Assembly (NCBI GenBank): GCA_020444075.1
Contig: JAHLLR010000041.1
Coordinates: 1 to 45,248, forward strand
DNA length: 45,248 nt
Origin: Deltaproteobacteria bacterium
GTDB taxonomy: Bacteria > Desulfobacterota > Desulfobacteria > Desulfobacterales > Desulfosarcinaceae
Reading direction: 5' to 3'
The position numbers and the translations under genes were made by a program. The notes under the pieces are model-generated. The model saw nothing but the letters and a program-made list of their open reading frames with translations, had not been told where the DNA came from and searched no databases. This document shows, piece after piece, positions 1 through 45,248 of the stretch (its first letter is position 1; every line of letters begins with the position of its first letter).

Positions 1-52
1 TCTCGTTTTCAGCGGTATCGGGAACTCGTTTTACACAAACCAGAATCTCCAT
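1..52 (-). CDS. etfB: Electron transfer flavoprotein beta subunit, N-terminal fragment (cut by window edge)
   Basis: Only the first 17 codons are present. They read MEILVCVKRVPDTAENE from an ATG at 50-52 on the minus strand, which is the characteristic beginning of EtfB. A GGGAGG ribosome-binding site lies 6 bases upstream. The gene starts 27 bp after the stop of the Fe-S oxidoreductase at 80-2146, so the two are almost certainly one transcript. EtfB, with EtfA, carries electrons from acyl-CoA dehydrogenases. Its neighbour is the membrane protein that would take those electrons, which fits the beta-oxidation genes to the right. Confidence 0.85.
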   Translation of the reverse strand, partial: MEILVCVKRVPDTAENE

Positions 53-79
53 GTTTTTCCTCCCTGATTATAATTTTGC

Positions 80-2146
80 TTATTGCATGTGTTGAGCAAT
101 TAGTTCCGACAGATCAATGGCCTCCATTTTGCCCTCCAGGCCGGCCACCTTGATGGCGTCTTCCATATTGACCAGGCAGAAGGGACAGGCTGTGACAATA
201 ACGTTGGCACCCGCTTTTGCGGCCATCTCCACGCGCAGGACCCCCATGCGCTGTTCTTCCTCGGGTTCGTAGAAAAGCATCAGACCGCCGCCGCCGCAGC
301 AGAAGGAGCGGTCACGGCAACGCTCCATCTCCACCCGTTTCAATCCGGCGATGGCATCCAGAGCCGACCTCGGATCATCGTATACGTCATTGTGGCGTCC
401 CAGGTAGCAGGGGTCGTGATAGGTATAAACCTTTCCGTCACCGTTGGCCGCGGTCAGCCGGATGGTGCCCGATTTGACATTGCGGGCGATGAACTGACTG
501 ATATGTTCAATCGGCGGCAGCCCCTGGTAGTCATTTTTCAGGGCGTTGTAGGCATGGGGGTCGGCGGTGATGATGTGCTTCACGCCGCTGTTCAGGATGG
601 CTTCGGTATTGGTCTCCTTCATGGTCTGAAACAACATCTCTTCACCGAATCGCCGGATCTCGTTGCCGCTGTCTTTCTCCTCCTTACCCAGGATCCCGAA
701 ATCCGAACCGGCCCTGGAAAGAATCGTCGCTGTGGCCTTGCCGATCGACTGCATGCGGTCGTCGTAGGAGGTGATGCTGTCTACAAAGTAGAGGGCGTCG
801 GCCGAGTCCTTGGCCAGATCCTTGACGACTACATCGTCGGGCAGATCCTTGGTCCAGTCGGCGCGTTTCTTTTCCATCTTGCCCCAGGGGTTGCCGCGCT
901 TCTCCAAAGCACTGAGGGGTTTTTGAAGGCTCTGGGGCACCATCCCCTCGTCCACCATCCCGCGGCGCAGATCGACGATCTTGTCGATGTACTCGATCCC
1001 GATGGGGCACTCCTGTTCACAGGCTCCGCAGGTGGTGCAGGACCAGATCTCGTCTTCTTCGTAGGTGGTGCCGATCAGGTTGTCGCTTTTCTTAAAGGGG
1101 CTGCCGTATGGATAGATGGGGTAATTCTTGAAGGCCAGGTCGCGCCCCTTGATGGAGATAAAACGCGGCGACAGGGGCCGGCCCACGGCGTTGGCCGGGC
1201 AGTTGTCCGAGCATCGGCCGCAGTCGGCGCACGAGTAAAAGTCCAGGATGTGTTTCCAGGTAAAGTCTTCCAGCCGTTTGACACCGAAGGATTCAAGGTC
1301 ATCCAGGTCTTCATCCTTGATACCGTGAACAACCGGTTTAACGTTGCCCCGATCGATGCGCATAAAGAACACGTTGAACAGTGAAGTGATGACGTGGAAG
1401 TGTTTACCCAGGGGCAGAAAGCAGAGGAAGAAGAAAAAGGTCAGGTCGTGAATGTAGTAGGCCACGATGTGGATGGCCTGGAGCGTGCCCGCCGATGTGG
1501 ACAGCAGGGACTGCTTGAACAGCCATGCCAGACTCAGCGGCGCCAGGAACTCGGCATGCAGTCCCGCCTGTGTGTTGGCTGCCACGCTGCTGGCTTCAAA
1601 CAGGCTTTCGGAGATCATCAGCGTCGAGATCAGGCCCAGCACGAACAGCGCTTCAGCGGTGTGATCCTTACCGTATTTGGCGGGAACGGCATAGCGCGCC
1701 GGCTTGACCACGGCACGCCGGTAAGCGGCAACGGCACAGGCGGCCAGGACCATAGTGGCGGCGTAATCCTTCAATATACTGTAGATGTCGCCCAGCAGTC
1801 CGCCGAATCCCGGCATGACGAAGCTTTCGGATATACCCATGACCACCAAGGAACAGGATCGGACGCTGAGAATGAGAAACCCGGCGAAAATCATGATATG
1901 CACCACGCCAGCCATCATGTACCGAGGCTGGCGATATTGGCCCAGCCAGATTTTCAGCACATTGAGGATGCGTTGGGGAATGCGGTCCAATCGGCTGTCC
2001 GGTGCGGCTTTCACCAAGGGTGCCATGCGAATGGCCATAATATAAGTAAAAACCGCTATTCCCGCTATGGGAATCAAGATCGAAAAAACCACCGTGGGAA
2101 TAAAAAGAAAAAAATACTTAGCCGGAGCGATCAACGCGTTTTCCAT
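80..2146 (-). CDS. ETF-associated membrane Fe-S oxidoreductase (heterodisulfide reductase-like)
   Basis: This 688-residue protein has an N-terminal membrane part with about five or six hydrophobic segments (residues about 10-265), like the gamma subunit of nitrate reductase. Two 4Fe-4S motifs follow (CADCGRCSDNCP near residue 310, CTTCGACEQECP near 375), then a C-terminal HdrD/GlpC-like part. One intact CCG domain is visible (DPCYLGRH, FCCGGGG, CPFC near 580-670). The preceding CCG-like region has lost its cysteines (ADPHAYNAL where CPHC is usual). The family is commonly encoded beside etfBA, as here, and is thought to pass electrons from reduced ETF to the quinone pool, doing the job of ETF:quinone oxidoreductase. 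The gene precedes etfB, and its promoter carries a FadR-type operator (2195-2212). Role from family and context; no direct haem or quinone assignment was attempted. Confidence 0.85.
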   Translation of the reverse strand: MENALIAPAKYFFLFIPTVVFSILIPIAGIAVFTYIMAIRMAPLVKAAPDSRLDRIPQRILNVLKIWLGQYRQPRYMMAGVVHIMIFAGFLILSVRSCSLVVMGISESFVMPGFGGLLGDIYSILKDYAATMVLAACAVAAYRRAVVKPARYAVPAKYGKDHTAEALFVLGLISTLMISESLFEASSVAANTQAGLHAEFLAPLSLAWLFKQSLLSTSAGTLQAIHIVAYYIHDLTFFFFLCFLPLGKHFHVITSLFNVFFMRIDRGNVKPVVHGIKDEDLDDLESFGVKRLEDFTWKHILDFYSCADCGRCSDNCPANAVGRPLSPRFISIKGRDLAFKNYPIYPYGSPFKKSDNLIGTTYEEDEIWSCTTCGACEQECPIGIEYIDKIVDLRRGMVDEGMVPQSLQKPLSALEKRGNPWGKMEKKRADWTKDLPDDVVVKDLAKDSADALYFVDSITSYDDRMQSIGKATATILSRAGSDFGILGKEEKDSGNEIRRFGEEMLFQTMKETNTEAILNSGVKHIITADPHAYNALKNDYQGLPPIEHISQFIARNVKSGTIRLTAANGDGKVYTYHDPCYLGRHNDVYDDPRSALDAIAGLKRVEMERCRDRSFCCGGGGLMLFYEPEEEQRMGVLRVEMAAKAGANVIVTACPFCLVNMEDAIKVAGLEGKMEAIDLSELIAQHMQ

Positions 2147-2194
2147 ATTTTACCCTTGTTCTCCCTTCGGTTTCGTATTAAGATGAATAAAAAA

Positions 2195-2242
2195 TGAATG
2201 AGGATTCATTCAGTTTTTACCCATTGATTCCAATCCTGTCAA
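2195..2242 (-). promoter_or_regulatory. FadR-type operator 1 and promoter of the Fe-S oxidoreductase/etf operon
   Basis: The operator TGAATGAGGATTCATTCA occupies 2195-2212, with perfect 7-base arms around 4 bases. On the minus strand a -35 TTGACA (2242-2237) is followed after 17 bases by TAAAAA (2219-2214) as -10. The operator therefore covers the expected transcription start, the normal place for a TetR repressor to act. It lies about 49 bp before the start codon at 2146. The half-site geometry is identical at 6834-6851 and 7013-7030. Confidence 0.75.
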
Positions 2243-2375
2243 GAAAAAATTTTGGTTGCTATGCCCACAAAGCCCCTGCTGACAGCAGCGGAGGTGATTT
2301 TTCAGCGGATACTTTTTCGCGGGTTTTGCACAGCCGGACAGCTGTCGGCAAAACCCAATTAACCATCAGGATTTC

Positions 2376-2404
2376 TTGACAAAAGCGGATTTTCCGAATA
2401 GATG
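2376..2404 (+). promoter_or_regulatory. Candidate promoter for the acyl-CoA ligase
   Basis: A perfect -35 TTGACA (2376-2381) is followed after 17 bases by TAGATG (2399-2404), a 4 of 6 match to the -10 consensus. It lies about 100 bp before the GTG start at 2501. The remainder of the gap 2213-2500 shows no other gene. FadR-type operator 1 is about 165 bp upstream of this promoter, so direct repression of the ligase is uncertain. Confidence 0.45.
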
Positions 2405-2500
2405 CTAATATAAGAGTCAGCAGTTTTATCCCCACTCGACAGGCATGAAGGCCTCATTTATTATGACTACCAATGAAAAACAAGGAAAAAGGAGGTTCAT

Positions 2501-4189
2501 GTGAGTACAGACAGTCCCTATCTGGCAAAACCGTGGCTGAAACACTATGAGGGTGGCGTTCCCGAACATGTCCCATACGAAAACATCTGCCTTCCGGACT
2601 GCCTGAAGCGGTCGGCCAAGACATTCCCGGACAAAATGGCCCTGACATTTCAAGGATATCAAGTCAGCTTTGCCAAGTTGAACGATATGGTGGATCGATT
2701 TGCCGCCTGCCTCACCGATTTCGGTGTGAGGAAAGGAGACAGCGTGGCCATCCTGCTGCCCAATGTGATCCCTTGTGTGGCGGCCTACTATGCCACCCTG
2801 CGCATCGGCGCCATCACCGTCATGAACAACCCCTTGTATTCCGACCGTGAGTTGGAACATCAGTTCAACGATTCCGGATCCAAAGTGCTGATCACATTGG
2901 ATCTGCTCGGCAACCGAATGATCGACCTTCGACCCAGAACTCAAATTAAACAAATTGTCTACACCAGTATCGGCGACTATCTTCCATTTCCCAAAAGTTT
3001 GCTTTTCCCGCTGGTGGGCAAAAAAAAAGGACTGGCCGCCGACGTCAAGACAGCGGACAATCTGTACAAATGGAAAACCCTCATCAAGCAATTCTCGCCC
3101 ACCCCGCCACAGGTGGCGCTGGATTTTGAAGACGTGGCCATGTACCAATATACCGGAGGTACAACGGGCGTTTCCAAGGGCGTCATGCTCACTCATGGCA
3201 ACTTGAGCAAACAGACCCAGCATGTATCGGCCTGGTTCCCCGCCTTCGGTAGCGATGAAATCATGCTCGGCGCCCTTCCTTTTTTCCACGTCTTCGGCCT
3301 CTCCACCGCCATGAACCTTGCCATTTTTAAGGGATGGGGAAACATCCTGGTACCCAAACCCCAGCCCCCGCAACTGTTGGAGGCCATCGGCAAATTCAAA
3401 CCCACTTTTGCACCACTGGTGCCGACGATGTACATCGGCATGCTTGAACACCCTGATATTGCAAAAACCGACCTCACTTCCATCAAAGGTTGTTTTTCCG
3501 GCAGCGCCCCGCTGCCGGTGGAGGTTATCAGCGCATTCGAAAAGAAAACCGGTGCGGTCATCGTCGAGGGCTTCGGGATGACCGAATCCTGCCCGGTTAC
3601 CCACATCAATCCCTTTAAGGGCAATCGCAAAATAGGCAGCGTGGGTATTCCCATTTCTGATACCGAAAGCCGCATTGTGGATCTCAGCGACGGGGCTACC
3701 GACGTTCCCGTTGGCGAGACCGGCGAGCTTCTGGTCAGGGGACCTCAGGTCATGAAGGGCTACTGGAACCGTCCCGACGCCACCGCCGAGACCCTTACCG
3801 ACGGATGGCTGCACACCGGCGATATCGCCAAGATGGATGAAGACGGCTATTTTTACATCGTTGATCGCAAGAAAGACATGATCATCTCAGGTGGTTTCAA
3901 TGTTTATCCCCGGGATATCGAAGAGGTTTTCTTCGAACATCCCAAGGTAATGGAGGCCACGGTCATCGGCATTCCTCATCCCAAACGCGGCGAGGCGGTT
4001 AAGGTGTTCGTCGTCTTAAAGGAAGGCCAGACAGCCACCGCCGAAGAACTGCTGAAATACTGCGAAGACAAGTTGGCCAAATACAAATGGCCCACGGAAA
4101 TCGAATTCCGCAAAGAACTGCCCAAAACCAATGTTGGCAAGGTTCTCAAAAAAGATCTCAGAGCCATGGAGCAACAAAAAAAGCAATAG
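2501..4189 (+). CDS. fadD: Long-chain acyl-CoA synthetase (AMP-forming)
   Basis: A 562-residue acyl-CoA ligase of the adenylate-forming superfamily, activating a fatty acid with ATP and CoA. Motifs appear in the expected order: the P-loop-like YTGGTTGVSKG near residue 217, GFGMTESCP near 357, WLHTGD near 435, DRKKDMIISGGFNVYP near 455, and the C-terminal catalytic lysine region KTNVGKVLKKDLR. Length is normal for the family. The GTG start is chosen because a strong AAAGGAGG sits 6 bases upstream and the protein then begins STDSPYLAKPW. The gene is divergent from the etf/Fe-S operon and convergent with the acyl-CoA dehydrogenase, and supplies the substrate for it. Substrate chain length cannot be read from sequence. 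Confidence 0.9.
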   Translation: MSTDSPYLAKPWLKHYEGGVPEHVPYENICLPDCLKRSAKTFPDKMALTFQGYQVSFAKLNDMVDRFAACLTDFGVRKGDSVAILLPNVIPCVAAYYATLRIGAITVMNNPLYSDRELEHQFNDSGSKVLITLDLLGNRMIDLRPRTQIKQIVYTSIGDYLPFPKSLLFPLVGKKKGLAADVKTADNLYKWKTLIKQFSPTPPQVALDFEDVAMYQYTGGTTGVSKGVMLTHGNLSKQTQHVSAWFPAFGSDEIMLGALPFFHVFGLSTAMNLAIFKGWGNILVPKPQPPQLLEAIGKFKPTFAPLVPTMYIGMLEHPDIAKTDLTSIKGCFSGSAPLPVEVISAFEKKTGAVIVEGFGMTESCPVTHINPFKGNRKIGSVGIPISDTESRIVDLSDGATDVPVGETGELLVRGPQVMKGYWNRPDATAETLTDGWLHTGDIAKMDEDGYFYIVDRKKDMIISGGFNVYPRDIEEVFFEHPKVMEATVIGIPHPKRGEAVKVFVVLKEGQTATAEELLKYCEDKLAKYKWPTEIEFRKELPKTNVGKVLKKDLRAMEQQKKQ

Positions 4190-4238
4190 ACGGTGGGCTG
4201 TGTCGGTTTGAACGCTGCGGTCATAAAACCAAAAAAAA

Positions 4239-4272
4239 GGGGGGATGCAATTCAATGCACCCCCCCTTTTTT
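4239..4272. terminator. Bidirectional intrinsic terminator between acyl-CoA ligase and acyl-CoA dehydrogenase
   Basis: Six G then ATGCA, a short loop, TGCA and seven C form a hairpin with one A/C mismatch. It is preceded by eight A (4231-4238) and followed by six T (4267-4272), so it can terminate both converging transcripts. Confidence 0.85.
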
Positions 4273-4300
4273 CATTTAGAATTCTTTTAGTTACAGGCGC

Positions 4301-6118
4301 TTATTTGCCGCCGAACGCGTCTTCGGTGATTTCTACGGCCGCCTCGCAGGTGTTCATGATGGCGTCCATTTTGCCCATGGTGATGGGAAGCACCGCCTGC
4401 GTGAAATACTGCACGCTTTTCAGCTGCCCTTCATAGAACGCCTGATCTTTTTTCTTGGCCCCTTTTTCCAGTTGGGTGGCAGCAATAACCCCTCGCCATA
4501 GAAGCATCCAGGCCGTCACCACATCACCGGAGGCTTCCATGAACGGATGGGCGAAAGCAAAGGCGCTCATTACCTTGGGAGACATGGCGGTGGCTCCCAG
4601 GTGCATGGCAATTTCGCCCAATCGGTTCAAGGCCTTTTCCACTCTGGCCGCATAATCCTTCAGATTGTCGATGGCCTTGGCTTGAGCGATGGTTTTTTGG
4701 ATCTCAACCATCAGATCCATAATCGGTTTGCCCTTGTTCATGCCCAGCTTTCGGCCCAGCAGATCCATGGCCTGAATGCCGTTGGTGCCTTCATAGATCA
4801 TGGTGATGCGGCAGTCCCGCAGAAGCTGCTCCTGGGGGTACTCTTTGATGAAACCGTATCCGCCGTACACCTGCACACCCGTGCTGCAAACCTCAAAAGC
4901 CTTGTCGGTAACGTACCCCTTGCAGATGGGAATGAGCAGATCCAGCATTCCCTGCAGCCTGGCTTTTTCCGCCTCGTCATCACTAACAGCCACCTGGTCA
5001 GAGAGGTAGCCGGCGTAATACAGCAGGCTGCGCATCCCCTCAACATATGACTTCATAGAGATAAGCATTCGGCGCACGTCCGGATGCTGGATAATGGGGA
5101 CAGAAGGTGCGTTTGGATCCATCATCTGCAGAAGATTCTTGCCCTGTACCCGCTCCCTGGCATAATTGACCGCATTCATGAAGGAAGCGCTGGCGCAGCA
5201 GAATCCCTGCATCCCCACCAGCAGACGTGCTTCGTTCATCATCAGGAACATGGCCCGCATGCCCTTGTTCGCCTCACCCAGCAATTCGCCCACGCACTGG
5301 CCTTTGCCGCCTAAGGTCAGCGAGCAGGTGGCGTTTCCGTTGATGCCCATCTTATGCTCGATGCCGGTGCAGACCACATCGTTGAACTCACCCAGGCTAC
5401 CGTCTTCATTAACCCGGTACTTGGGAACCAGAAAAAGTGAAATTCCCTTGGTGCCTGCTGGGGCTCCTTCGATGCGGGCCAACACCGGATGAACGATATT
5501 TTCCACCAAGTCATGCTCGCCGGCCGAGATGAATATCTTGTTTCCGGTAATGCTATAGGTCCCGTCTTCATTTTTCACTGCGCTGGTGGTCAGGTTACCC
5601 ACATCAGATCCGGCTTCAGGTTCGGTGAGCAACATGGTGCCGGTCCATTTTCCGGTAAACATATTCTTTAAAAATAATTTCTTCTGACGTTCCGTGCCGA
5701 ATGCTTCCACCAGCAGGGCCGCCCCGTGGGTCAACCCCGGATACATCATGAAGGCATAATTGGCGCCGTTGAAATAGTCGGCGGCAGCCAAAGAAATAGT
5801 CCTGGGCATCCCCTGCCCACCGTATTCAGGATCCTCGGGCATGGCCAGCCATTCGCCTTCGACGAACAGGTCATATGCGCGTTTGAAACTTTCCGGAACG
5901 GATACCTGGCCGTTCTCAAGGCGACACCCCTGCTCGTCACCTTCCTTGAAGGTGGGAAGAATTTCCTTTATCGCAAGGTTACGGGCCTCACTGATGATCA
6001 AATCGACGGTTTTCTTGTTGAATTCTGCGTACTTTTCATGTTCGCTCAACGCACCGACGTTCAGCTGTTCATGAAGCACAAAATCAACATCTCTTCTGTC
6101 AGCGATTACCTGTGCCAT
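4301..6118 (-). CDS. Acyl-CoA dehydrogenase, long (about 600-residue) form
   Basis: A 605-residue FAD enzyme that oxidises an acyl-CoA to the 2-enoyl-CoA and passes electrons to ETF. FAD-binding landmarks are LLTEPEAGSDVG near residue 165 and ITGNKIFISAGEHD near 190. The segment MIYEGTNGIQAMDLLGRKL near 440 is the usual site of the catalytic glutamate. About 120 further residues after the core match the C-terminal extension of the DmdC/AcdA-like long subfamily. The ATG has AGAGGATAG upstream. It lies 73 bp downstream of the tetR gene on the same strand, so it is probably cotranscribed with and controlled by that regulator. Chain-length specificity is not readable. Confidence 0.9.
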   Translation of the reverse strand: MAQVIADRRDVDFVLHEQLNVGALSEHEKYAEFNKKTVDLIISEARNLAIKEILPTFKEGDEQGCRLENGQVSVPESFKRAYDLFVEGEWLAMPEDPEYGGQGMPRTISLAAADYFNGANYAFMMYPGLTHGAALLVEAFGTERQKKLFLKNMFTGKWTGTMLLTEPEAGSDVGNLTTSAVKNEDGTYSITGNKIFISAGEHDLVENIVHPVLARIEGAPAGTKGISLFLVPKYRVNEDGSLGEFNDVVCTGIEHKMGINGNATCSLTLGGKGQCVGELLGEANKGMRAMFLMMNEARLLVGMQGFCCASASFMNAVNYARERVQGKNLLQMMDPNAPSVPIIQHPDVRRMLISMKSYVEGMRSLLYYAGYLSDQVAVSDDEAEKARLQGMLDLLIPICKGYVTDKAFEVCSTGVQVYGGYGFIKEYPQEQLLRDCRITMIYEGTNGIQAMDLLGRKLGMNKGKPIMDLMVEIQKTIAQAKAIDNLKDYAARVEKALNRLGEIAMHLGATAMSPKVMSAFAFAHPFMEASGDVVTAWMLLWRGVIAATQLEKGAKKKDQAFYEGQLKSVQYFTQAVLPITMGKMDAIMNTCEAAVEITEDAFGGK

Positions 6119-6191
6119 GGTCTATCCTCTCCTTGTTGACTGGTGGATCCGCCGTCGAACAGAGTTCGCACGGCGATATCCGGTTATGTAT

Positions 6192-6785
6192 TCAATCCGT
6201 TAATTCTGCTTCACTGGAACCGCCGATACCTTTGATAAAAAGGTCAACCAACGGATCGGCCATGGTTACCAGATCGTATTGCCCCCCTGAATGAATCCAG
6301 GAGTTGATCACCTCATCCACGGCACCGTTAATGAACCGCTTTACCAGGCCCATGTATAGATCCTTACGAATGGTCCCCTCATCCTGGCCCAGTTCGACCA
6401 CCTCGGATATAATATCCCGATACATCTTGGACATCTCTTTGATCTGTTCGTTTCCGAGCCGCCGATTCTGGTGGGTTTCCGCCTGATAAACGATGGCCAT
6501 GTTGCGGTCTTTCTGAAACTCCTGGAGATGGACGCGAATCAAACACCGCAGCTTCTCTTCGGCGGTTGTCGGCTGGCCTACCGCATCCCGAAACCGCTCG
6601 AAAATCTGACGGGTCTTGTACTGGTAGAACTGAACCAGTATGTCGTCCTTGTTCTTGAAATAGAGGTAGATGGTTCCGTCCGCCACCCCAGCCTCTTTAG
6701 CGATCTGGGCGATCGTCGACTGAAAAAACCCCTGTTCGGCAAATACTGAAATGGCCGCATCCAGGATACGTTGGTATTTGTCCAT
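6192..6785 (-). CDS. fadR: TetR-family fatty-acid-responsive repressor (FadR of the Bacillus type)
   Basis: A 197-residue protein with a typical TetR N-terminal DNA-binding domain: ILDAAISVFAEQGFFQSTIAQIAKEAG, then VADGTIYLYFKNKDDIL (residues about 6-52). The C-terminal ligand domain resembles the acyl-CoA-binding TetR regulators of beta-oxidation. The assignment is strengthened by three nearby 18-bp boxes of the Bacillus FadR consensus, one directly at its own promoter. It heads an operon with the acyl-CoA dehydrogenase. Oddity: the only strong Shine-Dalgarno (AGGAGG at 6818-6813) is 27 bases before the annotated ATG and is spaced correctly for an in-frame ATC (6806-6804). Initiation there would add ISTKKKN. 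Gene symbol by analogy with Bacillus, not with the unrelated E. coli GntR-type FadR. Confidence 0.8.
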   Translation of the reverse strand: MDKYQRILDAAISVFAEQGFFQSTIAQIAKEAGVADGTIYLYFKNKDDILVQFYQYKTRQIFERFRDAVGQPTTAEEKLRCLIRVHLQEFQKDRNMAIVYQAETHQNRRLGNEQIKEMSKMYRDIISEVVELGQDEGTIRKDLYMGLVKRFINGAVDEVINSWIHSGGQYDLVTMADPLVDLFIKGIGGSSEAELTD

Positions 6786-6833
6786 ATTTTTCTTTTTGGT
6801 GCTGATGGCGAACCTCCTGAAAACGGCAGTTTA

Positions 6834-6879
6834 TGAATGAACATTCATTCATTTATCAAAGGCAAAATCGCCCTGTCAA
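6834..6879 (-). promoter_or_regulatory. FadR-type operator 2 and tetR promoter
   Basis: The operator TGAATGAACATTCATTCA is at 6834-6851 and extends to 8-base perfect arms. On the minus strand TTGACA (6879-6874) and GATAAA (6857-6852), 16 bases apart, form a promoter whose start region is covered by the operator. This is the same layout as operator 1 and implies autorepression of tetR and its downstream acyl-CoA dehydrogenase. Confidence 0.75.
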
Positions 6880-7012
6880 GCTTTTCCATCAAAAAATCAG
6901 AAAAAGCGGCCATGACAAGTTAAACCCCATCTATATCTAAAATTCAGATATTTGATATCTCTGGTCTGAGGTATGTCGACGATAGCAGGCCTGCTCGATT
7001 CGGCCATGCAAC

Positions 7013-7030
7013 TGAATGAGTGTACATTCA
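7013..7030. promoter_or_regulatory. FadR-type operator 3, between tetR and the metV operon
   Basis: TGAATGAGTGTACATTCA has the same TGAATG-N6-CATTCA geometry as the other two sites, with one inner-arm mismatch. On the minus strand a weak promoter (TTGCCT 7060-7055, 17 bases, TATGAA 7037-7032) precedes it exactly as at the other operators, suggesting a second tetR promoter. On the plus strand, a possible metV promoter (TTGACA 7104-7109, GTTAAT 7126-7131) is about 75 bp downstream. Which direction it controls is not settled by sequence. The rest of the 6786-7242 gap contains no gene. Confidence 0.65.
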
Positions 7031-7197
7031 TTTCATATTGACTTTGCTGCGGACAGGCAATAAAGGGATTTGGACTCTGGATGCAGATTGCATCCTTTAT
7101 ATATTGACATAATTGATATGCTAAGGTTAATTCTGCTCTTTGGCTCACATCGTACATTTCACGCTCACCCCTAATCCATGCGTGATCTGTATCACCC

Positions 7198-7224
7198 ATC
7201 ATGGCATCGACCCCATGCCATGAT
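7198..7224 (+). promoter_or_regulatory. Perfect hairpin just before the metV ribosome-binding site
   Basis: ATCATGGCAT (7198-7207) and ATGCCATGAT (7215-7224) are perfect 10-base complements around a 7-base loop. The hairpin ends 4 bases before the AGGAGG (7229-7234) of metV. It could affect translation or mRNA stability. There is no T run, so it is not a terminator. Confidence 0.5.
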
Positions 7225-7242
7225 AAACAGGAGGAATGTCAA

Positions 7243-7926
7243 ATGATTGTTGCGGAAAGAAAACCCTTTGAAGAGGTCAGGGCCATGGTCAAGGACTTTA
7301 AAAAGGTCCTCACCGTGGGATGCGGCACCTGCGTGGCGGTTTGCCTGGCGGGCGGTGAAAAGGAGGTCGGCGTGCTCAACTCCGAACTGAAAATCGCCCG
7401 CCGCATGGAAGGCAGCCCCATCCAAACCGGCGGTGTTACCGTGGAGCGGCAGTGTGACATGGAGTTTCTGGAAGAGTTGGACGGTATCGTGGATGAATAC
7501 GATGCGATCATCTCCATGGCCTGCGGCGCCGGCATTCAATTTATTGCCGAACGGTTCCCCGATATCCCCGTGTTCCCCGGTGTCGATACCAGCTTTATCG
7601 GCGTCAACCGTGAAGTGGGCTGGTATGAAGAAAAATGCCGAGCCTGCGGCACCTGCGTTTTAGGCATGACTGCCGGAATCTGCCCGGTCACCATGTGCGC
7701 CAAGGGACTTTTCAACGGCCCTTGTGGCGGTACCAACAAGGGCAGCTGTGAAATCAATTCCGACCAACCCTGCGCCTGGCACCGCATTCATGAACGACTG
7801 GCCAAGCAGAACCGGCTGCAAAACATCCTCGACATCTGTCCGCCCAACGACTGGCGGAATCAGACGCCCAGAACCATCGTTCAACCGGGCTATAAAGATC
7901 GACTTGCCGCATTCGGTATCAAATAG
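7243..7926 (+). CDS. metV: Methylenetetrahydrofolate reductase C-terminal/zinc-binding partner (MetV-like)
   Basis: A 227-residue cysteine-rich protein of the family found as the C-terminal domain or separate MetV subunit of methylene-THF reductase. An N-terminal block carries GCGTCVAVC near residue 25. The C-terminal cluster has CRACGTCVLGM, then CPVTMCAKGLFNGPCGG near 145-165, and CEINSDQPCAWHRIHERL. The start at 7243 is chosen because AGGAGG lies 8 bases upstream; a possible upstream in-frame start would run through that site. In acetogens MetV pairs with MetF and connects it to Hdr subunits. The next genes here are metF and hdrA, supporting that role. Expected cytoplasmic. Confidence 0.85.
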   Translation: MIVAERKPFEEVRAMVKDFKKVLTVGCGTCVAVCLAGGEKEVGVLNSELKIARRMEGSPIQTGGVTVERQCDMEFLEELDGIVDEYDAIISMACGAGIQFIAERFPDIPVFPGVDTSFIGVNREVGWYEEKCRACGTCVLGMTAGICPVTMCAKGLFNGPCGGTNKGSCEINSDQPCAWHRIHERLAKQNRLQNILDICPPNDWRNQTPRTIVQPGYKDRLAAFGIK

Positions 7927-7982
7927 CCAAATCGCCAGATAACAACCACGAAAACGGAAAAAGCCAAAAGAGGGATTCCCAT

Positions 7983-8906
7983 ATGAAATCAGGAAGCAAT
8001 CTTGAAAAAATTCTGCGTGCCGGACATTTTGCCTTTACCGGGGAACTTGGGCCGCCCCGCGGGACCAATGTGGCGGTGGTCCGGGAAAAGGCCAAACATT
8101 TGGTCGGCATGGTCGATGCCGTAAATATTACCGACAACCAGACTGCCATGGTGAGAATGTCCAGTTGGGCCGCCTCGTTGATTGCCATCGAAGAGGGTCT
8201 GGAACCCAATTACCAGATGGTCTGCCGGGACCGCAACCGCCTGGCCATGCAGGCTGACATCCTCGGCGCATCGGCCCTGGGCATTCGGAATATGCTTTGC
8301 CTGTCCGGTGACCACCAGCAGTTCGGAGACCATCCCCAGGCCAAGGGTGTGTTCGACATCGATTCCACCCAACTGATCGGGATGGTGAAAAAAATGCGGG
8401 ACGAATCCAAATTCCTGGGTGGCGCGGACATTGATGAACCACCCAAGATCTTCATTGGCGGTGCTGCCAACCCCTTTGCCGAACCTCACGAATGGCGGGT
8501 GCATCGCCTGGCCAAAAAAGTCAGGGCCGGCGTTGATTTCGTCCAGACCCAGTGCATCTACAACATGGAGAGAATGCGTCAGTGGGTCAAAGAATCCGTG
8601 GACATGGGACTCACCGAAAAGGTCTATATCCTGGCTGGTGTGACCCCGATGAAGAGCGTCGGTATGGCGCGCTACATGCAGCTCAAGGTTCCCGGCATGG
8701 ACGTTCCCAACGCGATCATCAAACGACTCCAGGGTGTGGATAAAAAGAAGGTAGCCGACGAAGGCATCAAAATCGCCTGCGAACAGATCGAGGAGTTCAA
8801 AGAGATGAAAGGCGTCGCCGGCGTTCACCTCATGCCCATCGAATGGGAGCACAAGGTGCCGGAAATTGCCGAACGGGCAAAAGTCCTGCCCAGACCCGTG
8901 GTCTGA
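7983..8906 (+). CDS. metF: 5,10-Methylenetetrahydrofolate reductase
   Basis: A 307-residue TIM-barrel flavoprotein interconverting methylene-THF and methyl-THF. Family landmarks include FTGELGPPRG near residue 16, AVNITDNQTA near 45, LGIRNMLCLSGDHQQFGDHP near 100, KKVRAGVDFVQTQCIYN near 175 and VYILAGVTPMKS near 210. Length matches stand-alone MetF. AGAGG precedes the ATG. It is 56 bp after metV and 50 bp before hdrA, so all are one operon. In an organism that oxidises acetyl units through a reverse Wood-Ljungdahl pathway it would oxidise methyl-THF, passing electrons to the Hdr-like proteins encoded next. Direction is inferred from context. Confidence 0.9.
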   Translation: MKSGSNLEKILRAGHFAFTGELGPPRGTNVAVVREKAKHLVGMVDAVNITDNQTAMVRMSSWAASLIAIEEGLEPNYQMVCRDRNRLAMQADILGASALGIRNMLCLSGDHQQFGDHPQAKGVFDIDSTQLIGMVKKMRDESKFLGGADIDEPPKIFIGGAANPFAEPHEWRVHRLAKKVRAGVDFVQTQCIYNMERMRQWVKESVDMGLTEKVYILAGVTPMKSVGMARYMQLKVPGMDVPNAIIKRLQGVDKKKVADEGIKIACEQIEEFKEMKGVAGVHLMPIEWEHKVPEIAERAKVLPRPVV

Positions 8907-8956
8907 TCAGCGCCGCACATCCATTGTCAACCAACGATCACCAAAGGAGTTTTCAA

Positions 8957-10141
8957 GTGAGTACTGAATCTAAAAAAGTCATGGTCATTGGGGGCGGGAT
9001 CGCCGGCCTGACCGCAGCCTGGGAGCTTGCCGGCCTTGGCGCGCAGGTCGCGCTGGTGGAAAAAGCCGACTTCCTTGGCGGGCACGCTATCCAATATGCC
9101 TGCAAGGCCACGGACGAATGCCGCCAATGCGGCGCCTGCGCCGTGGAAAGCATGCTCAAAAACGTGGTCAACGAACCGTCCATCACCGTCCATCTGGCCA
9201 CTGAGGTGGCCGGCATCAATAAAAACGGAAATTTTCAAATAAGCCTGAAAAAAACAACGCCAGCCAAAGATATGAAAGCGTGCGAGGCCGGTTATACGGC
9301 CAATCCGACGGGTTGTTCGGCCGTCAGGGGCTATTCGTTGAACAACAACCGATACTATCTGGCCGACGGGAGCCTGAACCCGGAAACAACCGGCAGTTCT
9401 GACACCCTCGAAGTGGACGCCGTGGTCGTGGCGACCGGTTTTACGCCCTTCGATCCACGGATTAAGTCCACCTACCGCTACGACGATCTGGAAAACGTGG
9501 TCAGCGGCATGGACCTTGAGTCCGGCAAGCGGGCCAACGGCACCGTGCTGAGACCTTCAGACGGAAAACCGCCCAAGAAGATAGCCTTTATCCAGTGTGT
9601 GGGCAGCCGTGATGAACGCCTGGGCAACCTGTGGTGCTCCCAAGTCTGCTGCCCCTATGCCCTGAGGACCGCCCAGGCCATGAAATACAAAGACCCGGAC
9701 CTGGATATCACCATTTTCTATATGGACATCCAGAATACGGGAAACGACTTTCCCGTCTTTTATCAGAAATGCAAAGATGAAATGAAATTCGTGCGCAACA
9801 TTCCCGTGGATATGTACAAGACCGAGGACGACCGTATCCAGACCCGGTTCATGGCCGCCGACGGCAGCAGTGAAGCGGTGGACGATGTGTTCGACCTCGT
9901 GGTGCTCTCGATAGGCATCATGCCGGCAGTCGACAACGCCTCGCTGTCCGAATTGGTGGGCGCACCGCTCAACGGTGACGGCTTTTTTGCCTGCAGCGAC
10001 AAGTTGAACCGGGCAGCCACCGGCCAGGAGGGTATTTTTGTGGCCGGCACGGCATCGGGACCGAAAACCATTGCAGAATCCATCGTCCACGCCGGTCAGT
10101 CTGCCGGCGAGGTGATGAAATATCTGGGGAGGGCCTCATGA
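8957..10141 (+). CDS. hdrA: HdrA/QmoA-like FAD protein
   Basis: A 394-residue flavoprotein. The FAD-binding Rossmann motif VIGGGIAGLTAAWEL lies at residues 9-23, the HdrA cysteine motif CRQCGACAV near 53, and CVGSRDERLGNLWCSQVCCPYALR near 215-240, followed by the distal NAD/FAD half ending SGPKTIAESIVHAGQSAG. It is far shorter than methanogen HdrA (about 650) and is close to QmoA in size and order. Start is the GTG at 8957, with AAAGGAG 7 bases before it, giving STESKKVMVIGG. Its stop overlaps the next start by ATGA. Expected to be the flavin centre of a soluble complex with MetVF and the HdrA-MvhD protein. Confidence 0.85.
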   Translation: MSTESKKVMVIGGGIAGLTAAWELAGLGAQVALVEKADFLGGHAIQYACKATDECRQCGACAVESMLKNVVNEPSITVHLATEVAGINKNGNFQISLKKTTPAKDMKACEAGYTANPTGCSAVRGYSLNNNRYYLADGSLNPETTGSSDTLEVDAVVVATGFTPFDPRIKSTYRYDDLENVVSGMDLESGKRANGTVLRPSDGKPPKKIAFIQCVGSRDERLGNLWCSQVCCPYALRTAQAMKYKDPDLDITIFYMDIQNTGNDFPVFYQKCKDEMKFVRNIPVDMYKTEDDRIQTRFMAADGSSEAVDDVFDLVVLSIGIMPAVDNASLSELVGAPLNGDGFFACSDKLNRAATGQEGIFVAGTASGPKTIAESIVHAGQSAGEVMKYLGRAS

Positions 10142-11781
10142 CACAACAGACACAAATGGAAACCATCAACCTGTCTACCGACGTATTGGTAGTCGGTGCC
10201 GGAATGACCGGTGTAAAGGCCGCTGCCGAGATTGCCGCCAGCGGATACCGGGTGGTGCTGATCGACGAGGGTACCGGGTTGGGTAAGGAGGCAGGTTCCT
10301 CCGTTGCCGATCTGGACGGTGAAGAACTGGCGACATTGGACGCATTGGTGGAATCGGTAAACGGATCGGAGATGATCGAGGTGATGACCGGCACTCGCAT
10401 TGACGGCGCTGCCGGCGTTCCCGGCGACTTTCGGGTGTGGCTCTCAGGCAATGACGACATCGTCGAAAAATCCATCGGCGCCATCGTGGTGGCCTCCGAA
10501 CTGGTCGCCTGCCCGCTGAATGAAGCATATGGATTGAACTTGTCCGACACGGTCATTACCCAGAGCCAAATGGAAGCCGCCCTTTGCGAAAACCCGGCCG
10601 CATTTGCCGGAAAATCGGTTGCCTTCATGCTGGGTCTGGCCCAGGACGGCAATCCCCTGGTTCTGGAGCGGGTCCTGAAAAGTGTGCTGGCCATGGAAAA
10701 CATGGACGACGCCAGTGCTTATGTGTTTGCCGGGGATCTGAAAGTAGCCGAAGACGGATTGGAGCGCCTCTACCTGGAATGCCGTGACAAGGGCGCCATG
10801 ACCGTCAAGCTTACCGAAATGCCCGCAATAATGCAGGAGGACGGCACCCTTTCCATCACCTACGACGATCCGGTCCTCCAGCGCAAAGTGGAACTGTCTC
10901 CCGACATCATAGTTGTCGAAGAAGCCATCGGTGCCGACCAGGTCAACGCAGCACTGGCCGACATGCTCAAAATCGATATGGGTTCCATGGGATTTTTGCA
11001 GACCGAGAACGTTCACCGTTATCCGGTTTCAACCAACCGAGAAGGAATTTTTGTGGTGGGCGGCAGCCGTCGGGTGAAAAAACGCTACGGGGCCCTGATG
11101 GATGCGGAAAATGCAGCCATCAAGGTTCGCAACCTGCTGGGCGACGGCACCATCACCATTCCGGCCAATAAGGCGGTACTGGACATCGGCAAGTGCACCT
11201 TCTGTCTCACCTGTTATCGATGCTGCCCCCATGGAGCGATCTACTGGTCCGCCGACAACAAACCGGTAATCTCCAAGGTGGCCTGCCAGGGCTGCGGCAT
11301 ATGCGCCTCTGAATGCCCAATGGATGCTATCCAAATTGGTGATTTCAACGATGCCGACATGATCGACCAGGTTACCCGATCATCGACGGCCAAGGCTGAC
11401 GGCGCCCCCACCATCGTGGCTTTCTGCTGCCAGAACAGCGGACTCGAAGCCGCCCGCATGGCCGAGTTATTTGGCATGCCCCTGCCCAAGGGGCTGAAAA
11501 CGGTGGCTGTTCCCTGCGCCGGCAAGGTGGATATCGATTACGTCATGCATGCACTGGCCGAAGGCGCAGACGGTGTGGTGATCATGGCTTGCCACAACGG
11601 TAATTGCAAATCAGAAAAGGGCAGCCTCTATGCCAGTTGGCGGGCCGCCAACGCACAGGGTATGCTGGAAGCTATCGGGATCGAAAAGGACCGAATCTGC
11701 TTTGCTACCACCGCGTCGAATATGGGCGCGGATTTTTCCGGCATTCTCATGAGTATGGAAGAGACACTGACAGGCAAATAG
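10138..11781 (+). CDS. HdrA-ferredoxin-MvhD fusion (QmoB-like)
   Basis: A 547-residue protein. An N-terminal HdrA-like FAD domain (VLVVGAGMTGVKAAAEIA near residue 15) lacks the internal HdrA cysteine motif. Two 4Fe-4S motifs follow (CTFCLTCYRCCPHGAIYW near 352, CQGCGICASECPMDAIQI near 383). The C-terminal MvhD/FrhD 2Fe-2S domain runs from about 425 to 545 and carries FCCQNSG, VPCAGKVD and MACHNGNCKSEKG. This architecture is that of QmoB and of HdrA-MvhD electron-relay subunits. It is translationally coupled to hdrA by the 4-base overlap. MvhD domains normally link HdrA to a hydrogenase or dehydrogenase; here the likely partners are MetVF, the Sec-HdrCB protein, or the nearby formate dehydrogenase. 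Partner choice is inference. Confidence 0.85.
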   Translation: MTQQTQMETINLSTDVLVVGAGMTGVKAAAEIAASGYRVVLIDEGTGLGKEAGSSVADLDGEELATLDALVESVNGSEMIEVMTGTRIDGAAGVPGDFRVWLSGNDDIVEKSIGAIVVASELVACPLNEAYGLNLSDTVITQSQMEAALCENPAAFAGKSVAFMLGLAQDGNPLVLERVLKSVLAMENMDDASAYVFAGDLKVAEDGLERLYLECRDKGAMTVKLTEMPAIMQEDGTLSITYDDPVLQRKVELSPDIIVVEEAIGADQVNAALADMLKIDMGSMGFLQTENVHRYPVSTNREGIFVVGGSRRVKKRYGALMDAENAAIKVRNLLGDGTITIPANKAVLDIGKCTFCLTCYRCCPHGAIYWSADNKPVISKVACQGCGICASECPMDAIQIGDFNDADMIDQVTRSSTAKADGAPTIVAFCCQNSGLEAARMAELFGMPLPKGLKTVAVPCAGKVDIDYVMHALAEGADGVVIMACHNGNCKSEKGSLYASWRAANAQGMLEAIGIEKDRICFATTASNMGADFSGILMSMEETLTGK

Positions 11782-11792
11782 GCCGACCAACG

Positions 11793-11836
11793 AAGCCGGC
11801 AGGTCTTTGCAAGATCTTTCAAAGACCTGCCGGCTT
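11793..11836 (+). terminator. Perfect 17-bp hairpin after hdrA-mvhD (terminator or processing/attenuation element)
   Basis: AAGCCGGCAGGTCTTTG (11793-11809) is exactly complementary to 11820-11836 around a 10-base loop. Only a short, interrupted T tract (CTTTATT) follows, so termination may be partial. It separates the metV-metF-hdrA-hdrA/mvhD transcript from the selenoprotein gene 200 bp on. The gap 11837-12033 holds no gene. A GATAAT at 11957-11962 is a possible -10, but no good -35 was found. Confidence 0.7.
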
Positions 11837-12033
11837 TATTGACCAGGTATTCACGATACCTGTCTCCGGAGAGATATGGATGCATGCCGGTTGTCGGTCT
11901 ATGACGCTGTAAGGGCTGCCGATTTCAATTTTTTCCTTGTATTTTATGGATGACTCGATAATAAATGGGTTCTTGATTATTTTTATCGCATTGGAATCGT
12001 CGGTGGTAAACCAACTACGGAGGAATTAACAGT

Positions 12034-13356
12034 ATGGCTGATGAAGCGATCAAGCTCGGCGGAAAAAAGCGATCCGTTTTCATCGACAAGGTGAAGGAGA
12101 TCCTCCCCGAAGGGGGAAACCTGAACCTGTGCCTGACCTGCGGCGCCTGTTCTTCAGGTTGTCCGGCAACGGGTCTGGAGGGAATGGATCCCCGAAAATT
12201 TTTGAGAATGGCCGCTCTGGGCATGGACGAAGAGGTCCTGAGCACCAAATGGGTGTGGATGTGCAGCATGTGTACCCGCTGCATGTATGTCTGCCCCATG
12301 AAAATCAATATCCCCCAACTGGTATTCAACGCACGGGCTGCCTGGCCCCGTGACCAGCGACCCAAGGGTATTTTGGGATCATGTGATATGGCCCTTCGCA
12401 ATGACACCTGCAGTGCCATGGGTGCCACGGAAGAGGACTTCCAGTTCGTCGTCGAAGACGTTCTGGAGGAGTATCAGGAAGCCCAACCTGAATTTGCGGA
12501 GATGCAGGCGCCCGTTAACAAAAAAGGCGCCGAATTCTTCCTGAACCAGAACTCCAGGGAGCCGGTAACCGAGCCCGACGAGATGGTGCCGCTGTGGAAG
12601 ATCCTGCATTTGGTGGGTGCGGACTGGACATACGGCACCAAAGGCTGGGCCGCCGAGAACTACTGCATGTTCCTGGGGGACAACGAAGCCTGGAAGCACA
12701 TCGTCGAAGTGAAGAAAAAAGCCGTGGAGGATCTGGGCTGCAAGGTCTGGCTCAATACGGAGTGAGGGCACGAACTCTTCGCAGTCCGGTTCGGACTGGA
12801 AAAATTCAAGCTCGACCACAACTTTGAAATCAAAAGCATCATTCAATATTACGCCCAGTGGATTCGCGAGGGCAAGCTGAAGCCCAGTTCCGAGTGGAAC
12901 AAGGAACGCAAGATCAAGTTCACTGTCCAGGATCCCTGCCAGCTGGTACGCAAATCATTCGGCGATCCGGTCGCCGAGGACCTGCGGTTCGTGGTCAAGG
13001 CGGTGGTCGGTGAAGAGAACTTCATCGACATGCACCCCAACCGCTCCAACAACTTCTGCTGCGGCGGCGGCGGCGGGTTCCTGCAGTCCGGATATCCGGA
13101 CGAACGCCGGGCCTACGGCAAGCTCAAGGCCGACCAGATTCTGGCCACCAAGGCTGATTACGCCATCACCCCCTGCCACAACTGCCATGCCCAGATCCAT
13201 GATCTGAGCGACCAGTTGGACCACCCCTGGCAGACCGTCCACCTCTGGACCCTGCTCTGCCTCTCCCTGGGAATCCTCGGACCGAACGAGCGGGAATACC
13301 TGGGTGACGACCTCAAGGATGTGGATGTGTTCCACCCGGAGTCATCCAATATGTAA
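12034..13356 (+). CDS. Selenocysteine-containing HdrC-HdrB fusion (heterodisulfide reductase-like, CCG family)
   Basis: Read through an in-frame TGA at 12763-12765, this is one 440-residue protein with selenocysteine at residue 244. The N-terminal HdrC-like part has CLTCGACSSGCP near residue 34 and CSMCTRCMYVCP near 76. The first CCG-like half ends in NTE-Sec-GHELFAV, where relatives have NTECGH. The second half has DPCQLVRKS near 305, NFCCGGGGGF near 340 and TPCHNCHAQIHDL near 380. Reading frame and family similarity continue unbroken on both sides of the TGA, and a SECIS-like hairpin follows at 12782-12798. No membrane segments, so it is a soluble HdrD/TmcB-like electron carrier. GGAGG precedes the ATG. 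The natural disulfide or other acceptor is unknown. Confidence 0.88.
12763..12798 (+). promoter_or_regulatory. Sec codon and SECIS element of the HdrCB-like selenoprotein
   Basis: The UGA is at 12763-12765. CAGTCC (12782-12787) and GGACTG (12793-12798) form a perfect 6-bp stem closing the 5-base loop GGTTC. The loop begins 22 bases after the UGA, within the range usual for bacterial SECIS, and has the guanines and uridine expected by SelB. Confidence 0.75.
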
Positions 13357-13376
13357 GCGTCGTTTGAAATCAAACC

Positions 13377-13413
13377 AAAAAGGCCGGCTGCCCTTTGGGC
13401 ACCGGCCTTTTTT
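13377..13413. terminator. Bidirectional terminator between Sec-HdrCB and fdhA
   Basis: AAAAAGGCCGGCTGCCC, loop TTT, then GGGCACCGGCCTTTTTT forms a long GC-rich hairpin with one bulged base. It has an A tract on one side and six T on the other, serving both converging genes. Confidence 0.85.
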
Positions 13414-13456
13414 CATTAGGTAGGGTCCGCATGAGCGGAGTTTATCCCCGCCCCCT

Positions 13457-16225
13457 TTATACCCCCTTGGAGAGTTTCACCGCACACACTTTGTACTCCG
13501 GAATACCGGATATGGGGTCAAGAGCCGCATTGGTCAGCTTGTTGGCTGCCGCCTGGGCAAAATGAAAGGGAATGAAAACGGTTCCAGCCACGGCTTTTCG
13601 GGAAATCCGGACCATGGCCTGGATCTCTCCCCGTCGGGAAGCGATGGTTACCCGATCACCATTTTCAATACCCATGCCCAGGGCATCGCCCCGCGTGATC
13701 TCCACAAATGACTCCGGCGCCCGTTCGTTCAATCCGTCAGTCTTCATGGTCATGGTACCGGTATGGTAGTGATAGAGAACCCGGCCGGTGGTCAGGTACA
13801 TGGGGTAGTCGTCATCGGCCACTTCCGCCGGGGCGATCCATTCGATGGCATGAAACATCCCTTTTCCGCGGGTAAACTGGGCTCCGTGCAAAATGGGGGT
13901 GCCGGGATGCTCCGGGGTGGGACAGGGCCAGTGAAGGCCCTCGTGTTCGATGCGCGGGTAGCTGATGCCGGCATAGGACGGGGTGACGCCGGCCAGCTCG
14001 TTAAAAATGGTCTCGCTGTCCATGTAGGACATGGGGTAACCCATGCGCGTGGCAATGTCGCAGGTAATCTTCCAGTCATCCTTGGCCGTTCCCGGCGGAT
14101 CGACCGCCTTTCTCACCCGCTGCACCCGCCGCTCCGTATTGGAGAATGTGCCGTCCTTTTCGGCGAAGCACTTGGATGGCAGAACCACATCCGCCATCCG
14201 GGCGGTTTCGGTAAGAAAGATATCCTGAACCACCAATAACTCGAGGTTGCTCAGGCTCTTTTCGGCATGGTTCAGGTCGGGGTCGGACACCAGCGGGTTC
14301 TCGCCGATAATGTACAGGGCCTTGATTTCTCCGCTGTGGGCTTTCGGCACCATTTCCGTGACCTTGAGTCCCGGTTTGGTTGGCAGGCCGGTAACGTTCC
14401 AGGTCCGCTCCATTTTTTTGATGGCATCCAGGTTGTCCACCGACTGGTAGCCGGTGAGTACATTGGGAAGCCCTCCCATGTCGCAGGCTCCCTGGACGTT
14501 GTTCTGGCCGCGCAGGGGATTGACCCCGCCACCCCGGATCCCCATGTTGCCGCAAAGCATGGCAAGGTTGGCCAGGGATTTGACGTTGTCGGTGCCCGTG
14601 GTGTGCTGGGTAATTCCCATGCAATAGAGGATGCTTCCCGCCGGCGCCTTGGCGTATAGCCGCGCCGCTTCGATGAGCTGCCGGGCCGGAATACCGGTGA
14701 TGGTTTCCACGTGTTCCGGGGTGTAGCGTTCGACCATCGTCTTCAGCTCGTCGAACTTTTCCGTACGCGCCTCGATGAAGGTTTTGTCGTGGAGGTCCTC
14801 TTTGATGATGACATGCATCATGCCGTTGATCCACGCCACGTCAGTCCCCAGGTTGGGTCTCAGCCAATGCTCGGAAAACTCCGTGATCTTGATCCGGCGC
14901 GGGTCCACCACGATCAGCTTGGCCCCCCGTCGGGTGACCGCCCGCTTGACGAAGGTGGAAAGCACGGGGTGGTTTTCCGTGGTGTTGGAACCGGTGATGA
15001 GGATGACATCGGCCTCCTCGATATCGGCAATGGTGTTTGTCATTGCGCCACTTCCGAATGCTGCGGCCAGACCGGCCACTGTGGAGCTGTGTCAGAGCCG
15101 GGCGCAATGATCAATATTGTTCGTCTTGAGCACCGCCCGGGTGAATTTGTGGGCGATGTAGTTCTCCTCGTTGGTGATGCGGGCCGAGGTGAGCACGCCG
15201 ATGCTATCCCCTCCGTGGGTGTCGCGAATGCTCTTGAGTTTGCCGGCCACCAGACCGATGGCCTCTTCCCAGGTCGCTTTGCGAAAAGCACCGTTTTCCT
15301 TGATCAGGGGATCGGTGAGTCGCTGATCGCTGCCGATGAAATCGAAACCGAACCGCCCCTTGACGCACAGGCTGCCGAAATTGGGGGCCTCGCCCTCGAC
15401 CCCGCTGACCTTGACCACCCGGTTGTCACGAACATGAAGGTGCAACTGACAGCCCACACCGCAGTAGCTGCAGGTGGTGCGCACCTTTTGGGTCTCCCAG
15501 GGGCGGACATGATAGCGCACATCCTTTTCCACCAGGGCTCCTACCGGGCAGACCTGCACACACTCGCCACAGAAGACACAGTCGGAATCCTTCAGCGGCC
15601 GGTCGCCGGCAGCGATGATTTTTGTGTCCGCACCCCGGTAACCGAAGCTGATGGCATTGTTCACCTGCACCTCGTTACAGGCCTGGACGCAGCGCCCGCA
15701 CAGGATGCAGCGGGAAAAATCCCGCACGATAAAAGGGTTGACCGTCTCCATGGGATAGCGGGCCGGGGTCCCCTGAAAGCCTTCGCCGGTCACCTGATAA
15801 CGGTAGGCCAGATCCTGAAGGCGACAGTCTCCCCACACCGGACACAGTCCATCGCTGCCGTCATCTTTTTCGACACCCAGTTGGAATTGGGTCCAGTCGC
15901 TGTCGTCCCGTCCACGAACCGCACAATTGTGATTCCCCGAAGATAGCATGAGTCGCAGGATTTCTTTGCGGGATGACACCACTTCCGGCGATTCAGTGCG
16001 CACCACCATGTTGGGGGAGGCGGGTGTGGAACAGGCCGGCAGCAGTGTCCGGGCCCCCTTTACCTCAACCACGCAGATCCGACAGGCGCCGGTGGGCGTA
16101 GTTCCCTTCAAGTGACACAAGGTCGGAATATCGATGTGGCCCCGCCGGGCCACCTCCAGGATCGTATCCCCCGGTTCAATGGGAAGTTCGTTTCCATTAA
16201 TCACCATCAGGTTCGTCTGTTCCAT
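13457..16225 (-). CDS. fdhA: Formate dehydrogenase alpha subunit, selenocysteine-containing
   Basis: Reading through the TGA at 15092-15094 gives a 922-residue protein with Sec at position 378 in HCARL-Sec-HSSTVAGL, the standard FDH active site. N-terminal domains are NuoG-like: a 2Fe-2S ferredoxin (CHLKGTTPTGACRIC near residue 37), a His-Cys cluster segment, and two 4Fe-4S motifs (CILCGRCVQACN, CVFCGECVQVCP near 155-215). The MGD oxidoreductase domain starts at CSYCGVGCQLHL near 245, and a molybdopterin-dinucleotide-binding domain with MYLTTGRVLYHYHTGTMT ends the protein. No Tat signal is seen, so it is cytoplasmic, like NAD- or ferredoxin-linked FDHs. No beta or gamma subunit is adjacent; partner subunits may be the Hdr-like proteins opposite or lie elsewhere. 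It belongs to the formate/CO2 step of the Wood-Ljungdahl pathway. Confidence 0.93.
15065..15094 (-). promoter_or_regulatory. Sec codon and SECIS element of fdhA
   Basis: On the minus strand the UGA (15094-15092) is followed after 18 bases by the loop GGUCU, closed by a GGCC/GGCC stem. Loop sequence and spacing agree with the E. coli fdhF SECIS, which also has GGUCU 18 bases after UGA. Confidence 0.85.
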
Positions 16226-16266
16226 ATGCTGCTGCTCCTTTGGGGAGAGTCCGTTGGCAGTGGCTC

Positions 16267-16325
16267 AAAAAAGGGCACAATCGCCGATTCGTCACCTATT
16301 TTTCCTATAGAAAATCGGCCCTTTT
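16267..16325 (-). terminator. Terminator of the thrS-vanZ-MFS transcript
   Basis: On the minus strand AAAAGGGC (16325-16318) pairs with GCCCTTTT (16276-16269), with an inner CCGATT/AATCGG stem, and six U (16272-16267) follow. It lies about 90 bp after the MFS stop and directly before fdhA. It also overlaps the fdhA promoter candidate. Confidence 0.55.
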
Positions 16326-16330
16326 GTCAA
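16302..16330 (-). promoter_or_regulatory. Candidate fdhA promoter
   Basis: On the minus strand TTGACA (16330-16325), 17 bases, then TAGGAA (16307-16302); TATAGG at 15-base spacing is an alternative. It lies about 75 bp before the fdhA start and inside the upstream operon's terminator hairpin. Confidence 0.45.
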
Positions 16331-16414
16331 TCCGGGAATGCATGTCCGAACAAGTCTCCGGCGAGTCAGGTTGCATCGGCGATCGAATGCCATCGTATTT
16401 ATGAATAGGGGTAC

Positions 16415-17800
16415 TTAAACCGGGATCTGTTGTATACGACCCCTGGACAGGGAAAACCCGACGCCGATGGCACATAGAGCCGCGAAAATCCCGAAACAGA
16501 TCCGGACGCTGTGAAGAAACAAGGGGTAACTGGCGGGATCGATTTGTCGATGTCCCATCGAAAGGGCCAGCACCACGGTGGCGATGGCCATGCTGACCAT
16601 TTGGCCCAGCAGCCGCATGGTGGCGGTGGCGCCTGAAGCAATGCCGTATAACCGCCGGTCCACCGAACCCATGATTGCACTCATGTTGGGCGATGAAAAC
16701 AGGGCGAAGCCGAACCCCATCAGCACAAGGTTGCCAATGATCAACGGGAGGCGGGTTTCTGGTTTCAGCAGCACAAAATTGAACAGGCCTATTGCCGTGA
16801 TGCCCATCCCGGTCGAGGCGATCCGCCGGGGCTCCATACGATCGGCGTACCGACCGGCAAGAGGAGAAAAAACCGCCATCACCAGCGGTTGAGCCATAAG
16901 GACCGCCCCCGCCGTCTGCGGCGACATCCCTTTCAAATATTGGAGATAGAGGCTGATCAGAAAGGTGACGGCAAACGTGGCCGAATAGTTGATCAGGGCG
17001 GCGATGCTGGAAAAGGCAAAGATCCGGTTTTTTTGAAAAAGCGAAACGTCGAACACCGGATGCACCGTTCGTATCTCCAGCCGGAAAAAAGCGATGGCCC
17101 CGATGACGCCGATCCCTGTTAAGATGATGGCGCGGGGCTTGGGCAGGAACGTGGCCCCGTAAACGAGCAGAAAAATGGATGCAGCATAAAGAAGGCTTCC
17201 GGCAAGGTCGAAGCGGGTCTGCCGGTCGTCGGCCCACTCCCCCTTGAGATACCTCAAGGCCGCGAAAATAGATGCAGCCCCCAGGGGCAACATCAGCGCG
17301 AAAATACTCCGCCAGCCGATCCACTGGGTCAGGATGCCGCCGGCAAAAGGACCCACGGAAAGGCCGATGTAGACCGCCGCCACATAAATACCGATGACCC
17401 GTCCACGCCGTTCGGGAGGAAAGACCGATGTCAGAATCGCCATGCCGGTGGTAATGAACATCGCGGCGCCGAATCCCTGGATGACACGCATACCGATCAG
17501 CCATGCAATGGAAGGGACAAAAGCGGCTAAGGTCGAAGCGGCTGTGTATAGCCAAAGTCCGGTCGTAAAAATCTTCTTTCTGCCGTGGATGTCAGCCAGC
17601 TTTCCGGCTGGAAGCAAGACTACCGCGGTGGATAGAAGATAGGCCGTCGAGATCCAACTCAACCCGACGGCATCCACCGCCCATTCTGCCTGGATCGCGG
17701 GCAGAGCGACATTGACCGCGGAGATCATGAACGGTCCGATAAAAGAAGTCAGGGTGGCTATGAACAGGGCGGATTTTTCAAGCGCAGGATCGTGGTGCAT
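16415..17800 (-). CDS. MFS drug/metabolite transporter, DHA2 (EmrB/QacA-like) type
   Basis: A 461-residue integral membrane protein rich in hydrophobic helices, consistent with the 14-helix DHA2 subfamily. The MFS signature GKLADIHGRKKIF lies between helices 2 and 3 (near residue 57). RVIQGFGAAMFITTGMAIL follows, and GPFAGGILTQWIGWRSIFALMLPLG is typical of the family's motif C region. Start is the ATG at 17800, with AAGGA 9 bases upstream; a TTG at 17809 is in frame but has its SD abutting. It begins 5 bp after the VanZ-like gene, so the two are coupled. Substrate not predictable; probably an exporter driven by the proton gradient. Confidence 0.8.
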   Translation of the reverse strand: MHHDPALEKSALFIATLTSFIGPFMISAVNVALPAIQAEWAVDAVGLSWISTAYLLSTAVVLLPAGKLADIHGRKKIFTTGLWLYTAASTLAAFVPSIAWLIGMRVIQGFGAAMFITTGMAILTSVFPPERRGRVIGIYVAAVYIGLSVGPFAGGILTQWIGWRSIFALMLPLGAASIFAALRYLKGEWADDRQTRFDLAGSLLYAASIFLLVYGATFLPKPRAIILTGIGVIGAIAFFRLEIRTVHPVFDVSLFQKNRIFAFSSIAALINYSATFAVTFLISLYLQYLKGMSPQTAGAVLMAQPLVMAVFSPLAGRYADRMEPRRIASTGMGITAIGLFNFVLLKPETRLPLIIGNLVLMGFGFALFSSPNMSAIMGSVDRRLYGIASGATATMRLLGQMVSMAIATVVLALSMGHRQIDPASYPLFLHSVRICFGIFAALCAIGVGFSLSRGRIQQIPV

Positions 17801-17805
17801 GCCTT

Positions 17806-18216
17806 TCAATCCTTAAGTGATGGAAACGCTGCACCAGGATGGCGAGACATCGCTTTCATGTATCCCAGGGCACCGATGACGCCGCCCAAAAAATCCGCTA
17901 GCACATCATACCCATCAGCTTGACGCGCCGCCACGAAAGATTGATGGAATTCATCGCTTACGCCAAAAAAGGTGGCAAAACATACACTGACCACGATCAA
18001 TTGCACGGTGGACCATCGATCGGACCAACTGGCCCGGCAGGCCCGGAAAACGAGAGCGGCCAGCAGGCCATAGGCCGCCATGTGCAGCACTTTGTCTTTC
18101 ATTGGGAAAGAAGGACCTATTTCAGGCGATGGAAAACTGGATTGGACAGCTATCGCCGCACATAAAGCCATTACCGGCATCCAGTATAGCAAAAATTTTC
18201 TCGGTGCGGTTTTCAT
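17806..18216 (-). CDS. VanZ-like family membrane protein
   Basis: A 136-residue protein with about four hydrophobic segments and the VanZ-family pattern: KVLHMAAYGLLAALVFRA near residue 40, then FATFFGVSDEFHQSFVAARQADGYDVLADFLGGVIGALGY near 80-120. Function of chromosomal VanZ-like proteins is mostly unknown; involvement in glycopeptide resistance should not be assumed. The ribosome-binding site is weak. It lies 84 bp downstream of thrS on the same strand; an imperfect GCTGCAGCC/GGCTGCAGC repeat (18247-18283) sits in that gap. Confidence 0.75.
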   Translation of the reverse strand: MKTAPRKFLLYWMPVMALCAAIAVQSSFPSPEIGPSFPMKDKVLHMAAYGLLAALVFRACRASWSDRWSTVQLIVVSVCFATFFGVSDEFHQSFVAARQADGYDVLADFLGGVIGALGYMKAMSRHPGAAFPSLKD

Positions 18217-18300
18217 GGAGCAGCAGGAAAGGCCTCAGGGGAAGTCGCTGCAGCCTTCCCAGGATTCCGGGGATGGCTGCAGCGGCAGTTGTGAATCGGA

Positions 18301-20217
18301 CTATTCGTCGAACATATCCAGGTGCAGGCGTCTGTCAGCCACGTGGGCCGTCACCTGCGTCATAAAGTGGGCCATGGGGATACCGTAGCGGACAGTACCG
18401 TCCAGCGTACGGACGGATATGGTGCCGGCCTCCTGTTCTTTGGCGCCGCAGGTCAGAATCAGCGGCGTCCTGGCCAGTTGGGCTTCACGAATTTTACGGT
18501 TGAGGCTTTCCGTCCGGTCATCCACTTCAACCCGAAGACCCGCGGCAGTCATGGTTTTGGCGACATCCTGGGCAAAGGGAATCAGGTTATCGTTGATTGG
18601 CAGCAAAACAGCCTGAACCGGCGCCAGCCAGAGGGGAAACTTGCCTTCGAAGTGTTCAATAAGGATTCCCAGAAACCGTTCGATGGAACCGAACACCGTC
18701 CGGTGGAGCATGATGGGCCGGTGTTTTTCATTGTCTTTTCCCACATAGGTCAGGTCGAACCGCTCGGGCAGGCTCATGTCCAGTTGAATGGTTCCGCACT
18801 GCCAGGTCCGCCCCAGAGCATCCTTGATATGCAGGTCGATCTTGGGGCCGTAGAAGGCGCCGTCTCCCTCGTTGATGCGGTATTCCTGGCCGTACGCATC
18901 CAGCGCTGAGCGAAGCCCGTCGGTAGCCAGTTCCCACTGCTCGTCGGTACCGATCGATTTTTCCGGCCGGGTGGACAGCTCCAGATGAAAACCGAGGCCG
19001 AATTGGCTATATACCCGCTCCTCCAGCCTCAGCAGGTCCAGAATCTCATCCTGGATCTGTTCCGGCATCATGAAAAGGTGGGCATCATCCTGGTGAAAAG
19101 CCCGCACCCGGAATAATCCGTTGAGCACCCCGGACAGCTCGTGGCGGTGCACCAAACCAATTTCTGCGGCGCGGATGGGAAGCTCCCGGTAAGAGTGCGG
19201 CCGGGTGCTGTAAAGCAGCATGCCGCCGGGACAGTTCATGGGCTTGATGGCGTAAGCCTGTTCATCCACTGCGGTGGTGTACATGTTCTCACGATAGTTC
19301 TCCCAGTGACCGCTTTTCTCCCACAAGGTGCGCTGGAGGATAATGGGCGTTTTGGTTTCCACGTATCCGGCCTCCCGGTGGGCGTCGCGCCAGAAGTCCA
19401 GCAGGGCGTTCCACACCTCCATGCCCTTGGGATGGAAAAAGGGCATGCCCGGCGCATCGTCATGGAAGCTGAACAGGTCCATGGCCGCACCGATCTTGCG
19501 GTGGTTGCGTTTTTTGGCCTCTTCCAGAAAGTTGAGATAAGCCTTGAGCTGCTTCTTGTCGAAAAAGGCCGTGCCGTAGATCCGCTGGAGCTGAGCCTTG
19601 GATTGGTCCGCCCGCCAGTAGGCACCGGACACCCGCATCAGTTTGACCGCCCGCACAAACCCGGTGTGCGGCACGTGGGGCCCCCGGCACAGGTCGGTAA
19701 ACTCACCCTGTTTGTAGAACGAGATGGTACCGTCGGCCAGGTCGGAAATCATTTCGGTCTTGTAGGGCTCCTCCTTGTAAAATTCCAGGGCATCGGCCTT
19801 GGACACCTCATGGCGTTCGACGGGAATCTTCGCCTTGATGATACGGTTCATTTCCGCTTCGATCTTGGGAAAGGCCTCCTCGGACAGCGGCTCCATATCG
19901 ATGTCGTAATAAAACCCGTCCTCCACCACCGGCCCGATGGTGAGTTTGGCCTGGGGGTAGAGATTCAGCACCGCCTGGGCCATGACGTGCGCGGCGCTGT
20001 GGCGCATGATTTCCAGCGCTTCGGGGTCCCGGGTGGTAATCAGCCGGACGGCGGCATCCCGCGTGATGGTCCGGTTCAAATCTACCAGGTTGCCTTCGAT
20101 TTCCATGGCCACGCAATCCCGGGCCAGGCCCTCGGAGATGCTCTTGGCCACAACCATTCCCGTGGGATAATCGTCAAAGGGTTTTCGACTTCCATCGGGA
20201 AGTGTGATATGAATCAT
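18301..20217 (-). CDS. thrS: Threonyl-tRNA synthetase
   Basis: A full-length 638-residue class II synthetase. The N-terminal TGS domain (MIHITLPDGSRKPFDDYPTG) is followed by the editing domain with HSAAHVMAQAV near residue 73 and the SGAYWRAD region. The catalytic core contains NCPGGMLLYSTR near 325, RVRAFHQDDAHLFM near 370, and the motif 3 segment HRTVFGSIERFLGILIEH. The C-terminal anticodon-binding domain starts near FPLWLAPVQ. AAGGAAGG precedes the ATG. Divergent from the RNase D gene, with a 134-bp intergenic region in which no T-box or other leader structure was recognised. Confidence 0.97.
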   Translation of the reverse strand: MIHITLPDGSRKPFDDYPTGMVVAKSISEGLARDCVAMEIEGNLVDLNRTITRDAAVRLITTRDPEALEIMRHSAAHVMAQAVLNLYPQAKLTIGPVVEDGFYYDIDMEPLSEEAFPKIEAEMNRIIKAKIPVERHEVSKADALEFYKEEPYKTEMISDLADGTISFYKQGEFTDLCRGPHVPHTGFVRAVKLMRVSGAYWRADQSKAQLQRIYGTAFFDKKQLKAYLNFLEEAKKRNHRKIGAAMDLFSFHDDAPGMPFFHPKGMEVWNALLDFWRDAHREAGYVETKTPIILQRTLWEKSGHWENYRENMYTTAVDEQAYAIKPMNCPGGMLLYSTRPHSYRELPIRAAEIGLVHRHELSGVLNGLFRVRAFHQDDAHLFMMPEQIQDEILDLLRLEERVYSQFGLGFHLELSTRPEKSIGTDEQWELATDGLRSALDAYGQEYRINEGDGAFYGPKIDLHIKDALGRTWQCGTIQLDMSLPERFDLTYVGKDNEKHRPIMLHRTVFGSIERFLGILIEHFEGKFPLWLAPVQAVLLPINDNLIPFAQDVAKTMTAAGLRVEVDDRTESLNRKIREAQLARTPLILTCGAKEQEAGTISVRTLDGTVRYGIPMAHFMTQVTAHVADRRLHLDMFDE

Positions 20218-20351
20218 TTTTTTATCTGCCTTCCTTAAATAGGTTGTGCATTACGTCAAGAATGGATATCCACCAGTTCCCCAATAATTCAGTGATAAAA
20301 AAACAACTTATGAAAAGTAGGGAAAAACCCTCTCCGGGTCAAGCAAAAAAT

Positions 20352-21500
20352 ATGAACGCCCTTTCCGATCCCTCCTACCGTTTTATCAGATCGCCGGCCG
20401 AACTGAAACAATTTGTCGACCGGATCAGCCGTGAGGAAATCCTTGCCGTGGATCTTGAGGCGGACTCCATGTTTCACTACCAGGAGAAAGTCTGCCTGGT
20501 GCAGATGGCCGGCAACGGTGAGAATGTGGTCATCGATCCCCTTGAAGTCAACGACCTTTCACCCTTGGCCCCCGTATTCATGGACAAGGCCATCTGCAAA
20601 GTGTTTCATGGTTCGGACTATGACGTACGTTCCCTCTACCGCGATTTTTCTATCGAGATCAACAACCTGTTCGATACTCAGCTGGCAAGCATGTTTATGG
20701 GTGAACGGGAGACCAGCCTGGGGGCCGTGGTCAACAAGCGCTTCGGCATTCAACTGGACAAGCGCTACCAGAAAAAGGACTGGTCTCAACGCCCCCTGCC
20801 CGACGGAATGATCGAATACGCTGCATCAGACGTGCATCACCTGATCCCGCTGGCCCGTCTGCTCATGGAGGAACTGGAAGAAAAAGGACGTCTGGACTGG
20901 GTCAGGGAGGAGTGCGATTACCTGTCCGAGGTCAGGCCGATGGAAAACGGCGGCGATCCGTTGTTCCTTCGGTTCCGCGGTGCCGGCCGTCTGCCGCGGC
21001 GCAACCTGGCGGCACTGGAGGGGCTGCTGCAGTATCGTCGGGAATTGGCCGAAAAAAAGGACCGTCCCCTGTTCAAGGTCTTTTCCAATACCGCCATGCT
21101 GAAAATCGCCACTGAAATGCCCGAAACGCCTCAGGCCATGGAGGCGGCTCACTGCATGAGCACCAAGCAGATCCGTATTTACGGCAAATCGTTAACTGCC
21201 ATCGTAAAAAAGGCCAACGCCATGGATGCAAAGGACCTGCCCACCTATCCGCGGAAACGGCGGACACCCGTGTCACCCACGGTGCCCGAACGGATCAGGG
21301 CCATCAAGGCCTGGCGCGATCGGCTGGCCGACCGGTTGGATATCGATCCCACCCTGCTGTTCAATAAAGCCCTGATGACCGCCATTGCCGTTCATAAGCC
21401 TTCGGATATCCCGGGTCTGCGAACGGTCGAGGGCATCCGCAACTGGCAGGTGGAGGCCTTTGGCGTGGAGGTCCTGGAAACCTTATCCGCCCTGCCCTGA
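20352..21500 (+). CDS. rnd: Ribonuclease D
   Basis: A 3'-5' exoribonuclease of the DEDDy family that trims tRNA and other stable RNA 3' ends. The catalytic acids are visible: LAVDLEADSMF near residue 32, FHGSDYDVRSLY near 92, and YAASDVHHL near 157. An HRDC-like C-terminal region contains VPERIRAIKAWRDRLADRLDIDP near 310. Length is 382 with the ATG at 20352, chosen because the protein then begins just before the conserved exonuclease domain. Upstream in-frame starts at 20262 and 20310 are possible, and none has a convincing ribosome-binding site. Confidence 0.88.
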   Translation: MNALSDPSYRFIRSPAELKQFVDRISREEILAVDLEADSMFHYQEKVCLVQMAGNGENVVIDPLEVNDLSPLAPVFMDKAICKVFHGSDYDVRSLYRDFSIEINNLFDTQLASMFMGERETSLGAVVNKRFGIQLDKRYQKKDWSQRPLPDGMIEYAASDVHHLIPLARLLMEELEEKGRLDWVREECDYLSEVRPMENGGDPLFLRFRGAGRLPRRNLAALEGLLQYRRELAEKKDRPLFKVFSNTAMLKIATEMPETPQAMEAAHCMSTKQIRIYGKSLTAIVKKANAMDAKDLPTYPRKRRTPVSPTVPERIRAIKAWRDRLADRLDIDPTLLFNKALMTAIAVHKPSDIPGLRTVEGIRNWQVEAFGVEVLETLSALP

Positions 21501-21540
21501 GACCCCGCCATCGGCCCTGATTAGCCACTGACGGGCAGCG

Positions 21541-21574
21541 GGCCGGAGCGTGCCCCGGCCAGGCTTTTTTCTTT
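21541..21574 (+). terminator. Terminator after rnd
   Basis: GGCCGG (21541-21546) pairs with CCGGCC (21555-21560). AGGC and a T-rich tract (TTTTTTCTTTT, 21565-21575) follow. Confidence 0.65.
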
Positions 21575-21643
21575 TCGATGGTAATACGTCGCCCAGCCAT
21601 CCAACCGCGGGAATGGGGATTTCAATATCGGATGCACGGCGGG

Positions 21644-22291
21644 TCATTGATCAGGCGGCAGCATCCGACAAACCGGCGCTGATCGGCCATCATAGCGAAT
21701 CAGTGCGCCGCCGGACCGCCCCATGGCGCAGTTGACCACGGTCGTTTTCCCGAGGGTTTCCACACCGGCCTGTTCGTGAATATGCCCGCAGATGACCAGC
21801 GCCGGCGAACAGCGGTCCACCAGCCGTCTGACGGCCCGGCTTCCTGCGTGGAATTTACCCAGCACCCGATCCCTGATGCCGTAAGGCGGGGGGTGGACCA
21901 CCAGCACACTGTGGGCCTGCAACATGGCGGATACCCGGGTCACGGCTCCAGTCTCTCTGAAGCCTAATCGGGAATGAAAGGGCAGCGGCAGGGTGCCCCC
22001 GATGCCGACAATATCGACGCCGTCAAAACGCGCCGCAGACAGATGAATGGATCGAAACCGGGGAAACGATTGCAGCCGGCGCCCTATATCCCGGCAGTCA
22101 CTGTTGCCCCGGATGAGCAGCACCGGCACATCCAATCGACTCAATCCGTCAAGCATGACATCCGGCTGCCGGCGCCGTGAGATGTCCCCGGCCAGGACCA
22201 GCAAATCCGGTCGGTGGACGGCGATCTGCCTTTCAATACTTCGAATCCTTTCCCGATGGCCGTGGATATCGGCTGCAGCAAAAATCAGCAT
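21644..22291 (-). CDS. Calcineurin-like metallophosphoesterase
   Basis: A 215-residue protein with the metal-binding signatures of the calcineurin-like superfamily: AADIHGHRERI (residues 6-16), LVLAGDISRR near 35, LLIRGNSDCRD near 60, VLVVHPPPYGIRD near 130, and VICGHIHEQAGVE near 168. Similar small proteins are phosphodiesterases or nucleases of unknown substrate. It converges with rnd and is divergent from rsmE, so it is probably transcribed alone. The substrate cannot be assigned from sequence. Confidence 0.8.
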   Translation of the reverse strand: MLIFAAADIHGHRERIRSIERQIAVHRPDLLVLAGDISRRRQPDVMLDGLSRLDVPVLLIRGNSDCRDIGRRLQSFPRFRSIHLSAARFDGVDIVGIGGTLPLPFHSRLGFRETGAVTRVSAMLQAHSVLVVHPPPYGIRDRVLGKFHAGSRAVRRLVDRCSPALVICGHIHEQAGVETLGKTTVVNCAMGRSGGALIRYDGRSAPVCRMLPPDQ

Positions 22292-22426
22292 TGTTGGTAT
22301 CCCCTTTCCGCGGAAGCAATGGACGATGGGGTAATCTATAATAATTGCCTTGACAGGTAAACGGATTTGATGAAATCAGAATGAATCGTTGACATGCCCT
22401 TCATTCGGCAGGCGGAAAGCAATCCC

Positions 22427-23179
22427 ATGTCCCTGAGACGTTTTTTTATGGCACCGGAAATGGTCAACCATCCGCACCCGGAAATTTCCGGCTCGGATGC
22501 CGGCCACATCTGCCGGGTGCTTCGCCTGTCCGCCGGTGATATCGTGGAACTTTTTGACGGTACCGGAAACGGATACCTGGCGCAGATCGTTTCAGCTTCC
22601 CCCAAGCGGGTTTCGTTTATTATCAAGGAATCGTTTCCGATGCTGTCCGAATCGTCCGTTCAGATCTCCCTGGCCCAGGGATTTCTCAAGGACCGCAAAA
22701 TGGACGACCTGATCCGTCAATTGACGGAACTGGGCATCCATCGCTGGATGCCTTTCTATGCGGCCCGGTCGGTACCCGTGCCGGGCAAAAAAGGTATGGG
22801 GGCAAGGTTGAACCGATGGGAGAAAATTGCCATCGAAGCGGTCAAGCAGTGCCGGCGCGGACAGGTTCCCCGAATAACACCGGCAGGCAATTTCGACGAT
22901 ATGCTGTTGGCAGCGGCCGACAGCGATCTTAAAATCATCTTCTGGGAAGGCGCACCGCAGGCGTTTGAAATTCCCGGGACGGTACCGCCGCAGCCCAAAA
23001 AAATAACGGTGGCGGTAGGCCCGGAGGGCGGCTTCGAGCCCGGCGAAATTCAGCGTGCCCGGGAGCACGGATTTCTCACCACGGGTCTGGGTCCCCGAAT
23101 TCTCCGGGCGGAGACCGCCACCCTGGCCGCCTGCACCCTGGTGCAGTATCGCTTTGGCGATATGGGCATCACCCATTGA
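22427..23179 (+). CDS. rsmE: 16S rRNA (uracil-1498-N3)-methyltransferase
   Basis: A 250-residue SPOUT methyltransferase that methylates U1498 of 16S rRNA. The N-terminal PUA-like domain begins MSLRRFFMAPE and has HICRVLRLSAGDIVELFDGTGN near residue 28. The C-terminal SAM-binding trefoil knot has VAVGPEGGFEPGEIQRAREHGF near 200 and LGPRILRAETATLAACTLVQYRFGD at the end. Start at 22427 is preferred over the in-frame ATG at 22394 because GGAAAG lies 7 bases upstream and the protein then begins like its family. Confidence 0.92.
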   Translation: MSLRRFFMAPEMVNHPHPEISGSDAGHICRVLRLSAGDIVELFDGTGNGYLAQIVSASPKRVSFIIKESFPMLSESSVQISLAQGFLKDRKMDDLIRQLTELGIHRWMPFYAARSVPVPGKKGMGARLNRWEKIAIEAVKQCRRGQVPRITPAGNFDDMLLAAADSDLKIIFWEGAPQAFEIPGTVPPQPKKITVAVGPEGGFEPGEIQRAREHGFLTTGLGPRILRAETATLAACTLVQYRFGDMGITH

Positions 23180-23214
23180 CCGCTAACGGAAACGATCTTG
23201 AACCGGAGAGAAAA

Positions 23215-23325
23215 ATGAGTCCGCCCCCTGGAAGATTCACAATCCTGAAGGAACATTCCGAGCATCGTCAACACTGGCGCCTTGGGATGGCGTGGAAAAC
23301 GGGATTGATTTTTTTGTTTCAATAG
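23215..23325 (+). CDS. Possible small ORF of 36 codons
   Basis: An ATG with GGAGAG upstream opens a 36-codon frame (MSPPPGRFTILKEHSEHRQH to GLIFLFQ) in the 214-bp gap between rsmE and the GAF-ANTAR gene. No recognised family; a hydrophobic tail is the only feature. It may be chance. Confidence 0.15.
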   Translation: MSPPPGRFTILKEHSEHRQHWRLGMAWKTGLIFLFQ

Positions 23326-23393
23326 TATGTCCGATAAGTGTGGCCGGAAACCAGCCATTGAAAATTTATCATTGACAAGGTAACCGTTTAGCC

Positions 23394-24149
23394 ATGGAAA
23401 AGATCGACCAGAGCATCTACGATGGTTACATCAAAGCCCTCACGGACATCAGCCGGGCCATCACCTCGGATTTGTTTCTGGAAGATCTGCTCAAGCTCAT
23501 CGTCATGGTCACGGCCAAGGTCACCGGCGTGGAAATATGCTCCCTGTGGCTCATCGATGAGAATGAAAAGCCGACTAAAATCAGGCTCAAGGCTACCCAG
23601 TCCATCGATCCGGAATATATCAAAGACCGCTCCCTGAACCTCAACGAAGGGGTCGTCGGGGTTGTGGTCACCACCAAACGCCCCATCACCATCAAAAACG
23701 TGCTTCGCAGCAAACGATTCAAAGAGAAGGAGATGGCCCGTAAGCTCAAATTGATCTCCATGGTCGGTGTTCCGCTCCAGTTGAAAAATGAGAAAATCAT
23801 CGGCGTGCTTAACTGCTTTACCGCATCCCCGCATACGTTTTCCCTTACCGAGATCAACCTGCTGACGGCCGTGGCCAACCAGGCGGCAGTGGCCATCATG
23901 AATACGGAGTTGATGCTCAAAGCCAAGATCATCCAGGAGGAATTGGAAACGCGCAAGCTCATCGAACGGGCCAAGGAGATCCTGGTTCGCCGACGGAGCC
24001 TGGATGTCGACAGCGCATTTCGGTGGATACAGAAGCGAAGCATGGATAGCCGCAAATCCATGCGCGAGGTCGCCGAAGCAATCTTGCTGTCAGAGGATTT
24101 GGGATACTACTCGAGCATTCCCCACGCGTTGAAAAAAGAAAACAAATAA
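23394..24149 (+). CDS. GAF-ANTAR RNA-binding antitermination regulator
   Basis: A 251-residue protein. A GAF sensor domain spans residues about 20-165 (LIVMVTAKVTGVEICSLWLIDE, then LNEGVVGVVVTTKRPI and MVGVPLQLKNEKIIGVLNCF). A linker helix leads to a C-terminal ANTAR domain (LIERAKEILVRRRSLDVDSAF, then MDSRKSMREVAEAILLSEDL, about 190-242). ANTAR domains bind paired hexaloop RNA hairpins and prevent transcription termination, commonly at nitrogen or amine-use genes. Such a pair lies in the leader immediately downstream (24218-24271), before a glutamate synthase-like gene, so this is very likely its regulator. The GAF ligand is unknown, and no receiver domain is present. Confidence 0.88.
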   Translation: MEKIDQSIYDGYIKALTDISRAITSDLFLEDLLKLIVMVTAKVTGVEICSLWLIDENEKPTKIRLKATQSIDPEYIKDRSLNLNEGVVGVVVTTKRPITIKNVLRSKRFKEKEMARKLKLISMVGVPLQLKNEKIIGVLNCFTASPHTFSLTEINLLTAVANQAAVAIMNTELMLKAKIIQEELETRKLIERAKEILVRRRSLDVDSAFRWIQKRSMDSRKSMREVAEAILLSEDLGYYSSIPHALKKENK

Positions 24150-24168
24150 GTTATACTTAACTTCATCC

Positions 24169-24197
24169 TTGACATTAACCATTTCCGCTGATATCGA
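24169..24197 (+). promoter_or_regulatory. Candidate promoter of the ANTAR-controlled leader
   Basis: A perfect TTGACA (24169-24174) is followed after 17 bases by TATCGA (24192-24197), a weak -10. Start would fall near 24204, just before hairpin P1. Confidence 0.4.
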
Positions 24198-24217
24198 TCA
24201 GTCAAACAATGATCAGC

Positions 24218-24349
24218 GTTGCACACAACGGTGTGTGTAACGGCTATACAACCGACAAAGGCGTCCGTTGTCCTGTATCAGGGGAAAGAATGCCTTTTTG
24301 TGCGTTTGGTAAGGCGACATTTCCCCGGTGAGGGAACGTCGCCTTTTTT
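24218..24349 (+). ncRNA. ANTAR-type antitermination leader: two hexaloop hairpins and two terminators
   Basis: P1 (24218-24241) has a 9-bp stem (GTTGCACAC with GTGTGTAAC, one G-U) and loop AACGGU. P2 (24248-24271) has stem ACAAC-C-GAC with GTC-C-GTTGT (one C/C mismatch) and loop AAAGGC. Both are 24 bases long, 6 bases apart, with A at loop position 1 and G at position 4, as ANTAR targets require. A competing hairpin T1 pairs AAAGGCGT (24257-24264) with ATGCCTTT (24290-24297), encloses CCTG/CAGG, and ends in five T; it cannot coexist with P2. A second terminator T2 pairs AAGGCGAC (24311-24318) with GTCGCCTT (24338-24345), with six T to 24349. The controlled gene starts at 24433. Confidence 0.8.
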
Positions 24350-24432
24350 ATTGGCTTCTCAAAAAAAATGGATGGCCAGGATTCGAATAGATGGAATTGC
24401 GGTTGAACTCTTAACGGTTGAGGAATGGAAAA

Positions 24433-26016
24433 ATGAATCTTCAGAGACCCAATGCAAACGAGGCACTTGAAACAAAAAATCGTTCACGTAATGTCGCCCC
24501 CCAGTCGGGGTTGTGCAGCCGTTGCATCGACGGCTGCAAGGGAAACTGTGATCTGTTCCGCGCCACATTCAGGGGCCGGGAGCTGCTGTACCCCCAACCG
24601 TTCGGTAGTATCACCGCCGGTGCCGACAAGGACTATCCCGTTGACTATTCCCATCTGAATATCAACGGGTATGCCCTGGGCGCACATGGAATTGAGCCGA
24701 ATCCGGATATGGCGACATTCCCCAGCGTGGACACGGAAACAGCCTTCGGCGTCGACAGCAAGGTAAAAATGAAGTTGCCGATCTTCACGGGAGCCCTCGG
24801 CAGCACCGATATTGCCCGAAAGAATTGGGAGCATTTTGCCATTGGGGCGGCCATCAGCGGCATTACCCTGGTGTGCGGGGAAAACGTCTGCGGTATCGAT
24901 CCTGCACTTGAATTCAATGGCAACGGGAAAGTGGCCAAATCGCCGGAAATGGATCGCCGGGTCAGAGAGTACCGTCGGTATCATGAAGGTTATGGCGACA
25001 TCCTGGTCCAGATGAACGTGGAAGACACCCGCAACGGCGTGGCGGAATACGTCATCGATAAACTCGGGGTCGAAACCATTGAATTGAAATGGGGACAGGG
25101 GGCCAAATGCATCGGTGGTGAAATCAAGGTCAACTCGCTTGAGAGGGCCATTGAACTGAAGAAACGCGGCTATATTGTCACCCCGGATCCGGAAAGCCCG
25201 GCTTTCCAGGCAGCATTCAAGGCCGGTCCGTTGAAACAGTTCGAACGTCACTCCCGACTGGGGTTCATTGATCAGGAAGGATTCATGAATGAAGTGGAAC
25301 GCCTGCGCAAAATGGGCGCCAAACGGGTCACCTTGAAGACCGGGGCCTATCCCATGCGGGAACTGGCCATGGCCATCCGCTGGTCCAGTGATGCCAAAAT
25401 CGATCTCCTCACCATAGACGGAGCGCCGGGCGGCACCGGCATGAGCCCCTGGAGAATGATGTGCGAATGGGGTGTTCCGTCCATTTACCTGCATTCAATG
25501 GCTTACGAGTTGTGCGACCGCCTGGCCAAGCGGGGAAGACCGGTACCGGACATTGCCTTTGCGGGCGGCTTTTCATCAGAGGATCATGTGTTCAAAGCGC
25601 TGGCCCTCGGCGCCCCCTACTGCAAAGCCGTTTGCATGGGTCGTGCATTGATGATTCCCGGGATGGTCGGCAAAAACACCGAGCGATGGTTAAGGGGTGA
25701 ACAGGGCGGACTCCCATCAACGGTATCCATGTTCGGGTCGACCAAGGAAGAGATCTTCATGAATTATGAAGTACTCAAGGAAAAATACGGTTCCGAAGTG
25801 GCCAATCTTCCCCTCGGGGCGGTGGGCATCTTCAGTGCGGTGGACAAAATCAAGGTCGGCCTCCAGCAAATTATGGCCGGCGCCAGAAACTGGAAGGTGG
25901 AATACATTTCCAGAAAGGACATCTTTTCGCTGACCGAAGAGTGCGCAAAGGTGACGGGAATCCCCTATGTTATGGATGCTTACCGGGAGGAGGCCCTCCA
26001 AATCATCGACGCTTGA
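24433..26016 (+). CDS. FMN-dependent glutamate synthase-like protein (GltB central domain)
   Basis: A 527-residue protein. A short cysteine-rich N-terminus (CSRCIDGCKGNC near residue 28) is followed by the FMN-binding TIM-barrel domain of glutamate synthase. Landmarks are LPIFTGALGSTDIARKNW near 115, IELKWGQGAKCIGGEIKV near 220, LLTIDGAPGGTGMSPW near 325 and FAGGFSSEDHVFKALALGAPYCK near 375. No glutaminase (class II amidotransferase) domain is present, as in archaeal-type stand-alone GltB-like proteins, so ammonia or a separate amidotransferase must supply nitrogen. Start at 24433 has GAGGA 8 bases upstream. It lies behind an ANTAR leader. True glutamate synthase activity is not proven for this subfamily. 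Confidence 0.8.
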   Translation: MNLQRPNANEALETKNRSRNVAPQSGLCSRCIDGCKGNCDLFRATFRGRELLYPQPFGSITAGADKDYPVDYSHLNINGYALGAHGIEPNPDMATFPSVDTETAFGVDSKVKMKLPIFTGALGSTDIARKNWEHFAIGAAISGITLVCGENVCGIDPALEFNGNGKVAKSPEMDRRVREYRRYHEGYGDILVQMNVEDTRNGVAEYVIDKLGVETIELKWGQGAKCIGGEIKVNSLERAIELKKRGYIVTPDPESPAFQAAFKAGPLKQFERHSRLGFIDQEGFMNEVERLRKMGAKRVTLKTGAYPMRELAMAIRWSSDAKIDLLTIDGAPGGTGMSPWRMMCEWGVPSIYLHSMAYELCDRLAKRGRPVPDIAFAGGFSSEDHVFKALALGAPYCKAVCMGRALMIPGMVGKNTERWLRGEQGGLPSTVSMFGSTKEEIFMNYEVLKEKYGSEVANLPLGAVGIFSAVDKIKVGLQQIMAGARNWKVEYISRKDIFSLTEECAKVTGIPYVMDAYREEALQIIDA

Positions 26017-26051
26017 TGGGCCTGGCTCACAGATAGCATGAATGCCCACAC

Positions 26052-26078
26052 GGGGCGGTACCCTACCGCCCCTTTTTT
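26052..26078 (+). terminator. Terminator after the glutamate synthase-like gene
   Basis: GGGGCGGTA, loop CCC, then TACCGCCCC gives a perfect 9-bp stem followed by six T. Confidence 0.92.
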
Positions 26079-26101
26079 ATTTAATCAGCCATACTCATAT
26101 T

Positions 26102-26130
26102 TTGCATATTTTTTTAGTATAAGTTATACA
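26102..26130 (+). promoter_or_regulatory. Candidate promoter for the receiver/PEP-synthase-like gene
   Basis: TTGCAT (26102-26107), 17 bases, TATACA (26125-26130). It lies after the terminator and about 75 bp before the ATG at 26206. Confidence 0.5.
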
Positions 26131-26205
26131 GACGGTCTATATCCTTTTCCAATCTTTCGTGGATGATTAACCGCATCGGGTCAATCGAAACGTTGACGAG
26201 GCCGC

Positions 26206-29175
26206 ATGATTGTAACTGAAACCCCGATCCCCCGGGAATTCTATTCCCATTTCAAGCTGTTCCATGAAATGATGGCCATAAAGGTGAAAGAGATCCTTTT
26301 GGTGTCGAGCCCTTACGATGCCTTCATCATGGAGGAAGATGGCAGTCTTGCGTCTCGTATAATAAATGAATACAGTGGATTGAACTTAAGCCATCCGCCA
26401 CGGGTCACCCAAACCGCCTCGGCATTGGAAGCCCTTTCGATTCTTGGGCGAAAAGAGTTTGACCTGGTCATTACCACGCCCTACCTGGAGGAGATGGATG
26501 CCTTTTCCCTGTCCAGAAAGATCAAGCATGCCCGCCCGACCTTGCCCGTCATTCTTCTGAGTCATACCCCCCGAGGTGTTTTTCCACTGCCTGAAAACAG
26601 GGATTGCAGCGGCATCGACAAGGTCTTCATCTGGTCAGGCAATTCGGATCTGCTCCTGGCGCTGGTTAAAAATACCGAAGACCATCTGAATGTGGCCAAC
26701 GACACATTGAATGCCAAGGTTCGAGTATTGATTCTGGTGGAAGACTCACCGGTCTACTACTCATCATTCCTGCCCCTGATATACAAGGAAGTTGTCAAAC
26801 AGACCCAGGCAGTTCTCGGTGTCGGCCTGAATGAAGAGCATCGGTTGCTGAGGATGCGTTCCAGGCCTAAAATACTATTGGCCAACACCTACGAGGATGC
26901 ATTAACGCTCTATGACAGGTACCGGTCCTATCTGCTTGGAATCATCTCCGACACCCGAATCCCTAAAGATGGCACATTGACTGAAAACGCCGGTTTCCTG
27001 CTGCTTTCCCAAATTAAAAAGGACATTCCGGATCTGCCGATGGTGCTGCTCAGTTCCGAACCGGGAAACCGCGACCTCGCCATGCGCATACCAGCGGTGT
27101 TCCTCGACAAGAACGCACCCCACCTGCTGTCCGAACTACACGATTTTTTTATGAACGATTTGGGATTCGGCGATTTTATCTTCCGCATGCCCGACCAAAG
27201 GGAAATCGCCAGGGCCGCAGATCTTCGATCGCTCCAGGCGCAGCTGCCCCAAATACCCGATGAATCCTTGTGGTACCATGCCCGGCGAAACCATTTTTCC
27301 AGTTGGATCATGGGCCGGTCAGAAATTGCCCTTGCGTCTAAATTCAGGGAGGTCAAGGCCAGTGATTTCAATGATGCCGAATCCCTGCGCGGCTACATCA
27401 TCTCCAGCATCAATGACATGCGTAAATGGCAGCAAAAAGGCGTCGTCGCCAAGTTCAACAAAAACTCCTTCGACGCGGAAATAATGGATTTCGTTAAGAT
27501 CGGCCATGGCTCACTGGGCGGCAAAGCCCGCGGCCTGGCTTTCATGGCGGCACTGTTGCATCAGAACATGGGGATTTATGAAAAGTACCCCGACGTCACC
27601 ATCAGGATTCCCAAGACGCTGGTTATCAGCACGGACAGCTTCGAGGCGTTCATTCAGATGAACAGCCTGAAAGGGTTGGCCAACCAGTCGATCCCCGATG
27701 AAAAGATAAAGGAACGTTTTCTCGGCGGCGAATTGCCGGATTGGCTGGTCAGCGACCTGAAAGTCTACCTGTCACAGGTCAACACCCCCCTTTCCATACG
27801 TTCGTCCAGCCTGCTGGAGGATGCCCAGTTCCAGCCCTATGCCGGGTTGTATAAGACATATATGATCCCAAACAATCATTCTTCGTTCAGCAGGCGGCTT
27901 GATCACCTCTTAACGGCGGTAAAACTTGTCTACGCCTCCACGTATTACGAGGGTCCCCGGGCATTCGCCAGGTCGACGTCCAACAACCCCCAGGAAGAAG
28001 TAATGGCGGTGATCATCCAGGAGCTTGCCGGCGACACCTACGGCGATTTTTTCTACCCGGCTGTCTCCGGGGTGGCCCAATCCCACAATTTCTATCCGAT
28101 TGCGCCGATGACGCCTGAAGAAGGCATTGTCCATATTGCCTTGGGACTTGGAAAAACGGTGGTCGAAGGAGAGAAAACCCTTCGGTTTTCCCCCAAATAT
28201 CCGACTGTTCTCCCCCAGTTCTCGATGGTCGATGATATCCTGAAAAATTCCCAGCGCCATTTTTATGCCTTGCAGATCAGCAACTATCCGGAGACGCTGA
28301 ACTTCGAACAACATGGCAATTTGAATAAACGGGATCTGAATGACGCCCAGAAGGAATATCCCGTTATCTCGTTGGCCAGTACCTATGTCCCCGATGAGCA
28401 CCGCATCCGGGATACCAGTACCGTAAACGGTACCAAGGTGCTGACATTCGCCCAGATCCTCAAATATGGATCTTTCCCGCTGCCCGAATTGCTCATGGAC
28501 ATGCAGGACCTGGGGAAAAAAGGGATGGGGTGCCCGGTGGAAATTGAGTTTTCGGTTAACCTGGGTTCACCTGCCAGAAAAAAGACCGTTTTCAACTTTC
28601 TCCAGATCAGGCCCATGGTGGCTGGCAATGACTGTTTCGACGTTCAGATCGATTCCGAGGATATCCGTAAGGCCTTCTGCTGTTCCCGGCAGGCGTTAGG
28701 AAATGGGAAAAATGAGGAGATTGCAGACATCATTTATGTAAAACCGGATACCTTCAAGGCAGAGGCGACTGTTCAGATGGCCGCCGAAATCGGCCAGATG
28801 AACGCCGAGTTGATCAAATCAAATCGCCGATACCTGCTCGCAGGTCCCGGACGATGGGGGTCATCCGACCGTTGGCTGGGCATCCCGGTTCAATGGCAGC
28901 ACATCTCAGGAGCAGGGGCGATCATTGAACTGAGAAATGACAAGTTGAAGGCCGACCCATCCCAGGGGTCTCATTTTTTTCAGAATATTACATCGCAGGG
29001 TGTTTTTTACATCACGGTCACCGAAGGCTCGGAGGATTTTTGGGATTGGCACTGGCTCAATGGGCTTCCGGTAATTCGTGAAATGACCTTTATGCGACAT
29101 GTCCGTCTGGATTACCCCATGACCATTAAAATTGACGGGAAAGCGTCCCGATGCGTCATGGTCAAACCCGATTGA
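26206..29175 (+). CDS. Receiver-like domains fused to a PEP synthase/PPDK nucleotide-binding domain
   Basis: A 989-residue protein. Two receiver-like regions come first. The first (about residues 25-130) is degenerate, with VITTPYLEEMD where the phospho-aspartate should be. The second (about 165-315) keeps an acidic pocket (LILVEDSP) and a candidate aspartate (GIISDTRIPKDG). The central part resembles the ATP-grasp PEP/pyruvate-binding domain of PEP synthase and PPDK: LGGKARGLAFMAALL near 435, PLSIRSSSLLEDAQFQPYAGLY near 530, VIIQELAGDTYGDFFYP near 603 and FLQIRPMV near 800. The swivelling phospho-histidine domain and C-terminal PEP-binding barrel of true PEP synthase are not evident, so normal PEP synthesis is unlikely. 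It sits between two nitrogen-assimilation genes. Role unknown; a regulated nucleotide-binding or phosphotransfer protein is possible. Confidence 0.75.
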   Translation: MIVTETPIPREFYSHFKLFHEMMAIKVKEILLVSSPYDAFIMEEDGSLASRIINEYSGLNLSHPPRVTQTASALEALSILGRKEFDLVITTPYLEEMDAFSLSRKIKHARPTLPVILLSHTPRGVFPLPENRDCSGIDKVFIWSGNSDLLLALVKNTEDHLNVANDTLNAKVRVLILVEDSPVYYSSFLPLIYKEVVKQTQAVLGVGLNEEHRLLRMRSRPKILLANTYEDALTLYDRYRSYLLGIISDTRIPKDGTLTENAGFLLLSQIKKDIPDLPMVLLSSEPGNRDLAMRIPAVFLDKNAPHLLSELHDFFMNDLGFGDFIFRMPDQREIARAADLRSLQAQLPQIPDESLWYHARRNHFSSWIMGRSEIALASKFREVKASDFNDAESLRGYIISSINDMRKWQQKGVVAKFNKNSFDAEIMDFVKIGHGSLGGKARGLAFMAALLHQNMGIYEKYPDVTIRIPKTLVISTDSFEAFIQMNSLKGLANQSIPDEKIKERFLGGELPDWLVSDLKVYLSQVNTPLSIRSSSLLEDAQFQPYAGLYKTYMIPNNHSSFSRRLDHLLTAVKLVYASTYYEGPRAFARSTSNNPQEEVMAVIIQELAGDTYGDFFYPAVSGVAQSHNFYPIAPMTPEEGIVHIALGLGKTVVEGEKTLRFSPKYPTVLPQFSMVDDILKNSQRHFYALQISNYPETLNFEQHGNLNKRDLNDAQKEYPVISLASTYVPDEHRIRDTSTVNGTKVLTFAQILKYGSFPLPELLMDMQDLGKKGMGCPVEIEFSVNLGSPARKKTVFNFLQIRPMVAGNDCFDVQIDSEDIRKAFCCSRQALGNGKNEEIADIIYVKPDTFKAEATVQMAAEIGQMNAELIKSNRRYLLAGPGRWGSSDRWLGIPVQWQHISGAGAIIELRNDKLKADPSQGSHFFQNITSQGVFYITVTEGSEDFWDWHWLNGLPVIREMTFMRHVRLDYPMTIKIDGKASRCVMVKPD

Positions 29176-29305
29176 AACGCCATGATCAGCAGGAAGCATC
29201 GCTGCAGAACTGCATGCGTTTCTCCGGTTTATGTTTCCCCAGGCAACATATCTTTCGCAAACTAGTGAGTGTTTCCATTCATCAACATTTGAAAAGGAGG
29301 TGTTT

Positions 29306-30655
29306 ATGTCAGACATCCTGAAAACGATCGAAGCCAGAGATCCTTCTGAAAAGGAATTCCAGCAAGCGGTGCACGAGGTCATTGAATCGGTCAAGCCGGT
29401 TTTGGATCGAAACCCTGAGTATCGGCACAACGCTGTTCTTGAAAGAATCACGGAACCCGAACGCGTGATCATGTTTAGGGTACCCTGGATGGATGATCAG
29501 GGAATGGTGCATGTCAACCGTGGATTCAGAATCGAAATGAACAGCGCCATCGGTCCCTATAAAGGGGGGCTTCGTTTCCACCCCTCCGTCAATTTGAGTA
29601 TTCTCAAGTTTCTGGCTTTCGAACAGGTATTCAAGAATGCACTCACGACCTTGTCCATGGGGGGGGGGAAAGGAGGTTCCGACTTCGATCCCAAAGGCAA
29701 ATCCGACAATGAAGTAATGCGGTTCTGCCAAAACTTCATGGCGGAGCTCTTCCGCCACATCGGACCCAATACGGATGTGCCGGCAGGCGATATCGGTGTG
29801 GGTGCCAGGGAAATCGGCTTTCTTTTCGGCATGTACAAAAAACTGCGCAACGAGTTCACCGGGGTGCTCACCGGCAAGAGCCTGGGGTGGGGGGGAAGCT
29901 TGATCCGGCCTGAAGCCACGGGCTATGGCGCTGTCTATTTTGCATCGGAAATGCTGGCCACGCGCAATGATACCCTGGAGGGCAAGACCTGCCTGGTTTC
30001 GGGTTCAGGGAATGTAGCCCAATACACCGTTGAAAAAATCATCGATCTGGGCGGCAAGGTAGTCACTTTTTCGGACTCTTCGGGCTACATTTTCGATGAG
30101 GAGGGCATCGATCGGGACAAACTGGACTACGTCAAACGCATTAAGAACCTGAGAAGAGGTCGAATCCGGGAATACATCGACAAATACTCGGCGGCGGTCT
30201 ATACGGAGGCGGATTCTACCCTGGGGCACAATCCCTTGTGGAACCATGCGGCCGATTCCGCCTTCCCCTGCGCCACCCAGAACGAGATCAACGAAAATGA
30301 TGCCAGAAACCTGATCCGCAACGGGGTGACGCTGGTGTGCGAAGGGGCCAACATGCCCTGCACGCCCGCTGCCATCGACAGTTTCCTGGACAAGAAGATT
30401 CTCTATGCGCCGGGGAAAGCGGCCAACGCCGGCGGAGTTGCCGTTTCCGGACTCGAAATGGCCCAGAACAGCATGCGGCTCAATTGGCCCCGAGAAGAGG
30501 TCGATGAACGTCTCAAAATCATCATGAAAAGCATCCACCAGACCTGCTTAGATGCTTCAGCGGAATATGGAGAACCGGGAAACTATTTTATCGGTGCCAA
30601 CATTGCCGGCTTTGTTAAAGTGGTCAATGCCATGCTCGATCAGGGACTGGTATAA
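29306..30655 (+). CDS. gdhA: Glutamate dehydrogenase (hexameric, NADP-type family)
   Basis: A 449-residue enzyme interconverting 2-oxoglutarate plus ammonia and glutamate. It matches the E. coli GdhA class: GFRIEMNSAIGPYKGGLRFH near residue 78, the catalytic-lysine region SMGGGKGGSDFDPKGKSD near 120, PAGDIGVGAREIGFLFG near 160 and the dinucleotide motif VSGSGNVAQYT near 230. Start at 29306 has AAAAGGAGG 7 bases upstream; an in-frame start 25 codons earlier lacks one. The 130-bp gap before it has an imperfect hairpin (AAACGCCATG near 29174 with CATGCGTTT) without a T tract. With the glutamate synthase-like gene it makes this a nitrogen-assimilation cluster. Cofactor choice is inferred from family. 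Confidence 0.94.
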   Translation: MSDILKTIEARDPSEKEFQQAVHEVIESVKPVLDRNPEYRHNAVLERITEPERVIMFRVPWMDDQGMVHVNRGFRIEMNSAIGPYKGGLRFHPSVNLSILKFLAFEQVFKNALTTLSMGGGKGGSDFDPKGKSDNEVMRFCQNFMAELFRHIGPNTDVPAGDIGVGAREIGFLFGMYKKLRNEFTGVLTGKSLGWGGSLIRPEATGYGAVYFASEMLATRNDTLEGKTCLVSGSGNVAQYTVEKIIDLGGKVVTFSDSSGYIFDEEGIDRDKLDYVKRIKNLRRGRIREYIDKYSAAVYTEADSTLGHNPLWNHAADSAFPCATQNEINENDARNLIRNGVTLVCEGANMPCTPAAIDSFLDKKILYAPGKAANAGGVAVSGLEMAQNSMRLNWPREEVDERLKIIMKSIHQTCLDASAEYGEPGNYFIGANIAGFVKVVNAMLDQGLV

Positions 30656-30736
30656 AGAGATTTCCGCACTTGGCGTAGTCTCACGGGTGCACCGTGGGCA
30701 ATGTCGAATTGCCTGCGCGCAATGCACCGGACGGTT

Positions 30737-30787
30737 TTCCGCTGGGAATGCCTTTCTGAGGATGCTGCAAGGTCTCTCCCAGCGGAA
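30737..30787. repeat. Inverted repeat between gdhA and rnfB
   Basis: TTCCGCTGGGA (30737-30747) and TCCCAGCGGAA (30777-30787) are perfect 11-base inverted copies around 29 bases, in the 166-bp gap between the convergent gdhA and rnf operons. No T tract on either side, so not a standard terminator. Confidence 0.5.
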
Positions 30788-30821
30788 TTCCAGACCGCCG
30801 CCTAAAAGAGTTGTTCGGCAA

Positions 30822-31733
30822 TTACCCTCTCCACTCGGTATCATCCACGGTGGTCTTGAAATCGGGTTCAATCACATCGGGCAGTTCTTCTCCGGCAACG
30901 GCGAGAATGTCTTTATCGGACGGGATGCCAACGAAGACCAGCCGGTTTCTGGGGCATTTTTTGGCTGCCGTCAGGCCGGACGCCAGATTTTCTAATGTGT
31001 AGTTCTCGTAATCGATGGTGGACAGGTTGTTTACCACGGTAAACATTCCCGATGTGCGTTCACAGGCCCGGCAGCCCAGACAGCCCACCTTGCAGACCGC
31101 TTTGACGTCCTTACCGGCATCGCGGTTGGAGCATTCCACCACCAGCATCCGCTCGCTTTTGAAGGGTGCCATGGTGATGATGTTGCGGGGGCAGACCTTG
31201 GCACAGGCGCCGCAGCCCACGCACTTTTCGTAATCCACACGGGCCAGCCCGTCTTCAATATGGATCGCGTCGAAATTACAGGCCCGGGTGCAGTCCCCGA
31301 AGCCTAAACAGCCGTAAGTGCACCCCTGGACATCGGTGACCAGGTTGGCCGGTCCGCAGCGCTGTTCACCGATGTAGGGGCTTCGACCCAGCCGATCGCT
31401 GGTGCGGGCGCCGCAGTGGATCACCGGACGCCAGGGATAGCTGACGGCGACCGCCACTCCCATAACCGAAGCCAGGGCTTCCGTGCAGCTTTTGCCGCCC
31501 ACGGTACAAAGGTTCACCGGTGCATCATCCAGCACGATGGCCTCGGCATATTCACCACAGCCCACATACCCGCAACCGCCGCAGTTGGCCCCCGGAAGCA
31601 CATCGATGGCTGCATCCACCCGCGGATCCACTTCCACATAAAAGGCCCGGTTGGCCCAGCCCAATACAAATGACAGCGCCAGCGCCATGATGAGCATGGT
31701 GGCGGCGGCCAATCCGATAATTACCCAGGACAT
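30822..31733 (-). CDS. rnfB: Rnf complex subunit B (iron-sulfur)
   Basis: A 303-residue protein of the ferredoxin:NAD+ oxidoreductase. It has an N-terminal membrane helix, then the CCG-less 4Fe-4S domain [19 protein letters not shown] with [10 protein letters not shown] (residues about 48-85). Ferredoxin motifs follow: [20 protein letters not shown] near 145, [16 protein letters not shown] near 175, and additional cysteines [13 protein letters not shown] near 215. It is the probable entry point for reduced ferredoxin. Last gene of rnfCDGEAB, overlapping rnfA by 13 bases. Confidence 0.95.
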
Positions 31734-32566
31734 GATTCCCCCAGCACGATATGAGCCGAATCTTCGACCGAACGGGAAGGCGGATGAAGATCCAAAGCCT
31801 GTGAAAGGGCCTTCCCCTGTTGGGATACGGGAGAAGACAGGGATGTGGATGTTTCCGTCACCGCCGGCCTGGCGGTCATGGCCTCCCGGAGGCCCGAATC
31901 CACGCCGGTAAACCCCATGAAGGCCATGGCCAGAATGCCTCCCACCACCAGGGTGATGGCGGCGCCCTTAAATGGTTTGGGCACATCGCATAACTCCAGT
32001 TCCTCCCGGATGCCCGCCATGATAACAATGGCCAGGGTAAACCCCACCCCGCCGAAGAGGGCCAGGGTCAGGGCCCGGCCCAGGTCCCACCGGTCCGCCG
32101 GATTCTCCGCGCCCACCACGTGGCTCATGATGGTCAGACAGGCGAAAAGGATGGCGCAGTTGGTGGTGATCAGTGGCAAAAACACACCGAAGGCCTTGTA
32201 GAGCATGGGGAAAAACCGACGCACATACATTTCCACAAACTGCACCGACGAACTGATCGCGAAGATGTAGACGATGTAGCTCAAAATGGTCAGGTCCACC
32301 CGGGCCGCCGCCTCGGCCGGCATGAACAGGCCCGCCGCCAGCCGGGTGAGCGGGGCGCCGGGCATGAGCACGAAGGTAGTGATGGTCCATGAGATAAAGG
32401 CCGCGATGGTAATGACGAAGGTCACCGCACAGCCCATGCCCACGGCCATTCCCACATGCCGGGAAACACCGATAAAGGGGCAGATGCCCACGAAATAGTA
32501 AAGGACGAAGTTGTTGATCAGGGCCGCGCCCAGGGCGATGAGCAGGATGTCGATGAGGTAGTTCAT
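31721..32566 (-). CDS. rnfA: Rnf complex subunit A with a C-terminal extension
   Basis: An integral membrane subunit with the RnfA hallmarks [21 protein letters not shown] (from residue 17), [16 protein letters not shown] near 135, and the closing [13 protein letters not shown] near 220. RnfA is usually about 190-200 residues; this one is 281. The excess is a roughly 20-residue insertion before [11 protein letters not shown] and about 55 residues of Ser/Thr/Pro-rich, apparently unstructured tail (from [10 protein letters not shown]) that runs into the start of rnfB. The tail might be an artefact of a late stop or a real soluble extension. Rnf pumps Na+ or H+ across the membrane. Confidence 0.92.
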
Positions 32567-32581
32567 TGGATCGTCCGCTCC

Positions 32582-33202
32582 TTAAGCTGTCTTTTTGCCG
32601 CCTCTGCGGGCGGTAATCCAGTTAACGGTTCCCAGCAGCAGGCCGAAGGTGAGAAAGGCGCCGGGAGGAAGCACCATGATCACCCAGTCCGGCCAGGATG
32701 CCGGCATGATCCGAAGGCCCAACAGGGCTCCGGTACCCAGAATCTCCCTGATGGCGGCGATGCTGGACAGGGCGATTCCGAATCCCAGGCTCTGGCCCAC
32801 GGCGTCTGTCGCCGCCACCAAAGGCGACTGTTTGGAAGCACATACCTCACAGCGGCAGATGATGATGCAGTTGACGATGATCAGCGGGATATAGGGCCCT
32901 AAGGTCTTGCTCATCTGGTAAAGGTAGGCGGCCAGAAAACGATCCGCGATGGTCACGAAGGTGGCGATGGTAAGGGTGAATACAACAATACGCAGGTGCG
33001 GCTTGAGCAGGTTCCGGATCAGGCTGGTGATGACGTTGGCGCACAGCAGCACAAACCCGACGGCCCCGGCCATGGTGATGGCCGCCTTGAGGCTGTTGGT
33101 TACCGCCAGGGTGGGACATAATCCCAGCAGTTGACGATAGACCGGATTCTCCGGCAGAATGCCGTTGATGAACCGTTCAGTCGCGGTAGGCAGATCAGCC
33201 AT
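32582..33202 (-). CDS. rnfE: Rnf complex subunit E
   Basis: A 206-residue membrane protein with the RnfE pattern: FINGILPENPVYRQLLGLCPTLAVTNSLK near residue 10, IPLIIVNCIIICRCEVCASKQ near 105 and VMVLPPGAFLTFGLLLGTVNW near the end. RnfA and RnfE are homologous inverted-topology subunits that coordinate a membrane 2Fe-2S cluster through cysteines such as GLCPTLA and NCIIICR. It overlaps rnfG by 8 bases. Confidence 0.95.
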   Translation of the reverse strand: MADLPTATERFINGILPENPVYRQLLGLCPTLAVTNSLKAAITMAGAVGFVLLCANVITSLIRNLLKPHLRIVVFTLTIATFVTIADRFLAAYLYQMSKTLGPYIPLIIVNCIIICRCEVCASKQSPLVAATDAVGQSLGFGIALSSIAAIREILGTGALLGLRIMPASWPDWVIMVLPPGAFLTFGLLLGTVNWITARRGGKKTA

Positions 33203-33884
33203 TGTTCTTGCCCCCTTTCCCTGCCGAAGACGGACCGGTGGTCAATGGCTTCCGAAGGTCGCCGACGGTCGTGTTGATCATGGCGGTCACGCTTTTGGAT
33301 GAGATCGTGGCACCGGTCACCGCATCGATTTCACCGGGCCGGGAAGCCCCGGTCTTGATGACGACCAGGGAACGGTCCGCCGGCGCATCGACAAACTGGC
33401 TCCGCCACGCGTCGGTAATAATCTTGTTGCCCAGGCCGGGGGTCTCCTTCTGATCCAGGACAAACAGCCCGGTGATGGTGTGAAGATCCGGCGAAAGCCC
33501 CAGCAGCAGTTCGATGGTGTCCGCATAGCCCTGGCCTTTGGTTTTCACCACCCACCCCTTCAGGTCACCCTGGTAACGCGCCTCGTATACGCTGTAAAAT
33601 TTGTTCCGGCCCGGCTTTTCAACGGTCACCTGACGCGGAACAATCTCCAGGGTCTGGTTCTCGCCGGCCATCTTGGCAGCCAGCAGGTTTCCCAGCACCA
33701 GTTCAGGCACCTTTTCAAGGGTTTCATTGAGTTTGTTGCCCTCGATTACCGGCCCCAGCATCAGCTGTACGCCGGCCAGGGAAACACCGAACCCGACCGC
33801 CAGCACCAGTACCAGCCAGGCCTGCACAAGATTGCTCGATTTCAGGCCGCCGGCAGACTTATTTTTTTCATCGTCGACATTCAT
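33195..33884 (-). CDS. rnfG: Rnf complex subunit G (flavoprotein)
   Basis: A 229-residue protein with one N-terminal membrane helix (AWLVLVLAVGFGVSLAGVQLML, about residues 24-45) and a soluble outer domain with the FMN-attachment motif DAVTGATISSKSVT near residue 190, in which the second Thr carries covalent FMN in relatives. KDQKETPGLG-type substrate-binding residues appear as DQKETPGLGNKI near 150. Cytoplasmic N-terminus; the flavin domain faces outside. Confidence 0.95.
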   Translation of the reverse strand: MNVDDEKNKSAGGLKSSNLVQAWLVLVLAVGFGVSLAGVQLMLGPVIEGNKLNETLEKVPELVLGNLLAAKMAGENQTLEIVPRQVTVEKPGRNKFYSVYEARYQGDLKGWVVKTKGQGYADTIELLLGLSPDLHTITGLFVLDQKETPGLGNKIITDAWRSQFVDAPADRSLVVIKTGASRPGEIDAVTGATISSKSVTAMINTTVGDLRKPLTTGPSSAGKGGKNNG

Positions 33885-33957
33885 TGCATTACCATTCCTA
33901 CATCCGGATGCGCAGGAGAATATAGGTTACTATATCTGAATAGGATGCCGCTTCCAA

Positions 33958-34935
33958 TTATTTACCACCAAACGGAGTGGGGATGCTCCAGCGGTTGATC
34001 AGCGGCGTCAGGGCGTTCATGAACAGCACGGCAAACATCACCCCTTCCGGGTAACCGGAAAAAAGCCGCAGGACCATGATCAGCATCCCCGTGCCTGCGC
34101 CGAAAATAAACTTTCCCGTAGGAGTCAAGGGGCTGGTGACCGGGTCCGTGGCAATGAAAAAGGCCCCGAAAAGCAAAGATCCGCCCAGGATATGGTGCAG
34201 CACCGTCCACCCGTCCGCAGGACCGGCAAGATCGGCGACACCTCCGAGAACGAGGACGGCAGCGATCAGCCCTGCGGGGATCTCCCAGGAGGCGGTGCGC
34301 CGGATAACCAGGTATAGGCCCCCCAGCAGGCAGGCCAGGGCACTGGTCTCACCCAGACTGCCGTTGGTGGTCCCCCAGAAGAGGTGGGTCAAGGGTGTGA
34401 CCACACCGTTTATTTTATAGGCATTCATGGGGGTGGCCTGGGAAATGGCGTCCACGGCGCTGCGTACGTCTTCGAATCCCGATGCGGCCAACGCGCCGGC
34501 AAAGGAAATCATGACAAATGCACGGCCCACCATGGCCGGATTGAACAGGTTCATGCCCATCCCGCCGAAAATGATCTTGCCGATGCCGATGGCCACGAAG
34601 GCGGCGATAGTCCCCACGTACCAGGGTGCCGTACCGGGCAGGGACATGGCCAGGATAATGCCGGTGACGATGGCCGAGCCGTCTTTGAGGGTCGACGGCC
34701 GTCCGCGCATCTTTACAAAGACCAGTTCCGCCAGCAGGCACCCTCCCAGGCAGACGGCCAGCTGGAAAAGGGCGTAGCCGCGGAAGACGAACAGGGACAT
34801 GGCCACCACCGGCACCAGGGCGATCAGCACGTCCACCATCATCCGCCGGGTGCTGGACGCCGTTTGAACCAGATGGGGTGACGGCGATACATGAATTACC
34901 GGCGCCGTCGGTAAAATTTCATCGATGGGCTTCAC
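33958..34935 (-). CDS. rnfD: Rnf complex subunit D (flavoprotein, membrane)
   Basis: A 325-residue multi-span membrane protein. VSPSPHLVQTASSTRRMMVDVLIALVP lies at the N-terminus, NLFNPAMVGRAFVMISFAG near residue 130, and DAISQATPMNAYK near 165 is the usual covalent FMN-threonine region. FGAFFIATDPVTSPLTPTGKFIFG near 255 and PEGVMFAVLFMNALTPLINRW near the end are also typical. It carries part of the ion-translocation path. There are 73 bp between it and rnfG and 42 bp between it and rnfC. Confidence 0.95.
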   Translation of the reverse strand: MKPIDEILPTAPVIHVSPSPHLVQTASSTRRMMVDVLIALVPVVAMSLFVFRGYALFQLAVCLGGCLLAELVFVKMRGRPSTLKDGSAIVTGIILAMSLPGTAPWYVGTIAAFVAIGIGKIIFGGMGMNLFNPAMVGRAFVMISFAGALAASGFEDVRSAVDAISQATPMNAYKINGVVTPLTHLFWGTTNGSLGETSALACLLGGLYLVIRRTASWEIPAGLIAAVLVLGGVADLAGPADGWTVLHHILGGSLLFGAFFIATDPVTSPLTPTGKFIFGAGTGMLIMVLRLFSGYPEGVMFAVLFMNALTPLINRWSIPTPFGGK

Positions 34936-34977
34936 TTTTTTTCCTGCATGTGGGTTTGGTTTTCATTAGCCCTGCCT

Positions 34978-36342
34978 TCAACTTCGATCCGCGACAGCCA
35001 CCCGGGCCTTCCCAGCCCTGATCAGTTGAACCAGGGGAATGTGGGCCGGGCACGTGTAAGCACAGGAGCCGCACTCGAAACAGGCCATGATGTTATATCG
35101 CCGGGACAGGGCGATGTCCTGATGTCTCGAGGCCATGGCAATTTTGGTGGGGACCAGGTTCATGGGGCACACATCCACACATTTCCCGCAGCGGATACAG
35201 GCAGTTTCCTCGCCGGCCTTGACCTCGTCCCGGGTCATCACGGTTAGGCCGCTGGTGCCTTTGGTAACCGGGGTACCGGGATTGGAAAAGGCAAAGCCCA
35301 TCATGGGGCCGCCGGCAATCATGCGGGCGGCGTCGGGGGTCAGGCCGCCGCAGAAATCGACCAGCGCCCCGAACGAAACGCCGATGGGCGCCAGCACGTT
35401 GGACGGGTTGACGATGCCGCCGCCGGTAACGCTGATCACCCGATGAGTGAGGGGCTTTTTATAGATCACGGCCCGGGCCACGGCGGCCATGGTCCCCACA
35501 TTGCTCATCGCCACACCCACATCCGAAGGAAGCCCGCCCAAAGGCACCTGGCGTTTGATCACCGCTTGAATCAAATGTTTTTCACTGCCCTGGGGGTATT
35601 TGGTCTTGACGACGGCCACCTTGATGCCGGTGCCTTCCGCCGCCCTTTTCAACGCTGCGATGGCCGGCGCCTTGTTGTCCTCGACACCGATGACGATCCG
35701 CTTGGCCCCCACACTGCGGCCAGCCAGCAGTGCCCCGGTGATGATGGGCCACGGCGCCTCCACCATGAGCCGGTAGTCGGAGGTAAGATAGGGCTCGCAC
35801 TCGCAACCATTGACAATCAGGGTGTGGATCGGCTTTTTATCACTGGGTGCGATCTTCACGTGGGTGGGGAATGCCGCCCCCCCCAAACCCACCAGCCCGC
35901 CCTCGTTGATCGCGAGGCTGATCCGGGCCGGTTCATAGGCATCCAGACCGGTAACGGGCCAGTTGCCGCCGAAGATCTCATCCCATAGCCCCCGGCCGGA
36001 GGGTATCTCCCCTTCGGTTTTGATGGGCAGGGTGTCCATGTGCCGCCCGTTGGCCAGGGTCATTCTCACCGGACGCTGGACAATGCCGGGGACCGACGCA
36101 TGCAGCGTGGTGGAAACAAAAGAGGTGCCCTTTCCGATGATTTCCCCCCACGCTACCGTCTGGCGGGGTTTGACCAGCGGCTCACACGGGCCGCCGATGT
36201 TCTGGTGCAGGGACAACACGACCGTATCCGGCGTGGGCATCACCCGAACGGGCTCATCTTGGGATAAATTCTTATGACCCGGCGGATGAATCCCATGGGC
36301 AAACGTGCCGCTGCCCGTGTAATCTTCCAGCTTCAGTCCCAT
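34978..36342 (-). CDS. rnfC: Rnf complex subunit C (NADH-binding, iron-sulfur)
   Basis: A 454-residue cytoplasmic peripheral subunit, first gene of the operon. It is NuoF-like, with INEGGLVGLGGAAFPTHVKI near residue 148 and TLIVNGCECEPYLTSDYRLM near 173 for FMN and NADH. Two 4Fe-4S motifs follow: CIRCGKCVDVCPMNLVP near 382 and CFECGSCAYTCPAHIPLVQ near 421. It is the site of NAD+ reduction. Its presence with rnfDGEAB gives a complete complex linking ferredoxin, NADH and an ion gradient. Confidence 0.95.
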   Translation of the reverse strand: MGLKLEDYTGSGTFAHGIHPPGHKNLSQDEPVRVMPTPDTVVLSLHQNIGGPCEPLVKPRQTVAWGEIIGKGTSFVSTTLHASVPGIVQRPVRMTLANGRHMDTLPIKTEGEIPSGRGLWDEIFGGNWPVTGLDAYEPARISLAINEGGLVGLGGAAFPTHVKIAPSDKKPIHTLIVNGCECEPYLTSDYRLMVEAPWPIITGALLAGRSVGAKRIVIGVEDNKAPAIAALKRAAEGTGIKVAVVKTKYPQGSEKHLIQAVIKRQVPLGGLPSDVGVAMSNVGTMAAVARAVIYKKPLTHRVISVTGGGIVNPSNVLAPIGVSFGALVDFCGGLTPDAARMIAGGPMMGFAFSNPGTPVTKGTSGLTVMTRDEVKAGEETACIRCGKCVDVCPMNLVPTKIAMASRHQDIALSRRYNIMACFECGSCAYTCPAHIPLVQLIRAGKARVAVADRS

Positions 36343-36453
36343 GGTTGCACCATGAATTTCATTTTTTTTGTGACCATCATTTTAAAGCCCCTGAAACGAA
36401 AAAAGATTTCCGCAAAGGAAACCTTTCCCAAACTGATCCGGTTTTGTTTTTTG

Positions 36454-36484
36454 AATATATGATTTCTTCCCGGTGAAATGTCAA
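36454..36484 (-). promoter_or_regulatory. Candidate rnf operon promoter
   Basis: On the minus strand TTGACA (36484-36479), 19 bases, TATATT (36459-36454), about 110 bp before rnfC. The rest of 36343-36857 shows no convincing gene; a 121-codon frame there has no family features. Confidence 0.45.
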
Positions 36485-36857
36485 GGCCCAAATGGCCCCG
36501 GTTACTAGGCCGATACGCCGTTCAGCATCCTTTTTTATCATAGCCGTCACGTATGGCTTCTCCATTGTTGTCAACGGTCGACTTCCCAATGGCGGTTACA
36601 ACCTGGGGCTCTTATCACCCGCCGGTGACCGGCTTGCATTGACCTTAGTCAAAATAAGGCCCGGCAGAAAAGAACGTGGCCGGAGAGTGGACCGGATCAT
36701 GGCTCGGAACCGAGGCGCTTCAACGGTTTCGGGCAGACCTTTTACGACCTTTTACGATGTTGACGGGGACACCTTGAAGCGATACTATTCCTTATTCCGA
36801 TTGGCCGTTGTCTTCACCTCTCAACCCTCTTTAAAACCAGATTCAGGAGGTCTTTGA

Positions 36858-37805
36858 TTGCAGGAATGCGCTCCCCCCCAAAAAGTTCTCGTGGCCGTGG
36901 ACGGCAGCGAGCAGTCATTGCGGGCCATCCGCTACGCCGCCAATGTATTTCCACCGGATCGCACCCACATCGTGCTCTTTCATGTGCGGGCCCAGCTATT
37001 CGAGCTCTTTGCCGACCTGGATGCCTACCCCCACTTCAAACGCCGTGTAACCGGGCTGAAGCGGTGGGCCACCGAACAGAAGATGGACATCTCCAACACC
37101 ATGGACAGTGCCGTGGTCTACTTCAAGCAGAAGGGATTTGCTGAATCGGCCATCAGCGTCAAGACCCCGGACGGGAAACTGGGAATCACGCAGGACATCA
37201 TCAAAGAGTCCTACGACGGCTACCATGCCATCGTCGTGGGGCGCACCGGGTGGAGCCGGTTCAAAGACTGGCTGATCAAGAGTACGGCCATGAAGCTGGT
37301 GGCCAGGATCAAGCATATCCCCGTGGTGGTGGTGGGCGGCAAGCCCGATGCGAAAAACCTTCTGGTAGCCTTTGATGGCACCCACGGAGCCATGAAGGGA
37401 GTGGCCTGTGTCGCTGCCCTGGTGGGGACTTCGGATCACCATATGCAGCTCTACAGCATGATCAGCCGCGAGGGTAAGTTCTGGGTAGGCGACGAGGAGT
37501 TCTTCATCCCTGAAAACGCCGACGATCCAATGGAAGCGGTGACGCACCGGATCGCTCCCCACATAGAAGAAGCCCGCAGCAGACTGCTGGCAGAGGGAAT
37601 GGCGCCCGACCGGATTTCCATCAAAATTCACGCCGTCGACCGGGACCGCGCGCCCCACATCGTCCAGGAAGCCATGCAGAACCATTTCGGTGGCGTCGTC
37701 CTGGGGCGTCGGGGGCTGATTACTTTTTTCGATGAGTATTTCGTCGGTCGTATCAGCGATCAGGTGCTCAAGCTGGCCGACCAGCTGGCGGTGTGGATCA
37801 TATAA
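36858..37805 (+). CDS. Tandem universal stress protein (two UspA domains)
   Basis: A 315-residue cytoplasmic protein made of two UspA-like domains. The first begins KVLVAVDGSEQSLRAIRYAANVF near residue 9 and ends PVVVVGG; the second begins NLLVAFDGTHGAMKGVACVAAL near 168 and ends with HFGGVVLGRRG near 275. The first domain contains VVGRTGWSRF rather than a full ATP-binding G-2x-G-9x-G-S/T motif. Start is a TTG at 36858 with an ideal AGGAGG 7 bases upstream; there is no in-frame ATG or GTG before the first beta strand. It ends 14 bp before the convergent HEAT-receiver gene. Likely a stress or energy-state protein of unknown ligand. Confidence 0.85.
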   Translation: MQECAPPQKVLVAVDGSEQSLRAIRYAANVFPPDRTHIVLFHVRAQLFELFADLDAYPHFKRRVTGLKRWATEQKMDISNTMDSAVVYFKQKGFAESAISVKTPDGKLGITQDIIKESYDGYHAIVVGRTGWSRFKDWLIKSTAMKLVARIKHIPVVVVGGKPDAKNLLVAFDGTHGAMKGVACVAALVGTSDHHMQLYSMISREGKFWVGDEEFFIPENADDPMEAVTHRIAPHIEEARSRLLAEGMAPDRISIKIHAVDRDRAPHIVQEAMQNHFGGVVLGRRGLITFFDEYFVGRISDQVLKLADQLAVWII

Positions 37806-37819
37806 CGACCGATAGCCGC

Positions 37820-39463
37820 CTATTTTCCCGGCAAACCTCCATGGTCAACCAATACTCTGCCCAAATCCTCGGCATTAAAGGGCTTGTGCAGAATAGCGTT
37901 GACACCTGCCTCGACAGCGGCCTCGTTATCCTGAGTCTCGTTCTGGGTGGTCACCATGACAATGGGCAGAGTGGCTTTGTCGAACTGGCGTCGAACCTCC
38001 CGGATCAGTTCAATGCCGTTGATGTGGGGCATGTTCAAGTCGGTGAAGATAAAGTCCGGGGGGTCGGACTTGAGGGCTTTCAAGGCTTCGGCGGGAAATT
38101 CGAAGAGTTTCGGTTCGCAGCCCAGGCTGTGCAGAATGCCCCGGTAAATATTCAGGATCATCTTCGAATCGTCCACGGCAAACACCTTCAGGGACGGCGA
38201 ATCGCCGCTGCAGGCCTTCTCACTGACCCTGGCCGCCAGGCTGCCGTAACCTTTTTTCTGCATCAGTCCGGCAAAATGGGTACGGACATCCGGGTGGGCT
38301 TCCCGGCAGAGAAAATCCACTGCACAGATCTGAAAGGGCTCCTCCTCCAGAAGCCCCAGAAAAATCGTCTCACAGCCAGCGTTGAGTATCGTTTCGGTAA
38401 CCTGCTTCGTCTCCTTATCCCCGATCCGGATCAGGTTTTTCAAACCGGCGGCCAGCATGGGATTGTAGTTCCGGTCGATGGCACCGGCAGCCGCCGCCCG
38501 CACATTTTCCACCGGGTCGGACAGGCCCTGGGCCAGGGCCACCGCCCCCTTTTCAACCGGAAGGAGTCCCAGCGCCTCGTATGCGGCAAAGCGCACGTTG
38601 GCGTCTTTGGGTTCGTTGTGCAGCAGCTTGCGGATAGGCACAATGGCGCTTTCGTCGGCAATCGCTCCCAGCACATTGAGGGTGTGAATGAGAAGATCCG
38701 GATCATCGTGAAGCAGGTTGCTGATCAGGATCGGCACGGCTTTTCCTCCCATGTCCCGCATGCGCTGTTTCGCCGCATTTCGCAGATGGGCGAAATGGGA
38801 GGATAGTGCTTCGTTGAGCCTTTCGATGGCCGCAGGACTCTGGTCGGCGGTAAAAACGTCCATGATCATGATGTCCAGGTCCGAATCAGCCCCCAGCTTT
38901 TCCGCCAGCCGCTGGAAGGCCGTGGGCGTGGCCAGCTGCCCCAGGGCATAGATGGCGGCGATGGTCAGTTCCAGACTGCCCGAGTATAGATATTCCGATA
39001 TGGGGGTGGTGGCCGCCGTCTCGCCTATCATTCCCAGTGCCGCGATCACCGCCTTGATGACCACTTCGTCCTCATCTTCGTTGAGGATGCCCATGAGCTG
39101 AGGGGCCCCCTCCTCCAGACGGATTTCACCGGCCACCTCCACCAGCACCACGCGGTTTTCGCGCTTAGCCTCCCGCGTGAGCATGGCGAGAAGCATGTCC
39201 GGATGGTACATCGATTTGGCGTAGAGAATCTCCTTGAGCTGGGGATAGGTCCGGGCCAGGTCCCGGTTTTCGGCCACCAGGTTGACAATCAGCGGAATCG
39301 TAAAAGCGTCATCCGCCCGGTTCAACTCAAAAAGAGCCATCTTGCGGACGCTGTCGTCCACGGCACCAATCTTGGACAGCACCAGTTTGGCCTTGATCAT
39401 ATCCTTTTCCCGGATATCGAATCGCAGCTCTTCTATGAAATCCCTGGCATTTATTTCCGGCAT
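37820..39463 (-). CDS. HEAT-repeat protein with C-terminal receiver domain
   Basis: A 547-residue protein. Residues about 1-415 are a run of helical HEAT/PBS-lyase-like repeats (examples: VVIKAVIAALGMIGETAATTPI, LIHTLNVLGAIADESAIVPI, NVRFAAYEALGLLPVEKGAVAL). Residues about 425-545 form a receiver domain with VFAVDDSKMIL, FTDLNMPHINGIEL (phospho-acceptor D), VMVTTQNE and ILHKPF, so all key residues are present. There is no output domain apart from the repeats, which are protein-interaction scaffolds; regulated binding is the likely role. No kinase gene is adjacent on the same strand, but a hybrid kinase lies at 40751-43510. Partner unknown. Confidence 0.85.
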   Translation of the reverse strand: MPEINARDFIEELRFDIREKDMIKAKLVLSKIGAVDDSVRKMALFELNRADDAFTIPLIVNLVAENRDLARTYPQLKEILYAKSMYHPDMLLAMLTREAKRENRVVLVEVAGEIRLEEGAPQLMGILNEDEDEVVIKAVIAALGMIGETAATTPISEYLYSGSLELTIAAIYALGQLATPTAFQRLAEKLGADSDLDIMIMDVFTADQSPAAIERLNEALSSHFAHLRNAAKQRMRDMGGKAVPILISNLLHDDPDLLIHTLNVLGAIADESAIVPIRKLLHNEPKDANVRFAAYEALGLLPVEKGAVALAQGLSDPVENVRAAAAGAIDRNYNPMLAAGLKNLIRIGDKETKQVTETILNAGCETIFLGLLEEEPFQICAVDFLCREAHPDVRTHFAGLMQKKGYGSLAARVSEKACSGDSPSLKVFAVDDSKMILNIYRGILHSLGCEPKLFEFPAEALKALKSDPPDFIFTDLNMPHINGIELIREVRRQFDKATLPIVMVTTQNETQDNEAAVEAGVNAILHKPFNAEDLGRVLVDHGGLPGK

Positions 39464-39658
39464 GGTCGAATCGTCCTTTCCGACAACAACAGCCCTTAGG
39501 CGTTGTGAAAGTATTTATCAAAGATAAGGGTTGCAGCGCATGTGACTCGGTGAAGGTATTATCGCCAACTTTGGTTCATACTTTATCCAACAACTGGCTG
39601 GACCTGCAAAATTATGCTACATCCTAACCCTGAAGGTAACCATACAGGATCGTTAACC

Positions 39659-40732
39659 ATGAAACCGGAAATCGTAAGAAAAAAACTGCTGGGCTGGTAT
39701 GCCACCCACCGACGCAGCCTTCCCTGGCGGGAGACATCGGATCCCTATGCCATATGGGTCTCGGAGGTAATGCTTCAGCAGACCCAGGTGGCCACTGTCA
39801 TACCCTATTACCTTCGCTTTATGGATCGCTTCCCTGCAACGGAGCACCTGGCCGGCGCAGACATTCAGGAGGTGCTCAAGCTGTGGGAGGGGCTGGGATA
39901 CTATTCCCGGGCCCGCAACCTGCATCGGGCCGCCGGTGAGGTGGTTTCCCGATTCAACGGCCGGGTGCCCGATGATCCGGCGACGTTCCGTTCCCTGCCC
40001 GGCGTGGGGGAGTACATCGCCGCGGCCGTTCTGAGCATCGCCTTCGGCCAGGCGGTTCCCGTGGTGGACGGCAACGTCAAGCGGGTGCTGTCCCGGTTAT
40101 TGGAGATAGACACCCCCGTGAACCGCAGCGGGGCCCACAAGATTTTCCAGGAACCGGCGGCCCTTTTCCTCTGCACGAAGCATCCGGCAGACTTCAACCA
40201 GGCCATTATGGAACTGGGTGCGCTGATCTGCCGTCCGAAAAATCCCGATTGCAGGTGCTGTCCCCTTTCCGGCCTGTGCCGGGCCAATCGGCACGACCAG
40301 ACGGCCCACTACCCGAAACGGGATGCGGCCCGAAAAATTCCCCATCGGCATCTGGCCATCGGGGTGATTTTAAAAAAGGGCAAAATGCTGGTGGTCCAGC
40401 GACCGATGGATGGTTTTTTAGGCGGGCTGTGGGAATTCCCGGCGGTCCCGGCCGACGAAGGCCAGACAGACAGGGAGAAGTTCGAAGCAATGATATCGGC
40501 GGACACCGGCTTGAAAATAGCCATGGATAGGCGGCTGACCCGAATCCGGCATGCCTATACCCATTTCACGCTCACCGGCGATGTCTATCTGTGCCGGCAT
40601 GCGGCAGGCCGGGTGCGTTTGAAAAGCGCCCACGGCCATCGGTGGGTAACGCTTCGTTCATTAAGGCGTCTCCCCCTGCACAAATCTAACCATAAATTCC
40701 TGGACGCCCTGGAGGCAGCGTTGGAGCCGTAG
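39659..40732 (+). CDS. mutY: A/G-specific adenine DNA glycosylase
   Basis: A 357-residue base-excision repair enzyme removing A opposite 8-oxoG. VSEVMLQQTQVATVIPYY near residue 37 contains the catalytic glutamate. The helix-hairpin-helix is LPGVGEYIAAAVLSIAFG near 115, followed by the catalytic aspartate in VPVVDGNVKRVLSR. The 4Fe-4S loop CRPKNPDCRCCPLSGLC (C-6-C-2-C-5-C) lies near 193. A Nudix-like C-terminal domain recognises 8-oxoG (GVILKKGKMLVVQRP near 235). The ATG at 39659 is chosen; an upstream in-frame ATG at 39614 lacks a ribosome-binding site. Gap 39464-39658 shows nothing recognisable. Convergent with the histidine kinase, 18 bp away. Confidence 0.95.
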   Translation: MKPEIVRKKLLGWYATHRRSLPWRETSDPYAIWVSEVMLQQTQVATVIPYYLRFMDRFPATEHLAGADIQEVLKLWEGLGYYSRARNLHRAAGEVVSRFNGRVPDDPATFRSLPGVGEYIAAAVLSIAFGQAVPVVDGNVKRVLSRLLEIDTPVNRSGAHKIFQEPAALFLCTKHPADFNQAIMELGALICRPKNPDCRCCPLSGLCRANRHDQTAHYPKRDAARKIPHRHLAIGVILKKGKMLVVQRPMDGFLGGLWEFPAVPADEGQTDREKFEAMISADTGLKIAMDRRLTRIRHAYTHFTLTGDVYLCRHAAGRVRLKSAHGHRWVTLRSLRRLPLHKSNHKFLDALEAALEP

Positions 40733-40750
40733 AAAAATTAATTGAGCTGA

Positions 40751-43510
40751 TTAAGCGGCTTTTCCATCATCCGGCTGGCCCAGCACATCACGGATGGTTC
40801 GGGAGAGTTCCTGGACAGTGACCGGTTTCATTAAAAGGGCGCGGATGCCTAATGATGACGCCAGCTCCGAGGAGATCCGCTTGCTGAAGCCGGTACAGAT
40901 GATTATAGGGATGTCGGGTCGGTGGTGCAGAATTTGTGCGGCCAGCTGATCGCCGGTCATACCGGGCATGGTCATGTCCGTAATCACCAGATCGAACCCA
41001 TCCGGCCGGGCCATGAACGTTTCCAGAGCCTGGGAAGCACGGGTGGAACCACGGGCATCATATCCAAGATCTTTGAGCATCTCCACCCCCACTTCCACCA
41101 ATAGTTCCTCGTCGTCTACAAAAAGGATGCGTTCGGTTCCCCGGGGGTAGGAGACCGGCTGGCTGGAAACCACTTCCGCCGGGTTTTCCAGCACCGGGAA
41201 AAGAACCCGGAAAACCGATCCTTTGCCCGGTACGCTCTCCACGAAAATACGCCCGCCATGATCGTTGACGATGCCGTGCACCGTCGCCAGCCCCATTCCC
41301 GTTCCCTCGCCCACCGCCTTGGTGGTGAAGTAGGGCTCGAAAATCCGGTCGACCACCGCCTTTTCCATGCCGGCACCCGTGTCTCTGACCGAAAGCTGAA
41401 GGTAGCGGCCGGATAACAGATCATCACCGGTTGCCACCGAGCCCTTATCCATCAGGCAGCTCTCCAGGGTCACGGTCAACTTCCCGCCCCGGGCCTCCAT
41501 GGCATGGGCCGCATTGGTGCACAAGTTCATCAGCACCTGATGAATCTGGGTCTGGTCGGCCATGACGGTTCCCAGGTTGGAGGGAATTGTCTGGGCAATC
41601 TCGATAGTGGAGGGGATCGAGGCGCGCAGCAGTTTCACCACCTCCTTGAGCACGATGGCAATATCGCAGGGCATTTTCTGGGATTTTCCCTGCCGGGTGA
41701 AGGTGAGAATCTGTTCCACCAGGCCTTTGGCCCTTTCACTGGCCTTGAAGATGTTTCCCACATAACCCTGCACCCGAGGGTTGTCCACCGTGTGCATTTG
41801 GGTAAGTTGGGAATATCCCAGAATGGCTCCAAGGATGTTATTGAAATCATGGGCAATACCGCCCGCCAAAGTGCCGATGGCTTCCATCTTCTGGGCCTGC
41901 TGAAGCTTCAGTTCCAGGTGTTCCCGTTCGGCCTCGTACTCCTTCCGTTCACTAGTGTCGATAATGATACCCACCATGGTTTCCGGGCGGCCATCCTTGT
42001 CGTAGCGCACCACCTTGGCTTTGGTGTGAAACCACTTCCACTGTCCCTGACTGGATATCAGTTTGAACTCATGGTCAAACATCGGAGCACGGCCGGCGAC
42101 ATGCCGATTGAATTTCAGTTCAATTTCTTTCCAGGTCTCCGGGGAGGTCCTTTCACGGATAAATCCCAACCCATCGACCAGATCCGACTCGTTATACCCC
42201 AAAAGGGTATAGATGCGCTCGTCAACACGGAACAGACCCGCTTTTAAATCCAACTGCCAGATCCCGGCACCACTTACATCCAGCGCAAGCAGGAGCCTGT
42301 CCTCACTCTCCTTTCGGGCAGACTCCATTTCCCGATGTTCGGTGATGTCTCGGGCAATGCCCTGGGTGCCCACGAAAACCTGAACACCGGACTCACCGGA
42401 AACGTAGAGACCCTCGGCGTCCACCAGAAAGACCGGATCAACCTTGGCCTTCCGCTGGTTATCATCGGTGTTCCGGTTGCTGTAATCCCCAAAGGCATGG
42501 ATGGCCAGGCGCTGGGTGCTGCGGCTGCCGGTGCGCCGCTCGTTAATCCGAAATCTGGCGATCTCCCAGTCATCGGTATGAATATACTCCAGAAAAGATT
42601 TCCCAATCAGTTCTTCAGGTGTCACCCCATAGCGCCGTATCGCTTCGCTCACAAAAGTAAATCGCCCCATGGTATCCAATCGATAAATCACATCGGGGGT
42701 GGATCGGATGATTGAATCCAGCTCCTGCTGGGAGCTTAAAAGTGCGGATTCCGCATCCCTGTGTTCGACAATTTCCTTCTCCAGGCGTTGATTGACCTCT
42801 TTCAGGGAGCGTTCACGGCGCCGAATCCGGTCGGCCATGGCGTTAAAACGGGAAGCGATGGTTCGAATTTCCTGCTGGGGTGCCTGGAACTCGACAAAAT
42901 CGTACTCCCCCTGAGATATCTGCTCGGTGCGCTGGATCAGCTGATTCAGGGGGGAGATGAGAAACACCTTCAATACGATCCGCAGGGTTACCAGCAGCAC
43001 CATCGTAACGGCAGCCAGGGTGATCAGGCTGAACCACATCAACTGGCGCTGATTCTCCCGGAAGCCTTGCTGATGGAGGGCGATTTCAAGATAGCCGACC
43101 ACCATCTCACCATGCATGATGGGGGTCTTTTTCTCCGCTACACGGGCAAGGCCTTCACGGTGCTTTTCAAAAAAAACGGTTCCCTCGTGATCCATCACCT
43201 TCAGTTTCTCCACCAGGGAATTTTCGAAAAAGGAGTTGCAGATTTTTTGAATGCCCTCCTCGTCGATATTCCAGAGGGACAGTTCCAAGGAGTTCTTCAG
43301 GTAGTCACTGAAGGATTTCAGAGTTTCGGCGCTCTGCACCTCGGCCTTATGGGACATGTAACCGTAGGTGAAAGAGACGACCATGGCAAACACAACGGCT
43401 ACCACGAGTATGATGCTCACGATCAGGTCGCGGGACAGGGTCCGGCCGGGGCGGCTCTCAGGTTGGGGCGGGAGTTGTTCAGTATCCTTTTTGGGGGTCG
43501 CTAAGGGCAT
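40751..43510 (-). CDS. Membrane-bound PAS hybrid sensor histidine kinase
   Basis: A 919-residue protein. Domains in order: membrane helix near residues 27-50 ([23 protein letters not shown]), an extracytoplasmic sensor region, second helix near 160-185, HAMP, two PAS domains ([19 protein letters not shown] near 275; [17 protein letters not shown] near 405), HisKA with [12 protein letters not shown] near 550, HATPase with [22 protein letters not shown] and [10 protein letters not shown], then a C-terminal receiver ([10 protein letters not shown] near 800, [24 protein letters not shown]). ATG at 43510 is chosen; a TTG 22 codons upstream is possible. It could signal to the HEAT-receiver protein, but no DNA-binding regulator is adjacent. 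The signal is unknown. Gap 43511-43723 shows nothing recognisable. Confidence 0.9.
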
Positions 43511-43723
43511 GTCCGTGATGATTCCGTCTAAGGCACGCTGATTGTAAATGACTGATCCGTTGGTACATATCGGCAAACCGGTGGCCGGGCAATAGTTTTA
43601 TTTTGCCATACCGGGAAAAATTGAAACCTGTCCCAACAATAGGATGTGGGTTCATGCTCAATTCAGAAATCCAGGGGGTTGAGACGCCGAGGTGGGCCGG
43701 ACGAAGCCGTTTTTGAATGGATA

Positions 43724-44215
43724 CTACTTGCCGCTGCAGCCGCACCCCGCCGACGGGCGGACAGACGAGGAAGCCAACCGGGTGTTGACGATTCGGGTAA
43801 TGACCGGGAAGACCGGCCGGGCGGCCGACCAGAATCGAGAAATAGCCACAGAAAGCACAAATCCCAGGGCAAACCCCGCCAGACCGAAGGCGATACTGGT
43901 GCCGCCGCTGGGTCCACCCCCGCCGTGGAACATGAACGCACCTGTGAAGGCACCGATCAGCATCCCGAATACGGGCAGCAGGTAGAGCACCGCCATGCGG
44001 GACAGGATGGCACCGGATGCTACGGTAAGCAGCACCCGGTCCCCCACCGCCGCGCCGATCGGGTTGATTGCCGGAGTCTTTGCGGTTCGGGTGTCCCGCC
44101 CGCCGTGGCATTGGGAAACAGAGCTGCAACTGCCGCACCCCTGGCCTTTTTCAGCCACCACCATGGCCCGGCCACCGTCACCGGTTTCCACCACAAACCC
44201 GATTGTCTGCGCCAT
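43724..44215 (-). CDS. RseC/MucC-family (SoxR-reducing system) membrane protein
   Basis: A 163-residue protein with an N-terminal cysteine cluster CGSCSSVSQC (C-2-C-5-C near residue 27). It then has GDRVLLTVASGAILSRMAVLYLLPVFGMLIGAF near 58, a glycine-rich turn (HGGGGPSG), and a second hydrophobic segment ending in CGCSGK. That is the RseC/MucC family arrangement, including two membrane helices. Members modulate sigma-E signalling or take part in reducing SoxR, often beside rnf genes, which here lie 8 kb away. GGAGG precedes the ATG. Specific function uncertain. Confidence 0.8.
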   Translation of the reverse strand: MAQTIGFVVETGDGGRAMVVAEKGQGCGSCSSVSQCHGGRDTRTAKTPAINPIGAAVGDRVLLTVASGAILSRMAVLYLLPVFGMLIGAFTGAFMFHGGGGPSGGTSIAFGLAGFALGFVLSVAISRFWSAARPVFPVITRIVNTRLASSSVRPSAGCGCSGK

Positions 44216-44371
44216 TGTTCACCTCCGCTGCCCTGACCCGGCTATCGATTGAAACGTCAACCCGGTTGCCGGCTTTGTATAAATCTCAAGATCAATTCCC
44301 GCCAATTCCAACGAATGATTCGCACTTTAAGGCACGCCGCAGTAGGCGGAATGCAGTACAGCCCAGGTATT

Positions 44372-44608
44372 TTACTCCTGCGAAGCCGTCAATTGTCGCA
44401 TCAGTGCCTTTCCGGTAGTGACCGGCAGCATGCAGGCTCCGTTCCGGCACGCATAGGCAGTGGGTTTGCCTCCATGACGGTGCAACAAGTGGTGAATCCC
44501 TTCTTCGCCCGCTTTAATCAGTCCGATACCAGCCAGTACCGCTCTGGAAACCGGCGACCGTCGTTGGTTGGGGGTCTTAAGCCCTTTTTCATTGACAGGC
44601 CCGTCAAA
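44372..44608 (-). pseudogene. Probable C-terminal remnant of a YyaL/DUF255 (thioredoxin-domain) protein
   Basis: On the minus strand an open frame of 78 codons ends in a stop at 44374-44372. It contains AVLAGIGLIKAGEEGIHHLL and then KPTAYACRNGACMLPVTT. The closing pattern AYxCRxxxCxxPVT is the usual end of YyaL/DUF255-family proteins of roughly 700 residues. No ATG or GTG is in frame, and the rest of the gene is absent: the rhodanese gene begins directly upstream. So it looks like a deletion remnant. The remainder of the 400-bp gap (44216-44371) holds nothing recognisable. Confidence 0.45.
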
Positions 44609-44615
44609 GCTTCTA

Positions 44616-45032
44616 CTAGCGCACCAGCGGATACTTTTCCCGTGACCAGCCGATCACGCCGGTATCCAGATTATAGACATGTCGAAAGCCCAACTTATCG
44701 AAAATGGCCAGACTCTTGCCGCTGCGGTTGCCGCTGCGGCAGTAAATCAAATAGGTTTTATTCCTGTCCAGGGCCTTGAGCCGGTCCACATAATCGCTGG
44801 AATAATAATCCAGCAGCAACGCCATTTGAATGTGGCCTTCCTCGAACTCTTTGGGAGTACGAACATCCAGCAGTACGACATCCGGGTCGCCCTGATGCCG
44901 GTCGAGCAATGCCTTAAACTGGCGGGGCGAAATGGTCTGCACAGCCGCCCTGTCCGCCGATGCCATGCCTGCGGACGCGCCGATCAGCCAAACCAGCAAA
45001 GCCGCAATCCATATCGATGGTCGTCTTTTCAT
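44616..45032 (-). CDS. Exported rhodanese-like sulfurtransferase domain protein
   Basis: A 138-residue protein with an N-terminal signal peptide (MKRRPSIWIAALLVWLIGAS, probable cleavage after ASA near residue 26) and one rhodanese domain. VVLLDVRTPKEFEEGHIQMALLLDY lies near residue 53 and the active loop YCRSGNRSGKS near 97, with the catalytic cysteine present. Single-domain periplasmic rhodaneses handle sulfane sulfur or related thiol chemistry; the substrate is not known. AAAGGG precedes the ATG. The 216 bp beyond it to the window edge (45033-45248) show no gene, only a small CCACAATGTGG repeat. Confidence 0.88.
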   Translation of the reverse strand: MKRRPSIWIAALLVWLIGASAGMASADRAAVQTISPRQFKALLDRHQGDPDVVLLDVRTPKEFEEGHIQMALLLDYYSSDYVDRLKALDRNKTYLIYCRSGNRSGKSLAIFDKLGFRHVYNLDTGVIGWSREKYPLVR

Positions 45033-45248
45033 GGTATCCCTTTTTGAAATAATCCATTGGCACTTAACCCATTACCGGTGATTTTCGCATTAACCGCAAA
45101 CCACCACAATGTGGTAATAATAAGGATCGATTCTGGTTTTTCAATTAAAGGGTCCATCAGGGCTGAAGCGGGCTGAAAAGGGTGAGACCCATGCCGATAT
45201 TGGCTGAAATGGGGTGTCGATGAATCGACTGCGGGGTAATTAATTTTG

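Follow-up and report, generated by a model that had tools for sequence, protein, structure and literature searches.

Between a gene for a GAF-ANTAR protein and a gene for a glutamate-synthase-like protein, the DNA of a Desulfosarcinaceae bacterium carries two small hairpins with hexaloops, followed by two terminators. Is this region a switch by which the ANTAR protein controls the downstream gene, or do these structures just end the transcript of the ANTAR gene? We followed this question in a stretch of 45,248 nucleotides, named the window in the following, and in loci of other genomes (L numbers). All positions are those of the window, and all features lie on its plus strand unless another strand is given.

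The GAF-ANTAR regulator and the presumed target gene

The gene at 23394..24149 encodes a protein of 251 aa, which was matched by Pfam GAF_2 (67.6 bits) and by the ANTAR domain PF03861 (70.7 bits, curated cut-off 27.3). The earlier note had read it as a GAF-ANTAR gene with the GAF domain as sensor, and both matches agree with this. A genome-wide search for the ANTAR domain gave one match, this gene. In the AF2 model (mean pLDDT 80.8), the protein consists of the GAF region, a long helix (residues 151-201) and two further ANTAR helices. Residues R187, K188, K194, M217, and R220 were invariant in 47 sequences and are the presumed equivalents of R142, K143, K149, M172, and R175 of EutV; the EutV contact numbering was taken from PMC8934654 and matched with an inferred offset of two. 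EutV Tyr164 corresponds to F209 in the window protein and to Y in the consensus, and the equivalent of EutV K147 is R. The window protein differs at the positions of EutV E160, R168, N173, and R177, which are V205, Q213, D218, and S222.

Among solved GAF domains, the GAF of PtsP from two species matched, and lower down those of the NifA-like proteins Nlh1 and Nlh2. The NifA family profile scored 55 bits on the window protein, far below its cut-off of 529. The GAF domains of NifA and PtsP sense 2-oxoglutarate and glutamine. Because of this resemblance and of the targets found in relatives (see below), our guess is that the signal might be a metabolite of nitrogen status, e.g., 2-oxoglutarate or glutamine.

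The presumed target gene (24433..26016, 527 aa) belongs to the glutamate-synthase-like FMN family, and its homologue adjoins the hairpin motif in relatives. The PF01645 match had 57.9 bits (cut-off 20.4) and was partial, covering profile positions 186-309 of 369. In glutamate synthase (GOGAT), a 3Fe-4S cysteine motif follows the FMN barrel. By reading, these cysteines are absent from the window protein, while in the other PF01645 protein of the genome (G000:C72, 207 bits) ferredoxin-type cysteines can be recognised, as can the cysteine-rich region known from true glutamate synthases. The chain of the window protein also gave no Pfam match to a GATase (amidotransferase) domain. A PDB search with the enzyme model (mean pLDDT 70.4) revealed resemblance to FMN hydroxy-acid oxidases and IPP isomerase 2, which names no activity. 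We therefore address the protein as a glutamate-synthase-like FMN-family enzyme and assign no reaction to it. In 31 sequences of this family, which lacks the canonical 3Fe-4S cysteines, an N-terminal Cys-x2-Cys-x3-Cys-x3-Cys was invariant (C28, C31, C35, C39).

Further downstream, a 989-aa protein (26206-29175), in which a receiver-like stretch is joined to a PPDK_N ATP-binding domain, is encoded between the target gene and the gene for an NADP glutamate dehydrogenase (29231-30655). The same trio was present in L027, L028, L061, and L088. We rejected the idea that glutamate dehydrogenase is another target within the window: its gene was not preceded by a model match, and the terminator scan placed a terminator-like hairpin (26052..26072) behind the first gene.

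Hairpins P1 and P2 and their conservation

Hairpin P1 (24218..24241) has a stem of 9 bp and the loop AACGGU (24227-24232); it was found by sequence reading, pair scan, covariance model, and covariation. Hairpin P2 (24248..24271) has the loop AAAGGC (24257-24262) and one C.C mismatch, and it was found by reading, pair scan, folding, and covariance model. Both hairpins are 24 nt long, both hexaloops carry A1 and G4, and each loop is closed by a C:G pair. P1 and P2 are 6 nt apart, and P1 starts 69 nt beyond the ANTAR stop codon, whose last base is 24149. Our re-reading confirmed the original description of these hairpins. A third hexaloop upstream of P1 was not found in the window.

Is such a pair of hairpins significant? 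In dinucleotide-shuffled versions of the window, the mean number of pairs of this shape was 0.21, and 18 of 100 shuffles contained at least one; the real window holds one further hexaloop pair of such shape on the minus strand. We therefore dropped shape alone as evidence. This chance level is in line with a simple alternative: T1 and T2, the two terminators, would serve only to finish transcription of antar, the gene downstream would be unrelated to them, and the hexaloops would be incidental. T1 and T2 come straight after the antar stop, and terminators behind genes are ordinary. Across the window, no Rfam family reached its gathering threshold. Three weak matches fell into the region, among them narK RNA (RF03032), which overlaps P1 and P2 with 18.5 bits (gathering threshold 43.2, E 0.2).

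As checks of the site, the earlier note had named a covariance-model search and a comparison of related loci for compensatory changes, and it had named lack of conservation of the hexaloops in relatives as what would speak against it. We used two covariance models. With model R1, a set of 80 named loci, most of them from Desulfobacterota, yielded 53 matches. Model R2 was built from 13 relatives, and the window and its near relatives were left out to avoid circularity. With R2, nothing but the P1/P2 site (E 3.9e-6) was matched in the window up to an E value of 10, and this site was the only significant match in the whole genome of 5.6 Mb (E 4.8e-4, runner-up E 0.88). R1 also matched the minus strand of P1 (E 0.022); R2 gave no such match. 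Further ANTAR targets in the same genome were not accepted, the next-best model matches having E values of 0.84 and 0.88. Although the shape alone is at chance level, the site is not a product of chance, because the model lacking the near relatives still finds it.

In the family of the window organism, 22 of 30 genomes (that of the window included) had an ANTAR domain, and the dual motif followed 19 of the 23 ANTAR loci in this set. The alignment of these 19 sequences contained 41 double-change cells in the named structure, compared to 19.3 in shuffles, and none of 500 shuffles reached the observed value. Six of eight P1 pairs were altered on both sides in these loci. The P2 core GAC/GUC was nearly invariant, with one compensated pair, and hence gives little information on covariation. 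For a wider set, whose alignment had been fitted to model R1, 90 double-change cells were counted versus 32.8 after shuffling (again 0 of 500). P1 thus shows the compensatory changes that had been looked for, and it covaries although it is part of neither terminator, which argues against hexaloops that are incidental to the end of the antar transcript.

We collected 119 motif instances, 93 of them distinct. A1 and G4 were present in both loops of 84 of the 93, a number that is partly circular since most instances were picked by a model containing the loops. The hexaloops are conserved in relatives. In the family leaders L013 and L021, the P2 loop retains G4 and its first base is G rather than A (GACGGC, GAUGGC). 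A less dense search with R2 across the phylum, covering 297 genomes, yielded 13 at E up to 0.001.

In seven loci from two genera (L006, L007, L008, L011, L015, L018, and L019), the region downstream of the ANTAR gene contains a further, third hexaloop hairpin (GUC-AAYGNN-GAC), which precedes P1 by about 36-44 nt. A scan for upstream hexaloops gave 8 of 93 versus 2 in shuffled sequences; of the eight, L097 and L061 look incidental, and the stem in L006 is too short for the scan.

The gene association is equally regular. A glutamate-synthase-like ORF was next in 46 of 49 motif-bearing ANTAR loci. Of the three exceptions, in L080 the contig breaks off within a gene that starts to encode the same protein (BLASTP, 90.8% identity to the homologue in L033 across 87 residues), in L048 a FlpD-like protein begins (36% over 122 residues to L137, BLASTP), and in L099 the contig edge is reached. 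No accepted motif was found at 31 of the 80 ANTAR loci examined; four of these 31 have a glutamate-synthase-like ORF, in all cases on the other strand. A sub-threshold motif was seen ahead of a minus-strand glutamate-synthase-like gene in L098 and L101 (E 0.32 and 0.24), while no hexaloop was found upstream of the glutamate-synthase-like ORF in L036 and L038. In L075, motif and target lie 3.4 kb away from antar.

We fetched 22 motif sites for closer inspection of the genes downstream. The motif precedes a glutamine synthetase gene in L138 and, directly behind an ANTAR gene, gltB in L151. In L012 it stands directly before a glutamate dehydrogenase gene (75.8% identity over 425 residues to the window enzyme, BLASTP). 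In L152 (motif E 0.014), a protein that reads like GlxB, with no Pfam match, is followed by a ferredoxin-type PF01645 protein. The GXGXG protein behind the motif in L147 had an amidotransferase match below the Pfam cut-off and was not counted as a firm target. From these genes, the switch most likely serves ammonia assimilation. It may also be nitrogen-responsive, as the earlier note had proposed; the glutamine synthetase, GltB, and glutamate dehydrogenase targets of relatives would agree with this. The presence of the motif ahead of targets away from antar (L075, L098, L101, glutamine synthetase and others elsewhere) is a further point against mere ends of the antar transcript.

A different operon, FlpD - MTHFR C-terminal - MTHFR, follows the motif in L137, L140, L145, and L153 and also in L135, L141, L144, L148, and L048; in L153 another PF01645 protein comes next. 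These calls are based on Pfam for three L137 genes and one L153 gene, on BLASTP for L048, and on ORF similarity for the rest. The sites would link the switch to one-carbon metabolism besides nitrogen.

Among 291 genomes of the order, 115 had both ANTAR and motif, 16 the motif only, 53 ANTAR only, and 107 neither, corresponding to an odds ratio of 14.5, uncorrected for kinship. The motif was thus absent in 53 of 168 genomes with ANTAR, and ANTAR was absent in 16 of 131 genomes with the motif; some of the genomes are incomplete and the filters were strict.

Presumed leader promoter, overlap of P2 with T1, and terminator T2

A -35-like TTGACA (24169..24174), found by reading and followed by a weak -10 about 17 nt downstream, is the presumed leader promoter. 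The -10 of the window itself is poor, and a generic promoter scan of the window did not report the element; it gave 24129-24157 instead, no more than chance would produce (one site versus 2.3 expected). Of the 93 motif instances, 71 had TTGA[CT] at a distance of 50-75 nt ahead of the P1 loop (shuffle mean 6.2), together with a TAA-rich -10 separated from it by 17 nt. Because of this element before P1, it is very probable that the leader is transcribed from a promoter of its own and not only as the tail of antar. Together with the covariation of P1 and the distant targets, this leaves hardly any weight for the view that T1 and T2 only end the antar transcript, which we consider extremely improbable. 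The promoter spacer often contains a dyad like TTAGT-N4-CTAA that overlaps the -10 (L030, L095, L062, L093). This dyad is perhaps an operator through which a transcription factor would act on the leader as well.

T1 is an intrinsic terminator at about 24257..24299 with a fold of -16.3 to -17 kcal/mol. Since its 5' arm consists of the P2 loop and the P2 3' strand, P2 and T1 are mutually exclusive as judged from their base pairs. In a strict test, the overlap of P2 and T1 was present in 90 of 93 related motifs, versus a mean of 4.6 in the shuffled control. A looser test gave 93 of 93 and was discarded, as its shuffled control averaged 54 of 93.

The second intrinsic terminator, T2 (24311..24349, fold -19.2 kcal/mol, U6 tail), lies between P2 and the target gene, is separate from P2, and has no hexaloop of its own. 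The earlier note had treated the terminators after the hairpins alike. Both are indeed present, but T1 alone overlaps P2. A scan for a second terminator up to 110 nt after T1 reported 7 of 93 leaders, namely five of the Desulfosarcina group (window included) and the weaker L018 and L144; in L030, a second terminator missed by the scan was seen by eye.

One binding event might disarm both terminators: once P2 is held, the 3' half of T1 would lose its partner and could capture the 5' arm of T2 in an anti-T2 helix (24281..24326, fold -17.3 kcal/mol). Hairpins of the T1 3' half with the T2 5' arm had -13.2 to -18.1 kcal/mol in all six T2 leaders. With P2 formed, the best fold of the window was of the anti-T2 type (-25.5 overall versus -18.7 for T2 alone) and the same was true for L026, but T2 won energetically in the other four leaders (L027, L028, L017, L030), and L017 preferred another fold even before the 3' arm of T2 was made. 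When T1 halves were swapped, they did equally well or better in 2, 12, 12, 21, 19, and 38 of 87 cases (L001, which is the window, L027, L026, L028, L017, and L030); since five of the six leaders are closely related, these ranks cannot be treated as independent values. In L026, L017, and L030, the T2 arm was matched by its shuffled versions in 73, 49, and 47 of 500 cases. Because T2 wins in four of six leaders and swapped halves often match, we regard such a relay from T1 to T2 as a hypothesis and not as a finding, and rather doubt it. With similar reserve, the Desulfosarcina leader could be seen as a relay in which one contact opens two gates in series, while a neighbouring genus has a third hexaloop instead, the number of gates and grips being tuned by lineage.

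The proposed switch and its comparison with known systems

We consider it very likely that the glutamate-synthase-like gene is controlled here by an ANTAR antitermination switch of the one-component type with a GAF sensor, as the earlier note had proposed. This reading is supported because the ANTAR gene is the single one found in the genome, the motif covaries, T1 overlaps P2 (90/93), and the target gene is conserved alongside (46/49). These parts, their conservation and covariation, the mutual exclusion of P2 and T1, and the link with the target gene are features of the DNA itself. The promoter just behind the GAF-ANTAR gene would give rise to the leader RNA. Without active GAF-ANTAR, the AAAGGCGUC strand of the P2 region would pair with the downstream GCCUUUUU to form T1, and transcription would stop. 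When the GAF ligand is sensed, the GAF-ANTAR protein, by analogy a dimer, would grip the A1/G4 hexaloops of P1 and P2. The bound P2 would be held together, the 5' arm of T1 would be occupied, and the polymerase would proceed into the glutamate-synthase-like gene.

We infer RNA binding, dimerisation, and the sign of control from EutV and NasR. ANTAR regulation via sequestration in trans is also known. The protein might accordingly bind the leader with another outcome, i.e., with opposite sign, by translational control, or with release by sequestration in trans, and ANTAR RNAs of actinobacteria in many cases overlap with the ribosome site or the start codon (PMC8164766). P2 and T1, however, share one strand in 90 of 93 cases, which is the classical layout of antitermination (PMC3369931), and we judge another outcome improbable.

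The antitermination switch would combine an orphan GAF sensor with an RNA target beside it, in a sulfate-reducer lineage, the genome having a single ANTAR gene and a single significant site. Because of this one-to-one relation, ligand, binding, and read-through are directly testable. If the regulon in relatives (glutamine synthetase, GltB, glutamate dehydrogenase, and the methylene-THF reductase operon) is real, this would mean that an RNA switch controls ammonia assimilation in many Desulfobacterota.

Related systems are known from other bacteria. In Geobacter, a former deltaproteobacterium, ANTAR control of the GnfR type acts on nif and nitrogen genes, and the control of nitrogen genes is shared with the case described here. 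The GnfR type is, however, a receiver-ANTAR protein with a histidine kinase, unlike the GAF-ANTAR protein of the window. Desulfotomaculum reducens, which belongs to another phylum than the window organism, has the same kind of RNA with glutamate synthase genes. These RNAs are part of the published set with dual hexaloops, terminator overlap, and a link to nitrogen genes (PMC3369931), and the A1/G4 hexaloop rule is likewise published (PMC8164766 and PMC7496416). The window site shows all of the RNA features that can be examined in the sequence.

A search of the literature for the term GAF-ANTAR found one paper, PMC7496416, according to which two of the one-component ANTAR proteins, a group with NIT, PAS, or GAF sensors, had been characterised by 2020, PAL and NasR. 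Among the literature matches listed, one search gave the 2012 paper (PMC3369931) as the only one that seemed relevant by title, in another no title dealt with ANTAR in sulfate reducers, and the supplementary tables of PMC3369931 may already list Desulfobacterota sites. Beyond what is published would be the lineage, the GAF sensor beside its target, and two lineage-specific variants of the leader, the tandem terminator and the third hexaloop.

NasR of Klebsiella oxytoca resembles the window protein as a one-component ANTAR protein with a two-hairpin RNA, a role in nitrogen metabolism, and C:G closing of the loops as in the SELEX motif, but has a nitrate-sensing NIT domain instead of GAF (PMC7496416). 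The eut system of Enterococcus faecalis with EutV has in common with our case the ANTAR domain, two A1/G4 hexaloop hairpins, the overlap of P2 with a terminator, and the presumed equivalents of several RNA-contact residues. As described by Ramesh 2012 (PMC3369931) and Walshe 2022 (PMC8934654), EutV has a phosphorylated receiver, whereas the window shows a GAF sensor, a second terminator T2, and another target.
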